This document shows, in pieces, positions 1 through 64,000 of a stretch of 64,000 bases of DNA. The DNA is from Streptomyces sp. NBC_01288. GTDB lineage: Bacteria; Actinomycetota; Actinomycetes; Streptomycetales; Streptomycetaceae. The stretch spans positions 1,984,001-2,048,000 of the forward strand of contig NZ_CP108427.1 of NCBI RefSeq assembly GCF_035982055.1, read 5' to 3'. Position 1 is the first letter of the stretch. Every line of letters begins with the position of its first letter. The position numbers and the translations under genes were made by a program. The notes under the pieces were generated by a model that saw only the letters and a program-made list of their open reading frames with translations, searched no databases and was not told the DNA's origin.

Positions 1-1
1 G

Positions 2-55
2 GCGGACTACGTCACGGGGGCGGAGTTCGCGGTGGACGGCGGGCATGCGGCGTAG
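2..55 (+). CDS. 3' end of an SDR-family oxidoreductase (partial)
   Basis: Eighteen codons of a frame that enters from the left edge read ADYVTGAEFAVDGGHAA and stop. The YVTGxxxxVDGG ending is the usual C-terminus of classical short-chain dehydrogenase/reductases such as 3-oxoacyl-ACP reductase-like proteins. Substrate and cofactor cannot be judged from this tail. Confidence 0.8.
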   Translation, partial: ADYVTGAEFAVDGGHAA

Positions 56-104
56 GCCTCCGGCGGTTGGCCGGGTACGTGCGGGTGCGTTGTGGCTCGC
101 GTCC

Positions 105-189
105 CTGGGGGCTGCGCCCCCAGCCCCCCCCTTCGGCCTGAAGGGCCTCGTCCTCAAGCGCCGGACGGGCTGAAAATCAGCCCCTCCGG
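105..189. terminator. Two hairpins between convergent SDR and allantoicase genes
   Basis: CTGGGGGC at 105-112 pairs with GCCCCCAG at 116-123 across a 3-base loop. A second hairpin at 161-189 pairs CCGGA/TCCGG and GGGCTGA/TCAGCCC around AAA, with a single C-C mismatch. Such hairpins are common at Streptomyces gene ends. Both sit between converging genes, so a bidirectional terminator is inferred. Confidence 0.6.
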
Positions 190-204
190 CGTCGACGGGG
201 TGGC

Positions 205-1320
205 TCAGCCGCCCAGTTCCTGATGCCGGGCCGCCAGCGTCGCCGCGCCCTGCTCCGTCAGCGTCCCGAACAACCGCAGCCGCGAGATCCCACCGTCGGG
301 ATAGATGTCCACGCGCGCGTGCGTCCCGATCGCCGGAGTGGGGAGCACGAAGCGGTGGTTCGTGTCGGGCTGGAGGCGGGTGCGCGGAAGGATCTCGGTC
401 CAGTCGCCGGTCTCGCCGTCCCGTACCGATACCGACGCCCAGCCCGCGCTGTTGCCCTTCAGGTACGCCGTGTCGATCTCCACGGCGCGGATCTGGGACT
501 GCGCTGCCAGGCGGTAGCGGATCCAGTCGTTGCCCTGGTCGCGGCGGCGGCGGGTTTCCCAGCCGTCGTCCATCTTGCGGGAGCGGCCGGGCTGGATGGT
601 GTTGCTCGCGGGTGAGTAGAAGAGGTTGGAGGCGTCCTCGGCGCCGCCGCCGTTCTCCAGGGCGACCACGTCGAACGTGCCCAGCGCCGCGAGCCAGTTG
701 GGGTCGGGGACGACCTCGCCGTAGACCCGCAGGCGCGCGATGCCGCCGTCGGGGTGCTGGTTGACGCGGAGGTGGGTGAAGCGTTGTTCGGTGGATATCG
801 AGAAGCCGTTCGCCGCGTGGCCGCCGACCGGCGTGCGCGGGACAAGGGGCGTCCACTTCACGTCGTCCGAGAGGAGGTCTTCGGGGGACGGGGAGCCCAG
901 TACCGACGTGCCCTCCACCGACACCGCCTGCGGGTAGTTGCCGCGGAAGTGGGCCGTGTCGACCACGATGCCCCTGATGACGCCGGGGGCTCCGAGGCGG
1001 ACCAGCGCCCAGTCGTGATCCTCCGCCGTCGGCCAGGGGTGCTCGGCCGAGGCGCCTCGACGGCGTCGGGTCTCCCAGCCGTCCATGATCTTGCCCTTGT
1101 GCCCGAAGTGCTCGGGGTCGAACTCGGCGGGCCCGGGCACGAGGAGGTTCTCGCGCTGGGCGAAGAACTCGTCGTTGGCGGCGATGACACCGGCGCCCAA
1201 CTGCCGGTCGGCGAGGTTGGCGTACTGGGTGAAGGGGAAGTCGGCCGTGCGGTAGTCCGCGTACGGGTCACCGCCTGCGTAGGGGTTCGCGTCGCCGGTG
1301 AAATTCGGAATCGCCGTCAC
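205..1320 (-). CDS. alc: Allantoicase
   Basis: A 371-residue protein of normal allantoicase length that hydrolyses allantoate to ureidoglycolate and urea in the cytoplasm. The family's internal duplication is visible: KIMDGWETRRRR near residue 80 recurs as KMDDGWETRRRR near residue 250, each followed by a DW(I/A)xxRL-type stretch. The GTG at 1320 is preceded by an AAGG-type ribosome site at some distance. It lies just downstream of allantoinase on the same strand, but a 175-bp partial duplication of the allB tail separates them. It is probably controlled by the neighbouring IclR-type regulator. No ureidoglycolate lyase gene was seen in the window. Confidence 0.95.
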   Translation of the reverse strand: MTAIPNFTGDANPYAGGDPYADYRTADFPFTQYANLADRQLGAGVIAANDEFFAQRENLLVPGPAEFDPEHFGHKGKIMDGWETRRRRGASAEHPWPTAEDHDWALVRLGAPGVIRGIVVDTAHFRGNYPQAVSVEGTSVLGSPSPEDLLSDDVKWTPLVPRTPVGGHAANGFSISTEQRFTHLRVNQHPDGGIARLRVYGEVVPDPNWLAALGTFDVVALENGGGAEDASNLFYSPASNTIQPGRSRKMDDGWETRRRRDQGNDWIRYRLAAQSQIRAVEIDTAYLKGNSAGWASVSVRDGETGDWTEILPRTRLQPDTNHRFVLPTPAIGTHARVDIYPDGGISRLRLFGTLTEQGAATLAARHQELGG

Positions 1321-1670
1321 TGCTGGGTCTGCCTTTCGGGAGTGGGCCGCTGCGGGTGCGGGGGGGTGAATCAGGGGGTACGGATCAGGAGTTGGCCCTT
1401 CGGGTCGGTGAACTCGCCGTCCAGCACGATGCGTTCGCCGCGCAGCCGGGTCGGCTCGACGACCCTGCCGAGGGTGTTGCCGGAGTCGCCTTCACTACTG
1501 GGTCCGCCTCTCAGAACTGGGCCGCTGCGGGTGAGTGCGGGGAGCCGAATCAAGGCCGCCGGAACAGGAGTTGGCCCTTCGGTTCGGTGAACTCGCCGTC
1601 CAGCACGATGCGTTCGCCGCGCAGCCAGGTCGACTTCACGACGCCGCTGAGGGTCTTGCCGGCGTACGCC
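1319..1670. repeat. Tandem duplication spanning the allB tail, the spacer and the alc start
   Basis: Two direct copies of about 175-179 bp lie head to tail, unit A from about 1319 and unit B from about 1494. Each holds the spacer next to alc (ACTGCTGGGTCTGCC in A, ACTACTGGGTCCGCC in B) and then the last roughly 100 bp of allB. Unit B leads into the intact allB gene. Its left boundary keeps a remnant of the alc start, reading GTGAAGGCGAC on the minus strand where the true start reads GTGACGGCGAT. By eye the coding parts are about 90 percent identical. Confidence 0.85.
1371..1484 (-). pseudogene. Duplicated C-terminal fragment of allantoinase
   Basis: The minus strand encodes [20 protein letters not shown] followed by IRTP and a stop. 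The true allB C-terminus reads [20 protein letters not shown] followed by FRRP. About 35 residues of the allB end are therefore repeated beyond the real stop codon. The frame stays open through the spacer to an ATG at 1553, giving a possible 60-residue product with no recognisable start signal. It is most simply a relic of the tandem duplication. Expression is not excluded. Confidence 0.8.
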
Positions 1671-2917
1671 GTGACGCGGTTGCGGTGCTGGAGGGCCGCC
1701 GGGTCGACGGTGAACGTCTCGTCGGGGGCGAGGACCGCGAAGTCGGCGTCGCGGCCCGCCTCGATGGCGCCCTTCTGGTCAAGTCCCGCCAGCTCGGCCG
1801 TACTTGAGGACATCCAGCGGACCACGTCGGCCAGGTCGTGGCCCCGCTTGCGCGCCTCCGTCCACACCGCCGCGAGGCTCAACTGGAGGCCGGAGATGCC
1901 ACCCCAGGCCGTGGCGAAGTCGTCGGTCTTCAGGTCGGCCGTCGATGGTGAGTGGTCCGTGACGACGCAGTCGATCGTGCCGTCGGCCAGCGCCTGCCAA
2001 AGGAGGTCCTGGTTGGCGGACTCGCGGATCGGCGGGCAGCACTTGAACTCGCTTGCGCCGTCCGGGACTTCCTCCGCCGTGAGGGTGAGGTAGTGGGGGC
2101 ACGTCTCCACCGTGATGCGGACGCCCTCTGCCTTGGCGGCGGCGATGAGCGGGAGCGCGTCGGACGAGGACAGGTGCAGCACGTGCACGCGTGCGTTGAG
2201 GCGCTTCGCCTGCGCGATCAGCCCCGCGATGGCCGTGTCCTCGGCGTCGCGCGGGCGGCTGGCGAGGAAGTCGGCGTACTTGGGACCGCCCTGCTGCGGG
2301 GCCGCTTCGAGGTGGTGCGGGTCCTCCGCGTGGACGATGAGCAGGCCGTCGAAACCGGCGATCTCGGCCAGGGACAGGGCGAGTTGGTCCTGGTCCAGGT
2401 GCGGGAACTCGTCCACGCCGGACGGGGACAGGAATGCCTTGAAGCCGAAGACGCCGGCGTCGTGCAGCGGGCGCAGGTCCTTGACGTTGTCGGGCAGGGC
2501 GCCACCCCAGAAACCGACGTCCATGTGGGCCTTCTCCGCGGCGACTCGCTGCTTCGTACGGAGGTTGTCGACCGTCGTCGTCGGCGGGAGGGAGTTGAGC
2601 GGCATGTCGATGAGCGTGGTGATGCCGCCGGCCGCCGCCGCGCGCGTGGCGGTCCAGAAGCCCTCCCAGTGGGTGCGGCCGGGGTCGTTCACATGCACAT
2701 GGGTGTCGACCAGACCGGGCAGCAGGACGTCGTCGCCGAAGTCCTCGAACCGTGCCCCGGACGGGACTTGGGCGTCGTACGGGAGGACGGCCGTGATCTT
2801 TCCCCCGGCGACCGCGACCGCCGCTGCGCGTGTCCCCTCGGGAGTGATGACACGTGTGGAGCGCACCACCAGTTCAGCGTCGGACACCCGGACCCCTCTC
2901 TCTGCCGTCGTCGTCAC
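1550..2917 (-). CDS. allB: Allantoinase
   Basis: A 455-residue cyclic amidohydrolase that opens allantoin to allantoate. Metal-binding elements are visible: [12 protein letters not shown] near residue 75, HAED near 195, the H of TCPHYL near 275 and VTDHSPST near 325. A GTG start at 2917 is used, facing the divergent allR gene across about 270 bp that hold several palindromic operators. The gene precedes alc on the same strand, so substrate flow follows gene order. Repression by AllR, relieved by an allantoin or glyoxylate signal, is inferred from the known Streptomyces system and from the operator sites. Confidence 0.95.
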
Positions 2918-2944
2918 TTCCGCTGCTCCCGCTACGCCCGTTAC

Positions 2945-3108
2945 TTCCGGGAAACGGGATTTACTTCCACGTAACGGAATTCAACGTTCTGTTGAAGGAG
3001 TCTTCACTCCCGCTCCCGTACCGTCAAGGGCACACATCTCCACGATGCGCCTCACGCACACACTCTGGACGTTTCCACAAAGCGGAATTAAACTTCCGGC
3101 AAGCAGAA
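2945..3108. promoter_or_regulatory. Four TTCC-N7-GGAA type operators between allB and allR
   Basis: Perfect sites are TTCCACGTAACGGAA (2965-2979) and TTCCACAAAGCGGAA (3073-3087). Near-perfect sites are TTCCGGGAAACGGGA (2945-2959) and TTCCGGCAAGCAGAA (3094-3108). They form two pairs with offsets of 20 and 21 bp, two helical turns, one pair near each gene. The same motif stands before aceB, hyi and gcl. An IclR-type regulator such as the adjacent AllR is the likely binder. That assignment is inferred. Confidence 0.7.
2980..2996. promoter_or_regulatory. TTCAAC-N5-GTTGAA palindrome upstream of allB
   Basis: A perfect 6-bp inverted repeat with a 5-bp spacer abuts the TTCC-N7-GGAA site at 2965-2979. 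Close relatives occur before aceB (5837-5853) and before the urate operon (30892-30908). The binding protein is unknown. It could be a second regulator or an alternative AllR half-site arrangement. Confidence 0.5.
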
Positions 3109-3188
3109 CGTAGCTACGCACAGGCGGGGAGTCAACCGACCCCCGGGTAGGCTTCAGCCCTTCCCGCCCGGGCCGAAAGGAACGCGCC

Positions 3189-3983
3189 GTGCCGCCGTCC
3201 AGCGTGAGCAGCACCGACTCCACCAAGTCCACCACGGGCGGTGTCCAGTCCCTGGAGCGCGCCTTCGACCTGCTGGAGCGGATGGCCGACGCGGGCGGTG
3301 AGGTCGGCCTGAGCGAGCTCTCCGCGAGCAGCGGCCTGCCGCTCCCCACCATCCACCGTCTGATGCGCACGCTCGTGGTCTGCGGTTACGTCCGTCAGCA
3401 GGCGAACCGCCGGTACGCGCTCGGCCCGCGCCTGATCCGCCTCGGTGAGTCCGCGTCCCGGCTGCTCGGCACCTGGGCCCGCCCCTATCTGGCCCGGCTG
3501 GTCGAGGAGACCGGCGAGACGGCGAACATGGCGCTGCTCGACGGCGACGAGATCGTGTACGTCGCGCAGGTGCCGTCCAAGCACTCGATGCGCATGTTCA
3601 CCGAGGTCGGCCGGCGCGTCCTGCCGCACTCCACCGGCGTCGGCAAGGCCCTCCTCGCCAACACCCCGGACCACGAGGTGCGCGCACTGCTCGCCCGTAC
3701 CGGCATGCCCGCCGCGACCGACAAGACGATCACCACGCCCGACGGTTTCCTCGCGGCGCTGGAGGACGTGCGCCGCCTCGGCTACGCGATCGACGACAAC
3801 GAGCAGGAGATCGGCGTCCGCTGCCTCGCCGTCTCCGTGCCCAACTCCCCCACGGCGGCGGCGATTTCGATCTCGGGCCCGGCGGGCCGGGTCACCGAGT
3901 CGGCGACCGACAAGATCGTGCCGGTGCTCCAGCAGGTGGCCGGCGAACTGTCGGAGGCACTGGCCAGCCAGAACCCCGCGTGA
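3189..3983 (+). CDS. allR: IclR-family regulator of allantoin and glyoxylate genes
   Basis: A 264-residue IclR-family protein. A winged helix-turn-helix at about residues 18-80 (VQSLERAFDLLERM, then SGLPLPTIHRLMRTL) is followed by the IclR effector domain (GETANMALLDGDEIVYVAQV, HSTGVGKALLA, RCLAVSVPN). It is divergent from allB. From memory, an IclR-type AllR in S. coelicolor represses allantoin genes and glyoxylate carboligase, and this location fits. The GTG at 3189 follows a GAAAGGA ribosome site. The next gene starts inside its stop codon. Confidence 0.88.
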   Translation: MPPSSVSSTDSTKSTTGGVQSLERAFDLLERMADAGGEVGLSELSASSGLPLPTIHRLMRTLVVCGYVRQQANRRYALGPRLIRLGESASRLLGTWARPYLARLVEETGETANMALLDGDEIVYVAQVPSKHSMRMFTEVGRRVLPHSTGVGKALLANTPDHEVRALLARTGMPAATDKTITTPDGFLAALEDVRRLGYAIDDNEQEIGVRCLAVSVPNSPTAAAISISGPAGRVTESATDKIVPVLQQVAGELSEALASQNPA

Positions 3984-4678
3984 GCGCCGGGCAGTTCTGG
4001 CCCGGCCGGTACACCGACCGGCACGGCACCGAGGTCGTCGTCTTCGAGTCGGACGGCCGGGAGTCGATCCGCACGACGATCCGGGGCGTCCGCTTCGAGG
4101 GCGACAGCATGGACGACCTCGGCGCGCTCGGCGGCGAGCCACCGGAGGCCCCGTTCGCCTTCTTCGACGGGGCGTTGTGCTCCTGCCTGTTGGAGTGGGA
4201 GGTACCTATGCCGGTCGCGGTCGAGGGGCAGGGCGTGCGTACGGCGGTGCTGGACTGCGCGTTGCGGCTCGGAGGTCCGGCCGGACCGGGGCGCGGTCTT
4301 GACGCGGAGACGCTGACCACGACCCTGCGCTTCGACGGGCGCACGTACCAAAACAAGGACGGCCAGGGGGACTTCGAGTCTGCCTTGCACGACGTCCAAC
4401 GCCAACTCCCTTCAGGAGTAAGGCTCCAGGCATGCATCGCGTGCGCCTGGTCCGACTACAACCCGGCCGGCAACGGGCTGATGGCGGGGCTGGCCTGCTT
4501 CCGTGACGTGAAGGACCGCTACCGCCAGGTCGACGGCAAGCACGGCCCGACGGGGATCTTCGCGATCTGGGACGAGTACACCGAGTTCGTCCAGGAGACC
4601 TGGCTCTGCGGGGAGTTCGAGCACCGGGCCGCGGACGCGGGCTACCGGGGATCGTTCCCGTCACGCCCGTGGTCGTGA
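3980..4678 (+). CDS. Conserved actinobacterial hypothetical protein (possibly DUF6304)
   Basis: A 232-residue protein whose GTG start overlaps the allR stop codon (GTGA), implying translational coupling. It has no signal peptide or membrane segment. The sequence is acidic and rich in short beta-like stretches, with a Cys pair (CSC near residue 75; ACIACAW near 148) and the ending WLCGEFEH. It resembles the Streptomyces DUF6304 group from memory, an uncertain assignment. Function is unknown; coupling to allR is the only clue. Confidence 0.75.
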   Translation: MSAGQFWPGRYTDRHGTEVVVFESDGRESIRTTIRGVRFEGDSMDDLGALGGEPPEAPFAFFDGALCSCLLEWEVPMPVAVEGQGVRTAVLDCALRLGGPAGPGRGLDAETLTTTLRFDGRTYQNKDGQGDFESALHDVQRQLPSGVRLQACIACAWSDYNPAGNGLMAGLACFRDVKDRYRQVDGKHGPTGIFAIWDEYTEFVQETWLCGEFEHRAADAGYRGSFPSRPWS

Positions 4679-4679
4679 A

Positions 4680-4973
4680 CTAGCCCTGCCCGCGCCGAGG
4701 TTGACCGAACAGGTCCACCGCGTTGCGTACGTCCGTCAGCCCCCTCGCGAGTGCGCTCACCGAGCCGATCGCGCCCGCGATCAGCAGCAACGAGCGGCGC
4801 AGGCGCGGGATTTCGGGAGTGCCGTCGATGGTCATCGCGGCCAGCGCCGCGAGTTCGTCCTCGGCGATGACACGGTCGGGGAACTCGGCCGGATGCGCGG
4901 CCAGTTCGCGGCGCAACCGGGACACCGCGGTCCGCAGTTCCGCCACCCTCGGATCCTCGTCGCTGCCGGTCAC
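4680..4973 (-). CDS. Small conserved hypothetical protein (DUF5955-like)
   Basis: The GTG at 4973, preceded by an AGAGG ribosome site, gives 97 residues (MTGSDEDPRVAELRTAVSRL). An upstream extension in the same frame is arginine-rich and probably not translated. The protein has a charged helical first half (RLRRELAAHPAEFPDRVIAEDELAAL) and a weakly hydrophobic helix near residues 65-85. It resembles small Streptomyces DUF5955 proteins from memory. It converges on the preceding gene with almost no gap. Function is unknown. Confidence 0.65.
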   Translation of the reverse strand: MTGSDEDPRVAELRTAVSRLRRELAAHPAEFPDRVIAEDELAALAAMTIDGTPEIPRLRRSLLLIAGAIGSVSALARGLTDVRNAVDLFGQPRRGQG

Positions 4974-5188
4974 TGACCTCTGCCCCAAGCTCCGCAACAC
5001 AGCTCTCCCCCCTCGCACGTCTTCGTGCGCAAGAACTCCGCGGTCCCGCCACGCGCCCCGCAACACTGGTCGGGCGCCGAGGGACGCGGGCAAGTAAACG
5101 CCACCCGGTGCGGCGCGCGCCACTCCATGGACCGAAATTAAGTAGGAGGATTCCGTCCGGTCGCCGCCGCGTCAGGTATGCAGGACGC

Positions 5189-5788
5189 ATGACGCGAAAC
5201 GAAGACCAGGTCGCCGGGCTGCTGCTCGCCGCGGGCGGCGGCCGGCGGCTCGGCGGGCGGCCCAAGGCGCTGCTACAGCACCGGGGGCGGCCCCTCGTGG
5301 AGCACGCGGTCGGGGTCCTGCGCACGGCCGGCCTCACCCGCGTCCACGTGGTCCTGGGGGCGCGCGCCGACGCCGTACGGAAGCAGGCGGAGCTGACCGG
5401 GTGCGTGGTCGTGGAGAACCCGGAGTGGGAGCGGGGGATGGGGTCCTCGCTGCGGGCGGGGCTCGACTCGCTCGCGGGTACGGGAGCCCGGGCGGCGCTC
5501 GTGTCGCTCGTCGACCAGCCCGGGATCGGCGCGGAGGCGGTGGCGCGGGTGCTGGCCGGGTTCACGGACGCTGACTCGCTCGTCTCGGCCGCCTACGACG
5601 GGGTACGCGGTCATCCGGTGCTGTTCGGGGCCGCGCACTGGGCCGGGATCGCCGAGAGCGCGACCGGGGACCGGGGGGCGCGGGCGTATCTCAAGGCGCA
5701 CGCGGACGCGGTCACGCTCGTCGAGTGCGGGGATGCGGCGGAGCCGTACGACATCGACACTGAGGCGGATCTCGTCCACCTTGAGTGA
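5189..5788 (+). CDS. MocA/MobA-like nucleotidyltransferase
   Basis: The ATG at 5189 gives 199 residues. The N-terminal LLLAAGGGRRLGGRPKALL (about residues 11-29) is the nucleotide-binding signature of MobA-like NTP transferases. VSLVDQPGI near residue 108 and GHPVLF near 145 match the molybdenum cofactor cytidylyltransferase (MocA) type. MocA loads CTP onto Mo-molybdopterin for xanthine dehydrogenase-class enzymes, which would feed urate formation here. That link is inference, and no xanthine dehydrogenase gene is in the window. Confidence 0.85.
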   Translation: MTRNEDQVAGLLLAAGGGRRLGGRPKALLQHRGRPLVEHAVGVLRTAGLTRVHVVLGARADAVRKQAELTGCVVVENPEWERGMGSSLRAGLDSLAGTGARAALVSLVDQPGIGAEAVARVLAGFTDADSLVSAAYDGVRGHPVLFGAAHWAGIAESATGDRGARAYLKAHADAVTLVECGDAAEPYDIDTEADLVHLE

Positions 5789-5836
5789 GCGGAGTGGCAC
5801 TGAGCGCCACTTTGGCTCGATCCGGAGAATCTCGAC

Positions 5837-5890
5837 GTCAACAAACCATTGAACTTCCACGATGAGGAAACTAGTATCCACTGTTCAGAA
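5837..5890 (+). promoter_or_regulatory. Operator cluster upstream of malate synthase
   Basis: TTCCACGATGAGGAA at 5855-5869 matches TTCC-N7-GGAA. A degenerate partner ATCCACTGTTCAGAA at 5876-5890 starts exactly 21 bp later. Just upstream, GTCAAC-N5-ATTGAA at 5837-5853 resembles the second palindrome family of this region. The arrangement mirrors the allB promoter, so co-regulation of aceB with allantoin genes is inferred. Confidence 0.65.
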
Positions 5891-5971
5891 GCGCCCGACG
5901 GCCTCTCGGGTGCTCCCAGCCCTACCCGGGTCACCTGACACCCGGTGCCACGCTGAAGGAAGTGACAGTTC

Positions 5972-7594
5972 ATGTCCGCACCAGCGCCGTCCTCGCCGGT
6001 CGTCGTCGACGCCGAACCCCTCCCCCGGCAGGAGGAGGTCCTCACCACCGAGGCCCTCGCCTTCGTGGCCGAGCTGCACCGCCGGTTCACGCCCCGCCGG
6101 GCCGGACTCCTCGCCCGCCGGGCCGAGCGCCGCGCGGAGATCGCCCGCACCTCCACCCTCGACTTCCTCCCGGAGACCGCCGCGATCCGCGCCGACGACT
6201 CCTGGAAGGTGGCCCCCTCCCCCGCCGCCCTGAACGACCGGCGGGTCGAGATCACCGGCCCCACCGACCGCAAGATGACGATCAACGCCCTCAACTCGGG
6301 CGCCAGGATCTGGCTCGCGGACTTCGAGGACGCCTCCGCGCCGACCTGGGAGAACGTCGTCACGGGCCAGCTCAACCTGATCGACGCCTACACCCGCGCC
6401 ATCGACTTCACCGACCCCAACTCCGGTAAGTCGTACGCCCTGAAGGCCGAGGAAGAGCTGGCGACCGTGGTCATGCGCCCGCGCGGCTGGCATCTGAACG
6501 AGCGTCACCTTCTGGTCGACGGTGAGCAAGTCCCGGGCGCCTTCGTGGACTTCGGGCTGTACTTCTTCCACAACGCGCAGCGGCTGCTCGACCTGGGCAA
6601 GGGCCCGTACTTCTACCTCCCGAAGACCGAGTCGCACCTCGAAGCCCGGCTGTGGAACGACGTGTTCGTCTTCGCGCAGGACTACGTCGGCGTCCCGCAG
6701 GGCACCGTCCGCGCGACCGTGCTGATCGAGACGATCACCGCCGCGTACGAGATGGAGGAGATCCTCTACGAACTCCGCGACCACGCCTCGGGGTTGAACG
6801 CGGGCCGCTGGGACTACCTGTTCTCCATCGTGAAGAACTTCCGTGACGGCGGGCCCAAGTTCGTCCTCCCGGACCGCAACGCGGTGACGATGACGGCCCC
6901 GTTCATGCGGGCGTACACCGAACTCCTCGTCCGTACCTGCCACAAGCGCGGCGCGCACGCGATCGGCGGCATGGCGGCGTTCATCCCGTCGCGCCGTGAC
7001 GAGGCGGTCAACAAGGTCGCGTTCGAGAAGGTCAAGGCGGACAAGGACCGTGAGGCCGGGGACGGTTTCGACGGGTCGTGGGTGGCCCACCCGGACCTGG
7101 TGCCGATCGCCATGGCCTCCTTCGACGCGGTGCTCGGCGAGAGGCCGAACCAGAAGGACCGGCTGCGCGAGGACGTCGACGTCAAGGCGGCCGACCTGAT
7201 CGCCGTGGACTCGCTGCACGCCAAGCCGACGTACCCGGGGTTCGTCAACGCCGTTCAGGTGGGCATCCGTTACATCGAGGCGTGGCTGCGCGGGCTCGGT
7301 GCCGTCGCCATCTTCAACCTCATGGAGGACGCGGCCACCGCCGAGATCTCGCGCTCGCAGATCTGGCAGTGGATCAACGCGGGCGTCGAGTTCGAGAACG
7401 GCGAGAAGGCAACTCCCGAGCTGGCGCGCAAGGTTGCCGCCGAGGAGCTGGAGAACATCCGCGCGGAGATCGGTGCGGACGCCTTCGCCGCGGGCCACTG
7501 GCAGCAGGCCCACGACCTCCTCCTGGAGGTCGCGCTCGACGACGACTACGCGGACTTCCTGACGCTGCCGGCGTACGAGAAGCTGCGGGGCTGA
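5972..7594 (+). CDS. aceB: Malate synthase A
   Basis: A 540-residue malate synthase that condenses glyoxylate with acetyl-CoA to malate. The family signature is visible: RPRGWHLNE near residue 170, GTVRATVLIETITAAYEMEEI near 240 and LMEDAATAEISRSQIWQW near 450. Size is normal for the A isoform. An AGGAAG ribosome site precedes the ATG at 5972. It has its own promoter region with operators shared with allB, hyi and gcl. It disposes of glyoxylate from allantoin breakdown, as an alternative to the Gcl route 31 kb away. Confidence 0.95.
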   Translation: MSAPAPSSPVVVDAEPLPRQEEVLTTEALAFVAELHRRFTPRRAGLLARRAERRAEIARTSTLDFLPETAAIRADDSWKVAPSPAALNDRRVEITGPTDRKMTINALNSGARIWLADFEDASAPTWENVVTGQLNLIDAYTRAIDFTDPNSGKSYALKAEEELATVVMRPRGWHLNERHLLVDGEQVPGAFVDFGLYFFHNAQRLLDLGKGPYFYLPKTESHLEARLWNDVFVFAQDYVGVPQGTVRATVLIETITAAYEMEEILYELRDHASGLNAGRWDYLFSIVKNFRDGGPKFVLPDRNAVTMTAPFMRAYTELLVRTCHKRGAHAIGGMAAFIPSRRDEAVNKVAFEKVKADKDREAGDGFDGSWVAHPDLVPIAMASFDAVLGERPNQKDRLREDVDVKAADLIAVDSLHAKPTYPGFVNAVQVGIRYIEAWLRGLGAVAIFNLMEDAATAEISRSQIWQWINAGVEFENGEKATPELARKVAAEELENIRAEIGADAFAAGHWQQAHDLLLEVALDDDYADFLTLPAYEKLRG

Positions 7595-7618
7595 CCCTCA
7601 ACAGGCGTCAGGAAAAGC

Positions 7619-7921
7619 TCACTTGTCCGAGTGGCCCAGGGACTTGTCCGGGGCCACTCGGTCGCGTACGAGCTGCTTCACGGCCGTGGGCTCCGGGAAG
7701 CCCTGTTCACGGCGGTCCCACACGACCTCGTCGTTGACGCGGACGACGAAGACACCGCCGGTGCCGGGCTTCAGGGACAGTTCCGTCAACTCGGTCTCGA
7801 AGGTGGTCAACAGCTCCTGCGCCAGCCAGGCCGCGCGCGGCAGCCAACGGCACTGGGTGCAGTACTCGATCTGTACGCGGTGCTCGGGCTGTACGGGGTT
7901 GTCGATCGGGGTGTCTGTCAT
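7619..7921 (-). CDS. SelT/SelW/SelH-type thioredoxin-like protein
   Basis: A 100-residue protein with the start IEYCTQCRWLPRAAWLAQELL, the CxxC motif and helix typical of the Rdx (SelW/SelT/SelH-like) family, and the VWDRREQGFPEP segment usual near its end. A redox role is presumed from the family; the partner is unknown. Its ATG overlaps the stop of the upstream HipA-like gene (ATGA), so the two are translationally coupled. Confidence 0.88.
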   Translation of the reverse strand: MTDTPIDNPVQPEHRVQIEYCTQCRWLPRAAWLAQELLTTFETELTELSLKPGTGGVFVVRVNDEVVWDRREQGFPEPTAVKQLVRDRVAPDKSLGHSDK

Positions 7922-8832
7922 CCGAGGTGTACCGACCAATCCTGTTCCGCCGCCGGTCTGCCGTGCAGGTCGGGGACCCGCTTGAGCCAACTCGGGCGGC
8001 CCTGCTGTGTCTTCGCCGCGCGGAGGGCCTCCTCGGCGGCGCGCTCCTCCCTGCTGGGGAAGTCGGTGGGGAGCCAGGCCGCGGAGGCCTGCACGCGCGC
8101 GTGGAGGTAGCCGACGTACGCCTCCCGTACGGCGTCGGGTGTCGCGAAGCCCGGTTCGCCGGCCAGCCAGGCGTCCGGCACCTCGGCCGCGATGCGGCGC
8201 AGCAGTTCCTCGGTCACCCTGGGCGCCAACTCGGCGTCGGCGGCGCGGGTGTCGGGGTCGTAGTGGCCGAGGGCGTGGTGGCGGAAGTCGTAGGACTTGG
8301 CGGGGTCGGCGCCGTCCCAGCGGTGGTGGAAGACGAGCGCGGCGCCGTGGTCGATGAGCCACAGGCGCGGGGGTGCGATGCCGAGCGTCGGCCAGATCAT
8401 CAGGTTCGAACTGTGCACCGTACGGTCGACGTTGACGGTCAGCGCGTCGAGCCAGACGATCTTCCCGGCCTCCAGCGGGTCGACCGTGCACCGGGCGGCG
8501 ATCTCCGGAGTGAAGTCCTGGGCACCCGGCAGGAAGTCCATGCCGAGGTTCAGGCCCGCGCTCGCGCTGTGCAGGTCCCGCACCTCCTGGTGGGGTTCCT
8601 CGTCGGCGATCTCCGGGTCGAAGTGCACGAGCACCAGCTCGGGGAAGCGCAGCCCGAGGGCGCGGGCCAGCTCCCCGACGATCACCTCGGCGACCAGCGC
8701 CTTGCGGCCCTGCGCGGAGCCGGTGAACTTGACGACGTAGGTGCCGAGGTCGTCGGCCTCTACGACTCCGGGGACGGAACCGCCGGAGCGCAGGGGCTCG
8801 ATGTAGCGGGTCGCGGTGACCTCTCTCAGCAT
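7918..8832 (-). CDS. HipA-like kinase-fold protein
   Basis: ATG at 8832 gives 304 residues; an in-frame GTG at 8850 is an alternative. The sequence carries HipA-like features: a glycine-rich GVVEADDLGTYVVKF start with the lysine of VVKF, AGKIVWLDALTVNVDRT near the catalytic loop and LWLIDHGAAL as the Asp-containing metal motif. It lacks a HipB partner and is coupled instead to a SelW-like redox protein, so a classical toxin-antitoxin pair is unlikely. Substrate is unknown. Confidence 0.75.
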   Translation of the reverse strand: MLREVTATRYIEPLRSGGSVPGVVEADDLGTYVVKFTGSAQGRKALVAEVIVGELARALGLRFPELVLVHFDPEIADEEPHQEVRDLHSASAGLNLGMDFLPGAQDFTPEIAARCTVDPLEAGKIVWLDALTVNVDRTVHSSNLMIWPTLGIAPPRLWLIDHGAALVFHHRWDGADPAKSYDFRHHALGHYDPDTRAADAELAPRVTEELLRRIAAEVPDAWLAGEPGFATPDAVREAYVGYLHARVQASAAWLPTDFPSREERAAEEALRAAKTQQGRPSWLKRVPDLHGRPAAEQDWSVHLG

Positions 8833-8942
8833 GTCCTCGGGCCACCTCACTCTTCAGCCCTTCCGGCCTTCGGCTTGAAGTGAGCATTGTAACCGAGGGT
8901 GATCGACGGCGAGGGGTGGTGGACGGGAGTGCGGGCCGCCGG

Positions 8943-9755
8943 TCAGCTGTCCGGTGGGCCGCCGTCGATCCCCGCGAACGCACGGATGACCTGGGCGAAC
9001 TTCTCCGGTTCCTCGTAGGGCGTCGCGTGCCCGCTCTCGTGGAAGAGTTCGAACGATCCCTGCGGAGCACTGTCGGCGATCCACTTCGCCAACTCGGGTG
9101 GGTAGAACGGATCCCGGACCGAGTACGCGGCCAGGACGGGGACCGGCATGTTCCTGACGGCGTCCCGGTGGTCCAGCGTGGCCTGCTGCCGGACCACCGC
9201 CAGCGCGATGTCCATGGGGGTCTGCAACGCGGTCAGGTACGACGAGATCCGCCGGGCCGGATCCAGCGGCTCGTCGCCGAGGTCGTCCCACTCGGACAGC
9301 GGCCAGCGCTGCTCGATGTCGTCCAGGTAGCCGTTCAACTGCTCAGGAGGCATCGCCCACTTGAAGTCGTCGCGAGTGGTCAGCATGATCGGCCCGTTGT
9401 TCAGGACGACACGGGCCACCCGCGCCGCACTGCGTCGCATGTACTCAAGGACGACGCTGCACCCCATCGACGAGCCCACGAGGGTCGCGTCCTGGATGTC
9501 CAGCTGCTCCAGGACCGCCGTGAGGTCGTCGGCCATCTCCGTGAAGCTGTACGCCGCCCGCGGCTTGTCCGACTCGCCCATGCCCCGCAGGTCGTAGCTG
9601 ACGACGCGGAAGTCGTTCCTGAGCCGGTAGGACAGGCGGTCCCACATCCGGTGCGAGCCCTTCCAGCCGTGTACGAGGACCAGCGCCGGGCCGTCCGCGG
9701 CGCCGCGGTCGCTGAGCTTGAGCCGAATACCGGCGCCGACCTCTGCCCAGGTCAT
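8943..9755 (-). CDS. Alpha/beta-hydrolase fold protein
   Basis: 270 residues. LVLVHGWKGS (about residues 25-34) forms the oxyanion region, VGSSMGCSV holds the nucleophile in GSSMG, YSVRDPFYPPE likely supplies the acid, and ESGHATPYEEPEKF the catalytic His. These fit esterase, haloperoxidase-like or lactonase enzymes; the substrate cannot be told. The ATG overlaps the stop of the upstream chimeric sugar-binding gene (ATGA), suggesting co-translation and perhaps a former sugar-uptake operon. Confidence 0.88.
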   Translation of the reverse strand: MTWAEVGAGIRLKLSDRGAADGPALVLVHGWKGSHRMWDRLSYRLRNDFRVVSYDLRGMGESDKPRAAYSFTEMADDLTAVLEQLDIQDATLVGSSMGCSVVLEYMRRSAARVARVVLNNGPIMLTTRDDFKWAMPPEQLNGYLDDIEQRWPLSEWDDLGDEPLDPARRISSYLTALQTPMDIALAVVRQQATLDHRDAVRNMPVPVLAAYSVRDPFYPPELAKWIADSAPQGSFELFHESGHATPYEEPEKFAQVIRAFAGIDGGPPDS

Positions 9756-10837
9756 GACGACGCGCCCTTGAGGCCGGGGAAGTCGGACAGGGTGTAGGCG
9801 CGGGTGCGGGCGTTGCCCTGTTCGGCGATGTTGGAGGAGTCGACGAGGAGGGCCGGAATGGTGATGTCCGGGACCGTCTTCTTGCCGCCGAGCAGCCGCT
9901 TCATCTGGTAGATGATCGCGTACCCCGTCGCGATGTTGTCCGGGTCCCAGGTCGCGGTGAGCCGGTGCTGCTTGATCGCCTGGAGAGCGTCCTTGTCGGC
10001 GTTCGAGCCGATCACCACGACTCCGTCGGCCGGGTCGGCCGCACTGGCGACCTTCTTGTGGGCGCTGATCACCGCCGAGGACGTGCCGAGCGCGGTCGAG
10101 TCGTTGTAGGTCCAGATCGCGTCGATGTCGGAGTGCGCGGTGAGCAGGTCGGCGGCGATTCTGGACGCGGCGTCGGACGAGTCCTGGGTGTTGGCGGTGT
10201 CGGCGACGATCTTCAGCCCGTCCGCCTTGAGGTAGTTCCGGAAGCACGTCAGCGCTTTCAGGCCGGACGGGGTGGGAGGGCCGCTGATCAGGGCGACGTT
10301 CCCGCCGGGCTTGAGTTTGGCGAGGTAGGCGGCCGTCTGGTCCTGCACACCTCCCTTGGGACAGGTGGCGTTCTGCCACAGGACTTCGGTGTTGACGTTT
10401 CTGCCGGGCGAGTTCACGCCGACGACCGGGATACCGGCGTCGCGGGCCCGCTGGTACGCGGCGGCGACCGAGTCCGGGTCGAGCGACCAGCTCGCGATGG
10501 CCGACTTCTGCTGGGTGATGGCGGTGTCGACGCCGGCGACCTGCTTGTCCGGGGACAGGTTCGCGTCGGTCTGCGACACACTCCAGCCGAGCGACTTGCC
10601 GGCCTTCTGCATGGCCCAGAAGATGTCCTGCTGCCCGGGCTGGGATGCCACGGGGCTGAGGTAGACGATTTCGCGGGAGCCGCCGCTGCTTCCGGAGCCG
10701 GAGTTGATTTCCAGGCTGACGTCAGAAAGCGCCACGACGCCGGGAAACGTTTTGGTAATGCCTGTTACCGCCAGTACTGTCTGTCTGGCAGGCACGTCCT
10801 TCTCTGCTGTTCCAGTTCGCATACAGCGAATCTCCAT
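9752..10837 (-). CDS. Chimeric gene: ABC-ATPase N-terminus fused to a sugar-binding protein
   Basis: The first about 40 residues (VLAVTGITKTFPGVVALSDV) are the start of a sugar ABC-transporter ATPase of the RbsA/XylG type, ending before Walker A. They join directly to a serine/glycine linker (SGSGSSGG) and a periplasmic-binding-protein type 1 domain (EIVYLSPVASQPGQQDIFWA through GYAIIYQMKRLLGG) that should follow a lipobox. No signal peptide or lipobox remains, so the protein would be cytoplasmic. The simplest explanation is a deletion removing the rest of the ATPase, any permease gene and the signal peptide. ATG at 10837 was chosen for its GGAG site. The frame is intact, so expression is possible, but transport function is doubtful. 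Confidence 0.75.
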   Translation of the reverse strand: MEIRCMRTGTAEKDVPARQTVLAVTGITKTFPGVVALSDVSLEINSGSGSSGGSREIVYLSPVASQPGQQDIFWAMQKAGKSLGWSVSQTDANLSPDKQVAGVDTAITQQKSAIASWSLDPDSVAAAYQRARDAGIPVVGVNSPGRNVNTEVLWQNATCPKGGVQDQTAAYLAKLKPGGNVALISGPPTPSGLKALTCFRNYLKADGLKIVADTANTQDSSDAASRIAADLLTAHSDIDAIWTYNDSTALGTSSAVISAHKKVASAADPADGVVVIGSNADKDALQAIKQHRLTATWDPDNIATGYAIIYQMKRLLGGKKTVPDITIPALLVDSSNIAEQGNARTRAYTLSDFPGLKGASS

Positions 10838-10996
10838 GGGCGCTGGCTCCAGTGGTGGCAGGAAATATCCAAAGCCACCGCCCATCCCACAAGCAGCATG
10901 TTCCGCTGAACGGACCCCGGAGCCTGTTCAGAGTTGCTCCGCCGTCGTTTCCCGTCCTCGTCGACGGACCGGCACCGAGTCCGTCGACGGTTCCCT

Positions 10997-12511
10997 TCAC
11001 CCCGCCAGCGGATTCCCCAACGGCAGATAGCGAGCGTCCGCGCCGTCCGCCCCGGTCCAGCGCAACAGCAGGTTCGTCTTCCCGGGCAGGGTGGGCGAGG
11101 CGAGGAGTTCAGCGGCCTCGGGGACGTCGTGCCGGGCCAGTTCCGCGCGAACCGCGGGCCACGGGTCCAGCCCCGGGTGTCGCTCGGCGAGCACCCCGGC
11201 GATCTCGACGATGTTGTTGACGACCAGGCAGTACACCAGCCGCTCCCACCCCGCGGCCCGGTCCACGTCCGCCAGCAGCTTCACGCCCTCCGCGTCCCGG
11301 TACAGCGCCTGCACGGGCGTACCGTCCGCGTCCACGGCGACCAGCGTGTTCTGCAGATGCGCTTCGAGTACGACGCCGTGCTCGGCGAAGGCGGTCAGCG
11401 CGGGCGGTACGACCTGCCGCAGATACGCCTCCCACCAGGCCCCCGGATCGCCCGTACCGTCGAGCGGGTTGCCCGCGAACCCCTCCACAAGTCCCGCCGC
11501 CAGCAACGGAGTTGTGCCGGGGAGGAGGTGGTCGTGCAGCCCGTCGCGGACCAGGACGGCGAGTTCCTCGAAGGCGAAGTCGGCGGTGCGGTAACCGCGA
11601 TCGCTGAGCCAGGCCGCCGGCCCGCCCATCGCGGCGAAGGCGTCCCGGACGGCCGCATCGGTGCGCCGGAGTTTCAGCAGGTCGTGGCGCCACAGCCGGC
11701 GTACGTCATTGGTGATGCGCACATCGAGGCTGAACTTCAGGAACAGATCCTCGCCGCGTTCCGCGGACCCGGGGCTGTACACCGTGCGGATCGCCGCCGT
11801 CGGCCACACCTCCGCCCCGGTCGTACCGAGCCGGATCAGCCGCCCGTCCGCAAAGGCGTCCGCGAGGCCGGTGCCGACGAGGTCCAGTTGCCACGGGTGC
11901 GCGGGCAGCAGCCGATATCCGGGCGGGGCCTCCCCGAAGGCGTCCAGCGCCGAGACGTCGCCCTCCTCGACCACCGCGTCCTCGCGCAGCCCGAGCAGCA
12001 CCAGCGGGAAACGGGCGTACGCCTCCGGAGCGTAGGGCAGCCAGCCCGCGACGGGGCCGCCGCCGCGTGCCTTGGGCGCGGGATGGTAGGGATGGCCGGT
12101 GATCAAGGACTGTTCGGAGCGGAGATACGGGTCGTCCGGCGCCGTCGCCCCCTCGCGCGCGGTGAGCAGCGCGGCGACGGCGTCACGGCTGTCCGTCATC
12201 TCGGCGGGCAGTTCGTGGTTGGACACGCCGGTGTGGCGGGTCAGTTCCTCGGCTACGAGTTTCACGAGTTCGCTGTGGTCGACGCGCCGCCAATCGCCGT
12301 CCGCGTACACCTCGGGCTCGGCGGGCCGCCGCTCGCCGCGCACCCGCAGCAGCCGGCCGCTGCCCGGCAGCCGGTACACGTGCCGCTCCCCCTGGTCCGG
12401 GAGCGGCTGGGCCACCTCCCGGAGCAGACAGTTGAGCAGGGGCGCGGCCGCGTACGCGTCGGCGCGCTCCGCCACGTCGTCGCCCGGGGGTGTGAAGTCG
12501 ACGCGATCCAT
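10997..12511 (-). CDS. IucA/IucC-family NIS siderophore synthetase
   Basis: ATG at 12511 with an AGGGA ribosome site gives 504 residues. Diagnostic motifs are LITGHPYHPAPKARGG (about residues 136-151, ATP binding), YRLLPAHPWQ near 225, KFSLDVRITNDVR near 295 and VLEAHLQNTLVAV near 390. These enzymes adenylate a carboxylate such as citrate or succinate and condense it with an amine or hydroxamate during siderophore assembly. It is divergent from a second synthetase of the same length. No decarboxylase, monooxygenase or exporter gene is adjacent. Confidence 0.9.
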   Translation of the reverse strand: MDRVDFTPPGDDVAERADAYAAAPLLNCLLREVAQPLPDQGERHVYRLPGSGRLLRVRGERRPAEPEVYADGDWRRVDHSELVKLVAEELTRHTGVSNHELPAEMTDSRDAVAALLTAREGATAPDDPYLRSEQSLITGHPYHPAPKARGGGPVAGWLPYAPEAYARFPLVLLGLREDAVVEEGDVSALDAFGEAPPGYRLLPAHPWQLDLVGTGLADAFADGRLIRLGTTGAEVWPTAAIRTVYSPGSAERGEDLFLKFSLDVRITNDVRRLWRHDLLKLRRTDAAVRDAFAAMGGPAAWLSDRGYRTADFAFEELAVLVRDGLHDHLLPGTTPLLAAGLVEGFAGNPLDGTGDPGAWWEAYLRQVVPPALTAFAEHGVVLEAHLQNTLVAVDADGTPVQALYRDAEGVKLLADVDRAAGWERLVYCLVVNNIVEIAGVLAERHPGLDPWPAVRAELARHDVPEAAELLASPTLPGKTNLLLRWTGADGADARYLPLGNPLAG

Positions 12512-12683
12512 ACGTTCCCTCAGTCCGTGTCCTGCGATCGCGATCAGTATGTCTCTCGTCGCACAGTGTCCCGACGCCCCGTCTCCGCCCGTCCCGTCTC
12601 CGCCAGCTCCGCCTCTCCCTCTCCCCGCCCTGTCTCTCGTCGTCACCGATCATGACGCCCCGTCCGCACCCGAGGAGTCGACC

Positions 12684-14198
12684 GTGGACCGTCCCCCGCT
12701 TCCCGAGACCGAGGTCGCCGAGGAACTCGCCGCCGTACGGCCCGACCTGGTGCAACGGTACGCGGCCGAACTCCCCGGCGCCCGTGCGGCGGTGCTCACC
12801 CGGCTGTGGCGGGCGCTGGCCTTCGAACCCCTGCCGTGGATCGCCGACAGGACGCCGGGCCCCGTCCTACGGCTCTCCGACGGCCGACGGCTGCGCGGCC
12901 CGCGCGCGGACCCGTACGCGACCGACGCCCACGTCACCGTCGTCCACCTCGACGACATCGCCTACGACGATCCGGCTCGCCTGATGACCGACCTCGCCGT
13001 GCCGCACGGGACCGCCTTCGCGGTCGAACTCGGGCACAGTGTCGCCTCGTTGGCACTGTCCCGGGCCAACCAGCCCGCCCCTTCGGAGGATTGGCCGGTG
13101 CACGACTGGGAGTGGGAGCAGCGGATCGTCGACGGGCACCCCTTCCACCCCAACTGCCGCTCCCGGCCCGGCTTCTCGGTGGCCGAGCAACTCGCGTACG
13201 GCCCCGAGCACCGGCCCGTGGTGGCGCTCGGATCGGTGCCGGTGCGGGCGGAGGAATGCCTGCTGACCGGGGTGTGGCCGGACGAACTGCGGGACGCCGG
13301 ACGGCTGTTGATCCCGGTGCACCCGTGGCAGGCGGCGCATGTGCTGAAGCGGGCGGGGGACGGTCCGGTGGGCGCGCATCCGCTGATGTCCCTGCGTACC
13401 CTCGCCGTGCCGGACGGACCGCACGTCAAGACCGCGCTGAGTGCCCGGCTGACGTCCTCGGTGCGGGACATCTCGGTCTACTCGATCGGGCTGTCGGCGA
13501 CGTTGTCCGCGTTCGGGGAGACACTGGCGGCGCGCTCGGACGGCTTGTTGCACGTGACCCGCACGCTGGGCGCCGCGACGGCCGACTCGCCCGATCTCGC
13601 GGCCGTGTTGCGCGAGTCGCCGCAGACGTACGCGGACACGGAAGCGGGCGAGCGGGTTCTGCCGGTGGCCGCCCTCGCGGTCACCGACCTGCCCCGATCC
13701 CCCGCCTGGCTGGCCGAGTTCACCCGTCTCGCCCTCGTCGTCTGTCTGCGGCTGCTGGAGTCCGGTGTGGCCCTTGAGGCGCACGGTCAGAACCTGCTGG
13801 TGGTGCTGTCCCGCACGGGTGCCCCGCTGCGCCTGGTCTACCGCGATCTCGCCGACATCCGGGTCAGCCCCAAGCGCCTTGCCGAGCAAGGCATTCCGAT
13901 CCCCGAGCTGAGCGGACGCATCGTCACCGACGACGAACTCACCCTGCGCCGCAAGCTGTTCGGCTCCCTCGTGGCGGGAGCCCTCGCGGGTACGGCCGGT
14001 TCCGGTACGGCGCTCAGGGCGGCGCTGGCGGCCGTCGTACCGGATCTGCCGCGCACGCCGGACCTGCGCACGCTGCTTGAACAGCCGTTGCCGAGCAAGG
14101 CGTTGACGCTGATGCGGCTGTCGCCGGAGCTGCCCGGGGACCAGTGGACCGGGCTGCCGAACCCGCTCGTTTTGGAGCCCGGTCCATCTGATCAATAG
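12684..14198 (+). CDS. Second IucA/IucC-family NIS synthetase
   Basis: GTG at 12684, preceded by GAGGAG, gives 504 residues. Motifs include DGHPFHPNCRSRPGF (about residues 151-165), LIPVHPWQ near 210, KTALSARLTSSVRDI near 250 and LEAHGQNLLVVL near 365. In the first motif arginine stands where the partner enzyme has the usual lysine (HPxHPxxK), which may alter ATP binding or reflect a subtype. Divergent transcription from a 172-bp gap suggests paired use in one siderophore pathway. No DmdR-type iron box was recognised in the gap. Confidence 0.9.
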   Translation: MDRPPLPETEVAEELAAVRPDLVQRYAAELPGARAAVLTRLWRALAFEPLPWIADRTPGPVLRLSDGRRLRGPRADPYATDAHVTVVHLDDIAYDDPARLMTDLAVPHGTAFAVELGHSVASLALSRANQPAPSEDWPVHDWEWEQRIVDGHPFHPNCRSRPGFSVAEQLAYGPEHRPVVALGSVPVRAEECLLTGVWPDELRDAGRLLIPVHPWQAAHVLKRAGDGPVGAHPLMSLRTLAVPDGPHVKTALSARLTSSVRDISVYSIGLSATLSAFGETLAARSDGLLHVTRTLGAATADSPDLAAVLRESPQTYADTEAGERVLPVAALAVTDLPRSPAWLAEFTRLALVVCLRLLESGVALEAHGQNLLVVLSRTGAPLRLVYRDLADIRVSPKRLAEQGIPIPELSGRIVTDDELTLRRKLFGSLVAGALAGTAGSGTALRAALAAVVPDLPRTPDLRTLLEQPLPSKALTLMRLSPELPGDQWTGLPNPLVLEPGPSDQ

Positions 14199-14207
14199 GA
14201 TCCGGCG

Positions 14208-15473
14208 ATGATCACAAGACAACGGCTGGCGGCGGGGATCTGTGCCCTGCTCGCCACCCTCACGGCCGGGGTCGCCTTCCCTGCCGGAGCGGTCGCCGAC
14301 GAGACGGACTCCGCGGCCTCCCCCAAGGTCGAACTCGTGCTGGACGTCAGCGGATCCATGAGCGCCAAGGACATGGACGGCGGCTCACGGATGGCAGCGG
14401 CGAAGCAGGCGTTCAACGAGGTGCTCGACGCGACACCCGAGGAAGTGCAGCTCGGCATCCGCACGTTGGGCGCCAACTACCACGGCAACGACCGCAAGAC
14501 GGGCTGCAAGGACACCGCGCAGCTCTACCCGGTGGGCACCCTGAACCGCACCGAGGCCAAGACCGCGGTCGCCACGCTCCAGCCCACCGGCTGGACCCCG
14601 ATCGGTCCCGCGCTGCTGAAGGCGGCGGACGACCTCAACGGCGGTGACGGCACCCGCCGTATCGTCCTGATCAGCGACGGCGAGGACACCTGCCAGCCGC
14701 TGGACCCGTGCGAGGTGGCCCGCGAGATCGCGGCCAAGGGCATCGGCCTGACCATCGACACGCTGGGCCTCGTGCCGGACGCCAAGACCCGCGACCAGCT
14801 CAGCTGCATCGCGGACGCGACCGGCGGCACGTACACCTCCGTGCAGCACAAGGAGGAACTCTCCGACCGCGTGGGCCAGTTGGTGGACCGCGCCGCCGAC
14901 CCGGTGGTGACCCCGGTCGCCACCGAGGGCACGGCTCAGTGCACCAGCGCCCCGACCCTCAAGTCCGGCCTGTACACGGACCGCGAGGAGTTCGGCAAGC
15001 AGCGTTTCTACCGCGTCGACGTCGACCCCGGCCAGGAGCTGCGCGCTTCGGTGAGCGTGGGCGCCGACCGTGAAGTCAACCCGGACTACGGGGTGTTGCT
15101 GCGGGCGGTCACCGTGCACGGCCGCGAGATCGTGCGCGGCGAGGGCACGGGCAATGGCCGCACGGACGTCATCTCCACCGGCCTGCGTTACCCGAAGGCG
15201 GAGAGCGACGACGACAACGCCCCTGCCGAGACGGTCTGTTTGCAGGTCACCAACTCCTTCTCGGCGGCCTCCGGGGTGAAGACCACCCCCGGTCTGCCCC
15301 TCGAACTCACCGTGGACGTCGTGGACGGGCCGAGCAAGGCGAGCGACGTGGCCTCCTTCGGCCTCGGCCGCGGCTGGTGGCTCCTCGCCGCCCTCGTGCT
15401 GACCGGCTTCGTCGCGGGTCTGCTCTGGGGCTGGCTGTCCCGCTGGCGTCTCGCGGTCTGGAGGACCAACTGA
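14208..15473 (+). CDS. Secreted, membrane-anchored von Willebrand factor A protein
   Basis: 421 residues. An N-terminal signal peptide (LAAGICALLATLTAGVAF, cleavage near residue 30) leads to a VWA domain with the MIDAS motif DVSGSMS near residue 48, TPIGPAL and LISDGEDT. A beta-rich second half follows, then a C-terminal membrane helix (WWLLAALVLTGFVAGLLWGW) with a basic tail. This suggests an exported metal-dependent adhesion or assembly protein. The next secreted gene starts within its stop codon (TGATG), so the two probably act together at the cell surface. Confidence 0.88.
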   Translation: MITRQRLAAGICALLATLTAGVAFPAGAVADETDSAASPKVELVLDVSGSMSAKDMDGGSRMAAAKQAFNEVLDATPEEVQLGIRTLGANYHGNDRKTGCKDTAQLYPVGTLNRTEAKTAVATLQPTGWTPIGPALLKAADDLNGGDGTRRIVLISDGEDTCQPLDPCEVAREIAAKGIGLTIDTLGLVPDAKTRDQLSCIADATGGTYTSVQHKEELSDRVGQLVDRAADPVVTPVATEGTAQCTSAPTLKSGLYTDREEFGKQRFYRVDVDPGQELRASVSVGADREVNPDYGVLLRAVTVHGREIVRGEGTGNGRTDVISTGLRYPKAESDDDNAPAETVCLQVTNSFSAASGVKTTPGLPLELTVDVVDGPSKASDVASFGLGRGWWLLAALVLTGFVAGLLWGWLSRWRLAVWRTN

Positions 15474-16285
15474 TGCGGATCACACGCGTGTTGAGCACGG
15501 CCCTGCTGATGGCGGGACTCGCGGCGGCGCCGGCTGCGGCGGACTCCTCGCCCTCCGCGAGCCCCTCCGACGACAGCTCGGCGCCCACCCAGGCGGGCAC
15601 CTCCTTCCGTACGGCGACGGAACTGGACCAGGGCCGGCAGGCCACCGCGAGCGGCTCCACGGGCGACTACCTGTACTGGTCGTTCGCCGCGGACGCCGGC
15701 CAACGCCCCACCGTCAAGGCGACGGTGAAGCTGCCGGACACCCACGCGGGCGAGACCTGGCAGCTCGACGTCTACGACGGGCTGCGGCGCCGCCAGGCCT
15801 GCCAGTACGGGGCATCGACGCGCACCGCCGCGCAGGACGCGACCTCCCTGGACCTGGCGTGCACGCTGCGTACCGTCCGCGCCTGGTCGGAGCAGTGGGC
15901 CAACGACCCGTTGCCGGGCACGTACTACGTGCGGCTCACCGTCGTGGACCTCCCGTCGTCCGACCTGGGCCAGCCGGTGAGCACCGAATTGCGGGTGGAC
16001 TCCAAGGACATCGGCGGTTCGGCGGCGGTGGACGGTTCGCTGGCGCAGCCGCTGACGCCGGGGATCGCGGCCAAGTCGACGTCCGATGACGACAGTTCGT
16101 CGTCCTCGACCTCGGCCGCACTGTCCAGCATCGAGCCCGACGGCGGTTGGTCCTCCGGCTGGTGGTCCGACCGCTGGGTGTGGACCGGAGTGGGCGGTGT
16201 GCTGGCCGCGCTCGCGGGGATCGGCGGGTACGCGCTGACCCGGGGTTCGGGACGGCCGAGGCGGGTCCCGCCGCCCGGCATGTAG
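15473..16285 (+). CDS. Secreted membrane-anchored partner of the VWA protein
   Basis: 270 residues with a signal peptide (LSTALLMAGLAAAPAAA), a low-complexity Ser/Asp stretch, a beta-rich body (YLYWSFAADAGQRPTVKATV), a second Ser-rich stalk (DDDSSSSSTSAA) and a C-terminal membrane helix followed by a basic tail. The ATG shares its A with the upstream TGA. The layout suggests a lumen-facing domain on a stalk. No enzymatic motif is recognised. Co-translation with the VWA gene is the only functional clue. Confidence 0.8.
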   Translation: MRITRVLSTALLMAGLAAAPAAADSSPSASPSDDSSAPTQAGTSFRTATELDQGRQATASGSTGDYLYWSFAADAGQRPTVKATVKLPDTHAGETWQLDVYDGLRRRQACQYGASTRTAAQDATSLDLACTLRTVRAWSEQWANDPLPGTYYVRLTVVDLPSSDLGQPVSTELRVDSKDIGGSAAVDGSLAQPLTPGIAAKSTSDDDSSSSSTSAALSSIEPDGGWSSGWWSDRWVWTGVGGVLAALAGIGGYALTRGSGRPRRVPPPGM

Positions 16286-16305
16286 ATCTGTCTGTGACGT
16301 CTCGT

Positions 16306-16334
16306 CAGAAGGCCCGCCCACAGCGGGCCTTCTG
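16306..16334. terminator. Bidirectional terminator hairpin
   Basis: CAGAAGGCCCGC (16306-16317) pairs perfectly with GCGGGCCTTCTG (16323-16334) around a 5-base loop. It lies between the secreted-protein operon and the converging HxlR gene. Confidence 0.85.
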
Positions 16335-16351
16335 CCATTTTCAGGCCCGAC

Positions 16352-16981
16352 TCACGCCTCCCGCAGCGCCTTCGCCAACGTCCCGTCACCACTCACCTCG
16401 ACGCGCCCGGCACGCACCGCGTCGCGAAGGCTCGACTCCCCTTGTGCGACAGCCGTACACGTGTCGACACCGAGCACGAGCCGGGCGTCGGGCTCCCGGG
16501 GCGCGGGCCCTTCGCCGTAGACCGGCCCGTCCCCCTCCGCCCCCACCCACAGGTGGAACTCCCCCTCCTCCAGCCGGACTTCGACCAGGCCCTCCCCCTC
16601 CAGCGCCCGCAGCAACGGCAGCGCGAACCAGTGCGCCCGCACCGCGTCGGTGGGCCGGCGCTCCCCCAGCTCGGACGCACCCCACGCACCGAGGGCTTGC
16701 AGCACGGGCAGCAACTCCCGCCCGCGACCGGTGAGTTCGTAGACGAAGGCGGCACCGGGAGGCGGCAGCCGCCGTCGCGTCGTGAGCCCGTCCCGTTCCA
16801 TGTCCTTCAGCCGTGAGGCGAGTACGTCCGTGCTGACACCCGGCAGATCGGCGTGCAGGTCCGTGTAGCGGCGCGGGCCGGCGAGGAGTTCGCGGACGAT
16901 CAGCAGGGTCCAGCGGTCGCCGACGAGGTCGAGCGCCCGGGCCGCGGAACAGTACTGGTCGTAGCTTCGGCGAGGTGACAT
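16352..16981 (-). CDS. HxlR-family transcriptional regulator
   Basis: ATG at 16981 gives 209 residues (MSPRRSYDQYC). A winged helix domain covers about residues 8-100 (ALDLVGDRWTLLIVRELLAGPRRYTDL, GVSTDVLASRLKDMERDGL). A C-terminal extension of about 100 residues (YELTGRGRELLPVL, then a beta-rich SCP2-like region) may bind a ligand. Divergent from an aminotransferase gene across about 90 bp that carry CCAAG/CTTGG half-sites, so autoregulation and control of the aminotransferase are likely. Confidence 0.88.
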   Translation of the reverse strand: MSPRRSYDQYCSAARALDLVGDRWTLLIVRELLAGPRRYTDLHADLPGVSTDVLASRLKDMERDGLTTRRRLPPPGAAFVYELTGRGRELLPVLQALGAWGASELGERRPTDAVRAHWFALPLLRALEGEGLVEVRLEEGEFHLWVGAEGDGPVYGEGPAPREPDARLVLGVDTCTAVAQGESSLRDAVRAGRVEVSGDGTLAKALREA

Positions 16982-17012
16982 GCGACGCAGTCTAGACAGG
17001 TTGTTGGACTTT

Positions 17013-17038
17013 CCAAGCTCACACTTGGTAAAACCAAG
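17013..17038. promoter_or_regulatory. Overlapping CCAAG/CTTGG inverted half-sites
   Basis: CCAAG (17013-17017), CTTGG (17024-17028) and CCAAG (17034-17038) form two overlapping inverted repeats with spacers of 6 and 5 bp. They lie in an AT-richer stretch between the divergent HxlR and aminotransferase genes. Likely the HxlR operator; inferred from position and symmetry. Confidence 0.55.
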
Positions 17039-17069
17039 CAACACACGAACCCGATGGGGCGAGGGCGCA

Positions 17070-18278
17070 ATGGAGTTCCGGCAGTCGAGCAAGCTCAGCG
17101 AGGTCTGTTACGAGATCCGCGGTCCGGTGATCGAGCATGCCAACGCACTGGAGGAGGCAGGCCACAGCGTCCTGCGCCTGAACACCGGCAACCCCGCGCT
17201 CTTCGGCTTCGAGGCGCCCGAGGAGATCATCCAGGACATGATCCGGATGCTCCCCCAGGCGCACGGCTACACGGACTCACGCGGCATCCTCTCGGCCCGC
17301 CGCGCGGTCGCCCAGCGCTACCAGACCCTGGGTCTGGAGGTGGACGTAGACGATGTATTCCTCGGCAACGGCGTCTCCGAGCTGGTCTCCATGGCCGTAC
17401 AGGCGCTGCTGGAGGACGGCGACGAAATCCTCATCCCCGCCCCGGACTTCCCGCTCTGGACGGCGGTGACGACCCTCTCCGGCGGCAAGGCTGTCCACTA
17501 CCTCTGCGACGAACAGGCCGACTGGTACCCGGATTTGGACGACATGGCGGCGAAGATCACCGACCGCACCAAGGCCGTCGTCATCATCAACCCGAACAAC
17601 CCCACCGGCGCCGTCTACCCCAAGGGGATCATCGAGGGCATCCTCGACCTCGCCCGCCGGCACGGCCTGATGGTCTTCGCCGACGAGATCTACGACCAGA
17701 TCCTCTACGACGACGCCGTGCACCACTCGGCCGCCGCGCTCGCCCCCGACCTGGTCGTCCTCACCTTCTGCGGCCTGTCGAAGACGTACCGCGTGGCCGG
17801 CTTCCGCTCGGGCTGGCTGGTGGTCACGGGCCCGAGGCAGCACGCCAAGAACTACCTGGAGGGCCTGACGATGCTGGCCTCCATGCGGCTGTGCCCCAAC
17901 GCGCCCGCGCAGTACGCCATCCAGGCCGCGCTCGGCGGCCGCCAGTCCATCCGCGACCTGACGGTCCCCGGCGGGCGACTGCACGAACAGCGCAACGTGG
18001 TGTGGGAAAAGCTGAACGAGATCCCGGGGGTCTCGTGCGTGAAGCCGAAGGGCGCCCTGTACGCGTTCCCCCGGCTCGACCCGAAGGTGCACAAGATCCA
18101 CGACGACGAGAAGTTCGTCCTGGACCTCCTGCTCCGGGAGAAGATCCAGGTCGTCCAGGGCACGGGCTTCAACTGGCCGACCCCCGACCACTTCCGCATC
18201 CTCACGCTGCCGTACGCGGACGACCTGGAGGCGGCGATCGGCCGGATCGGGCGCTTCCTGGGCGGGTATCGCCAGTAG
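17070..18278 (+). CDS. Pyridoxal-phosphate aminotransferase, AlaA-like
   Basis: ATG at 17070 with GAGGG upstream gives 402 residues, normal for class I/II aminotransferases. The start RQSSKLSEVCYEIRGPVIEHA matches the alanine-synthesising AlaA group. NPNNPTGAVY near residue 176, FADEIYDQILYD near 203 and LSKTYRVAGFRSGW near 240 (the PLP lysine is in SKTYR) are visible. It probably transfers amino groups between glutamate or alanine and pyruvate. The divergent HxlR regulator is its likely controller. Confidence 0.92.
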   Translation: MEFRQSSKLSEVCYEIRGPVIEHANALEEAGHSVLRLNTGNPALFGFEAPEEIIQDMIRMLPQAHGYTDSRGILSARRAVAQRYQTLGLEVDVDDVFLGNGVSELVSMAVQALLEDGDEILIPAPDFPLWTAVTTLSGGKAVHYLCDEQADWYPDLDDMAAKITDRTKAVVIINPNNPTGAVYPKGIIEGILDLARRHGLMVFADEIYDQILYDDAVHHSAAALAPDLVVLTFCGLSKTYRVAGFRSGWLVVTGPRQHAKNYLEGLTMLASMRLCPNAPAQYAIQAALGGRQSIRDLTVPGGRLHEQRNVVWEKLNEIPGVSCVKPKGALYAFPRLDPKVHKIHDDEKFVLDLLLREKIQVVQGTGFNWPTPDHFRILTLPYADDLEAAIGRIGRFLGGYRQ

Positions 18279-18314
18279 CAGATACCTCCGCACCGCCCTG
18301 GGTAACTCCTCCCC

Positions 18315-18848
18315 ATGACCGACCGCCCCCTGCTGCTCCTCGACGTCGACGGCCCCCTCAACCCGTACGGCGCCCGGTTCCTGCGCCACCGCGGCTATGT
18401 CACCCGTCGGCTGTGGCCGGCGAACTGGTCGGCCCGGCAGGAGCCGGGTTCCCGGCGGCTGCGGCGCGGGCTGCGGGTGCGCCTGCACCCCGGGCACGGC
18501 GAGCGAATACTGGCCCTGCCGTACGAGCCGGCCTGGGCCACCACCTGGATGCACCAGGCCGACGAGATGGTCGCGCCGGTCATCGGGCTCCCCGGTGACC
18601 TCCCGGTGATCGAGTTCACCGACCTGTTCGCCGAGGACCCGGACGGCCTCTACTGGAAGACGCGCCAGATCGTGGCCTGGGCGGCCGGCCGCCCCTTCGT
18701 CTGGGTCGACGACCTGGTCACCGACCTGGACGTACGGCATGTCGAGGCCCACCACGACGGGCCGGCTCTCCTCCTCAAGGTGGACCCGCGCAGGGGTCTA
18801 CGGGAGGGCGATTTCGCGACGTTGGAGCGGTGGGCCCATAGCCTGTGA
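18315..18848 (+). CDS. HAD-like domain protein
   Basis: 177 residues starting TDRPLLLLDVDGPLNPYG. The DVDG motif corresponds to HAD motif I (DxDG), and WVDDLVTDLDV near residue 137 fits the acidic motif IV. The middle holds a tryptophan-rich WATTWMHQADEM. It is short for a catalytic HAD phosphatase, and its role is unknown. It may be co-transcribed with the phosphoglycerate-mutase-like gene only a few bases downstream. Confidence 0.8.
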   Translation: MTDRPLLLLDVDGPLNPYGARFLRHRGYVTRRLWPANWSARQEPGSRRLRRGLRVRLHPGHGERILALPYEPAWATTWMHQADEMVAPVIGLPGDLPVIEFTDLFAEDPDGLYWKTRQIVAWAAGRPFVWVDDLVTDLDVRHVEAHHDGPALLLKVDPRRGLREGDFATLERWAHSL

Positions 18849-18851
18849 GCT

Positions 18852-19451
18852 ATGGGCGATCTTTTCCTCGTACGGCACGGAGAGACCGAATGGTCCCGGT
18901 CGGGGCGGCACACCAGCTCGACCGATGTCCCGCTCACCGCGAAGGGACGGGAGGAGGCACGCGGGCTGGTGCCGCTGATCCGCTCGCACCGGGTCGGCGC
19001 CGCGTTCGTCAGCCCCATGCAGCGCGCGCGGGAGACCGCCGAGCTGATCGGGCTCACGGACGTCCGCATCGATGTGGATCTGCGCGAGTGGGACTACGGC
19101 GGCTACGAGGGCATCACGACCGTCGAGATCCAGCGCACCCGCCCGGACTGGTTCCTGTTCACCGACGGGGTCGCCCCCGGACCACCGGACCATCCCGGGG
19201 AGAGCCCGGAACAGGTGGGCGAGCGCGCCGACCGCGCCCTGTCCAAAGTGGACGCGGCCCTCGGCAACACCGAGGGCGTGGTCGTCCTGGTGGCACACGG
19301 CCATTTCCTACGGGTGCTCACCGCGCGGTGGCTCGGGCTGCCGCCGTCGAAGGGCGCGTTGTTCCAGCTCGCGACCGGGACGCTGTGCCGGCTGAGCACG
19401 GAGCATGGACGGCCGGTCATCGCCGCCTGGAATGTCAGACCCCCGTCGTAA
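18852..19451 (+). CDS. Histidine phosphatase (phosphoglycerate mutase-like)
   Basis: 199 residues with FLVRHGETEWSRSGRHTS at the N-terminus (catalytic His in RHGET), a conserved arginine region MQRARETAE, the acidic LREWDYGGYEG and a second His in VAHGHFLRVL. This is the branch of acid phosphatases and broad-specificity sugar phosphatases. The product is cytoplasmic. It follows the HAD-like gene by 3 bp, suggesting one transcript. Confidence 0.92.
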   Translation: MGDLFLVRHGETEWSRSGRHTSSTDVPLTAKGREEARGLVPLIRSHRVGAAFVSPMQRARETAELIGLTDVRIDVDLREWDYGGYEGITTVEIQRTRPDWFLFTDGVAPGPPDHPGESPEQVGERADRALSKVDAALGNTEGVVVLVAHGHFLRVLTARWLGLPPSKGALFQLATGTLCRLSTEHGRPVIAAWNVRPPS

Positions 19452-19510
19452 TCTTCGAATGGGACGCGCGAGGGCGTCCCGACGGGCCGCCGGCTGGAGA
19501 GGAGCACGCC

Positions 19511-20173
19511 GTGACACGACCGCCGACCGCCGCGCAACGGCGTGTCATCGACGCCGCCGATCCCGTCACCGGGCGGCTGCGGGGTACGGAGGCGCAGCTC
19601 GCCGCGCTGGTGAAGCGGGAGCTGGCGTTCCGGCATCCGCGCCCGCCGCACGATCACTTTCTGACGCCGGCGGGGCATCGAATACGGGAGTCCGAACCGG
19701 AGGCCGCCGAGCCCGCCGCCGCTGCCGCCGCTGCCGAAACCGCCGCGACCTCCAACTCCACCACGACCGCCGGGGTGTTCGCCGCGCGCATCGGTGGGGA
19801 GGAGGAGACAGGCATCGCCCCCGCTGTCCGCACCCGCGAAGTGCACAGCGCCTGGCAGGGGCTGCTGGAGCTGCGCCGGATGACGAATCCGGACGGTTCC
19901 GTGGAGCGACCGTGCGGCTGGGAGCGGACGCATCTGGTGCAGGCCGCCGCGCTGGCCCTGGAGGCCGCCGGGCACCGGCCCGCCGGGCGGGACGCGGAGG
20001 GCTACCGGGTGCGTGTGACCCCGCAGCCCGAGGCCGTCGCCGTGCGGGACCCGGACGGGGAGGCGCTGCGCGCCTGTGCGGGGACGCTGGAGCGGGCGGG
20101 CTGGCAGGTGAGCGAGCACAAGGAGCCGCGAACGGGGGCGAGTTATCTGCTTGCCTCGCCGCGTCGGACGTGA
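19511..20173 (+). CDS. Conserved hypothetical protein of Streptomyces
   Basis: GTG at 19511 after GGAGAGGAG gives 220 residues. The N-terminal third (TAAQRRVIDAADPVTGRLRG, AALVKRELAFRHPRPPHDHFLTPAGHRIR) and the C-terminal half (WQGLLELRRMT, VQAAALALEAAGH, LERAGWQVSEH) look ordered. They flank an alanine- and threonine-rich linker that is probably disordered. No signal peptide, membrane segment or recognised domain. Confidence 0.8.
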   Translation: MTRPPTAAQRRVIDAADPVTGRLRGTEAQLAALVKRELAFRHPRPPHDHFLTPAGHRIRESEPEAAEPAAAAAAAETAATSNSTTTAGVFAARIGGEEETGIAPAVRTREVHSAWQGLLELRRMTNPDGSVERPCGWERTHLVQAAALALEAAGHRPAGRDAEGYRVRVTPQPEAVAVRDPDGEALRACAGTLERAGWQVSEHKEPRTGASYLLASPRRT

Positions 20174-20249
20174 ACGGACCTGACCGGACCTGAAGGGCAT
20201 GCCAAGATCGGTCGGTCAGATCGTCCGTCAGTGCGAGAAGGGAACGCAG

Positions 20250-20672
20250 TTGAGCGAGCCGTTTTCCGTCCCGGTGACCGTCCGCGGATACGAGACCGAC
20301 AGCCTGGGGCACCTCAATCAGAGCGTGTATCTGCAGTACGCGGAGCACGCCCGCTGGTCGGCGCTGACCGCCGCGGGGGCGGGCCAGCCCGAGTTGATCG
20401 CCCAGGGGATCGGGCCGGTCGTCCTGGAGACCACCATCCGCTATCTGCGCGAGCTGCGCGTGGACGAGGAGGTGACGGTGAGCTGCGGCTTCGAGTGGGG
20501 CGAGGGCAAGACGTTCCGCGTGTTGCAGTCGATCACCAAGGCGGACGGCACGGTGTCCGCTGAGATCGTGTCGACCGGCGGACTGCTGGACCTCCAGAAG
20601 CGCAGGCTGGTCACCCAACCGCAGGAGTTCTTCCGGAAGTTGACCACGAATCCGGGCCTGTTCGGGCTCTGA
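20250..20672 (+). CDS. Hotdog-fold acyl-CoA thioesterase
   Basis: TTG at 20250 with AAGGGA upstream gives 140 residues starting LSEPFSVPVTVRGYETD. An in-frame ATG at 20199 would add 17 residues with no family resemblance. YETDSLGHLNQSVYLQYAEHARW is the 4-hydroxybenzoyl-CoA thioesterase motif with the catalytic Asp. A cytoplasmic acyl-CoA thioesterase is expected; the substrate is unknown. Confidence 0.88.
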   Translation: MSEPFSVPVTVRGYETDSLGHLNQSVYLQYAEHARWSALTAAGAGQPELIAQGIGPVVLETTIRYLRELRVDEEVTVSCGFEWGEGKTFRVLQSITKADGTVSAEIVSTGGLLDLQKRRLVTQPQEFFRKLTTNPGLFGL

Positions 20673-20679
20673 GCCGGTA

Positions 20680-21069
20680 CTACTCCGGCAGGCGCTCGGT
20701 GTCGTAGGCCGCACGGGACTCCGCGATGTAGACGCGGTTGCGCTCCGCCCAGTCCGTCAGCCGTTGCAGGGTCTCGTGCAACTCCTGGGCCACCGGGGTG
20801 AGTTCGTACTCGACCTTCGGTGGCACCGTCGGGTGGAAGGTGCGGGTGACGAGTCCGTCGCGCTCCAGGTTGCGCAGGGTGAGGGTCAGCATGCGGCGGC
20901 TGATGCCCTCGATGCTGCGCTCCAACTCGGTGAAGCGGATGGGTCCGTGGGCCGCCGCGACCAGGATCTGCACGCTCCATTTGCCGGAGACCCTGTCAAG
21001 AACTTCCCGCACCGGACAGGCGTGCGCGTTCACGACCTGGGCGGTAACACCGGTGTTCCCCTGGGACAT
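20680..21069 (-). CDS. HxlR-family regulator of the adjacent MFS pump
   Basis: 129 residues, the typical length for the family. CPVREVLDRVSGKWSVQIL holds the conserved near-N-terminal cysteine (residue 18) used by redox- or aldehyde-sensing HxlR members. It is followed by the winged helix (FTELERSIEGISRRMLTLTLRNLERDGL). It is divergent from an MFS drug transporter, so it likely represses its own gene and the pump. A TGTA-N6-TACA palindrome lies between them. Confidence 0.9.
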   Translation of the reverse strand: MSQGNTGVTAQVVNAHACPVREVLDRVSGKWSVQILVAAAHGPIRFTELERSIEGISRRMLTLTLRNLERDGLVTRTFHPTVPPKVEYELTPVAQELHETLQRLTDWAERNRVYIAESRAAYDTERLPE

Positions 21070-21109
21070 TGAAGTGCCTCCTTACGACGACCTCCATGGT
21101 TCCTGACGA

Positions 21110-21123
21110 TGTACTCCGTTACA
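21110..21123. promoter_or_regulatory. TGTA-N6-TACA palindrome between HxlR and MFS genes
   Basis: TGTACTCCGTTACA is an imperfect palindrome in the divergent promoter gap. A 9-bp direct repeat ATGGTTCCT (21096-21104 and 21136-21144) flanks it. Candidate HxlR operator by position. Confidence 0.45.
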
Positions 21124-21171
21124 AGTCGTGCACCTATGGTTCCTTTGGATATCCACGGAGGTCAGACCGTC

Positions 21172-22620
21172 ATGACGGCACTCACCGGGTCCGAGTCGAA
21201 GACATCACGGACGCGTCCGTCGCCCCGAACGTACTCCCGCTGGGCATCCCTCGTCGTGCTGTGTGCCGGGACGTTGATGACGATCCTCGACGGCAACATC
21301 GTCACGGTCGCCATGCCCGCGATCCAGAGCGACCTCGGTTTCTCGGGGCCGGGGCTCGCCTGGGTCGTCAACGCGTATCTGATCCCGTTCGGTGGACTGC
21401 TCCTGCTCGTCGGCCGGTTGGGCGACCTGGTGGGCCGCAAGCGGATGTTCACGGCGGGGCTCGCCGTGTTCACCACGGCCTCCGTGCTGTGCGGGGTCGC
21501 GACCGGCCAGGGCATGCTGATCGCGGCCCGGGCGGTGCAGGGCGTCGGCGGGGCGATGGCCTCGGCGGTGGTCCTCGGGATGCTGGTCGCCCTCTTCCCC
21601 GAACCGCGTGAACAGGCCCGCGCCATCGCGGTGTTCAGCGCGGTCGGTGCCGGTGGCGGAGCACTGGGCACCTTCCTCGGCGGAGCGCTGACCCAGGCCC
21701 TGAACTGGCACTGGATCTTCCTCATCAACCTCCCGATCGGCATCGTGGCGTGGCTCGCGGCGGTCCGCGTCCTCGCCCCGGAAGAGGGCGCCGGACTCGG
21801 CAAGGGCGCCGACTATCCGGGAGCCGCACTGGTCACCGGCGCGCTGATGCTGAGCGTGTACGTGATCGTCGGGTCCGGAGACCGCCCCCTCACCACCAAC
21901 CTCCTCCTGGCCGCCCTCACCCTGGCCCTCTTCGTCGCGTTCACCGTCCGCCAGGCCCGGGCCGCCCGCCCGTTGCTCCGCCTCCGACTGTTCCGCTCCC
22001 GCCTCCTGACCGGGGCGAACGCCGTGCAGATCCTGATGATCGGCACGATGTTCGGCTTCCAGTTCATCGGCGCCCTGTACGTCCAACGGGTGCTCGGCTT
22101 CAGCGAGTTGCTCACCGGTACGGCCTTCCTGCCGGCGCCGGTCGCGATCGGCGTGCTGATGCTCGGCCTGTCGGCACGGACCATCGGCCGCTTCGGCGCG
22201 TACCGGGTACTGCTGGCCGGACTCGTCCTCATCGTCGCCGGGATGGCCCTGCTGGGCCGCGCCCCCGCCGACGGCTCCTACGTCACGGACGTTCTGCCGC
22301 CCCTGCTCCTGCTGGCCACCGGGTTCGCCGCCGCGATGCCCGCGCTGACCGGGCTCGCCATGTCGGGGGCATGGGAGGAGGACGCGGGCCTTGCCTCCGG
22401 GCTCTTCAACACCACGCAGGTGGTGGGTGGTTCGCTGGGGCTGGCGGTGCTGTCCACGCTGGCGGCGGGCCGGACCGACGAACTGCTCGCCAAGGGTGCG
22501 GAGTTGATTCCGGCGACGGCGGAGGGCTACCAACTTGCCTTCCGGACGGGCGCGTTGATCGCGGTGGCAGCCCTGGTGCTGGCGGCGGCGGTGCTTCGAT
22601 CGGGGCGGGGGCGGGGCTGA
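21172..22620 (+). CDS. MFS multidrug transporter, DHA2-like
   Basis: ATG at 21172 with GGAGG upstream gives 482 residues with about 14 hydrophobic segments. LDGNIVTVAMPAIQSDLG near residue 38 is the DHA2 start signature and GRLGDLVGRKRMF the MFS loop 2-3 motif. FLINLPIGIVAWLAA and the antiporter-like GGALGTFLGGALTQ are also present. It is an inner-membrane proton-coupled efflux pump. The divergent HxlR gene with its conserved cysteine suggests induction by a toxic or oxidising compound. Confidence 0.92.
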   Translation: MTALTGSESKTSRTRPSPRTYSRWASLVVLCAGTLMTILDGNIVTVAMPAIQSDLGFSGPGLAWVVNAYLIPFGGLLLLVGRLGDLVGRKRMFTAGLAVFTTASVLCGVATGQGMLIAARAVQGVGGAMASAVVLGMLVALFPEPREQARAIAVFSAVGAGGGALGTFLGGALTQALNWHWIFLINLPIGIVAWLAAVRVLAPEEGAGLGKGADYPGAALVTGALMLSVYVIVGSGDRPLTTNLLLAALTLALFVAFTVRQARAARPLLRLRLFRSRLLTGANAVQILMIGTMFGFQFIGALYVQRVLGFSELLTGTAFLPAPVAIGVLMLGLSARTIGRFGAYRVLLAGLVLIVAGMALLGRAPADGSYVTDVLPPLLLLATGFAAAMPALTGLAMSGAWEEDAGLASGLFNTTQVVGGSLGLAVLSTLAAGRTDELLAKGAELIPATAEGYQLAFRTGALIAVAALVLAAAVLRSGRGRG

Positions 22621-23132
22621 CATCCCCCACGTCCGCGCGCCCACGCTTCAACGTCGACCAGCGCCTCCGCCAGTGCGTCTGACCGCCCCGCGCCAGCACG
22701 CCTCCGCCCGCGTCACGCCCCGGCCGGCCCCACGCCTCCGCCTCGCGCCCACGCCTCCGCCCGCCCCGCGTCCACGCCTCCGCCCCGCGCCTCCGCACAC
22801 GCCGCGGGCCTTCACCCTCGCTCGGACCTTCCGCACACTGCGCCCTTCACGGCCGCCTGCCCCGCGCCACTCGCCCGCCGCGCCGCACGCCGCACGCCTT
22901 CACCCTCGCTCGGACCCACGGCACGCTCCGCCCTTCACCACGCCCCGCGCCCGCGCCTCCGCTCACCCGCCGCGCCGCACACCACCGACCCTCACCCCCG
23001 CCCGGGCCGGCCGCACACTGCACCCATCACGACCGCCCGCCCCACACCTCCACTCACCCGCCGCGCCGCACATCACCGCCCCTCACACCCGCCCGGGCCG
23101 GCCGCACACTCCGCCCGCCACCCCCGCCCGAA
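22621..23132. repeat. Gene-free pyrimidine-rich region with about four 90-bp degenerate repeats
   Basis: No gene is seen. The plus strand is strongly C-rich with CGCC/CACC runs. From about 22809 a unit of roughly 90 bp recurs, marked by (T/C)TCACCC at 22809, 22898, 22991 and 23082. Each unit contains a CTC(G/A)CCCGCCGCGCCGCAC block or a relative, and the last two share GCCCGGGCCGGCCGCACACT. The region separates the convergent MFS and NAD(P)-binding genes. Confidence 0.7.
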
Positions 23133-23987
23133 TCACCCCTCCCCGAACGCCGCCCGGTGGTCCTGGACCCACTCCCGATAAGTCCGCGCCGACCGCCCCA
23201 GCACCTCCCCTACGTCACCGGTCACGACCTCGTTGCCGCCGTCCCGGATGAACTCCCTGCTGATCTCGGAGGCGTCGATGAACGTGTCGCTGAAGCCCAG
23301 CCCGAGCAGGTACTCGCGCGCCTCGGCCGAGGACAGGTCGCGTACCTCGACCGGGCGGCCGAGGACCCCGGCGAGGACGGCGGCCTGGTCCGGGACGCTG
23401 AGCACCTCGGGGCCGGTCAGGGTGTACGTCCGCCCCGAGTGGGCCGGGTCGAGCAGCGCGGCGACCGCCACCTCGGACACATCGCGCGGGTCGACCACCC
23501 CTTGGCCGCCGGTGCCGCTCGTGTTCGGGATCGGGCTGCCCGAGCGCACGGACGCCGCCCAGCCGAGCGTGTTCGTGGCGAAGGCCGAGGGGCGCAGGAT
23601 CGTCCACTCCAACTCACTCTCCCGCACGGCCTGTTCACCGGGTACGTGCCAGGTGCCGACCGGTCCGACGGCGGGGTCACCGGCGCCGATCCCGGAGAGC
23701 TTCACGATGCGGCGTACGCCCGCCGCCCGTGCCGCCTCGACGAGACCCCGGTCGTGCGCGGAATCGTCCGGGCCGAACACCCCCACCAGGAAAGCGACTT
23801 CGGCTCCGGTCATCGCCGCCTCCACCGAGGCCCGGTCTGCGTGGTGGCCCCGCACCGTCTCAACTCCCTCCGCGAATTGGGCCTTTGCGGGGTCCCGGGT
23901 CAGGGCGCGCACCTTCTCACCGCGCGCCGCGAGCTGTCGTACGACTTCACTGCCGATGGTGCCCGTGGCACCCGTGACGAGGATCAT
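23133..23987 (-). CDS. NmrA-like NAD(P)-binding protein
   Basis: ATG at 23987 gives 284 residues starting ILVTGATGTIGSEVVRQLAARG, a Rossmann motif of the atypical SDR/NmrA group. WTILRPSAFATNTLGW and VDPRDVSEVAVAALLDP are conserved in NAD(P)H:quinone-oxidoreductase-like or azoreductase-like members. Divergent from an AraC-type regulator about 97 bp away, which probably controls it. The substrate is unknown. Confidence 0.9.
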   Translation of the reverse strand: MILVTGATGTIGSEVVRQLAARGEKVRALTRDPAKAQFAEGVETVRGHHADRASVEAAMTGAEVAFLVGVFGPDDSAHDRGLVEAARAAGVRRIVKLSGIGAGDPAVGPVGTWHVPGEQAVRESELEWTILRPSAFATNTLGWAASVRSGSPIPNTSGTGGQGVVDPRDVSEVAVAALLDPAHSGRTYTLTGPEVLSVPDQAAVLAGVLGRPVEVRDLSSAEAREYLLGLGFSDTFIDASEISREFIRDGGNEVVTGDVGEVLGRSARTYREWVQDHRAAFGEG

Positions 23988-24083
23988 GGCCACCACAGTG
24001 GGCGGGGAGACGGCCTGGGTTCTAGGAGATTCCGGCACGTTCGGGGGCCGTGTTCGGACCGGTGGCGCGCTTACCGTGGAGGG

Positions 24084-24887
24084 GTGACGAACGCCCTGTC
24101 GCAGTGGGCCGTGCCCCTGCCCGACGAACTGCGCCCCTGGATCACGCGCATCGGTGCCCTGTGGCTGGACGCCGTGCCGAAGGAGCCGTTCGTGCATCTC
24201 CCGGACGCGGACACGAAGGTGGTCGTGCGGGTCGAGGGGAACGGCCGGCGCAGCGTCCTCGTCGTCGGGCCGCGGGTCCGGGCCACGTACCACGCGGGCA
24301 AGCCGCTGGTGTCCTGCGTGGAGGTACGGCTGGCGCCGGGCACGACGTTGCCGCTGCTGGGTGTTCCGGCGGTCGATCTCGTCGGCCGGGCGATGAACCT
24401 CGGGGACCTGCCCGACCGGAAGGCCCGCCAACTCGCCGACGATCTGCGCTGGTTGGGTCCCGAACCCGAGCGGACGGTGGAGCGGCTCGCGGAGATCCTC
24501 CCCGCCCGGCTCACCGCCGTCACGGACCCCTCGCGCACCGGACTCGTCCGGGCCGGCGTCGACGCGATGTCGATCCGCACCGGGCACCTGCCCGGCCCGG
24601 TGCCCGACGTGGCCCGGGAACTCGCCGTCAGCGAGCGGCAGTTGAGGAACCTGTTCGCCGAGGGGGTCGGCCTCTCCCCCAAGCACTACGCCCGCATCAA
24701 CCGGGTACGTGCCGTCGTCGCCCACGCCACCGAACTCTCCTGGGCCCAACTCGCCGCCGTCACCGGCTACTACGACCAGTCCCACATGACGTCCGACTTC
24801 CGCGCTCTGATGGGTGTGCCACCCCGGTCGTACTTCACGGGACGACTCCCGGCGGCGATGCCCTGCCAGTCGGTCCGGCGCGTCTGA
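24084..24887 (+). CDS. AraC-family transcriptional regulator
   Basis: GTG at 24084 directly after GGAGGG gives 267 residues. The N-terminal ligand domain (DTKVVVRVEGNGRRSVLVVGPR, RLAPGTTLPLLGVPA) precedes a C-terminal double helix-turn-helix (VPDVARELAVSERQLRNLF, LAAVTGYYDQSHMTSDFRALMGVPPRSYF). Divergent from the NmrA-like gene, its likely target. Confidence 0.9.
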   Translation: MTNALSQWAVPLPDELRPWITRIGALWLDAVPKEPFVHLPDADTKVVVRVEGNGRRSVLVVGPRVRATYHAGKPLVSCVEVRLAPGTTLPLLGVPAVDLVGRAMNLGDLPDRKARQLADDLRWLGPEPERTVERLAEILPARLTAVTDPSRTGLVRAGVDAMSIRTGHLPGPVPDVARELAVSERQLRNLFAEGVGLSPKHYARINRVRAVVAHATELSWAQLAAVTGYYDQSHMTSDFRALMGVPPRSYFTGRLPAAMPCQSVRRV

Positions 24888-25069
24888 ACGCGCATGCGGT
24901 TCGGGCACTCCGGGAGTCTCGGCATGAGGACTCGGGCACGCCAACTTCCTTGCGTGGCAGGGGAATTCACAGTGACCTGCTAACACCACCCCACGGCTCT
25001 CCCAAGTTGACGCGCGAGTCTCAGCTGCCTTTCAGAATTGTTGTGTATCGCGCCCGCCTTGGAGTCGAC

Positions 25070-25888
25070 GTGCCGTTCTTCCGAAGAAAAGCCACCCGCC
25101 GCACCCTGCTCGCCGCTGTCGGCACCGCGGCGATCGCGAGTCAGTGGCCGTCCGCCGACGCCTCGACGACGGGTTCGGCGGGGCTCGACGCCCCGGCGAA
25201 GAAGGAGATCGCGATGCGGCTGGTGTCGAGCGCGGAGAACTCCTCCCTGGACTGGGAGGCGCAGTACAAGTACATCGAGGACATCGGCGACGGCCGCGGC
25301 TACACCGGAGGGATCATCGGCTTCTGCTCCGGTACCAGCGACATGCTGGCCCTCGTCGAGCTGTACACGGAGCGGGCCCCGGGCAATGCCCTCGCCGCCT
25401 ATCTGCCCGCGCTGCGCGCCGTCGACGGCACCGCCTCGCACAAGGGGCTGACCCCGGGCTTCCCGGCTGCGTGGCGCAAGGCCGCCAAGACCTCCGCCGC
25501 GTTCCGCAAAGCGCAGCGCGACGAGCGGGACCGCGGCTACTTCGACCCGGCCGTGGCGCGCGCCAAGAAGGACGGGGTGGGCACGCTCGGGCAGTTCGTC
25601 TACTACGACGCGATGGTCATGCACGGCCCCGGCACGGACACCCTCGCCTTCGGCGGCATCCGCGCCCGGGCCCGCAAACACGCGGCCACGCCCACCGACG
25701 GCGGCGACGAGACGGCGTATCTCGGCACCTTCCTCGACGCCCGCGTCCGGGCGATGAAGCAGGAGGCGGCGCACAGCGACGTGACCCGGGTCGAGACGGC
25801 CCAACGGGTGTTCCTGAAACAGGGCAACCTCGACCTGGACACGCCGCTCAAGTGGAAGGTGTACGGGGACAGTTACGAGATCGGCTGA
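25070..25888 (+). CDS. csn: Secreted GH46 chitosanase
   Basis: GTG at 25070 with GGAG upstream gives 272 residues. A twin-arginine signal peptide (RRKATRRTLLAAVGTAA) suggests Tat export. The mature enzyme closely resembles Streptomyces N174 chitosanase: SSAENSSLDWEAQYKYIED then IGDGRGYTGGIIGFCSG. By that alignment the catalytic residues are Glu56 and Asp74 of the precursor. It hydrolyses chitosan endo-wise outside the cell. The last 16 bp overlap the end of the convergent permease gene. Confidence 0.95.
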   Translation: MPFFRRKATRRTLLAAVGTAAIASQWPSADASTTGSAGLDAPAKKEIAMRLVSSAENSSLDWEAQYKYIEDIGDGRGYTGGIIGFCSGTSDMLALVELYTERAPGNALAAYLPALRAVDGTASHKGLTPGFPAAWRKAAKTSAAFRKAQRDERDRGYFDPAVARAKKDGVGTLGQFVYYDAMVMHGPGTDTLAFGGIRARARKHAATPTDGGDETAYLGTFLDARVRAMKQEAAHSDVTRVETAQRVFLKQGNLDLDTPLKWKVYGDSYEIG

Positions 25889-27237
25889 CGGGCGAGGGGT
25901 ACGGCTCCGGTCGTACTCCCGGCCTCTTCGCGGGCCCGGCCGAGGTGGTGGAAGACCAGGTTCAGCGCCACCGCGGCCACGCAGCCCGTGGAGATGCCCG
26001 AGTCGAGGACGATCCGGACGGTCTGCGGGAACGCGTGGTAGAAGTCCGGCGCCGTGATCGGGATGATGCCGACCGCCAACGAGACCGCCACGATCAGGAT
26101 GTTGTCGTCCCGGTCCAGGCCCGCCTTGACGAGGGTCTGGATGCCGCTCGCGGCGACCGAGCCGAACAGGACGACACCCGCTCCACCCAGCACCGGGCGC
26201 GGTACGACGGCGATGAGCGACGCGGCCATCGGACACAGCCCCATCAGCACCAGGAAGCCGCCGCCGGTGGCGACGACGTACCGGCTGCGGATGCGGGTCA
26301 TGGCGACCAGGCCGATGTTCTGGGCGAAGGCGCTGCACATGAAGCCGTTGAAGAGGGGGCTGAGGGCCGAGCCGAGAGTGTCGGCGCGCAGGCCGGCGGC
26401 GATGGTCCGTTCGTCGGCGGGGCGGTCGACGATCTCGCCCAACGCCAGCATGTCCGCGGTGGATTCGGTCATCGAGACCACCATCACCACGCACATCGAG
26501 ACGATCGCGGCGACCTGGAACTGCGGTGCGCCGAAGTGGAAGGGGCTCGGGAAGCCGACCACGTCCGCGTCCGCGACGGGGCTGAAGTCCGTTGCGCCGA
26601 ACGGGATCGCGAGCAGCGTGCCGATCAACAGGCCGAGCAGGACGGCTATTTGCTTGACGAAGCCGCGGGTGAAGCGGCGGAGGACCAGGACGATGACGAG
26701 TGTCGCCGCCGCCAGGCCGAGGTACGTGCGCGAGCCGTAGTCGTGTGCCGAGGGGTCCGGTCCCTGCGCCCAGCCGAAGGCAACGGGCAGCAGGGACACG
26801 CCTATCAGCGTTATCACGGTGCCGGTGACGACCGGCGGGAAGAAGCGGACCGCCTTGCTGAAGAAGGGGGCGGCGAGGAAGCCGAGGAGTCCGGCGACGA
26901 TCACCGCGCCGAAGATGACGGGCAGCGCGTCGGACTTGTCCTTGGTGGAGGCGACGATCGCGGTCATCGGGGCGACTCCGGCGAAGGTGACGCCGTTGAC
27001 GAAGGGCAGCCGGGCGCCGATCTTCCAGACGCCGATGGTCTGGAGGAAGGTCGCGAGGCCCGCGGTGAAGAGGCAGGCGCCGGTGAGGAAGGTGAGTTCG
27101 GTGCCGGAGAGGCCGACGGCCGCACCGACGATCAGCGGCGGGGCGACGACTCCCGCGTACATGGCGGCCACGTGTTGCAGGCCCGTGGTGGCCATCTTGA
27201 GTGCGGGGAGTTTCTCGTCGACGGGGTGGGTAGTCAC
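25873..27237 (-). CDS. NCS2-family nucleobase:cation symporter (xanthine/uracil type)
   Basis: 454 residues with about 12-14 membrane segments. PFVNGVTFAGVAPMTAI near residue 80 and SMTESTADMLALGEIVDRPADE near 255 include the TES substrate motif of NCS2 permeases, and GGAGVVLFGSVAASGIQTL is the conserved late motif. Import of xanthine, urate or uracil by proton or sodium symport is expected. Placement after the deaminase and urate operon on the same strand favours a purine. GTG at 27237 follows GGAGGA. Its 3' end overlaps the convergent chitosanase gene by 16 bp. Confidence 0.93.
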   Translation of the reverse strand: MTTHPVDEKLPALKMATTGLQHVAAMYAGVVAPPLIVGAAVGLSGTELTFLTGACLFTAGLATFLQTIGVWKIGARLPFVNGVTFAGVAPMTAIVASTKDKSDALPVIFGAVIVAGLLGFLAAPFFSKAVRFFPPVVTGTVITLIGVSLLPVAFGWAQGPDPSAHDYGSRTYLGLAAATLVIVLVLRRFTRGFVKQIAVLLGLLIGTLLAIPFGATDFSPVADADVVGFPSPFHFGAPQFQVAAIVSMCVVMVVSMTESTADMLALGEIVDRPADERTIAAGLRADTLGSALSPLFNGFMCSAFAQNIGLVAMTRIRSRYVVATGGGFLVLMGLCPMAASLIAVVPRPVLGGAGVVLFGSVAASGIQTLVKAGLDRDDNILIVAVSLAVGIIPITAPDFYHAFPQTVRIVLDSGISTGCVAAVALNLVFHHLGRAREEAGSTTGAVPLARQPIS

Positions 27238-27466
27238 GGCGGTTCCTCCGGGTCAGCTAACACGTCGGCTCTGACGTGGGTTTCATGGAGGTGGTGCGCG
27301 GTCGTGCGGGACCGAGGGACGGAACCCAACAAAAGGGGTAGATAAGGCCGTTCCGGGGCGCACACATCCATGCACGCCCCGGCCACGGCCACCGGCCGAG
27401 GGCCGTCCCCCTCAACCGGAGATCTTCAACTCAGCGACGCCGTACGGCGCTTCATGCCGAGCGTGG

Positions 27467-28846
27467 TCAGCCCTGCGCGGCGATCCGCGCCAGTCGCCGG
27501 GCCTCTTCCCGCGTGGAGCGGGCGATCGTGTCCTCGTCGACGTGCAACAGCCGGTTGTCCTCGACGATCTGACGACCGTTCACGAACGACGCGGTGACCG
27601 GGGCCGCCGCGCCGAAGACCAGCGCGGTCACCGGGTCGGCGATCGAGGCGTGCGCGAGGGTGTCCAGGTTCCACAGCACCAGGTCGGCCAGCTTGCCCGG
27701 CTCCAGGGAACCGATCTCCCCTGCGCGGCCCAGCACTTGGGCGCCGCCGTACGTTCCGAGGCGCAGCGCCTGGCGGGCGTTGAGGGCCGCTTCGCGGTGG
27801 GCGCCGAGGCGGTTGATGAGGAGCGCGTTGCGCAGCTCGGTGTGGAGTTCGCCGGACTCGTTCGAGGCGGTGCCGTCGACGCCGAGGCCGACCGGGACAC
27901 CGGCGGCGAGCATGTCGGGGACGCGGGCGATACCGGCGGCGAGGCGGGCGTTGGAGGAAGGACAGTGGGCGACACCCGTCTTCGTGCGGGCGAAGGCGGC
28001 GATGTCGGAGTCGTTCATGTGGACGCAGTGCGCCATCCACACGTCCTCGCCGAGCCAGCCGGTGGACTCGAAGTAGTCGGTCGGGCCCATGCCGAACAGC
28101 TCCTTGCAGAACTGCTCCTCCTCGACCGTCTCCGAGCCGTGCGTGTGCAGCCGCACCCCGAGCCGACGCGCCAACTCGGCGCCCTGCTTCAGGAGTTCGG
28201 TCGACACGGAGAACGGCGAGCAGGGGGCCACCGCCACCTGGGTCATCGCGTCGAAGGAGGCGTCGTGGTGCTCCCGTACCGTCGCCTCGGTCGCGGCGAG
28301 GGCACCCTCCAGGGTCTCGACGGCGAAGTCCGGAGGCAGCCCGCCGTCCTTCTCGCTGCGGTCCATGGAGCCGCGGGCCAGCGTGAAGCGGACACCCATC
28401 TCGCGGGCGGCGCCGATGATCGCGCCGGAGAGGTCGCCGGAGCCCTTCGGGAAGACGTAGTGGTGGTCCATCGCGGTGGTGACACCACCGCGGGCCATCA
28501 TCGCGAGGGAACCCTGCGCGGCGGCACGGACCATCGGCTCGTCGATGCGCGCCCAGGTCGGGTACAGCGCGACGAGCCAGTTGAACAGGTTGTGGTCGGT
28601 GGCCAGGCCCCGAGTGATCCACTGGTAGAAGTGGTGGTGGGTGTTGACCAGGCCGGGGGTCACCAGGTGGCCCGACGCGTCGATACGGCGTACGACGTTC
28701 TCCAGGCCCTCGGGCGCCCTGCCCGCGCCGAGGGACTCGATGCGGTTGCCGGCGACGACGAGGTAACCGGTGGCGTACTCCGTGTCGTTGGCGTCGACGG
28801 TCGCGATCGAACAGTTCTCGATGACGATGCGCTGAACTGCCGCCAT
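27467..28846 (-). CDS. 8-oxoguanine deaminase-like amidohydrolase
   Basis: 459 residues of the cytosine/guanine deaminase amidohydrolase group. Metal ligands are visible: VNTHHHFYQW near residue 68 (HxH), LHTHGSE near 237, MAHCVHMND near 272 and GLGVDGTASNES near 325. Overall similarity is to the 8-oxoguanine deaminase/hydroxyatrazine hydrolase branch rather than guanase proper. It would convert 8-oxoguanine to urate, feeding the adjacent uricase operon. Assignment to that substrate is by family and context. Confidence 0.85.
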   Translation of the reverse strand: MAAVQRIVIENCSIATVDANDTEYATGYLVVAGNRIESLGAGRAPEGLENVVRRIDASGHLVTPGLVNTHHHFYQWITRGLATDHNLFNWLVALYPTWARIDEPMVRAAAQGSLAMMARGGVTTAMDHHYVFPKGSGDLSGAIIGAAREMGVRFTLARGSMDRSEKDGGLPPDFAVETLEGALAATEATVREHHDASFDAMTQVAVAPCSPFSVSTELLKQGAELARRLGVRLHTHGSETVEEEQFCKELFGMGPTDYFESTGWLGEDVWMAHCVHMNDSDIAAFARTKTGVAHCPSSNARLAAGIARVPDMLAAGVPVGLGVDGTASNESGELHTELRNALLINRLGAHREAALNARQALRLGTYGGAQVLGRAGEIGSLEPGKLADLVLWNLDTLAHASIADPVTALVFGAAAPVTASFVNGRQIVEDNRLLHVDEDTIARSTREEARRLARIAAQG

Positions 28847-28980
28847 GGTTCGTCCTATTCACTGTGTGGAACGGGCACGGCAGGACCCGGGGATTTGAGT
28901 ACCGCGGCCCGCACGGGACGGGCGGGCCACGGGTGCCGCAGGCGAACCGGCCGAAAGGGCGCCGGTCCAGAGGAAGTTGC

Positions 28981-29904
28981 TCAGAGGTTGGTGAGATCCA
29001 CCGGGATCTTCGGCTCGCAGCCGTCCCGCAGGATCGTCGCCTCGATCAGCCCGTAGGGCCGGTCAGCGGCGAAGTACACCTCGTTGTCGTTCTTCAGCCC
29101 GAACGGCTCCAGGTCCACAAGGAAATGGTGCTTGTTGGGGAGGGAGAAGCGGACCTCGTCTATCTCGCTGCGGTTGTTGATGATCCGCGAACCCATTTGG
29201 TACAGGGTCTGCTGGAGCGACAGCGAGTACGTCTCCGCGAAGGCCTGGAGCATGTGCTTCCTCACCTGCTCGTAGGACTTCTCCCAACTCGGCATCTTCT
29301 GCTCGTCGTCGGACCAGTTGAAGCGCCAGCGGGCGGAGACCTGGGTGGCCAGGATGCGGTCGTAGGCCTCGGGGAGGGTCGTGTACTTGTCCTTGACGTA
29401 GCCCCAGAACTCGGAGTTGGTCGAGTTCATCACGACGAGGTCCTTGAGGCCGGATATGACCTCCCACGACTCCCCGTCGTAGGTGATCTGGGTGACCCTG
29501 GTCTCCTGGCCCTTGCGGACGAAGGAGTGCTTGACCTCGTCGGCGCCGATGAACTGGGAGTTGGCGTCGGAGGTGTCGATCCGCTCCCAGGAGTACTCCT
29601 CGATGCGGATGCGCGCGGTCTTGATCGGCTCCTGGCTCGTCACGAAGTGCCGGGCGAGGTGGATGCCGAACTGCTCGGCGGACTCGATGCCGTGCTCCTT
29701 GGCGAACGCGTACACCGTGTTCTTCGTGGTGTCGGTCGGCAGCACGTTGGCGTTCGAGCCGGAGTAGTGGACCTCATCCATGTCGCCGCTCAGCGACACG
29801 GAGACGTTGAGGTCCTTGATGTGGTGGGTGGCGCCGTCCCGCGTGATCTTGACGACTCGGTTCTCGGCCTTGCCGTACTGGTTCTGGCCCAGGATCGTAG
29901 GCAT
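28981..29904 (-). CDS. uox: Uricase (urate oxidase)
   Basis: 307 residues of the cofactor-free urate oxidase fold. The catalytic Lys/Thr region lies in LGQNQYGKAENRVVKI and the T-rich LPTDTTKNTVYAFAKE. LKDLVVMNSTNSEFWGYVKDKYTTLPE is the uricase signature, and LPNKHHFLVDLEPFGLKNDNEVYFAADRPYG ends the second T-fold. It oxidises urate to 5-hydroxyisourate and peroxide; a catalase lies nearby. Last gene of the three-gene urate operon, 7 bp after HIU hydrolase. Confidence 0.96.
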   Translation of the reverse strand: MPTILGQNQYGKAENRVVKITRDGATHHIKDLNVSVSLSGDMDEVHYSGSNANVLPTDTTKNTVYAFAKEHGIESAEQFGIHLARHFVTSQEPIKTARIRIEEYSWERIDTSDANSQFIGADEVKHSFVRKGQETRVTQITYDGESWEVISGLKDLVVMNSTNSEFWGYVKDKYTTLPEAYDRILATQVSARWRFNWSDDEQKMPSWEKSYEQVRKHMLQAFAETYSLSLQQTLYQMGSRIINNRSEIDEVRFSLPNKHHFLVDLEPFGLKNDNEVYFAADRPYGLIEATILRDGCEPKIPVDLTNL

Positions 29905-29911
29905 GTGTCTG

Positions 29912-30313
29912 CTAGCTCCCTCGGTATACGGAGTAGCCGAACGGGTTGAGCAGCAGCGGTACGTGGTAGTGCTCGCCAGGCTTCACGGCGAAGGTGATCG
30001 CCACTTCCGGGAAGAACACTCCGGTCGTCGCATCGCTGTCCCGATTCGCGGGGGCGTCCTGCTGCGCATCGGCTTGCTTCTTTTCGAAATACGGCTCCAC
30101 GGCGAAGTCGAGCCGTACGTGTGTGGTGCCCTCCGGCAGCGCCGGGAGGTCCTTGCACCGGCCGTCCGCGTCGGTGGCGGAACCTCCGAGCGGCTGCCAC
30201 TCCCCCAACGGGCCGCTCCGGGCGGCGAGTTGGACGGCGACGCCCTCGGCGGGGCGGCCGACGCTGGTGTCCAGGATGTGCGTGGACACCGAGGCGGTGG
30301 TGCTGGTGCTCAT
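29912..30313 (-). CDS. 5-hydroxyisourate hydrolase
   Basis: 133 residues, transthyretin-like. THILDTSVGRPAEGVAVQL at the N-terminus supplies the first active-site His, HYHVPLLLNPFGYSVYRGS the second His, and the YRGS ending is diagnostic of HIU hydrolases. It converts 5-hydroxyisourate to OHCU in the cytoplasm. An insert near residues 80-95 (KKQADAQQDAPANRDSDA) is unusual for the family. Its ATG overlaps the upstream stop (ATGA). Confidence 0.94.
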   Translation of the reverse strand: MSTSTTASVSTHILDTSVGRPAEGVAVQLAARSGPLGEWQPLGGSATDADGRCKDLPALPEGTTHVRLDFAVEPYFEKKQADAQQDAPANRDSDATTGVFFPEVAITFAVKPGEHYHVPLLLNPFGYSVYRGS

Positions 30314-30828
30314 GCGCGGGCTTCCTCTTCGACGATGCGGGCGAGCCGGATACGGTTGATCTTGCCCAACTCGGTGCGGACGATCTCGCGTTCCCGCTCC
30401 GGCGAGTTGCCGATCCGTTCCCTGACCGCGTCGCGCATCTGCTCGCCGGTGCGGCCGGTGGCGCAGATCAGGAAGACATGGCCGAACCTCTCCTGGTACG
30501 CCAGGTTGAGGTCGAGCATCTCCGCCCTGAGGTCCTCGGAGGCGCCCGCCATGCCGCGCTGCTCGCGGGCGGAGGTGGGGTCGCCGGGCTTGGGCCGGCC
30601 GATCGGCGGGTGACCGGCCATCGCCTCGGCCAGGTCGTCGGCGGTCAGCTCCGCCATCGCGGAGTCGCTCGCGGCGTACAGGTCCTCGGATCCGGCGTAC
30701 GGACGGGCGGCGAGCAGCCGTCGCGCCCACGCCGTGGAGGCACATGCGTCGAGGAGCGCGACGAACGCCGCGTGCTCCTCCAGAACGTTGAACCGGACGA
30801 GCCCCGGCGGCATGGAAGTCGTAGTCAC
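30310..30828 (-). CDS. OHCU decarboxylase
   Basis: GTG at 30828 with GGAGG upstream gives 172 residues. FNVLEEHAAFVALLDACAS at the start, MAGHPPIGRP (active-site His) near residue 68, and FGHVFLICATGRTGEQMRDAVRERIGN are the 2-oxo-4-hydroxy-4-carboxy-5-ureidoimidazoline decarboxylase signature. It yields S-allantoin. First gene of the urate operon; its stop overlaps the HIU hydrolase start. Confidence 0.94.
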   Translation of the reverse strand: MTTTSMPPGLVRFNVLEEHAAFVALLDACASTAWARRLLAARPYAGSEDLYAASDSAMAELTADDLAEAMAGHPPIGRPKPGDPTSAREQRGMAGASEDLRAEMLDLNLAYQERFGHVFLICATGRTGEQMRDAVRERIGNSPEREREIVRTELGKINRIRLARIVEEEARA

Positions 30829-31186
30829 GGGAGCCTCCGTGGCCTTGTGCTGAACGGGCTGCCCAGTAGCTAACGCCCCACGGAACACCACGTCAACACT
30901 TTGTTGAAAATTCCGGGTAACAAAGCCGGGAAGTCCGCCCCGGGGGGGCGATCGCGGAGAGCACGACGACTCCCTGCGGGCGCATGCGGACGGAATCGAG
31001 GCAGCCGTTGCAGGCCGGACAGCGGCGGCGGGCACACCTGGCACGGCCGGGCACACCCCGGAAGCCGGAGGCCGAGAGGGCCGGACACACCCCGGAGGCC
31101 CCGGGCGAACACGTCACGGCGACCAGCACCCCGCCCAATCCACCTCACGCCCGCCCCGAACACGCACCCCGCAGCGCGAAGCCCGC
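30829..31186. promoter_or_regulatory. Urate-operon promoter region with GTCAAC-N5-GTTGAA operator
   Basis: No gene is seen in this 358-bp gap. GTCAAC-ACTTT-GTTGAA at 30892-30908 matches the palindrome found at allB and aceB. No paired TTCC-N7-GGAA site was found here, unlike the allantoin and glyoxylate promoters. The rest contains short degenerate direct repeats such as CACACCCCGGA, with no clear function. Confidence 0.5.
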
Positions 31187-31555
31187 TCAGGCGTCCTTCT
31201 CACGGTTCAGGTAGTTGTACACGGTGAACCGGCTGACCCCGAGGGCGCTCGCTACGGTCTCCACTCCGTGCCGGACCGAGAAGGCGCCGCGCGCCTCCAG
31301 TATCCGTACGACCTCCTGCTTGGCCTTGCGGTCGAGGTCCGCGAGGGGCTTGCCCTTCTTGCGTTCCATGGCGGCCAGGATGTGGTCCAGCGAGTCCGCG
31401 AGCTGCGGCAGGCGTACGGCGACCACGTCCGCGCCCTCCCAGGCGAGCACGACGTCGTCGGGGCCGGCCTCGTCGGGCGGGAGCATCTCGCCGCCCATGG
31501 CGTCGACCAGCGGCTTCACGGCCGTGATGAACGGCTCGTCCGCGATACCGGTCAC
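31187..31555 (-). CDS. Small HTH regulator of the urate and hyi region
   Basis: GTG at 31555 gives 122 residues. The C-terminal GVETVASALGVSRFTVYNYLNREK is a clear Fis/YheO-type helix-turn-helix. The N-terminal DEPFITAVKPLVDAMGGEMLPPDEAGPDDVVLAWEGADVVAVRLP is a small ordered domain of unknown ligand. It lies just upstream of the urate operon on the same strand and is coupled (GTGA overlap) to the preceding small gene. It could bind the TTCAAC-N5-GTTGAA sites; untested. Confidence 0.8.
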   Translation of the reverse strand: MTGIADEPFITAVKPLVDAMGGEMLPPDEAGPDDVVLAWEGADVVAVRLPQLADSLDHILAAMERKKGKPLADLDRKAKQEVVRILEARGAFSVRHGVETVASALGVSRFTVYNYLNREKDA

Positions 31556-31809
31556 CGGTCGCCCTCGCCGATCACGTTGAGCTGGAGCGAGACCCGGGTC
31601 GCACCGGCCTCCAGGGTCCTGCGCAGCAGCGCGTCGACGGCGGTGAGCACCGCGTCGGTACCACCCTCGGCCGTGTTGCCGAACGGCCCGACGTCCACGG
31701 CGTCCAGCTCCGCAGCCTCGATGACCTCCCGGGCCACCAGCGCATGCGCGGGCGCCTCGTCGAGATCGAAGGGCTCTGTCGTGAACTCCACTCGCAATCG
31801 CACGCGCAC
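31552..31809 (-). CDS. Small ferredoxin-like-fold protein, possibly thiamine-binding (MTH1187/YkoF type)
   Basis: 85 residues: MRVRLRVEFTTEPFDLDEAP, then VIEAAELDAVDVGPFGNTAEGGTDAVLTAVDALLRRTL and GATRVSLQLNVIGEGDR. The GxxxEG(x)DxVLxAV and GAxRVSxxL pattern recalls the PF01910-type thiamine-binding fold. Similarity is modest and the ligand uncertain. Its stop overlaps the GTG of the HTH regulator, so it may act as that regulator's sensor partner. Divergent from hyi. Confidence 0.6.
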   Translation of the reverse strand: MRVRLRVEFTTEPFDLDEAPAHALVAREVIEAAELDAVDVGPFGNTAEGGTDAVLTAVDALLRRTLEAGATRVSLQLNVIGEGDR

Positions 31810-31874
31810 AACCTAACGCGCGGTGCCGTTTTCCGCCGAGCCCCCTTGACAAGCCCCGACACCCGACGGCAATC

Positions 31875-31910
31875 TTCCATTAAGCAGAAACGAACTTCCG
31901 CAATACGGAA
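31875..31910 (+). promoter_or_regulatory. Paired TTCC-N7-GGAA operators upstream of hyi
   Basis: TTCCATTAAGCAGAA (31875-31889) and the perfect TTCCGCAATACGGAA (31896-31910) start 21 bp apart, the spacing also seen at aceB, gcl and the allR-proximal pair. They lie 42-77 bp upstream of the hyi start. Confidence 0.7.
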
Positions 31911-31951
31911 TTACGACACGGACTCTCGACACGGAAGGGAGCGCGGCCCCC

Positions 31952-32782
31952 ATGGGATTCGAAGACCAGCGCTTCAACGTCAACCTGTCGATCCTCTTCA
32001 CCGAACTCCCGCTCCTGGAGCGCCCCGCGGCCGCCGCCGCGGCCGGCTTCACCGCGGTCGAGCTGTGGTGGCCCTGGGTCGACTCCCCCACTCCCGAGCA
32101 GTCCCAACTGGACGCGCTCAAACGGGCGTTGGAGGACGCGGGCGTCCAGCTCACCGGCCTGAACTTCTACGCCGGACAGCTCCCCGGCCCCGACCGTGGC
32201 GCCCTGTCGATCCCCGGCGAGGAGTCGGAGAGGTTCCGCGCGAACATCGACGTGGCCGCCGACTTCGCCCACTCGCTCGGCGCTACGGCCCTCAACGCGC
32301 TCTACGGCAACCGCGTGGCCGGCGTCGACCCGGCCGAGCAGGACGCGCTCGCGCTGGAGAACCTGGTCCTCGCGGCCCGCGCCGCCGACCGGATCGGCGC
32401 GGTCCTGCTGATCGAGGCCCTGAACAAACCCGAGTCGCCGCTCTACCCGCTCGTCAGCGCGCCCGCCGCCGTGGATGTCGTCGACAGGGTCAACGCCGCG
32501 TCCGGCCTCGGCAACGCGCGCTTCCTCATGGACCTGTACCACCTGTCCATGAACGGCGAGGAACTCCCGTCCGTGATCGAGCAGTTCGCCGCGAAGACCG
32601 GCCATGTGCAGATCGCGGACAACCCGGGCCGTGGCGCCCCCGGCACCGGCACGCTCCAACTGGAGGATCTCCTCGACCAGTTGAGGAAGGCCGGTTACGA
32701 CGGCTGGGTGGGCCTGGAGTACAAGCCCGGCGACCGCCCGAGCGCCGAGGCCTTCGACTGGCTCCCGCACGCAGCGCGCTGA
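31952..32782 (+). CDS. hyi: Hydroxypyruvate isomerase
   Basis: 276 residues, TIM-barrel sugar-isomerase family. FTELPLLERPAAAAAAGFTAVELWWPW at the start, LLIEALNKPESPLYPL near residue 153 (metal Glu) and LMDLYHLSMNGEEL, VGLEYKPGDRPSAEAFDWL are characteristic of Hyi. It interconverts hydroxypyruvate and tartronate semialdehyde. It is followed 38 bp later by glxR, forming an operon for glyoxylate-to-glycerate conversion with gcl. Operators upstream suggest AllR control. Confidence 0.93.
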   Translation: MGFEDQRFNVNLSILFTELPLLERPAAAAAAGFTAVELWWPWVDSPTPEQSQLDALKRALEDAGVQLTGLNFYAGQLPGPDRGALSIPGEESERFRANIDVAADFAHSLGATALNALYGNRVAGVDPAEQDALALENLVLAARAADRIGAVLLIEALNKPESPLYPLVSAPAAVDVVDRVNAASGLGNARFLMDLYHLSMNGEELPSVIEQFAAKTGHVQIADNPGRGAPGTGTLQLEDLLDQLRKAGYDGWVGLEYKPGDRPSAEAFDWLPHAAR

Positions 32783-32820
32783 ACTCCCCGACGCAGCAGA
32801 GCAGTTAGAGAGGCACCCGC

Positions 32821-33735
32821 ATGAGCAAGCTCGCAGACTCTTCCCACCCGACCCACCCGGCGGTTGCCTGGATCGGCCTCGGCATCATGGGCTCCCCCAT
32901 GTCCGAGAACCTGATCAAGGCGGGCTACAACGTCACCGGATTCACCCTGGAACAGGACAAGTTGGACCGCCTGACCGCCGCCGGCGGCACCGCGGCCGGC
33001 TCCATCGCCGAGGCCGTGCGGGACGCCGACGTGGTGATCACCATGGTCCCCGCGTCCCCGCAGGTCGAGGCCATCGCCTACGGCCCCGACGGCATCCTGG
33101 AGAACGCCCGCGCCGGCACCCTCCTGATCGACATGTCGTCGATCACCCCGCAGACCTCGGTCGACCTGGCAAAGGCCGCCGTAGAAAAGGGAATTCGGGT
33201 CCTGGACGCCCCCGTCTCCGGCGGTGAGGCCGGTGCGATCGAGGCCGTGCTGTCCATCATGGTCGGTGGCGGACAGTCCGACTTCGAGGAGGCCGAGCCG
33301 ATCTTCGACGCGCTCGGCCGGACCATCGTGCTGTGCGGTCCGCACGGCTCGGGCCAGACCGTGAAGGCCGCCAACCAGCTGATCGTCGCCGTGAACATCC
33401 AGGCGTGCGCGGAGGCCGTGGTCTTCCTGGAGAAGTCGGGGGTGGACCTCGCGGCCGCCCTCGACGTCCTCAACGGCGGGCTCGCGGGCTCCACCGTGCT
33501 GACGCGGAAGAAGGACAACTTCCTGAACCGCGACTTCAAGCCGGGCTTCCGGATCGACCTGCACCACAAGGACATGGGCATCGTCACGGACGCGGCGCGC
33601 AACGTCGGCGCCGCGCTGCCCGTGGGTGCGGTGGTGGCGCAGCTGGTCGCGAGCCTGCGTGCGCAGGGAGACGGCGGGCTCGACCACTCGGCGCTGCTGC
33701 GCGCCGTGGAACGCCTGTCGGGTGCGCGGCTCTAG
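32821..33735 (+). CDS. glxR: 2-hydroxy-3-oxopropionate (tartronate semialdehyde) reductase
   Basis: 304 residues of the beta-hydroxyacid dehydrogenase family. WIGLGIMGSPMSENLIKAGYNV is the NAD(P) motif. DAPVSGGEAGA supplies the substrate-binding signature, and GSGQTVKAANQLI contains the catalytic Lys. It reduces tartronate semialdehyde to D-glycerate, the last step of the Gcl route. Directly after hyi in the same operon; a GAGGCA site precedes the ATG. Confidence 0.94.
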   Translation: MSKLADSSHPTHPAVAWIGLGIMGSPMSENLIKAGYNVTGFTLEQDKLDRLTAAGGTAAGSIAEAVRDADVVITMVPASPQVEAIAYGPDGILENARAGTLLIDMSSITPQTSVDLAKAAVEKGIRVLDAPVSGGEAGAIEAVLSIMVGGGQSDFEEAEPIFDALGRTIVLCGPHGSGQTVKAANQLIVAVNIQACAEAVVFLEKSGVDLAAALDVLNGGLAGSTVLTRKKDNFLNRDFKPGFRIDLHHKDMGIVTDAARNVGAALPVGAVVAQLVASLRAQGDGGLDHSALLRAVERLSGARL

Positions 33736-33779
33736 CACTCTCTCCCCCCAGACCCCGGGCGGCGCCGTCGCTGACAACT

Positions 33780-33862
33780 GTCCTGTCGCGCCCAGGCGTT
33801 GGCGCCGCCCGGAACCATGCCCACCAGTTCAACGAATTCGACGAGTTCAACGAATCATCGAG
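33780..33862. repeat. Leader repeats upstream of catalase
   Basis: GTCCTGTCGCGCCCAG at 33780-33795 recurs exactly at 35631-35646 beyond the catalase gene. Just upstream of the catalase start, a 9-bp unit repeats: GTTCAACGA, ATTCGACGA, GTTCAACGA, ATCATCGAG (33827-33862). The latter could be a regulator site or a slipped-strand repeat. Confidence 0.6.
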
Positions 33863-33873
33863 GATTGCTCCCC

Positions 33874-35337
33874 ATGTCGAAGCGCGTGCTCACGACCGAG
33901 TCCGGCGCCCCGGTCGCCGACAACCAGAACTCCGCCTCCGCCGGCATCGGCGGCCCGCTCCTCCTCCAGGACCAGCATCTGCTGGAGAAGTTGGCCCGCT
34001 TCAACCGCGAGCGCATCCCGGAGCGCGTGGTGCACGCCAGGGGCTCCGGCGCGTACGGCTACTTCGAAGTCACCGACGACGTAACCGACTTCACCCACAC
34101 CGACTTCCTCAGCACGGTCGGCAAGCGCACCGAGGCGTTCCTGCGCTTCTCCACGGTCGCGGACTCGCTCGGCGGCGCGGACGCGGTGCGCGACCCGCGC
34201 GGCTTCGCGGTCAAGTTCTATACGGAGCAGGGGAATTACGACCTGGTCGGGAACAACACCCCGGTGTTCTTCATCAAGGACCCCATAAAATTCCCGGACT
34301 TCATCCACTCGCAGAAGCGCGACCCCTTCACGGGGCGTCAAGAGCCGGACAACGTATGGGACTTCTGGGCGCACAGCCCCGAGGCCACGCACCAGGTGAC
34401 CTGGCTGATGGGCGACCGCGGCATCCCGGCGTCGTACCGCCACATGAACGGCTACGGCTCGCACACCTATCAGTGGACGAACGCGGAGGGCGAGGCCTTC
34501 TTCGTCAAGTACCACTTCAAGACCAACCAGGGCGTGCGCAGTCTGAGCGGCGAGCAGGCGGCGGAGCTCGCGGGCAAGAACCCCAACTCCCATCAGACGG
34601 ACCTGCTTCAGGCCATCGAGCGGGGCGTGAACCCGTCCTGGACGCTGCACGTCCAGCTCATGCCGGCGGCCGACGCGGCGGAGTACCGCTTCAACCCGTT
34701 CGACGTCACCAAGGTCTGGCCGCACCGCGACTACCCGCTCCAGCGCGTGGGCCGCCTGGTCCTGGACCGCAACCCGGACAACGTGTTCGCCGAGGTCGAG
34801 CAGGCCGCGTTCTCCCCGAACAACTTCGTGCCGGGCATCGGTCCTTCGCCCGACAAGATGCTCCAGGGCCGCCTGTTCGCCTACGCGGACGCACACCGCT
34901 ACCGCCTGGGCGTCAACCACACCCTGCTCGCGGTGAACGCCCCGAAGGCGACGACGGCGCAGAACTACGGCCGGGACGGCTTCATGGCGTCCAACTCCAC
35001 CGCCCAGGGCCGCGCGGCGAAGAACTACGAGCCGAACTCCTACGACGGTCCCGCCGAGACCGGCCGCGCCCTGTCCGCCCCACTGGCGGTCACCGGCTAC
35101 ACGGGCACGCACGAGGCTCCGCAGCACACCAAGGACGACGACTTCTACCAGGCGGGCGAGTTGTACCGCCTGATGTCGCCCGAGGAGCGGACCCGCCTCG
35201 TCGCGAACATCGCCGGCGGCCTCGCCCAGGTCTCCCGCGACGACGTGATCGAGAAGAACCTCGCCCACTTCCACGCCGCCGACCCGGAGTACGGCCGACG
35301 CGTGGAGGAGGCGGTCCACGCCCTGCGCGAGGACTGA
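33874..35337 (+). CDS. Monofunctional heme catalase
   Basis: ATG at 33874 gives 487 residues, a small-subunit clade 3 catalase. [17 protein letters not shown] near residue 48 has the distal His, [27 protein letters not shown] the heme pocket, [11 protein letters not shown] the distal Asn, and [14 protein letters not shown] near 335 the heme-ligand Tyr. It removes peroxide, fitting the peroxide made by uricase in the neighbouring operon. It follows glxR by 138 bp. Direct repeats in the leader may take part in its control. Confidence 0.95.
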
Positions 35338-35759
35338 ACCGGGGACCGGAGAACCGAAAGATCCCACAGACGGCCCGTGTGTGCCGGACGACCCGGATGA
35401 GGGGTGGTCGGCGGCACCGCGCGGGCAGGGCCAGGACCGCGGCGGAATGCGAGCCAGTGCGGTGGTGAAGGTTCCAGGGGCTACTTCTCGACCTGAGGGA
35501 AGAAGCACCCCGGTCCCGTCGCGACCGCCGCGGTCCCAGCCGAACTCCTTTACGCAGGGCTCCCTGGGGCTCCCCTTTGTGCAGAAGGGCTCCCCTCGCC
35601 AGCCCACAGACTCCGTCCGGCGGCGCGAACGTCCTGTCGCGCCCAGCCTCGCGCCGTCGGACGGCCAGCACGACGAGCGCCGGATACGGACGGTTCCGTA
35701 TCCGGCGCTCTTCCGTGTTTCCGGGTGCGGATCCGCCGTGGGCACAGCAGCCTGAAGGC
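35338..35759 (+). terminator. Gene-free 420 bp after catalase ending in a strong hairpin
   Basis: No gene is seen. A perfect 16-bp stem, GAGCGCCGGATACGGA (35675-35690) with TCCGTATCCGGCGCTC (35695-35710) around CGGT, is followed by TTCCGTGTTT. It is a strong intrinsic terminator. Upstream, GGGCTCCC occurs three times near 35557-35595, and one copy of the 16-bp repeat that also precedes catalase lies at 35631-35646. A long 3' untranslated region or small RNA is possible. Confidence 0.7.
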
Positions 35760-35996
35760 ATGGCACACCCATCGGAACACCCGCACATCGTGGTCCATCC
35801 CCCGGCGCTGGACGGCTCCCGCAGGGTCACCACCGGCGACGAGACCCTCGGTATCGCCTCGCACCTGGACGACGTCGTCGAGATCCTGCGCCTCGCCGAT
35901 CTGGACCGGATCGAGGTCGAGGAGAGTGACCTGATCGACTGGCAGGGCGGCGGGCCCGAGCACTGGCCCGGTCTGTCGGAGCACCACGATCAGTGA
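35760..35996 (+). CDS. Small acidic hypothetical protein
   Basis: ATG at 35760 gives 78 residues: AHPSEHPHIVVHPPALDGSR, then VTTGDETLGIASHLDDVVEILRLADLDRIEVEESDLIDWQGGGPEHW. Acidic, no signal or membrane segment, and it has the look of small conserved Streptomyces proteins. It starts about 50 bp after a strong terminator and ends just before another, so it is an independent unit. Function is unknown. Confidence 0.7.
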   Translation: MAHPSEHPHIVVHPPALDGSRRVTTGDETLGIASHLDDVVEILRLADLDRIEVEESDLIDWQGGGPEHWPGLSEHHDQ

Positions 35997-36065
35997 ACCT
36001 CAAATAAACCTCTGAACCCCCCTCGCGAGGCTTCAACCACCCCTGCACACGGGCACATTCGTCGC

Positions 36066-36100
36066 ACGAGGCCCGCCGGCACGGGGGCGGCGGGCCTCGT
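36066..36100. terminator. Terminator hairpin
   Basis: ACGAGGCCCGCCG (36066-36078) pairs perfectly with CGGCGGGCCTCGT (36088-36100). It closes the small acidic gene and precedes the TIGR04222-like gene. Confidence 0.85.
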
Positions 36101-36113
36101 ATCAGGGGGTGTC

Positions 36114-36686
36114 ATGAGCGGTGATCCTACGATCCGGCTCCAGCCTCACGAGGTCGCGTTGCTGCGGGGCGGTTCTCGGGCGGCCGTGACCGTGGCGGTG
36201 GTCGCCTTGCATCTGCGGGGTGAGGTGCGGGCCGGGCGGCGCGGGACGATGCGGACGTCGGGGGTGGCTGCGGGGGCGGGGGCGCTTCCTCGGCTCACGA
36301 AGGCTGTGCACTCCGCGCTGTACCGGCCGGCGGGTATGCGGGAGTTGCTTGACCGGCGGGGTGTGGTTGAGGCGCTCGGGGAGTTGCGTGGGGATCTTGT
36401 GGCGGCGGGGTTGCTGCGCAGGGTTCCGCCTCGGCGTACTCGCGCTGCGCGCGTGCTGTTGAAATCCCTGCGGGTTCAACTCCCGCTACCTGTCGGGCGG
36501 GAGGGGGTGTCGTCAGGCGATGTTCTGCTGGCGGTTGCCCTGTACGGGGACAAGACGTTGCTCTCGCTTGTGCCGCGGTTTGCTGAGGCGGCGGGGTTGA
36601 TCGGGCGGGGCGGGATCGCGGACGAGGGGTTGCCGCAGACCTGGGGTGGGGGGTCCGGGGGCGGGTTCACTTGTGGGGCCGGGTAG
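36114..36686 (+). CDS. TIGR04222-like protein without membrane part
   Basis: 190 residues. LQPHEVALLRGGSRAAVTVAVVALHLRGEVRAGRRGT, SALYRPAGMRELL, and GDVLLAVALYGDKTLLSLVPRFAEAAGL match the soluble domain of actinobacterial TIGR04222 membrane proteins (from memory). The usual membrane helices and the C-terminal Cys/Gly-rich tail are reduced to a short GGGSGGGFTCGAG. It is therefore a stand-alone or truncated form. Codon use is less GC-polished (TTG, GTT, CTT) than that of its neighbours. Role unknown. Confidence 0.75.
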   Translation: MSGDPTIRLQPHEVALLRGGSRAAVTVAVVALHLRGEVRAGRRGTMRTSGVAAGAGALPRLTKAVHSALYRPAGMRELLDRRGVVEALGELRGDLVAAGLLRRVPPRRTRAARVLLKSLRVQLPLPVGREGVSSGDVLLAVALYGDKTLLSLVPRFAEAAGLIGRGGIADEGLPQTWGGGSGGGFTCGAG

Positions 36687-36813
36687 GTCCTGCCTGGGAC
36701 TGTTCGTCGCGGGGTGCGGGTCGAATGTAGCTGGTCGCGCCCACGCGGCGGAGCCGCAAATTGACACAGCCCCGCGCCCCTTTGGTCGGCGCTTCGCGCC
36801 TCCCAAAAAAGCA

Positions 36814-36845
36814 GGGGCGGCCCATCCTCCCGGATGGGCCGCCCC
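36814..36845 (-). terminator. Terminator of glyoxylate carboligase
   Basis: A 14-bp perfect stem GGGGCGGCCCATCC/GGATGGGCCGCCCC around TCCC, with an A-run on the left that reads as a T-run on the minus strand. It lies 20 bp beyond the gcl stop. Confidence 0.88.
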
Positions 36846-36864
36846 CTCTGTCTCCCCCCGCCTC

Positions 36865-38649
<1,785 letters not shown>

Positions 38650-38736
38650 GGAGTACTCCTGCTTCGGCTGTCGGAATCACATCACCGGCGCGCCCTGCGG
38701 TGAAAACTCCTTGCGAGCTTCTGACTTCCGCACATT

Positions 38737-38772
38737 TTCCGTATTGCGGAATCTAACTTCTACTATCTGGAA
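38737..38772 (-). promoter_or_regulatory. Paired TTCC-N7-GGAA operators upstream of gcl
   Basis: TTCCGTATTGCGGAA (38737-38751, perfect) and TTCTACTATCTGGAA (38758-38772) are 21 bp apart, about 90-120 bp upstream of gcl. They match the arrangement at allR, hyi and aceB. Confidence 0.7.
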
Positions 38773-38835
38773 GTAATGTAAGTGGGGTGACCAAGGCCGT
38801 CAAGAGACGGACAAGCAGGGGTTTTCAGGAGGACT

Positions 38836-39546
38836 ATGGGGCTCATGTCCGAGAGCGTGCCGGTGCGCTGTCCGGCGTGCCGAAGAGAACACGTCTACGC
38901 CGCGCCGTCGTATCCCTGTGTGTGCGGGGCCCCTGTCGCCCCGCCGCTGGACCAGCGCGGCGTGGCGACCGTCGTGAGTCACCGAGTGTGGGACGAGGAC
39001 TGGATCGCGGTCCGCTGCGCGGCCTGCGGCCGGCTCGACGAGTGGCCGTACCCGGAGCTGGGCTGCCCGTGCGGGACCCTGCTGCGGATACCGGTCGCGG
39101 GCGCGGAACCGACGTCGGAACCCGCCGCGAGGACCACGAAGGTCGGCGGCGCCGAGGTCGAGGGCCGCCCCGCCTTCCAGCCCGTCACGATCCGCACCGC
39201 GCGCGACGCGGTCACCGCCGCCGCGCTCTACCTCCGCTGGCTCGGCTACCGGGACATCCGCCGCGCCGACCAGCGACCCCCGTCCGGCATCGGCCTCGCC
39301 GCCCGCGGCATCCTGGCCCAGGTCGACCCGACCGTACGGCCCGCCTCACTGCGCGACGTGGAATGCCTGTGGCTGACGGCCATGACGGAGTCCACGGAGT
39401 GTGTCTACTTCTCGCTCGCCGGTTACGCCGACGACGCCCGCGCCCGCGCGGACGCCCTCCGAGTCCCCCTGTTCGTCCTCGACCTCACGGGCACACCACA
39501 GCCGGTGAACGACCTGGCGGATCAACTGGACGCGGCGGGGAGTTAG
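38836..39546 (+). CDS. Zinc-ribbon hypothetical protein
   Basis: 236 residues. Two zinc-ribbon-like Cys sets are visible: CPACRREHVYAAPSYPCVCG near residue 12 and CAACGRLDEWPYPELGCPCG near 60. The second half (ARDAVTAAALYLRWLGYRDIRRAD, CVYFSLAGYADDARARADALRVPLFVLDLTG) looks like an Mrr/restriction-endonuclease-like fold, a tentative reading. A role in nucleic-acid processing is inferred. Degenerate copies of its last about 100 bp follow downstream. Confidence 0.75.
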   Translation: MGLMSESVPVRCPACRREHVYAAPSYPCVCGAPVAPPLDQRGVATVVSHRVWDEDWIAVRCAACGRLDEWPYPELGCPCGTLLRIPVAGAEPTSEPAARTTKVGGAEVEGRPAFQPVTIRTARDAVTAAALYLRWLGYRDIRRADQRPPSGIGLAARGILAQVDPTVRPASLRDVECLWLTAMTESTECVYFSLAGYADDARARADALRVPLFVLDLTGTPQPVNDLADQLDAAGS

Positions 39547-40371
39547 TTGGGCGGGCGGGGTCGGTTCGCGGCGACCACGGCCGGTTCGTGACGGCAGATG
39601 CCTGGCAGCGGGCGGCGGACCACTGCCTGACGGTACGGCGAGGAAGCACCCCAAGTCGCCGACCTCACCGCAGACCGTCCCACTCGACCCCACGGACACA
39701 CCCCAGCCGGCGAGTGGCCCGGCCTGCCAACTCAAAGCAGCCGGGAGTTAGTTGAGCGGTCGCAGCCGGTTCGCGACGACTGACGCCGGGCGACGCGCAG
39801 CGGGCGACTGCCGGACCGCTGGACGAAGGCGCGGGCCCCCGGGAGGCCGTCCGCCGACGGCGACGTGCGGCTGCGTCCGCAGCTGCGGGACATTGTCCCA
39901 AGGCCGGGCCGTACATCGCAGGCCTCGCCGCAGGCCGCCCCATTCGACCTCACCGGCACACTCCGGCCGGTGAGCGGCCTGGCCAACCAACTCGACTCAG
40001 CGGAGGGCTAGTTGAGCGGCCGGGGTCGGTTCGCGACGACAGGCGCCGGGCCATGGGCAACGGGCAGCGGGCAGCTACCGGGCTGCGGGACATTGCCACG
40101 AGGCCGCGCCCCAAGCCGCAGGCCCGCCGGACTCGCCGGAGCCGCCGTAGCCGCCGCCAACCGTCCCGCCAGATGCATCTCAGGCCGCCGTACGCAGCCA
40201 CGCAGCGAGTCACGGCAGGCCCGCCGGGTACCAGCACCCCACGCCCCAACGCCCCGTACACGCCCCCGACAGACCGGCCACCCAAGTCACCCGACAACAC
40301 TCCGGCAACCCAGCACCCCGGCCCACCACGACGCCCTCAGACACCCACCCGCACCCGAGGACTCCCCCACC
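39547..40371 (+). repeat. Gene-free 825 bp with two decayed copies of the upstream gene's tail
   Basis: The real gene ends LDLTGTPQPVNDLADQLDAA, then GS and stop (tail from 39478). At about 39683 the DNA reads LDPTDTPQPASGPACQLKAAGS then stop (TAG at 39749-39751). At about 39943 it reads FDLTGTLRPVSGLANQLDSAEG then stop. Each copy is followed by (G)TTGxGCGGxCGxxGxCGGTTCGCG. Spacings are 205 and 260 bp. Only fragments are present; no complete gene was recognised in this stretch or in 40080-40371. Confidence 0.8.
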
Positions 40372-42003
40372 TCACCGCCCCCGAACGGCCCGCTCCCGCA
40401 GCTCGATCTTCCGTACCTTCCCCGACACCGTCATCGGAAAGGCATCCATGATCTGGAGCAGACTCGGAATCTTGTAGTGCGCCAGCCTTCCCTCGCAGAA
40501 CCCCCGCAGCTCCTCCAGGGTCAGCGGGTCCGCCGGATCCCTCGGGATCACGCACGCCAGCACCTCCTCCCCGTAGCGCTCGTGCGGCACCCCCACCACC
40601 TGGACGTCCGCGATCTTCGGGTGGGTGTAGAGGAACTCCTCGATCTCGCGCGGGTAGATGTTCTCGCCGCCCCGGATGATCATGTCCTTGATGCGGCCGA
40701 CGATCTCGACGTAGCCGTCCTCGCGCATCATCGCGAGGTCACCCGTGTGCATCCAGCGGCCCGCGTCGATCGCCTCAGCCGTCTTCTCGGGCTCGTTCCA
40801 GTAGCCGAGCATCACGCTGTAGCCGCGGGTGCACAACTCGCCTGCCGTGCCCCGGGGTTGGGTCACACCCGTCGCCGGGTCGACGACCTTGACCTCCAGG
40901 TGCGGGAGGACGCGGCCGACCGTGCCGGTGCGGTGTTCCAGGTCGTCGTCCATCCTCGTCTGGAGCGAGACCGGGGACGTCTCCGTCATGCCGTAGCAGA
41001 TGGACACCTCCGCCATGTGCATCTCGGCGACCACCCGTTTCATCACCTCGACCGGGCAGGTCGAGCCCGCCATGATGCCGGTGCGGAGTGACGAGAGGTC
41101 GTAGGACGCGAAGTCGGGGAGGTTCAACTCCGCGATGAACATGGTCGGTACGCCGTAGAGCGATGTGCAGCGCTCCTGCTGGACCGCCTTCAGGGTCGCC
41201 GCCGGGTCGAAGGACGGGGCCGGGATCACGATGCACGCACCGTGCGAGGTGGCCGCGAGGTTGCCCATGACCATGCCGAAGCAGTGGTAGAAGGGCACCG
41301 GGATGCAGACCCGGTCCTGCTCGCTGTAGGCGATCAACTCACCGACGAAATAACCGTTGTTGAGGATGTTGTGGTGGGAGAGAGTGGCGCCCTTGGGGAA
41401 GCCCGTCGTACCCGAGGTGTACTGGATGTTGATGGGGTCGTCGCAGGACAACTCGGCCTCGCGGGACCGCAGTTCCTCCGCACGGTCGGCCGCGCCCCGG
41501 GCTGCCATCGCGTCCCAGCTCGGATCGCCGATGTACACCGTCTCCCGCAACTGCGGGCACTTGGACCGGACTTGCTCGACCATCGCTCGGTAGTCGCTGC
41601 TCTTGTGGCCGGCCGAGGCGAACAGGACCGAGATCCCCGCCTGGTTGAGGACGAACTCGACCTCGTGGGTCCGGTACGCCGGGTTGATGTTCACCATGAC
41701 CGCGCCGATGCGGGCGGTGGCGTACTGAACGAGCACCCACTCGGGGCAGTTGATCGCCCAGATCCCCACCCGGTCACCCTTGGCGACCCCGCTCGCGAGC
41801 AGCGCGTACGCCAACTGGTCGACATCGGAGGCGAATTGGCCGTAGGTCCAGCGCCGCCCGGACGGGACGTCGACGAGCGCCTCGCGGTCGGGCCACGCGG
41901 CGACCGCCCGGTCGAGGTTCGCCCCGATGGTGTCGCCGAGGAGTGAAGTCCCGCTGGTTCCATGGCTGTACGAGTTCATCGGCGCGTTCGACTGCGAGTT
42001 CAT
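40372..42003 (-). CDS. AMP-forming acyl-CoA synthetase
   Basis: 543 residues. [20 protein letters not shown] (about residues 188-207) is the AMP-binding P-loop, [15 protein letters not shown] motif A5, [23 protein letters not shown] motif A8, and [12 protein letters not shown] carries the catalytic Lys. Similar to medium/long-chain fatty acyl-CoA ligases. Its ATG overlaps the stop of the preceding ligase gene (ATGA), so the two are coupled. Confidence 0.93.
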
Positions 42004-43670
42004 CGGAAGTCCTCCTCGCGGTACTCGGCGTCCGACCCCGCGGCCGTCGCCTCCCGCAGTTCGATCCGGCGGATCTTGCCGGAGACGGTCTTGGGCAGAT
42101 CGGCGAACTCCAGGCGGCGGATGCGCTTGTACGGGGCGAGGACGTCCCGCGAGTGCTCGAACAGCACCTTCGCGGTGTCGGGTCCCGGCTCCCAGCCCGC
42201 CGCGAGGACGACGTACGCCTTCGGTACGGCGAGCCGCAGCTCGTCCGGCGCGGGCACCACGGCGGCCTCGGCCACCGCCTCGTGCTCCAGCAGGGCGCTC
42301 TCCAGCTCGAACGGGGAGATCTTGTAGTCGGAGGCCTTGAAGACGTCGTCGGAGCGGCCGACGTAGGTGATGTAGCCGTCCTCGTCGCGGGAGCCGATGT
42401 CGCCGGTGCGGTAGTAGCCGCCGGCCATCGCCTCCGCCGTACGGTCCGGGTCTCCGTGGTAGCCGGTCATCAGGCCGACCGGCGCGTCGGACAGGTCGAG
42501 CGCGATCTCGCCCTCGGCCGCGCCCGGCGCACCCGACACAGGGTCCAGCAACTCGACCCGGTAACCCGGGCTCGGCCGCCCCATCGAACCCGTCTTCAGC
42601 GGCTGACCGGGACTGTTCGACACCTGCACGGCCGTCTCCGTCTGGCCGAAACCGTCCCGGATGGTGACGCCCCAGGCGCGCCGCACCTGCTCGATCACCT
42701 CGGGGTTCAAGGGCTCCCCCGCCGCCAGCGCCTCGCGGGGCGGGGTGCGCAGCTGGCTCAGGTCGGCCTGGATCAGCATCCGCCACACCGTCGGCGGGGC
42801 GCAGAAGGTGGTGACCCCCGCACGGTCCATCTCGGCCATCAGCCGGGCCGCGTCGAAGCGCGTGTAGTTGTGGATGAAGACGGTCGCCTCCGCGTTCCAC
42901 GGCGCGAAGAGGTTCGACCAGGCGTGCTTGGCCCAGCCGGGCGAGGAGATGTTGAGGTGCACGTCGCCGGGGCGCAGACCGATCCAGTACATCGTCGCCA
43001 AGTGCCCGATCGGGTACGACGTGTGAGTGTGCTCCACCAGCTTGGGGTGGGCGGTCGTGCCCGAGGTGAAGTACAGCATCAGGGGGTCGTCGGCCAGGGT
43101 CGGGCCGTCCGCCGTGAACTCCGCGGAAGCCGCGTACGCGTCCTCGTACGTCCGCCAGCCCTCGACCGCGCCGCCGACCGCGATCCGCGTGTACGTCCCG
43201 GGCACCTCGTCGAACTTGTCGACGTCCCCGGAGCGCACGATCACCTGCCGGACCCGGCCGCGTTCGACACGGTCGCGCAGGTCGGCGGGGCCGAGCAGCG
43301 GGGTGGCCGGGATGACGACGGCGCCCAGCTTCATCGCGGCCAGGGCCGTCTCCCACAGCTCGGTCTGGTTGCCGAGCATGACGAGGATGCGGTCCTCGGC
43401 GCGGACGCCCTGGGCGCGCAGCCAGTTGGCGACCCGGTTCGAGCGCTCGGACATCTCCGCGAAGGACAGGGCGGCCTCGGTGCCGTCCTCCTCGACGATG
43501 TGCAGCGCGGTGCGGTCGTTGCCGGCCGCGATGGCGTCGAACCAGTCGAGCGCCCAGTTGAAGTGCTCGGGCCTGGGCCAGGAGAAACCCTCGTAGGCCG
43601 TGGCATAGTCCGTACGGTGCGCCAGCAGAAAATCCCTCGCGCTACGGAACGACTCACTCGCCGTCGTCAT
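42000..43670 (-). CDS. AMP-forming acyl/aryl-CoA synthetase
   Basis: ATG at 43670 with GGAGG gives 556 residues. [19 protein letters not shown] is the P-loop with AHPK instead of the common Gx[13 protein letters not shown] motif A5, [26 protein letters not shown] motif A8, and [13 protein letters not shown] the catalytic Lys. Resembles MACS-type medium-chain acyl-CoA or benzoate ligases. Divergent from a GAF-LuxR regulator; a perfect palindrome lies in the gap. Confidence 0.92.
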
Positions 43671-43742
43671 CTGTCCTCCTAAGTACCGGACCATTGCCGG
43701 GCGGCTCTCTGACATCGTGTAATCCGTGATGTGGGTCTCACT

Positions 43743-43758
43743 ACCCCCGTACGGGGGT
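43743..43758. promoter_or_regulatory. Perfect 16-bp palindrome ACCCCCGTACGGGGGT
   Basis: It lies between the divergent acyl-CoA ligase operon (start 43670) and the GAF-LuxR gene (start 43796). A likely operator for the adjacent LuxR-type regulator, by position and symmetry. Confidence 0.65.
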
Positions 43759-43795
43759 GTGTGCAGCACGGCGGCCGCAATGAAGGGGCAAGCGA

Positions 43796-44629
43796 GTGGC
43801 GACGGACGCGGCGGGAATGGTGGAGATTCAGTCGGCGCTGGTACGGCTCCGGCGGGGTACGGGGCTGCCCGTCGCCTTCGGCGGCCTGGTGGAGACCGGC
43901 CGGCAGCAGATGCGCATCAGCGAACTGAGCGGCACGTTGACCCCGTCCCTGCGCGCCCTCGCGATCACCTCGGGCAACGGCCTCGGCGGCAAGGCGGTCG
44001 CCCTCGCCCGCCCGTGCGCCGTCGCCGACTACTCGTCCTCCCACCAGATCAGCCACGAGTACGACGCCCCGGTCGCCACCGAGGGCCTCCGCGCGATCCT
44101 CGCGGTCCCGGTCGTCGTACGCCGCCGGGTGCGCGGTGTCCTCTACGGCGCGCTGCGCACCGCCCAGCCGTTGGGCGACCGGATGCTCAGCGCGGCGATG
44201 GAGGCCGCCCGGGACGTGGAACAGGCGCTGGTCGTACGGGAGGAGGTGCGGGAGCTGCTGAGCGCGGCGCACCCGGCACCGGCCCCCGACCCGGCGGCGA
44301 GCGCGGCGTGGGAGCAGGTGCGGGAGGCGCACGCGGCGCTGCGGGCGCTGGCTCCGCGCATCCCGGACCCGGCACTGCGGGCCGAACTGCTGGACGCCTG
44401 CGGCCTGTTGACGGCGGAGGCCGCCACCGGGGTCGTAGAACTCGCGCCTCGGGAGCTGGACGTCCTGACGTGTGTGGCGGCCGGGGCGACGAACGCGGTG
44501 GCGGCGGAGCGGCTCGGGCTGCGGCCGGAGACGGTGAAGGGGTATCTGCGCTCGGCGATGCGGAGGCTCGGGGCGCACACCCGCGGGGAGGCCGTGGTGG
44601 CGGCGCGACGGGCGGGGGTACTGCCGTGA
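43796..44629 (+). CDS. GAF-domain LuxR-type regulator
   Basis: GTG at 43796 gives 277 residues. The N-terminal GAF-like domain covers about residues 15-145 (FGGLVETGRQQMRISELSG, GLRAILAVPVVVRRRVRGVLYGALR). The C-terminal LuxR HTH (LAPRELDVLTCVAAGATNAVAAERLGLRPETVKGYLRSAMRRLG) ends the protein. Probably senses a small acyl or aromatic ligand and regulates the divergent acyl-CoA ligases through the palindrome at 43743. Confidence 0.9.
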   Translation: MATDAAGMVEIQSALVRLRRGTGLPVAFGGLVETGRQQMRISELSGTLTPSLRALAITSGNGLGGKAVALARPCAVADYSSSHQISHEYDAPVATEGLRAILAVPVVVRRRVRGVLYGALRTAQPLGDRMLSAAMEAARDVEQALVVREEVRELLSAAHPAPAPDPAASAAWEQVREAHAALRALAPRIPDPALRAELLDACGLLTAEAATGVVELAPRELDVLTCVAAGATNAVAAERLGLRPETVKGYLRSAMRRLGAHTRGEAVVAARRAGVLP

Positions 44630-44818
44630 GAGGGGTGGTGGTAGCCCCGTCGGCGACCCCTGAGGGGGCTCCCGCGACGAGCGGCTATTCATTCATCGGA
44701 GCTTTGAATTTCCTGATGCTGCACAGTTGTTATTTCCCTCACGACCCCGTCCATCCGAATTTCAAGGACTGATTGCCTAATATTGGCCCGGACACGACAC
44801 ACGAGGGGAGCGGTGACC

Positions 44819-47629
44819 GTGCGACGGGACTTCAAGGAGCCTGCCAGAACGCGCCCCGACCTGGTCATCGGCCGGGAGGAGATGTTCAACGCCGCCCGTG
44901 ACCAGCTCGCCGAGGGTGGCAGTGTGCTGCTCCACGGCCCCGCCGGAATAGGAAAGTCGACCGTCCTGCGGGCGTTGGCCGCGGAATACGGCGAGACGGC
45001 GCGCACCGTGTTGCGCTGCTCGGCCACGGAGTCCGAATCCCATCTCCCCTTCCTGGCCCTCGCCGACCTCCTTGGTCTGGTCCTGGACGAGGTGTCCGAG
45101 CGACTGCCCGCCGCCCAGCGCACCGCACTGGAATCCGCGCTCACCGGCCGCGGCGAGTCCTCCCTCCAGCGCGACGGACTCGCCCTGCGCCTGGCCGTCC
45201 TGTCCGCGCTGCGCGCCCTCGCGGCCGACGGTCCCGTGCTCGTCGTAGCGGACGATCTCCAGTGGCTGGACCCGGCCAGCGCGGAGTTGCTCGGGTTCGC
45301 CGCGCGGCGGCTCGGGGACACCCAGGTGCAGATGGTGTTCGCGGTGCGCACCGAGGGCCAGGAGTACGACCGGTATCTGAGCGCGTCGCCGCCGGACACC
45401 CTCGCGTTCCGGCTCAGTCCGCTGTCCCGGGCGCAGGTGTCGGCGCTGCTCGACCATCGCGGGTACACCGGGCTGCCGCGTTCCACGGTCCGCGAGATCC
45501 ACCGTACGAGTGGCGGAAACCCGTTGTTCGCGCTGGAGTTGGGGCGCGCGCTGGCCGAGAACCCGACCCCGCCGAGACCGGGCGAGCCGCTGCCCGTGCC
45601 CACTTCACTACGCGCGTTGGTGCTGAGCCGGCTCGACATGCTGCCCGCCGAGGCGCGCCGCACGCTGCTGGTCGCGAGCGCGGGCGCCCGGCCCACCGTC
45701 GCCCTGCTCCAGACGGCCGGCCGCGAGAACGCCGAAGCCGAGACCGCCCAGGCGGCCGAACTCGGCCTGCTGGCAACGGAGTCCGAGGCTCCCGCCGTAC
45801 GGTTCGCGCATCCGCTGATCTCGGCCGCGCTGTACGCGGAGGCTCCCGCGCAGGAGCGGCGGGCCGCGCACGCGGCGCTCTCGACCGCGGCCTCCGACCC
45901 CATCGAGCGCGCCCGGCACCTGGCCCTCGCGACCACCGGCACCAACCCGGAGGTCGCCGCCCGGCTCGCCGAGGCCGCGACCCTGGCCCGCGACCGCGGG
46001 GCCCCCTCGGTCGCCGCGTCGCTCGGACTGCTGGCCGCCCGACACACCCCCGGCGACAGCGTGCCGGGGCCCGACGAGCGCCGGTTGCAGGCATCCGAGG
46101 ACGCCATCACCGCCGGCGAGCTGGACCTCGCCCGGGACATCGCGCGCGAGGTGCTGACCCGGACCTCGGTGCCCGCCGAGCGGGTGCGGGCCTGGATCAT
46201 CGTGATCGACACCGCCGGCCACTCCATGGCGGACGTCGACGCCGTCTTCCCGCAGGCCCTCGCCGACGCGGGCGACGACCCCCGGCTGCTCGCCCTGGTC
46301 CGCTACCAACTGGCCTGGCGCGCCCTGCTCGTTGAGGGCGACTTCGCCGAGGCCCGCGCCGAGACCGCGCGCTCGGCCGAACTCGCCGCCCGCGCCGGTG
46401 ACCGGCGCACCGAACTCCTCGCACTCTCCTTCCAGGCGCAGACCGAGACCCTGATGGGCCATCCGGACGCCCCGCTCACCATCAAGCGCGCGTTGAAGGA
46501 GCCCCAGGACCCGAGGGTGGCGTGCCATCACAACGGCGCGGGCTCGGCCCGGTTCCGCTGGCTGGTGATGAGCGATCAGCTGCCCGAGGCACGCGCGACC
46601 ATCACCGCGCTGCTGCGCGAGGTGCGGCGTCGCGGGTCGGTGGAGAGTGAGGTGCACTTCCTGCGCGGCTTCGCCGAGACCGAACTGCGCTCCGGGCACT
46701 GCGGCCGCGCCCTCGACCTGGCCCGCGAGGGCCTGCGGCTGGCCCGCGACTCCGGGATCGGCCAGACGGCGTCCGCGATGCTCACCGCGCTCGCCGAGGC
46801 CTCCGGCGGTGACGTCGAGGAGGGGCTGGCGCTGGCCCGCGAGGCGGTGGAGCACGCCGAGGAGGACGGCGACCAGATGTATCTCTCCCGTGCTCTCGGG
46901 GCCCTGGGGTACGCCCAGTTGGTCGCCGGGGACGCGCACGGCACGGTCCGCTCGCTGCGCCGGGTCCGCGAGCTGGAGCAGGCCCTCGGGGTGACCGACC
47001 CGGCGCGCGGCCGCTGGCACGGCGACCTCGCCGAGGCCCTCGTCCGGATCGGCGAGACCACCGAGGCCCAGGACGTCATCGACGTGACACGTGAACGCGC
47101 GCTGCGCCTCGGCCGCGAGAGCGTCCTCGCCGTACTCGACCGCGCCGAGGCCCTCGTCCGGGCGGCCCGCGGCGAACACGACGAGGCCGTAGCCCAACTG
47201 ACGTCGGTTCAGGACCGCCTCGCCAAACTGGGCTACGGCCTGGAGGAGGCCCGCGCCGCCTTCGCGCTGGCGTCGCTGCGCACCGGACAGCCCGGACCCA
47301 CCTCGTACGACGAGGCGACCCGGCTGTTCCGCCGGTGCCGGGCGCTGCCCTGGCTGCGCCAAGTGGACGAGGCTGCCGTCACCAGGGCGCCGGAGCCGGC
47401 GCCCGTGCCCACGCCCGCGCCCACCCTCGAAGGACTCGACGGGCTGGCCTCGATGGAGCGTCAGGTCGCCGCGCTCGTCATGGAGGGCGCCACCAACCGG
47501 GAGATCGCCGCCCGGCTGTTCATCAGCGTCAAGACGGTCGAGGCGACCCTGACCCGCGTCTACCGCAAGCTGGGGATCCGCTCCCGGGTGGATATCGTCC
47601 GACTGGCGGCGGGGCGCCGTCCGAACTGA
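44819..47629 (+). CDS. Large ATP-binding LuxR-family (LAL) regulator
   Basis: GTG at 44819 gives 936 residues; GTG 44813 and TTG 44783 are alternatives. Walker A LLHGPAGIGKSTVLRAL near residue 38, Walker B PVLVVADDLQWLDP near 140, TPR-like helical repeats in the middle (residues 350-830), and a C-terminal LuxR HTH (ERQVAALVMEGATNREIAARLFISVKTVEATLTRVYRKLGI). A pathway-specific ATP-dependent activator. The secreted trypsin gene 200 bp downstream on the same strand is a possible target; an AT-richer promoter gap precedes the regulator. Confidence 0.93.
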   Translation: MRRDFKEPARTRPDLVIGREEMFNAARDQLAEGGSVLLHGPAGIGKSTVLRALAAEYGETARTVLRCSATESESHLPFLALADLLGLVLDEVSERLPAAQRTALESALTGRGESSLQRDGLALRLAVLSALRALAADGPVLVVADDLQWLDPASAELLGFAARRLGDTQVQMVFAVRTEGQEYDRYLSASPPDTLAFRLSPLSRAQVSALLDHRGYTGLPRSTVREIHRTSGGNPLFALELGRALAENPTPPRPGEPLPVPTSLRALVLSRLDMLPAEARRTLLVASAGARPTVALLQTAGRENAEAETAQAAELGLLATESEAPAVRFAHPLISAALYAEAPAQERRAAHAALSTAASDPIERARHLALATTGTNPEVAARLAEAATLARDRGAPSVAASLGLLAARHTPGDSVPGPDERRLQASEDAITAGELDLARDIAREVLTRTSVPAERVRAWIIVIDTAGHSMADVDAVFPQALADAGDDPRLLALVRYQLAWRALLVEGDFAEARAETARSAELAARAGDRRTELLALSFQAQTETLMGHPDAPLTIKRALKEPQDPRVACHHNGAGSARFRWLVMSDQLPEARATITALLREVRRRGSVESEVHFLRGFAETELRSGHCGRALDLAREGLRLARDSGIGQTASAMLTALAEASGGDVEEGLALAREAVEHAEEDGDQMYLSRALGALGYAQLVAGDAHGTVRSLRRVRELEQALGVTDPARGRWHGDLAEALVRIGETTEAQDVIDVTRERALRLGRESVLAVLDRAEALVRAARGEHDEAVAQLTSVQDRLAKLGYGLEEARAAFALASLRTGQPGPTSYDEATRLFRRCRALPWLRQVDEAAVTRAPEPAPVPTPAPTLEGLDGLASMERQVAALVMEGATNREIAARLFISVKTVEATLTRVYRKLGIRSRVDIVRLAAGRRPN

Positions 47630-47679
47630 GGACCCTACGGGTTTACTGTGCGGCGACCGAGGGTTTTCCCTGCCCAACT

Positions 47680-47689
47680 CCCCTAGGGG
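47680..47689. promoter_or_regulatory. CCCCTAGGGG palindrome upstream of trypsin gene
   Basis: A 10-bp perfect palindrome in the gap between the LAL regulator and the protease, within AACTCCCCTAGGGGGTT. C/G-rich palindromes of this kind are typical LuxR-type sites. Target of the adjacent regulator is inferred. Confidence 0.45.
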
Positions 47690-47830
47690 GTTCCCTCATT
47701 GGGAGCAGGGTGTTCCGGGTTCTAGCTTATGGGTGTGCCGCTCGCCCGGGCATACGGGGGTCGGTCCCGCGACCCCCGTTGCACCCCCCACACCCGCGCG
47801 ACCCCCACCGGCAACCCAATGAGGAGACTC

Positions 47831-48622
47831 ATGTTCGGGCTCAACCGCGCCAAGAGAACCACCGCAGTCGTCGCAGCAGCCGCCGCTGCCGCAGCGACCG
47901 CACTGCTCAGCGCCCCCACCGCTGTGGCAGCCCCCCAGCCCATCGTCGGCGGTTCCACGACCACGACGACGTCGTACCCGTTCGTCATGCAGATCACGGA
48001 CGCCTCGCAGAACCAGTTCTGCGGCGGCACGCTCGTCTCCGCCACCAAGGTGGTCACCGCCGCCCACTGCATGGTCGGCGAGACCACCAGCAGCGTGCGC
48101 GTGGTCGGCGGCCGTACGTACCTCAACGGTACGAACGGCACCGTCAGCAAGGTCAGCAAGATCTGGATCAACCCCAGCTACACGGACGCCACCAACGGCG
48201 ACGACGTGGCCGTGCTGACCCTGTCGACGTCGATGCCGTACACCACGGCCTCGTACGTCTCCTCCTCCCAGACCAGCGTGTACGCGGCCGGCACCACCGC
48301 CCGCATCCTCGGCTGGGGCACCACCTCGGAGAGCGGCAGCTCCTCCAACCAGCTGCGGACCGCGACCGTCCCGATCGTGTCCGACTCCAGCTGCAAGAGC
48401 TCCTACGGTTCGGACTTCATCGCGTCCGACATGGTTTGCGCCGGATACACATCCGGCGGCGTAGACACCTGCCAGGGCGACAGCGGCGGTCCCCTGCTCA
48501 TCGGGGGCGTCCTGGCAGGGATCACTTCTTGGGGCGAGGGCTGTGCCGAGGCGGGTTACCCGGGTGTCTACTCCCGGCTGACCACGTTCTCCAGCCTGGT
48601 GACCACACAGGTCAACTCGTAA
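47831..48622 (+). CDS. Secreted trypsin-like serine protease
   Basis: ATG at 47831 after GAGGAG gives 263 residues; an in-frame ATG at 47819 is less likely. A signal peptide (KRTTAVVAAAAAAAATALL) is followed by IVGG at residue 38, the mature chymotrypsin-fold N-terminus after a very short propeptide. The catalytic triad is His79 (TAAHC), Asp125 (NGDDVAVL) and Ser218 (CQGDSGGP). Asp212 lies in the S1 pocket, giving trypsin-like Lys/Arg specificity. Six cysteines fit disulfides. A strong terminator follows. Confidence 0.94.
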   Translation: MFGLNRAKRTTAVVAAAAAAAATALLSAPTAVAAPQPIVGGSTTTTTSYPFVMQITDASQNQFCGGTLVSATKVVTAAHCMVGETTSSVRVVGGRTYLNGTNGTVSKVSKIWINPSYTDATNGDDVAVLTLSTSMPYTTASYVSSSQTSVYAAGTTARILGWGTTSESGSSSNQLRTATVPIVSDSSCKSSYGSDFIASDMVCAGYTSGGVDTCQGDSGGPLLIGGVLAGITSWGEGCAEAGYPGVYSRLTTFSSLVTTQVNS

Positions 48623-48660
48623 CCCGGAAGAACTCCTGAGCACTCCTCAGGGAAAAACCA

Positions 48661-48701
48661 GGGTGCGTTGCGGGCTTCCACGAGCAGCCCGCAACGCACC
48701 C
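48661..48701. terminator. Strong terminator hairpin
   Basis: GGGTGCGTTGCGGGCT (48661-48676) pairs perfectly with AGCCCGCAACGCACCC (48686-48701), a 16-bp stem. It closes the protease gene. Confidence 0.9.
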
Positions 48702-48784
48702 TATCCATGTGTACTGGGCAGTCCTCGACCCTAGAGCGGACCCCTTCCCGCCTGTTTCAATGAGCGCCGGATAGGAGTGATCGC

Positions 48785-49432
48785 ATGGTGTCCACGGACC
48801 GTTTCCTCGCCTTCGCCGCGATGTCGTTGCTGGTGATCGTGATCCCGGGCCCGAGTGTCCTGTTCGTCATCGGCCGCGCACTCGCCCACGGCCGCCGCAC
48901 AGCGGTGGCGACGGCGCTCGGCAACGTCTTCGGCTCGTACCTGCTGGTGACGGCGGTGGCGTTCGGCATCGGCGCACTGGTCGAACGCTCGGTCACGATC
49001 TACCTGACGGTGAAGCTGGCGGGCGCGGCCTACCTCGTGTACCTCGGGGTCCAGGCGTTCCGCCACCGCAAGGACCTCAAGGCATCCGCGATGCGAACCG
49101 CTCCTGGGCAGGAGCCCCGAGGCGACCTCCGCACGGTCCTCGACGGCGCCCTGGTCGGCGTCACCAACCCCAAGGGCGTGGTGTTCTTCGCCGCCGTACT
49201 CCCCCAGTTCGTCAACCACTCCGCGGGCCACGTCCCGCTCCAGATGCTCCTGCTCGGCCTCATCCCGATCTCGATCGGCCTGGTCACGGACACCCTCTGG
49301 GGCCTCACCGCCTCGGCGGCCCGCACGTGGTTCGCCGGCTCCGACCGCCGCCTGTCCCTGATCGGCGGCGCGGGCGGCTGCACGATGATCGGCCTGGGCG
49401 TGACGGTCGCGGTGACGGGCCGCGCGGACTGA
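48785..49432 (+). CDS. LysE/RhtB-family amino-acid exporter
   Basis: 215 residues with about six membrane segments. VIVIPGPSVLFVIGRALAHGRRTAVATALGN near residue 17 is the LysE/RhtB signature with the PGP motif, and VGVTNPKGVVFFAAVLPQFV the second one. An inner-membrane exporter of amino acids or derivatives. It stands alone between a terminator and a convergent gene. Confidence 0.92.
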   Translation: MVSTDRFLAFAAMSLLVIVIPGPSVLFVIGRALAHGRRTAVATALGNVFGSYLLVTAVAFGIGALVERSVTIYLTVKLAGAAYLVYLGVQAFRHRKDLKASAMRTAPGQEPRGDLRTVLDGALVGVTNPKGVVFFAAVLPQFVNHSAGHVPLQMLLLGLIPISIGLVTDTLWGLTASAARTWFAGSDRRLSLIGGAGGCTMIGLGVTVAVTGRAD

Positions 49433-49462
49433 CACCGTCCGCGGGTCGCGGGTTCTCTGGCT

Positions 49463-50563
49463 CTACCTCTGTACGACCGTCCCGAACCGGATGTCGTACG
49501 ACGTCCCCTTGTGCATGGTGTCGAGCATCCGCGTACCCTCGGCGACCACCTCATCCCGCTGAACCTTGCTCAGCTTGCCGAAGGGCTCGACGACGAGGTG
49601 GCCGTTCCCCTCGTCGACTTTCCAGACCCCGGCGAGGAACCCGTCGACGAGGAACGTGCGGTGAGCGACGTTGCCCCACCAGGCACGGCCCCAGTACTCG
49701 GGCGGTACGACCCGAGTGCGGTCGGCGTGGGAGAGGAGCAGGTTGTCGAACTCCGGCAGGAAACGTGGCGGGGCCGGGGTGTCCGCGTCGGGCCGGGGCG
49801 CGTCCGGGAGGTCGAAGAGCTCGACGCCGTTCGGATCGTAGAAGGTGACGAGCTGCGGACGCAGCCGCTCGAAGGCCTCACGCAGCCGGGTCAGACCCGC
49901 CCAGATCTGCATGTCCTTGACGGAGGCCGGCCCGAAGGCGGCGAGATAGCGCAGGACGGTCGCGTCCGGGGCGGGCGCGGGTTCGGCGGGCCGCCCGAGC
50001 CAGTGCTCGGCGGTGGTGAGCGCGACTTGTCCGCTACGGCCCCACAGCCCGCGCGGGGTGACCTGGACGAGCGGGAGCTTGCAGCGGGCGGCGATCCCGA
50101 GGGCCTGCGGGTCGGCGTCGGGCCACTCGACGAGAAGCGCCTCGCGCAACTCCTTCATGGTGCGCGGCTCGACCTCGACGAGTTCACGGGCGAGTACCGC
50201 GAGCCGGTCCAGGTCGACGCCGACGAGCCCCTTGCGGAAATTGCCGAGCTCACGATCGCGGGCGGCCTGCACGAGCGGGCGGAGGGTGAGGCAGTCGGCG
50301 GCGGTGTGGGTGTGGATGGTGGAGCGCATGCTGACGATCCGGACGACCTCGCGCTCGGCCATCAGCCCGGACAGTTCCTCGGGCGCGAATCCGTCGAGGC
50401 GGGCGGCGAGGGCGTAGTACGGCGGCTTGACGTTCTGGGCCTGGAGGCCGAGGAGATGCTCGACGGCGGCGTGAGCGGAGAGGGGTGAGCGGCGGAGGAG
50501 GAGTTGCCGGGCGAGGGTGGCGCGGTTGAGGGAGCGGGGGTCGAGTACGGGGGCCTTCGTCAT
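49463..50563 (-). CDS. Winged-helix DNA-binding domain protein (AlkX/YcaQ-like group)
   Basis: ATG at 50563 with AAGG upstream gives 366 residues. LNRATLARQLLLRRSPLSAHAAVEHLLGLQAQNVKPPYYALAARL, MAEREVVRIVSMRSTIH and FGPASVKDMQIWAGLTRLREAFERL are typical of the winged-helix DNA-binding (HTH_42) family, which includes DNA crosslink-repair glycosylases. An in-frame upstream GTG would add repeats of TKA encoded by a 9-bp tandem repeat; that part is uncertain. Function here is unproven. Confidence 0.85.
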   Translation of the reverse strand: MTKAPVLDPRSLNRATLARQLLLRRSPLSAHAAVEHLLGLQAQNVKPPYYALAARLDGFAPEELSGLMAEREVVRIVSMRSTIHTHTAADCLTLRPLVQAARDRELGNFRKGLVGVDLDRLAVLARELVEVEPRTMKELREALLVEWPDADPQALGIAARCKLPLVQVTPRGLWGRSGQVALTTAEHWLGRPAEPAPAPDATVLRYLAAFGPASVKDMQIWAGLTRLREAFERLRPQLVTFYDPNGVELFDLPDAPRPDADTPAPPRFLPEFDNLLLSHADRTRVVPPEYWGRAWWGNVAHRTFLVDGFLAGVWKVDEGNGHLVVEPFGKLSKVQRDEVVAEGTRMLDTMHKGTSYDIRFGTVVQR

Positions 50564-50801
50564 GGTCGCCGCCTTCGTCACCTTGGTTGCCTTGGTTGCC
50601 TTGGTCGTCACGCTCCGCACGCTAACGGTGATTGCGGACACCTTCTGTCCGCAACTCTCACCGAACCCTGGACCCCAGACCCCGGACCCCAGACCTCCGA
50701 TCCCGATCCCGATCCACACCCAGGCCGTTTACCCTTTGCCCCGTATATCCTGCTCGTGCTCCGTGATCACGCAGACGTAGGCCCGATCGAGAGGCACCGC
50801 G

Positions 50802-51983
50802 ATGCCCCAGCGACGCGCCCGCCCCACGTCGAACAACGGCAGAAACGGCAGGCCGCCCGCCAGGACGTCCGGCTGGCGCCGCACACCGACCCCGCCCCCG
50901 GCGCCCGCACCCGAGCCCCCGGTGTCCACCTCCGACGCGACCCCCTCGGAACCGTCCGACGCGGGCAGCGTCGTCCAGGCAGCCCTGTACCGGGACGGCG
51001 TACGCGTCTCGGCACCGGACACCCTCGCCGACACGTTCCGCGAGCTGCGCGAACAGCCGTCCGGCATGGCCTGGATCGGCTTGGCCCGCCCCACCGAAGA
51101 TGAACTCCTGTCCCTGGCAGCGGAGTTCGACCTCCACCCGCTGGCGGTCGAGGACGCGATGGAAGCCCACCAGCGCCCGAAACTGGAGCGCTACGGCGAG
51201 ACGCTGTTCGTGGTCCTGAGCGCGGCCCGCTACCTGGACACCACGGAGGAGGTCGACTTCGGCGAGCTGCACGTCTTCGTCGGCCCGGACTTCGTGATCA
51301 CGGTCCGGCACGGCGCGGCCCCCGATCTGTCGGCGGTCCGCCAACGCATGGAGGAATCCCCGGAGTTGCTGAAACTCGGCCCCGAGGCGGTGCTGTACGC
51401 CATCCTCGACGCGGTCGTCGACGGCTACGCGCCCGTCGTCGCCGGCGTCCAGATCGACATCGACGAGATCGAGACGGAGGTCTTCCGCGGCGACCCGGAG
51501 GTCTCCCGCCGCATCTACGAACTCTCCCGCGAAATGGTCGAGTTCCAGCGCGCCACCCGCCCCCTGGTCGGCATGCTGCACAGCCTGATGGCAGGCTTCG
51601 CGAAGTACGGCACCGACGAGGAACTCCAGCGCTACCTCCGCGACGTGGCCGACCACGTCACCCACACCAGCGAACGCGTCGACGCCTTCCGCCAGGCCCT
51701 CACGGACATGCTCACGGTGAACGCGACCCTCGTCACCCAGCAACAGAACGCGGAGATGCGGGCGTTGGCGGAGGCGGGGTTCGAGCAGAACGAGGAGATC
51801 AAGAAGATTTCTTCTTGGGCGGCGATTCTGTTCGCGCCGACGTTGGTGGGGACGATCTACGGGATGAACTTCGATCGGATGCCGGAGTTGCACTGGGTAC
51901 TTGGATACCCCTTCGCAATCCTACTGATGGCGGTGGTGTGCACCAGTTTGTACGTCATCTTCAAGCGGAAAGACTGGCTCTGA
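50802..51983 (+). CDS. corA: CorA-family magnesium transporter
   Basis: 393 residues. An N-terminal disordered Pro/Arg-rich leader, a cytoplasmic funnel (FDLHPLAVEDAMEAHQRPKLERYGETLFVVL near residue 110), long helices, and two C-terminal membrane helices with the YGMNF selectivity motif near residue 351. It ends FKRKDWL, rich in basic residues, as is usual for CorA. The last 30 codons use rare triplets (GTA, CTT, GGA, GCA, CTA, AAA), unlike the rest. This end abuts the integrated element, so it may be the attL-restored tail. Confidence 0.93.
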   Translation: MPQRRARPTSNNGRNGRPPARTSGWRRTPTPPPAPAPEPPVSTSDATPSEPSDAGSVVQAALYRDGVRVSAPDTLADTFRELREQPSGMAWIGLARPTEDELLSLAAEFDLHPLAVEDAMEAHQRPKLERYGETLFVVLSAARYLDTTEEVDFGELHVFVGPDFVITVRHGAAPDLSAVRQRMEESPELLKLGPEAVLYAILDAVVDGYAPVVAGVQIDIDEIETEVFRGDPEVSRRIYELSREMVEFQRATRPLVGMLHSLMAGFAKYGTDEELQRYLRDVADHVTHTSERVDAFRQALTDMLTVNATLVTQQQNAEMRALAEAGFEQNEEIKKISSWAAILFAPTLVGTIYGMNFDRMPELHWVLGYPFAILLMAVVCTSLYVIFKRKDWL

Positions 51984-52057
51984 GTAATCGCCTCTGGAGG
52001 CACTCCCGGGAGTGGGCACGGCCCGGATCGCAGGCTCCGGCGACTCTTTCCAGGCCG

Positions 52058-52079
52058 CTGGGGAGAATCTGGGGAGAAT
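52058..52079. repeat. Perfect tandem 11-bp repeat CTGGGGAGAAT
   Basis: Two adjacent exact copies (52058-52068 and 52069-52079) in the gap between corA and the integrase. Direct repeats here are candidates for integrase arm sites or the attL core. Confidence 0.5.
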
Positions 52080-52206
52080 GAGCCGCGCTCCGATGCGGGC
52101 GGTGTCCTGCGATCGCGGGCGTTGACCTGCGGAAGCCTCGCCGTTGAAGCGCAGGCTGGGAGCAAGGATCAGCACGGAGAGTAGCGAACTTCCCTCGCGG
52201 AACGCC

Positions 52207-52247
52207 GAAACGGGAGGGCACAGCCGATCGCTGTGCCCACCCGTTTC
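52207..52247 (-). terminator. Terminator of the integrase gene
   Basis: GAAACGGG-A-GGGCACAGC (52207-52224) pairs with GCTGTGCCC-A-CCCGTTTC (52230-52247), 17 pairs with one A-A mismatch. It lies 23 bp beyond the integrase stop. Confidence 0.8.
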
Positions 52248-52269
52248 GTGGGTCGTGTTGAGCGGATGT

Positions 52270-53496
52270 CTACGCGACCAGTGCAGGCTGGCTGAGCAGG
52301 GCGTCGATGGCGCCGCGCCCCTTGCCGCCGGCCTCCGGCATGAAGTGGGCGTAGTAGTCCAAGGTGATGGTCGGGCTCGAATGGCCGAGCCAGCGGGCCA
52401 GGGTGACGACGGACTCGCCCGCTTCGAGGATGACCGAAGCGTACGTGTGCCGGAGCACGTGGAAGCCGTCCTTGCGAGACGCCTTCCACCGCTCGCCCTT
52501 CTGCCGCATGGGGATGACGCCGGCGGCTGCCAAGGCCGGCTTCCACACCTCGACGTTGAAGATGTTCGCGCGAAGGGCGTTGCCGTACGTCGTGGTGATG
52601 ACGAGCGGGAACTTCTTCGTCTCCCGGTCGGACTCCGGACCGCCCCATGGCAGCTCCACCTCGACCGCTGGGTACTCCATGAAGTACTGGGCCAGGGCAG
52701 CCGCGACCGACGGAGGCATGTCGACGACGCGGGTCTTGCCGCCCTTCGGCAAGGTGAAGTACAGCCGCCCGCCGAGGAGTTGGACCTGTCGGCGGATACG
52801 CACGACTCCACGGGCGAAGTCGACATCCTCCGGCGACAACCCGAAGACCTCGCCCTGCCGCAGCCCGCAGCCCAGCGCGAGCACGACTGCGACACGGTAG
52901 CGCGCGCTGATCGCGTCTCGTACGCGCTGCGCGGTCTCCAAGGGCCAGGCTTCCCTCTGATCCTCCGGCGGCTTGGGCCACCGCACGGACTTGGCCCGCA
53001 TCGGGTTGCGCACCAGGCGCTTGTCGTCGATGGCGGTCTCGAAGATGTTCGAGAGCGAGCCGAGGATCTGCCGGGCGTATCGCGGTGAGAGTTCGCTTTC
53101 CAGCGTGGCGATGTACTCGCGCAGTACCGCCGGACTGATGTCCCGCAGGGCGACGGTGCCCAGTTGAGGCCGGATGTGGAGGCGGACGCGTTCGTCGATG
53201 CGTTTGACCGTGCCGGGCGCTCCACGAACTCCTGTCTGCCAAAAGCGTGTTACGTAGTCGTCCAGAGTGATCGAGCCGTCGCGGGGATCGACGAACTCAC
53301 CGCGTTCACTGTCGGTGCCGGCCCTGCGCAACCACGCCTTGGCGTCTTCGAGCACGTCGAACGACTTGTCCCGGACGCCAGGGATACCGGCGACGCGGTA
53401 CCGGGAGCCCTTGCCGTAGCGGGTGGTGCGTTCCCGCTTGCCGGTGTCGGGGTCCTTCTTCTTCTTGATCCAACGGTCTTCTATGTAGCCGGCCAA
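52270..53496 (-). CDS. int: Tyrosine recombinase (integrase)
   Basis: TTG start at 53496 after GAGGGAAG gives 408 residues. An arm-binding/AP2-like N-terminus, a core-binding domain (residues 75-165) and a catalytic domain with Arg213 (GCGLRQGEVFGL), His346 and Arg349 (HVLRHTYAS), His372 (GHSSP) and Tyr382 (TLDYYAH). It cuts and joins att sites for chromosomal insertion. It is transcribed toward corA. The excisionase-like gene lies immediately upstream. Confidence 0.95.
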   Translation of the reverse strand: MAGYIEDRWIKKKKDPDTGKRERTTRYGKGSRYRVAGIPGVRDKSFDVLEDAKAWLRRAGTDSERGEFVDPRDGSITLDDYVTRFWQTGVRGAPGTVKRIDERVRLHIRPQLGTVALRDISPAVLREYIATLESELSPRYARQILGSLSNIFETAIDDKRLVRNPMRAKSVRWPKPPEDQREAWPLETAQRVRDAISARYRVAVVLALGCGLRQGEVFGLSPEDVDFARGVVRIRRQVQLLGGRLYFTLPKGGKTRVVDMPPSVAAALAQYFMEYPAVEVELPWGGPESDRETKKFPLVITTTYGNALRANIFNVEVWKPALAAAGVIPMRQKGERWKASRKDGFHVLRHTYASVILEAGESVVTLARWLGHSSPTITLDYYAHFMPEAGGKGRGAIDALLSQPALVA

Positions 53497-53543
53497 ATAC
53501 TTCCCTCGATGGCAGGTTGCGTGCGGTAGAAGTCAGCCCGGGG

Positions 53544-53867
53544 TCAGGCGCCCGTGGCGTAGTCCGAGCGTTTCTGCGGTGCGGCATCCAATGGGCTCAG
53601 GGTCGTATTGGAACGCGAGTCGGCCTGCTCCTGTTCGCGGATCCAGGCGTCGAGCGCTTCTATCCGGTACATGACGCGACCACGCGACCCCATCCGGAAA
53701 CTGGGCGGGCCGTTTCGGCGATGCCGCCAGACGTAGAGGGTGTGCGGGGACAGACCGAGGTATTCGGCGGCGTCTTTCACGCTCAGGAATGCCTGGCGCG
53801 TTGTGGGGGTGGCATCCGGAACTTGGATAGAACTCGGCTTCGGAGCAGAAGGCGGACGTGCAGGCAT
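53544..53867 (-). CDS. Excisionase-like helix-turn-helix protein
   Basis: 107 residues. LSVKDAAEYLGLSPHTLYVWRHRRNGPPSFRMGSRGRVMYRIEALDAWIREQE is the MerR-like HTH_17 domain of excisionases and recombination directionality factors. Ends 47 bp before the integrase start on the same strand, the usual xis-int arrangement. A Pro-rich N-terminus is probably disordered. Confidence 0.9.
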   Translation of the reverse strand: MPARPPSAPKPSSIQVPDATPTTRQAFLSVKDAAEYLGLSPHTLYVWRHRRNGPPSFRMGSRGRVMYRIEALDAWIREQEQADSRSNTTLSPLDAAPQKRSDYATGA

Positions 53868-53981
53868 GGTTGGCCTCCGTGGGTGTGGCGCGGGGGTGGG
53901 TGTGGTCTGCCAGGCGGCGCGACATTGGAAAGGGGCGCTCTCTGCCGAGCGCGGTTGGCGAACACCATCAATGGTGCGGAG

Positions 53982-54020
53982 GATCCCCGGTTTCGGTAAC
54001 CGGGGATCTCGTGCTATACG
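53982..54020 (+). promoter_or_regulatory. Element operator 1 and promoter
   Basis: A perfect inverted repeat GATCCCCGGTT-N5-AACCGGGGATC (53982-54008). The same stretch reads as a promoter: TTCGGT (53992-53997), 17 bp, TATACG (54015-54020). It lies upstream of the excisionase gene on the opposite strand. Probably a repressor site. Confidence 0.6.
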
Positions 54021-54100
54021 CCCCAGCGAGTACGAGCCGTACGGCCCGGGGCAAGCACTCGCCGACGGACCCGGACTGTGAATCCAGCTCCGGGGTCAGG

Positions 54101-54379
54101 TCAGACGAGTGTGGGGTCTCCGAGGAGCACTGGGGGTGCGACGTGCAGTGCCTCGGCGAGAGCCACGAGGTCGTCGATGTCGCACCGGCGCTGAACGCGT
54201 TCGATGCGAGACAGCATGGTGTTGGACATCGGGTGGCCAAGTGCGGTGACGTGGCGGGCGAGTTGGCGTTGCGACAAGCCGCGTTCGGTGCGGAGGATTT
54301 CGATGGTGCGGGCCGCCCGTATTCCTGCGGGGCCGATTTCCAATGAGCGTGCGGGCATGGCTCCAGTTGTAGCGTCCAT
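54101..54379 (-). CDS. XRE-family repressor
   Basis: ATG at 54379 gives 92 residues; ATG at 54358 (MPARSLEIG) is an alternative. TIEILRTERGLSQRQLARHVTALGHPMSNTMLSRIERVQRRCDIDDLVALAEAL is a lambda-repressor-like HTH of the XRE type. Its start abuts an inverted-repeat operator (54381-54401), which suggests autoregulation of element maintenance. Divergent from the replication module. Confidence 0.88.
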   Translation of the reverse strand: MDATTGAMPARSLEIGPAGIRAARTIEILRTERGLSQRQLARHVTALGHPMSNTMLSRIERVQRRCDIDDLVALAEALHVAPPVLLGDPTLV

Positions 54380-54380
54380 T

Positions 54381-54416
54381 CGCCGGTTTGGTTAACCGGC
54401 GATCGTGGTCTATGTT
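54381..54416 (+). promoter_or_regulatory. Element operator 2 and rightward promoter
   Basis: CGCCGGTT-N5-AACCGGCG (54381-54401) overlaps TTGGTT (54388-54393), a 17-bp spacer and TATGTT (54411-54416). The repressor gene starts next to it on the other strand. A repressor bound here would block rightward transcription. Confidence 0.65.
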
Positions 54417-54429
54417 CCCCCGCGTTGTC

Positions 54430-54869
54430 CGCATGCGGAGCGGTTCCCCGCGCTGACATGACCCGAGAGCCGCCGCGCTGATCGCCGCTCAGTGACTGCT
54501 GCGACATGGGGTGTTGTGTTGTAGCTTGCCCGTCGCCAGCACGTCAACGGCTTCCCGATGTGATGCTTCTGGCTCGGAAACCGGCACAACTATTTGGTCA
54601 ACCGGCGATCGTGCCTTACCGTTTTGCCACCGCCCTCTACCGCCTGCTTTTACGGCTGCCTTTCTGCCGTAAGAGATTGCGCGGGATGGGGCTGGACTTG
54701 CGCGACCTGGGTGTGGCTATGTTGACGACACCCCCGGAAAGCGCGAGCGGCCATTAGCGCGCCCCGTGCCGCCGGCCGGTCAACTCCCCCACCCCGTACG
54801 CCCGTACCGCCGAGCGACGGTGAGCCGTGGGCACCTGCCCACCTGCAACCGAGTGAGGACCCGCCCCTC
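54430..54869. promoter_or_regulatory. Gene-free lead-in to the replication genes with a third promoter copy
   Basis: No supported gene is seen. At 54594-54621 TTGGTC, 17 bp and TACCG follow the same AACCGGCGATCGTG core as operator 2, but the left inverted half is missing. Reading frames here lack family features. Confidence 0.5.
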
Positions 54870-55799
54870 TTGGCACGAATCCGCACCATCAAGCCCGAAG
54901 CCTTCGTCTCCGAGTCCCTGGCCGCCGTCTCACTGACCGCCGAGCGCACCTTCTTCGGCCTGCTTACCCAGGCCGACGACCAGGGCCGTCATCGCGACCA
55001 CGCCGCCATCATCGCCGGGCAGCTGTGGGTCCTGCGCCCCGACCACACACCCTCCGACGTCGAGACGGACCTCGCCCAGCTCGCCGACGCCGGACTGATC
55101 TGCCGATACACAAGCCCGGACGACAAGCGGTACCTGCACGTCGTCACATGGCACCAGCATCAGAAGATCAACCGGCCGAGCGTGAGCCGTCTGCCCGGCT
55201 GCCCTCGCCACAACGGGCCGTCCGGCACCCGGCCGATTGCCGCCGCACCGGTGGCGGAGGCGAGCGTCACGGAGTCCGCACCGTTGCCTCACGGAACCCT
55301 CCGTGAGACCTCCTGCGAAGCGCGCGAGCCTGCACCGCATTCGGGATCTGATAGGAAACCGGCAGGTCAGAACGATTTCACGGAGCCCTCCGTGAGGGAG
55401 TCAGGAACCCTCCCCGCATCGGCGGTGACGCCTCACCGTCCGGATCTAGGACCTAGGACCATGGATCTAGGAAATACCCCTTCGGGGGGCGCAAGCGCCC
55501 ACACGCCCGACACCCTCTCGGCCAGGGAGCTCCTTGCCGAGTACGTCAGCGCGTGCAACCACCGCCCACCGGACGACGTCCTGAAGCGTCTCGGCGGACA
55601 GGTGCGCAAGCTGCTCGACGAGGGCATCGCCACCGACTACCTCCGGGCCGCTCTGAGACTCCATCGGCTCAAGGGCCTGTCCCCGAGCGTCCTGCCGAGT
55701 CTCGTCCACGAGGTCATGAACGCCGCGCCCGTACCAGCCACCCACAAGGCATGGACGAATCCCGCCGATGTCGACGCCGCCTACGGAGGTGACCTCTGA
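54870..55799 (+). CDS. Phage-like replication initiator protein
   Basis: TTG start at 54870 gives 309 residues. ARIRTIKPEAFVSESLAAVSLTAERTFFGLLTQADDQGRHRDHAAIIAGQLW is typical of phage replication proteins of the DnaD/primosome-like type with a winged-helix start. The middle is Pro/Ser-rich and the end is helical (LLAEYVSACNHRPPDDVLKRLGGQVRKLL). The stop overlaps the start of the DnaC-like gene. It likely opens or marks the element's origin for plasmid-like replication. Confidence 0.8.
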   Translation: MARIRTIKPEAFVSESLAAVSLTAERTFFGLLTQADDQGRHRDHAAIIAGQLWVLRPDHTPSDVETDLAQLADAGLICRYTSPDDKRYLHVVTWHQHQKINRPSVSRLPGCPRHNGPSGTRPIAAAPVAEASVTESAPLPHGTLRETSCEAREPAPHSGSDRKPAGQNDFTEPSVRESGTLPASAVTPHRPDLGPRTMDLGNTPSGGASAHTPDTLSARELLAEYVSACNHRPPDDVLKRLGGQVRKLLDEGIATDYLRAALRLHRLKGLSPSVLPSLVHEVMNAAPVPATHKAWTNPADVDAAYGGDL

Positions 55800-56491
55800 C
55801 CGCCATCCTCACCCGCGAGCCCCACCGGGTCGGCCCGATCGCCGACCGGCTCAACGGCATCCTGGCCACGCGCGGCATCGACCCCGCGGTCACGGCCCAG
55901 GAACCACCCGCCGAACCGGTCACCGCCCTGGAGCTTGCTGACGCCCGCATCCCCGCCCGCTACCGTCGTGCCCTGGCCGACCACCCGCAGATCACCGCCT
56001 GGGCCGACCGGATCGCCCGCGCCGGGCGCCCCGGACCCGGCGGACCGGGCATCGCCGAGGGACCGTCGCTGCTGATCGCCGGCCCCACCGGCACCGGCAA
56101 GACCTACCAGGGATACGGCGCGGTCCGTGCCCTCCTCTCGCGAGGGGTGCGCCTGCGCTGGGAAGCCACCACCAGCGCCGACCTGCACGCGCGCCTCCGC
56201 CCTCGCGCCGGGCACGACGGCGAGCGGGAGCTTCAGACGCTGGCCCGCTGCCCCCTGCTGCTCCTGGACGACCTCGGCGCGGCCAAGACCAGCAAGTGGA
56301 CCGAGGAGTTGACCTACCGGCTCATCAACCACCGCTACGAGCACATGCTCCCCACCCTCATCACCACGAACCTGCCGATCCCCGAGCTGCGCACCGCACT
56401 CGGCGACCGCGTCGCCTCCCGCCTCGCCGAGATGACCGAACGCGTCATCCTCACCGGACCCGACCGACGCCGCACCGCGCCCACCGCCTGA
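55796..56491 (+). CDS. DnaC-like helicase loader ATPase with apparent CTG start
   Basis: The frame is open back to a TGA at 55790-55792, and no ATG, GTG or TTG fits the N-terminus. CTG at 55796, overlapping the upstream TGA, follows GGAGG by 6 bp and gives 231 residues (LTAILTREPHRVGPIADRLN). Walker A is LLIAGPTGTGKTYQGY, Walker B CPLLLLDDLGAAKTSKW, and LITTNLPIPEL is the sensor I region of DnaC/IstB ATPases. The next downstream start, GTG at 56147, would lose Walker A. It loads the replicative helicase onto the element. Confidence 0.82.
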   Translation: MTAILTREPHRVGPIADRLNGILATRGIDPAVTAQEPPAEPVTALELADARIPARYRRALADHPQITAWADRIARAGRPGPGGPGIAEGPSLLIAGPTGTGKTYQGYGAVRALLSRGVRLRWEATTSADLHARLRPRAGHDGERELQTLARCPLLLLDDLGAAKTSKWTEELTYRLINHRYEHMLPTLITTNLPIPELRTALGDRVASRLAEMTERVILTGPDRRRTAPTA

Positions 56492-56584
56492 CGGCAGCCC
56501 GCGTCTCCCCCTCGCCCTCACCTCACCCCGCCGCCCACGCAAGAGGCATGCACTCGCTCGCGTGGACCCTTGGAGAGCCTCTGC

Positions 56585-57904
56585 ATGACCCCTGGCACCA
56601 CCGCACTCATCAGCGCCAACGGCACCGGCATACCCGCCTGGCCGCACTGGATCCCTGCGCCTGTGCCCGTCGCGGTCCTGGTCGCCGTCGCCCTGTCCGT
56701 CGCATGGTCCATACGGCGGCGCCTACAGAATCGGGACCCCGAGCAGCGCCGTAGCACCGCCGCGGTCCGGGTCGTCGCCATCGCCGCGATCGGCTGTACC
56801 GCCTACAGCGCGGACACCAGCTGGCGGTTCGCCGCCGACTATCTCGACATGGGCAGCAGCATCGAACGGGCGGCGATGTTCGCCGCCGCCGAACTCGCGC
56901 TGTTCTCCACCGCCCTGCTCGCCCGGGCAAACCTCAACGGCCCGAAGCAAGCACCCGGTATGCCCGGCACCCTCATCTGGGTGATCACCGGCGTGCAGAT
57001 CGTGCCCGCCTACGCCGAGTCCGGGCTGGTCGGCGGAACCGTGCGGGCCTTCGTCGGCCCGGTCCTGGCAGCCCTACTGTGGCACCTGGCCATGGGCATC
57101 GAACTGCGCCACCGCACCCCTGACGCCGACTCCCGCAGCCTGACGGCCGTCATCGCCCGACAGGCACGCGAACGCCTTCTGGCACGCCTCGGGATCGCCG
57201 ACCGGGATGCGGACGCCGCCCGGATCATCCGCGACCGCGCCCTCGACCAAGCCGTCACCCTGATCCTCCGGGCAGAGACAATGACGCCCAATCAGCGCAC
57301 CAATTGGCGAGGCCGGCGCCTCACCCGCCGCCTGCACCAGGCCCTAGAACAGGCCGATGTCGACCGCGACGAGCGCCAGGACGAGTTGCTGCTGCGCAAG
57401 CTCGCCACCCGCCAACAGGCCCTCACCCTGGCCTCCATTCCGCTGCCCCGGCGTTGGCCCGCCCTCGTCACGGGCAGGACGGTCAGCTCTACGACTGCCC
57501 GCCCGCGCGCCGTAGCGACGAAGCGGGCCGAGAATCCGGGCCGCCCGTCCGAGAGCGACGCGGGCGATGACACCGCCCACCGGGAGCCCGAAATCCGCCC
57601 GCACCAGCCCGCCCGCACCACCACGAGCCGAGAACTAAATCCGGGCAAGGAACCGTCGGATGCCGATCCGGGCAAGGCCACGCGGGCGAAGCCGAACCGC
57701 CCGGGCCCCAGACCGCGCGCGACACGGGAAGTCCTCACCTCCTACGCCCACCGAATCCACGGCGAGACCGGACGTCTCTCCCGCGATCTGCTGGAGGACA
57801 CCGTGCGCGAGGACGGTTACAGCGTCGCCAGCGACACCGCCGGGGAGGTCGTCCGCACCGTCAAGGCCGAGCTGAGGGCCGCTCACGCCGACCATCCCCA
57901 CTGA
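56585..57904 (+). CDS. DUF2637-like membrane protein of the conjugative element
   Basis: ATG at 56585 after GGAGAG gives 439 residues. About four membrane segments in the first 190 residues (VAVLVAVALSVAWSI, AVRVVAIAAIGCTAY, MFAAAELALFSTALLA, LIWVITGVQIVPAY) are followed by a charged helical cytoplasmic tail with a C-terminal HTH-like region (SRDLLEDTVREDGYSVASDTAGEVVRTVKAEL). It resembles DUF2637/SpdB-type proteins of actinomycete integrative elements, which are tied to spread in mycelium. Exact role unknown. Confidence 0.8.
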   Translation: MTPGTTALISANGTGIPAWPHWIPAPVPVAVLVAVALSVAWSIRRRLQNRDPEQRRSTAAVRVVAIAAIGCTAYSADTSWRFAADYLDMGSSIERAAMFAAAELALFSTALLARANLNGPKQAPGMPGTLIWVITGVQIVPAYAESGLVGGTVRAFVGPVLAALLWHLAMGIELRHRTPDADSRSLTAVIARQARERLLARLGIADRDADAARIIRDRALDQAVTLILRAETMTPNQRTNWRGRRLTRRLHQALEQADVDRDERQDELLLRKLATRQQALTLASIPLPRRWPALVTGRTVSSTTARPRAVATKRAENPGRPSESDAGDDTAHREPEIRPHQPARTTTSRELNPGKEPSDADPGKATRAKPNRPGPRPRATREVLTSYAHRIHGETGRLSRDLLEDTVREDGYSVASDTAGEVVRTVKAELRAAHADHPH

Positions 57905-57940
57905 ACCGCTCCGATCTCAACACCCAAGGAAGAACACTCA

Positions 57941-58555
57941 ATGCACGGCTCGAACCACGAACTGCCCACAGTCCAAAGGGAGATGACCATCTCAGCGCCA
58001 TCGGGAGCAAGTTGTACCGGAAGCGATGCTTCCGGAGTTCCCGCCCCGAGGGTGGCGGGAACAGCCCGGCACCAGGGGGCACCGGACAGTCAGGCTGCGA
58101 CCGAGGGCGGACCGCAGCAGGGAAGGGAACGGCAGGCCGAGTCCCTTGCAAAGAGACGTCAGCGCGCCCGTCAGCCGAAGTCACGCAAGCGCCTGCGCCA
58201 GCCCAGCTGCCGCATGAACGACGCCGAGTTCAAGCGCTTCACTGACGCAGCCGCCCACTGCGAGATGTCCAACGCCGCCTTCCTCGCCTACTCCGTCGAC
58301 AAGGCCGCCCGTGACCTGACCCGCACCGCCGCCGAGATCGCCACCGAACGAGAGGTCATCGCCGAGTTGTTCGCCGCCCGTCGGCACCTGGGCCGCATCC
58401 ACGGCCTGTTCAACCAGGTCGCCAAGGCCCTCAACTCCGGCGCCGACGCACCCCACCTGGACGCCATGGCCCAAGCCGTCGGCACTGCCGCCCGCCGCAT
58501 GGAGGACGCCGCCGATGCTCTGCTCGCCCACCGCGACGGCGGTGCGCCTGAGTGA
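57941..58555 (+). CDS. mobC: MobC-like mobilization protein
   Basis: ATG at 57941 after AAGGAAG gives 204 residues. The C-terminal half is MobC-like: RMNDAEFKRFTDAAAHCEMSNAAFLAYSV (ribbon-helix-helix type), then HLGRIHGLFNQVAKALNSGADAPHLDAM, the hallmark. The first 85 residues are low-complexity and overlap two strong hairpins that look like oriT. MobC binds oriT and helps the relaxase. Its stop overlaps the relaxase start (GTGA). Confidence 0.88.
   Translation: MHGSNHELPTVQREMTISAPSGASCTGSDASGVPAPRVAGTARHQGAPDSQAATEGGPQQGRERQAESLAKRRQRARQPKSRKRLRQPSCRMNDAEFKRFTDAAAHCEMSNAAFLAYSVDKAARDLTRTAAEIATEREVIAELFAARRHLGRIHGLFNQVAKALNSGADAPHLDAMAQAVGTAARRMEDAADALLAHRDGGAPE
58017..58062. other. Candidate oriT: two adjacent hairpins inside mobC
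   Basis: CCGGAAGC-GAT-GCTTCCGG (58017-58035) is followed directly by GTTCCCGCC-N8-GGCGGGAAC (58037-58062). Closely spaced inverted repeats next to mobC and relaxase genes are typical of an origin of transfer. The nic site could not be assigned. Confidence 0.55.
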
Positions 58556-60252
58556 TCCCCAGCATCCACGACCGCGGCAGCGAGACGATCGGGCTCATCA
58601 GCTACCTCTACGGCCCCGGCACCAAAGAGGAGCACATCGACCCGCACCTGGTGGCCGCCTTCGACCCGCTCACCCCCGACCCCGGCCGCGACCCCAAGGC
58701 CACCTACGAACAGCTCCAGCACCTGCTCGACCAGCCCGTCAACGCCCTGCCCGCCAGCAAACGCCCCGAAAAGCACGTATGGCACCTGTCCGTACGGGCC
58801 GCCCCCGAGGACCCGATCCTGTCCGACGAGGACTGGGCAGCCATCGCCCGCCGCATGGCCGCCACCACCGGCATCGCCCCCGAAGGCGACGAAACCGCCT
58901 GCCGCTGGGCAGCCATCCGGCACGCCGACGATCACATCCACATCATCGCCACCCTCGTACGCGACGACGGCCGCCGACCCCGCCTGCACAACGAGGCCCG
59001 CCGTGCCCAGACCGAGTGCCGCCGCATCGAAGCCGATTACAGCCTGCGCCGCGTCCCAGCCGGGGACGGGACCGCCGCCAAGCGGCCAACCAGCGCCGAA
59101 CGGCACAAAGCCGAACGCGAGGGCCGGGACCGTACTGCCCGCGAGGAGTTGCGCGAGGCTGTGCGCCGCGCGGTGGCCGGCGCGAGCAGTGAGGAGGAGT
59201 TCCTCGGCCGCCTCAAGACCGCCGGACTTCTCGTACGCACCAAGATGCTGCCCTCCGGCGACTTGCAGGGGTACAAGGTCGCCCTGCCCGACGACCGCAA
59301 CGGGGATAAGGAGCCCATCTGGTTCGCCGGATCCACCCTCGCCCCCGATCTGTCCCTGCCCCGAATCCGGAAACGGTTCACCGCCCCCACGGACACGGCC
59401 GCGCAGCCCACGGCGCTGGACCCGAGCGGCGCCTCGGCACCAGCCCGCGCCCGCTACGTCGCCGTCCAGGCCGCCGACTCCGCCCTCGCGTCGATGACAT
59501 CCGCGGACGACAACACAGTGGCAGCCCAGCTGACCGGGGTCGGCGAGGTCCTCGACGCTCTCGCCCAGACCTCACCCCCCTCCAGCCGCGCCGAACTGCA
59601 AGCAGCCGCACGGCACTTCGAGCGCGCAAGTCGCTCCCACATCCGCGCCAAGAACGAGGAGATGTACGCCCTGCGCCGTGCAGCCGGCCAGATCGTCCAC
59701 TCCGGCACGGCCCTCGGCCGCGGCCCGGACGGTGCCGCAACCGCCCTGATCCTCGATGTCGTGATTCTGGCCGTTGTCGCTGCCGCCCACTGGCACGCCG
59801 CTCGTGGCCACGCCCAGCAGGCCGAGGCCGCACAGCTCGCCGCTCGCCACCTGCGTAGCGCCTACCAGGCCACCGCTGCCGGCCCACTGGCCACACTGCG
59901 CGCTCACGGCGAACGCCTGCCCGCCCCGAACCGACGACGCCACGCCGCCATGGTCCGCACCGCCCTCCCCCACCTGGCCGACCGCCTCCAAGCCGAGCCC
60001 GGTTGGGACGGACTGACAGCCGTCCTCGACCAGGCCGAACAGGCTGGCCACGACACGGCGGCCCTGCTGGCCAAAGCCGCAGCCCAACGCGAACTCGACA
60101 GCGCCGACTCGGCCAGCGACGTCTTGGTTTGGAGGCTGCACCACCTCGGTTACATCACCACGCCGCCTGGCCGTTCGAAGCCGACTCCTACTGCAGTCCC
60201 CGCCGTCGCGACCGCGCCCCGGCAAGAAGTGATGCGATCGCGCCGACTCTGA
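58552..60252 (+). CDS. MOBP-like relaxase
   Basis: GTG at 58552 gives 566 residues. ETIGLISYLYGPGTKEEH has the N-terminal Tyr candidates (Tyr18 or Tyr20), and AIRHADDHIHIIATLVR (His124, His128, His130) is the metal-binding motif III. The second half is helical with a membrane-like helix (DGAATALILDVVILAVVAAAH, near residue 390). It nicks oriT and leads the strand into the recipient. It is coupled to mobC by a GTGA overlap. A transfer ATPase was not seen. Confidence 0.9.
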   Translation: MIPSIHDRGSETIGLISYLYGPGTKEEHIDPHLVAAFDPLTPDPGRDPKATYEQLQHLLDQPVNALPASKRPEKHVWHLSVRAAPEDPILSDEDWAAIARRMAATTGIAPEGDETACRWAAIRHADDHIHIIATLVRDDGRRPRLHNEARRAQTECRRIEADYSLRRVPAGDGTAAKRPTSAERHKAEREGRDRTAREELREAVRRAVAGASSEEEFLGRLKTAGLLVRTKMLPSGDLQGYKVALPDDRNGDKEPIWFAGSTLAPDLSLPRIRKRFTAPTDTAAQPTALDPSGASAPARARYVAVQAADSALASMTSADDNTVAAQLTGVGEVLDALAQTSPPSSRAELQAAARHFERASRSHIRAKNEEMYALRRAAGQIVHSGTALGRGPDGAATALILDVVILAVVAAAHWHAARGHAQQAEAAQLAARHLRSAYQATAAGPLATLRAHGERLPAPNRRRHAAMVRTALPHLADRLQAEPGWDGLTAVLDQAEQAGHDTAALLAKAAAQRELDSADSASDVLVWRLHHLGYITTPPGRSKPTPTAVPAVATAPRQEVMRSRRL

Positions 60253-60589
60253 CTGTCCCAGGCCAGCCCATATCCGCGAACGCGCTGGTCAGCGAGCGCA
60301 AGCCGCGCCGTCTGCCCGGCTCCAACACCGCCGAGGCAGCACCACGGCTCGTGAGCTCAATGGTCACTAGTGCCTGCCCGACCACCTGGAAATGGTGCCG
60401 GACAGCGCTACCGTCCAACTGGAGGCTCCTCTTGCCCTGGTGGCTAACCTCGCGCAGCCGTGCCCGCGCGAGGGCTCCGCTTGCTAATCTCGACTTTTCT
60501 CTAAGAACGCGGACCGTGTCGACTGCCTTTGTGTGCAGCGCTGTTGGGCCAGTGCACATGTGCGGTGGGACGGGGAGGGGGACCACGGC
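60253..60589 (+). promoter_or_regulatory. Gap before the cargo operon
   Basis: No gene is seen. An AT-richer stretch near 60480-60520 (CTTGCTAATCTCGACTTTT) could hold the cargo promoter, but no convincing -35/-10 pair was found. Confidence 0.35.
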
Positions 60590-61558
60590 GTGAGACCTGC
60601 CTTGGTGTTCATTCATGGGATCGGTGGCGCACGAGACCCCGAGACGGAACGTGACTCCTGGCTCGCGGCCCTGGCTGTCGGAGCCCACAAGGCGGGTCAT
60701 TCGCCGGACGGATTGGCACTGGCTCAAAACGGCTTCGTTGACACGGCCTTCGCCTACTACGGGGATCTGTTCGCGCCCCCGCAAACACAAGGAGGCGCGG
60801 CGCCCCACGTCGAAGTAGGTGAGGGCGAAGTGTTCCGGCATATGCTGGAGGACTTGATTGACACTCAGCTGGCGCTCTACCCCGGCGACAGTGAACGGCG
60901 CGTCCTGCAGTACGCGCGCGTGGAGCTGACGGCTACACAGCAGGCTCAGGGGAGCGGAGATGTCGCACGACGACTGGTGAATGTCTGCACAACCTTGCTA
61001 GCCCTGCCGGGATTACGTCGCGGGGGCCAGTGGGCGAGCGGTCGCCTCATGGCAGGGCACCTTTCCCAAGTGACCCGTTATCTGGCCAGGTCCGAGGTGG
61101 ACAGCAACGGACGCACTCTCGACGAACGCATCCGCAATCGCGTCTTGGACTTCCTGGACAACGGCAGGCCAACAGTCGTCATAGCGCACTCCCTCGGGAG
61201 CGTCGTGGCACTGGAATCCCTACACCACCATGGGGGTCGCATCCCGTTGCTCGTGACTTTGGGATCCCCGATAGGCATGCGCACCGTCGTACGCCCTCGG
61301 CTGCGCCCTCAGCCGCCTGCCACCCCGGACTGCGTGGAGCGCTGGCTCAACCTCTGGGACCGGGACGACATCATCGCTCCTCGCCCATGGCTGGAGCGGG
61401 ACGTACTGCCCAACGCTGGTGGCTGCCTGCCGGTGAGCGATCGGGTGGACTCGGACGGCATCTGGGTCCACACGGCCACTAAATACCTGGCGCAGGCAAG
61501 CGTGGCCGGTCCGGTCGTGGAGGCCATGCGGCTCGCCGGGGAGGGGACAGCTGCATGA
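60590..61558 (+). CDS. Serine lipase-like alpha/beta hydrolase, cargo effector candidate
   Basis: GTG at 60590 after GGGAGGGGG gives 322 residues. LVFIHGIGGARD at the N-terminus is the oxyanion loop. VVIAHSLGSVVALESL holds the nucleophile Ser201 in HSLGS. RDDIIAPRP supplies the acid and GIWVHTATKYL the catalytic His, as in DUF676/PGAP1-like lipases. No signal peptide. The stop overlaps the start of the caspase-like gene (ATGA), so both are made together. Within a protease/MoxR operon it may act as an activated phospholipase effector; inferred. Confidence 0.85.
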   Translation: MRPALVFIHGIGGARDPETERDSWLAALAVGAHKAGHSPDGLALAQNGFVDTAFAYYGDLFAPPQTQGGAAPHVEVGEGEVFRHMLEDLIDTQLALYPGDSERRVLQYARVELTATQQAQGSGDVARRLVNVCTTLLALPGLRRGGQWASGRLMAGHLSQVTRYLARSEVDSNGRTLDERIRNRVLDFLDNGRPTVVIAHSLGSVVALESLHHHGGRIPLLVTLGSPIGMRTVVRPRLRPQPPATPDCVERWLNLWDRDDIIAPRPWLERDVLPNAGGCLPVSDRVDSDGIWVHTATKYLAQASVAGPVVEAMRLAGEGTAA

Positions 61559-63624
61559 CCGACTCACGGCTGCTTCTCGTCGTGGCGCCCCAGAACACCG
61601 TCGTGGGCTATCTGGACGAGTTGGAAGGCGCCGCGCGTGCCTTGGCGGAGGTACTCCAGCAAAACGATCTGGGCCGGTGCTTACCCGCACCGGCTGGCGG
61701 AGTTGCCCTGTTGTACGGCACAGAAGTGACGCAGGTCCGGATTGAGGCCGCAGTGCGTGCTGCCGCCCGGCGGGCCGGGGACGTCGGCGCCACACTGGTC
61801 CTGGCCTTCCTCGGCCATGGCATGGCGCCGCCCGGACGCTCGGAGTTATACGTAATGGGGGCCGACACGAAGCCGGATGTACTCAGTACTGCGGTGAACG
61901 TCGGCCATCTCATCATCGAGGCAGCGGACCAGCCCGGAGTCAACGGCGTCATCGGTCTGGTCGACACCTGCCACGCTGCAGGAGCCGTGCCCGACGTTAA
62001 GGCTCTGGTGGCAGGTGTACGGGGCGGGCGCACCCGAGTATCCCTGCTCATGGCCTCTGGGGCCGACCAGAAAGCCTACGACCTCGTGTTCAGCCGGCAG
62101 CTCACCGAATTGCTGAGACAGGGCCTCTCGGGCGCAGGGAAACACATGGGGGTATCCGCGCTCAGAGAGGCGCTGAGGCATGTGGTCACCGGCCAGGACG
62201 TCGTCAGTCTGGAGCACGACGGTGATCACTTTGCGGTGGACGAGCTGTGGCTGTCGCACAATCCCCGCCTCGTCGGCGCCGATCGCCCTGGCCCTGGCAA
62301 GTTCGGTAACGAGGACCTTCGATTGGCTCTGGAAGCGGTCGGCCCCGCCGTGACCTGGCCGGAACCCTGGACACTGCACGAGCTGGACCGGGTGCGACAC
62401 GAGATTCAACGGATCAAGGAGACCGGCACAGGAATCGGCCCGGCTGCCCTCGTCCAACGGGCGGTGCACATCGTTGACGGCCTGCGTATCTGCCTCGTCA
62501 GCCGGTCCTTCCTCGCATCCTGGATGGGCAGCAAGCTGACTACTCAACGGCTGCGCAAGGCACTGCCTGCCATGCCTGCCGACGCGCACGCGCTAGTGCC
62601 ACACACCACGGGCACTGCGCTGCTCACGGATCTCCTCGAACTGCTCGTCCTACGCGCACCGCGGGTCGGCGACAGTAGGACAGCACTACTCACCAGCTTC
62701 GTCGCGGCGCTCGGAGCCGATGCCGGGCTGGACCTCTCCGCTCCCGAAGTTGCGACATGGGCAGACGTCTGCGGGGCCCAGATCGAGCTCAACGACACCC
62801 AGGAGAATCTCTCCCGCGGCCAAGCCGAGCGGCGACTGCGGCTGGTAGTCAGCCTGCACGCCACGGTGGCGGACGACTGGCCCGAGTCGCTGGACCTGTG
62901 GCTGCTGGACGACGGCGCAGTGTGCGAACGAGCGGAGATCGCCTGCGCGCCCACGCAGGCGGCGGTCGAGGCAAAGGTCGGAGAAGCTGTCGCCTGGGCC
63001 CGCAAGCACGCGCGGCAGCGCCGTGCGCCGCTGAAACACGTGGACGTCGCCGTCCCCACTTCGCTGCTCCTTCGTTGGAAGCCCGAAGAAACCGACTTCG
63101 GCGTGCGTCTGGGCGTGAACTACGACGTGGTGGTGCGCTGGAGCATGCGCCTGAACCCACCTGCTCACCTATGGTGGATCAACGATCACGCTCGGGCGGG
63201 CCTGGAGCGGATGAGCAGTTGCGCGACCAAGGCTCCCGTCGACTGGCTGGCCGAACAGGACACGGGCCAACCGCAGGACTTCGGAGACCTGTTGCGGGCT
63301 GGCAGGTACACGCGTGCCGTGGCGTTCGCGCACCGGCCGGCTCATCTGAAGCAGCTGATGGAACTGCTACTGGCATACGTGCCGGTCGTGCTGTGGCCCG
63401 ACACAAACAATGACTTCTCATCGGCGGAACAGACTCTCCTGGATATGTTCTGGGACCGTCTGCCGACAGAACTGGCCGAAGCGTACCGACAGCGCTGGCA
63501 AGGCGGTTCTGCTGCCCCGTCTGACCGGCTCGCCGATCTGAGATCTGTCTGGCACGACCTCGAATGGCTCGACTTCTGCAGTTGGTTCGACAGTCGCGAC
63601 GTCGTAAACGGGAGCGTTTCATGA
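61555..63624 (+). CDS. Caspase-like protease with VMAP-C-like C-terminus
   Basis: 689 residues. The N-terminal about 230 residues form a C14 caspase-like domain with His88 (LVLAFLGHGM) and Cys139 (GLVDTCHAAG), and SLLMASGADQKAYD follows as in metacaspase-type proteases. The middle is of unclear fold. Residues from about 400 to 690 (TWADVCGAQIELND, HVDVAVPTSLLLRWKPEET, GVNYDVVVRWSMRL) resemble the VMAP-C domain of vWA-MoxR-associated proteins. It is coupled to the lipase before it and to the MoxR gene after it by ATGA overlaps. Confidence 0.8.
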   Translation: MTDSRLLLVVAPQNTVVGYLDELEGAARALAEVLQQNDLGRCLPAPAGGVALLYGTEVTQVRIEAAVRAAARRAGDVGATLVLAFLGHGMAPPGRSELYVMGADTKPDVLSTAVNVGHLIIEAADQPGVNGVIGLVDTCHAAGAVPDVKALVAGVRGGRTRVSLLMASGADQKAYDLVFSRQLTELLRQGLSGAGKHMGVSALREALRHVVTGQDVVSLEHDGDHFAVDELWLSHNPRLVGADRPGPGKFGNEDLRLALEAVGPAVTWPEPWTLHELDRVRHEIQRIKETGTGIGPAALVQRAVHIVDGLRICLVSRSFLASWMGSKLTTQRLRKALPAMPADAHALVPHTTGTALLTDLLELLVLRAPRVGDSRTALLTSFVAALGADAGLDLSAPEVATWADVCGAQIELNDTQENLSRGQAERRLRLVVSLHATVADDWPESLDLWLLDDGAVCERAEIACAPTQAAVEAKVGEAVAWARKHARQRRAPLKHVDVAVPTSLLLRWKPEETDFGVRLGVNYDVVVRWSMRLNPPAHLWWINDHARAGLERMSSCATKAPVDWLAEQDTGQPQDFGDLLRAGRYTRAVAFAHRPAHLKQLMELLLAYVPVVLWPDTNNDFSSAEQTLLDMFWDRLPTELAEAYRQRWQGGSAAPSDRLADLRSVWHDLEWLDFCSWFDSRDVVNGSVS

Positions 63625-64000
63625 CCTGGAGTCCGTACTACACCGGGGACGGCGTCCCGCGAGACGTGGAACTCGCACCTCCTCCGCCGTGGCGGACGTT
63701 CCCACGCCGTGCAATGGCGAAGGAATTCCAGCCGCCCGCAGGACTCGTGGAATCCGTGAACGCGGCGCTGCACCTGCGGCGGCCATTGCTCCTGACGGGC
63801 CCGGCTGGATCGGGTAAATCAACCGTCATCGAGCAGGTGGCCAGCGAGCTGAAACTTGGAGGCGTGCTGCGCTGGCACATCACCTCCCGCAGTACCCTGA
63901 CCGACGCGCTGTACCGATACGACGCCCTGGGCCGCATCCATGCGCAACGCCTCGGCCAATCAGGCGGGGTCGACAACATCGCACCTTTCATGCAATTGGG
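63621..64000 (+). CDS. MoxR-type AAA+ ATPase (partial)
   Basis: ATG at 63621 overlaps the upstream TGA. The 126 codons visible read MTWSPYYTGDGVPRDVELAP and then PPAGLVESVNAALHLRRPLL. Walker A is LLTGPAGSGKSTVIEQV (residues 57-73), and LRWHITSRSTLTDALYRYDAL is typical of MoxR ATPases in VMAP loci. The gene runs off the window. A vWA domain, in this or the next gene, is expected. Confidence 0.88.
   Translation, partial: MTWSPYYTGDGVPRDVELAPPPPWRTFPRRAMAKEFQPPAGLVESVNAALHLRRPLLLTGPAGSGKSTVIEQVASELKLGGVLRWHITSRSTLTDALYRYDALGRIHAQRLGQSGGVDNIAPFMQL

Follow-up and report, generated by a model that had tools for sequence, protein, structure and literature searches.

A decayed tandem duplication of a gene end in Streptomyces sp. 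NBC_01288

Introduction

Why should the end of a bacterial gene be found again, twice, in the noncoding DNA that follows it? This question is raised by a locus in the genome of Streptomyces sp. NBC_01288, a single contig (C1) of 10.56 Mb, of which we analyzed positions 1984001 to 2048000; this stretch of 64,000 nucleotides is referred to here as the window. The protein encoded by the gene matched no Pfam or NCBIfam family above the cutoff, and "zinc-ribbon" is a label given to it by an earlier reader of the sequence; we call the gene the zinc gene below. A gap of 825 bp separates its end from a convergent acyl coenzyme A (acyl-CoA) synthetase gene, and a simple codon model called no gene within this gap. 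The same model places the start of the zinc gene at 38920, versus 38836 in Table 1, and the gene starts and counts of gene heads reported here are approximate.

Results

The end of the zinc gene and its spacer are repeated in tandem

A repeat search of the window revealed one family of three 106-nt copies, consisting of the end of the zinc gene and two downstream echoes with 75% (39684) and 79% (39944) identity to it (Table 1). The echoes start 205 and 465 nt after the start of the source copy, giving start-to-start spacings of 205 and then 260, and they bear out the original prediction of two decayed tail copies at these spacings. That prediction was to be abandoned if the similarity proved no better than that of shuffled sequence. 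We made 1,000 dinucleotide shuffles of the DNA downstream of the gene; the best match among them was 56/106 (mean, 46.3; standard deviation, 1.8), and the 79 and 84 matches observed are therefore not due to chance. A coincidental resemblance of GC-rich DNA, which has the high G+C content in its favor and nothing more, is thus refuted, and we put its probability at practically nil.

The gene-tail part of the copied stretch comprises 69 nt (22 codons plus the stop codon) in a BLAST alignment and 68 nt in the repeat search, and the TAG stop codon is retained in frame in both echoes. The resemblance between echoes 2 and 3 spans 150 nt and takes in sequence on the upstream side of the tail. Because this match extends beyond the tail, the repeated unit is the tail together with its spacer, in tandem, and not just the tail. 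The array went unreported by Tandem Repeats Finder, presumably because its copies are too diverged. The array nevertheless consists of adjacent, head-to-tail copies of one unit, and its copy number differs between related genomes, as does that of the arrays at allB and at loci L170, L233, and L169 described below; both properties are those of a tandem duplication. We conclude that the zinc array is a real, decayed tandem duplication of a gene end, ordinary in kind and one among many local repeats of this genome.

TABLE 1 Positions in the window of the two gene-tail arrays and the genes that they adjoin
Feature	Position	Strand	Basis
Zinc gene (236-amino-acid protein, CxxC pairs), source of the repeat by its 3' end	38836..39546	+	
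Source copy: last 68 nt of the gene with TAG plus 38 nt beyond	39479..39584	+	Repeat search
Echo 2: 79/106 identical, TAG kept	39684..39789	+	Repeat search, ungapped match
Echo 3: 84/106 identical, TAG kept	39944..40049	+	Repeat search, ungapped match
Longer unit common to echoes 2 and 3 (78%), first copy	39656..39805	+	Repeat search
Longer unit common to echoes 2 and 3 (78%), second copy	39916..40065	+	Repeat search
AMP-binding acyl-CoA synthetase gene, convergent, closing the intergenic gap	40372..42003	-	
Allantoicase gene, adjoining AllB	205-1320	-	
Spare copy of the allB tail plus retained spacer next to allantoicase	1306..1490	-	
Intact allB tail plus decayed spare spacer	1481..1670	-	
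Allantoinase AllB gene, with the array at its 3' end	1550-2887	-	

Decay of the allB array is confined to its redundant interior

The end of allB had been put forward as a second gene-tail duplication in the window, and both cases are real; the two allB copies are 83% identical. In eight of nine relatives, a single unit of 183 to 201 nt separates AllB from allantoicase, compared with 365 nt, or two units, in the window. The spacer of P3 measures 290 nt and contains a separate partial tandem repeat (L250:1385-1601; offset, 101; 76%). The two window copies were aligned with the single units of these eight relatives, with P3 left out. All 29 differences between the window copies fell in the redundant interior of the array, 20 in the spare spacer and 9 in the spare tail, and the halves attached to the real genes are conserved, which is the pattern that loss of constraint after a duplication predicts. 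The ends of the ancestral unit share CGG..CGCC, a weak hint of a mechanism acting through short matches.

The window contains a third intergenic tandem array, at 22762-23130 (74%; offset, 179), which lies in a convergent gap and touches no gene tail. Tandem Repeats Finder assigns it a period of 91 and 3.6 copies.

Most close relatives have no echoes at the zinc locus

To compare the locus across species, we fetched 80 loci of 4 to 7 kb each from named Streptomyces genomes, with one genome per species in the collection searched; the relatives found to have the zinc locus were all Streptomyces. A match to the acyl-CoA synthetase lies downstream of the zinc gene in 71 of the 80 loci, at 9 to 2,835 bp, with a few of the 71 being weak (31 to 35% identity) or partial matches that may not be the orthologue. 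Among the eight closest relatives, the gap measures 279 bp in F-525, 60 bp in P3, 42 bp in xylophagus, 1148 bp in MBT65, 481 bp in hokutonensis, 272 bp in MBT53, 30 bp in STR69, and 458 bp in prunicolor. F-525, the sister genome (100/100 in the tree; 94% over the left flank), has a single tail and a single spacer, and merely 30 to 60 bp lie between the two genes in P3, xylophagus, and STR69.

Echoes were absent from six of these eight relatives, and MBT53 and hokutonensis carry their own. The single echo of MBT53 is 90% like its own gene tail and is followed by a junction sequence that directly adjoins the gene tail in STR69, indicating that STR69 represents the one-copy state. One clear and one weak echo are present in hokutonensis, and S. 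fulvoviolaceus, which lies outside the nearest group, has a repeat that spans the end of the gene (81%). In a tree of the copies, window echoes 2 and 3 paired with each other (97/92), apart from the group of MBT53 and hokutonensis echoes, which suggests that the echoes of the window and those of the two relatives may have arisen in independent events.

We also compared topologies by AU tests, with the weak hokutonensis echo omitted. A single origin of the echoes of all species was not rejected (P = 0.30; fewer than 90 sites). Window echo 3 and the MBT53 echo have in common a state found in no gene tail at two sites in the tail and two just upstream of it; by a rough estimate, parallel change would give about one such shared site. 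A clade of the window gene, its echoes, and the F-525 and xylophagus tails was rejected (P = 0.012; fewer than 90 sites). This rejection speaks against a simple lineage-specific origin at the zinc locus, and we give it little weight because the gene tails alone also depart from the well-supported species tree.

At 9 of the 80 loci, a local repeat scoring 60 bits or more lies somewhere in the fetched DNA; it includes or repeats the gene tail at 3, and one of the nine, at L103, lies far upstream of the zinc gene. Two more of the nine are very long local repeats downstream of the zinc gene, in two species, at L106:3790-6678 (78% over about 2.6 kb; offset, 297) and L124:3828-5249 (72% over about 1.1 kb; offset, 294).

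The gap itself looks permissive, with GNAT, a methyltransferase, or almost nothing in relatives. Its content differs by species: an open reading frame (ORF) for a methyltransferase is found in MBT65 (L054:3776-4807), a GNAT acetyltransferase gene lies within 1.6 kb downstream of the zinc gene in 30 of the 80 loci, and proteins with a NADAR domain are encoded in the gap region of L079, L083, and L091. We rejected a remnant of a GNAT gene as an origin of the repeats, as tblastn gave no match in the gap of the window genome or of five relatives.

Local repeats are common in this genome and may favor gene ends

How often such arrays arise was estimated from 100 evenly spaced 20-kb stretches plus the window, a sample of 2.064 Mb with 1,729 called genes. 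We counted clusters of local direct repeats with at least one mostly noncoding copy, leaving out high-scoring segment pairs below 60 bits, at offsets above 700 bp, or mostly coding in both copies. There were 35 such clusters in the 2.064 Mb, and no repeat of cluster score appeared in 50 stretches that had been shuffled by blocks of two bases. For a second count we removed seven clusters with sequence in common with another cluster, and the 28 that remained are locus specific. Eight of the 28 take in 50 nt or more of a gene tail, giving a rough rate of 28 locus-specific intergenic clusters per 2.06 Mb, 8 of them with a gene tail. The self-alignment for repeats of 3' ends that had been proposed as a check thus yielded, in this 2.06-Mb sample, allB and six further clusters in addition to the zinc array.

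Convergent gaps contain 9 of the 28 locus-specific clusters, more than expected from their 15.6% share of intergenic base pairs (P = 0.03), and divergent gaps contain 2, fewer than expected from a share of 25.9% (P = 0.03). No cluster includes 50 nt or more of a gene head; with a limit of 10 nt, the counts among the 28 are 11 for tails and 3 for heads. When 106-nt tails and heads were compared at fixed length with 787 nt of neighboring DNA, at least 60/106 matches were found downstream of 12 of 1,668 tails and upstream of 6 of 1,573 heads (P = 0.24). The preference of the repeats for gene tails is therefore suggestive, not firm, and the 20 locus-specific clusters without 50 nt of gene tail indicate that the tail is uninvolved in most arrays. 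The same pipeline found two clusters in 400 kb of genome G068, neither with a gene tail; the density is lower there, not significantly so (P = 0.08 by base pairs and 0.11 by intergenic base pairs).

The units show no sign of function or mobility

The original prediction had raised the possibility that the echoes act as terminators or binding sites, and had named an unrecognized mobile tail unit as a candidate mechanism. A functional role found no support: terminator-like sites (a GC-rich hairpin plus a T run) numbered 0, no promoter-like site was found, and z-scores for folding relative to shuffles ranged from -1.29 (echo 3) to 0.05. The two Rfam matches listed had scores of 15.7 bits (gathering score, 37) and 15.1 bits (gathering score, 45), neither of them near the threshold. 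Unusual folding as a cause of the repeats was rejected as well, with mean energies per base of -0.397 for 35 units and -0.385 for 210 control segments and a higher GC content in the units.

Nor is there evidence for a mobile unit. Copies at unrelated places in the genome, the mark of a MITE, a REP, or a similar mobile repeat, were not found for the zinc unit; among the 40 of 139 first-look candidates that were scored, it matched solely its own place and one 46-bit match. For the allB unit, with 40 of 155 candidates scored, the one match was itself. At an E value of 1e-5, the two arrays have no sequence in common with each other or with other clusters, and no phage or plasmid matched at the same E value. 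A recombinase between displaced tails, as expected of an element that uses an attachment site, was found neither in the gap of the window genome nor, along with transposases, among ten ORF products chosen from the gaps of nine relatives, out of 14 loci with listed ORFs. Within the scope of these searches, we reject the mobile tail unit.

Dispersed intergenic families do exist in this genome. One, at L184:4279-4578 (G000:C1:3699279-3699578) and also at L205:9544, L206:15441, and L206:16118, has at least 42 matches within the genome, from 40 scored candidates out of 75 in the first look; apart from the query, four are 83 to 97% identical over about 235 to 260 nt, the members are partly tandem and partly inverted, and all matches listed lie between 3.4 and 7.5 Mb. 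A second family, at L218:5511-5802 (G000:C1:7270511-7270802) and also at L197:17143 and L177:4729, consists of a repeat of about 42 to 50 nt with at least 54 matches on both strands and across the chromosome, many of them 94 to 100% identical (40 of 266 candidates scored; more matches are likely).

Three other tail arrays date to about the split from the sister genome

For three of the six further tail arrays, those at L170, L169, and L233, we compared relatives at the same locus. A single copy was found in 8/8 informative relatives (of 9) at L170, in 9/9 relatives at L233, and in 7/9 at L169, where weak second matches occur in prunicolor (35 nt) and hokutonensis (about 60 nt; 74%). At sites where the window genome and F-525 have a derived state in common, the echoes carry that state at 14/17 sites for L170, 2/4 and 3/4 for L169, and 3/4 and 9/13 for L233. 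At sites derived in the window genome alone, the echoes of these three arrays are derived in 7/19, 4/13, 2/4, 2/7, and 1/11. This sharing of derived states indicates that the three duplications took place at about the time of the split from F-525. The zinc echoes carry the shared derived state at 1/2 and 0/2 sites and the state derived in the window genome alone at 1/3 and 1/3. The echo paired with its source in a joint tree (69/64) and in the L170 (80/76) and L169 (57/73) trees; the source paired with F-525 in the L233 tree (82/82), and neither pairing appeared in the zinc tree. Trees of echo, source, and relatives thus gave no resolution between copying before and copying after the split.

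The extent of decay was gauged against the divergence of the two genomes. At fourfold-degenerate sites, the window genome and F-525 differ at 478/3281 positions, about 0.073 per lineage; in single-copy intergenic DNA they differ at 214/2592, less than at fourfold sites. We counted changes specific to a copy at positions with the same base in the source, in F-525, and in the consensus of the remaining relatives. There were 13/58 and 10/58 in the zinc echoes, 13/132 and 9/94 at L169, 13/61 and 19/109 at L233, and 7/142 at L170. Six of the seven spare copies thus lie above 0.073, half the fourfold distance to F-525, reaching as much as three times this value. The excess may stem from codon selection acting on fourfold sites, from duplications that somewhat predate the split, or from misalignment of the decayed copies.

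Discussion

We consider it likely that the echoes are the remains of a tandem duplication of a gene end and its spacer in this Streptomyces lineage, followed by decay: a mutational scar rather than a new element. A segment of about 200 to 260 bp, starting within the gene close to its last 68 nt and extending into the intergenic spacer on the 3' side, would have been duplicated in tandem, and one spare unit was then probably duplicated again. Because the first copy keeps the gene intact, the spare copies would not be under selection and would decay by substitutions and small insertions and deletions. As for the molecular step, short chance matches may have mediated replication slippage or template switching, or there may have been unequal exchange; decay of the zinc-locus junctions has gone too far for microhomology to be read. 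Copies may later be lost by deletion, and 3' intergenic DNA may retain such events since nothing important breaks there. Of the shared mechanism originally suggested for the zinc gene and allB, slippage or a related step is what the data best fit, and the mobile unit is the part that finds no support.

The alternative that deserves the most scrutiny concerns age. If the array arose before the nearest relatives branched off and recombination between its repeats later removed it from them, the divergence of its copies would simply reflect age. The divergence of the echoes beyond the lineage estimate from fourfold sites, the scant sharing of the window/F-525 derived state by the zinc echoes, and the presence of echoes in hokutonensis and MBT53 all fit such a history, and one deletion each would suffice for loss in F-525 and xylophagus. 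Repeated parallel losses would be needed, however, to leave a single copy in every informative relative at L170 and L233 and in most at L169, and the echoes of these three arrays mostly carry the derived state of the window genome and F-525 and therefore do not greatly predate the divergence of these two genomes. We regard an older array as unlikely, though it merits consideration. A further possibility is that some tail echoes were born diverged, the duplication step being an error-prone synthesis in which the new copy differs by several percent at once; such early differences might let a copy escape collapse by recombination and become a stable scar. If true, this would explain the copy-specific changes at roughly 10 to 22% of the sites compared in six of seven spare copies, in arrays that close relatives lack, but we think it very doubtful.

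Two other readings were considered. The echoes could be footprints of an integrative element with its attachment site in the 3' end of the gene, whose insertions supply diverged tails that are left displaced when the element is deleted. The copies do begin inside the gene end and include the stop codon, and the gap has acquired genes in relatives, such as the methyltransferase and GNAT genes mentioned above. Yet the spacer is repeated along with the tail, which accretion at att sites does not predict, and, with no recombinase or transposase among the ORF products chosen from relatives, no match to a phage or plasmid, and no sequence common to the zinc and allB arrays, we judge this explanation quite improbable. 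The echoes might instead be functional, serving between the two convergent genes as repeats of a terminator, a binding site, or a small RNA. Retention of the in-frame TAG in both and the slightly better folding of echo 3 than of its shuffles speak for such a role, but neither the terminator search nor Rfam gave a candidate, and six of the eight nearest relatives do without echoes, three of them with hardly any DNA between the two genes; a function is accordingly most improbable.

On the reading that we favor, duplication followed by decay, the two gene-tail echoes in one window are accounted for by a single ordinary process. Scars of this kind can mislead annotation through spurious short ORFs and false regulatory repeats. 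They also constitute roughly dated duplications with which the decay of unconstrained DNA in Streptomyces can be measured, and, if the modest excess divergence is real, it would become testable whether error-prone synthesis gives rise to tandem duplications.

Displacement of a gene tail by integrative elements likewise places a second, diverged gene end downstream of a gene. The zinc locus differs in that no element or integrase was found among the ten ORF products and in that the spacer is repeated with the tail. The dispersed families at L184 and L218 resemble the zinc and allB arrays in being intergenic and partly tandem, but the zinc and allB units have no sequence in common with them and, against at least 42 and at least 54 matches for the families, occur at their own place apart from the 46-bit match (40 of 139 and 40 of 155 candidates scored). 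Among the titles listed by a literature search, none concerned gene-tail duplication in Streptomyces.

Bacterial minisatellites, or variable-number tandem repeat (VNTR) loci, are similar in that they are intergenic units arranged head to tail, with a copy number that varies between related genomes. According to PMC2884548, minisatellites are defined by at least 90% identity between units; with two to three units of 75 to 79% identity, the zinc array falls below this definition and, on those terms, is a degenerate tandem array rather than a minisatellite in the strict sense. In addition, the units described here differ from locus to locus, and the variation is between species. PMC2884548 also describes small variable segments ("microdiversity") in bacterial genomes, found by aligning strains within three bacterial species, with 23 to 48% of such loci being intergenic. 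Those segments are like the echoes in being short stretches present in some genomes and missing in others, whereas here species are compared, and the segment consists of a decayed copy of the gene end next to it.
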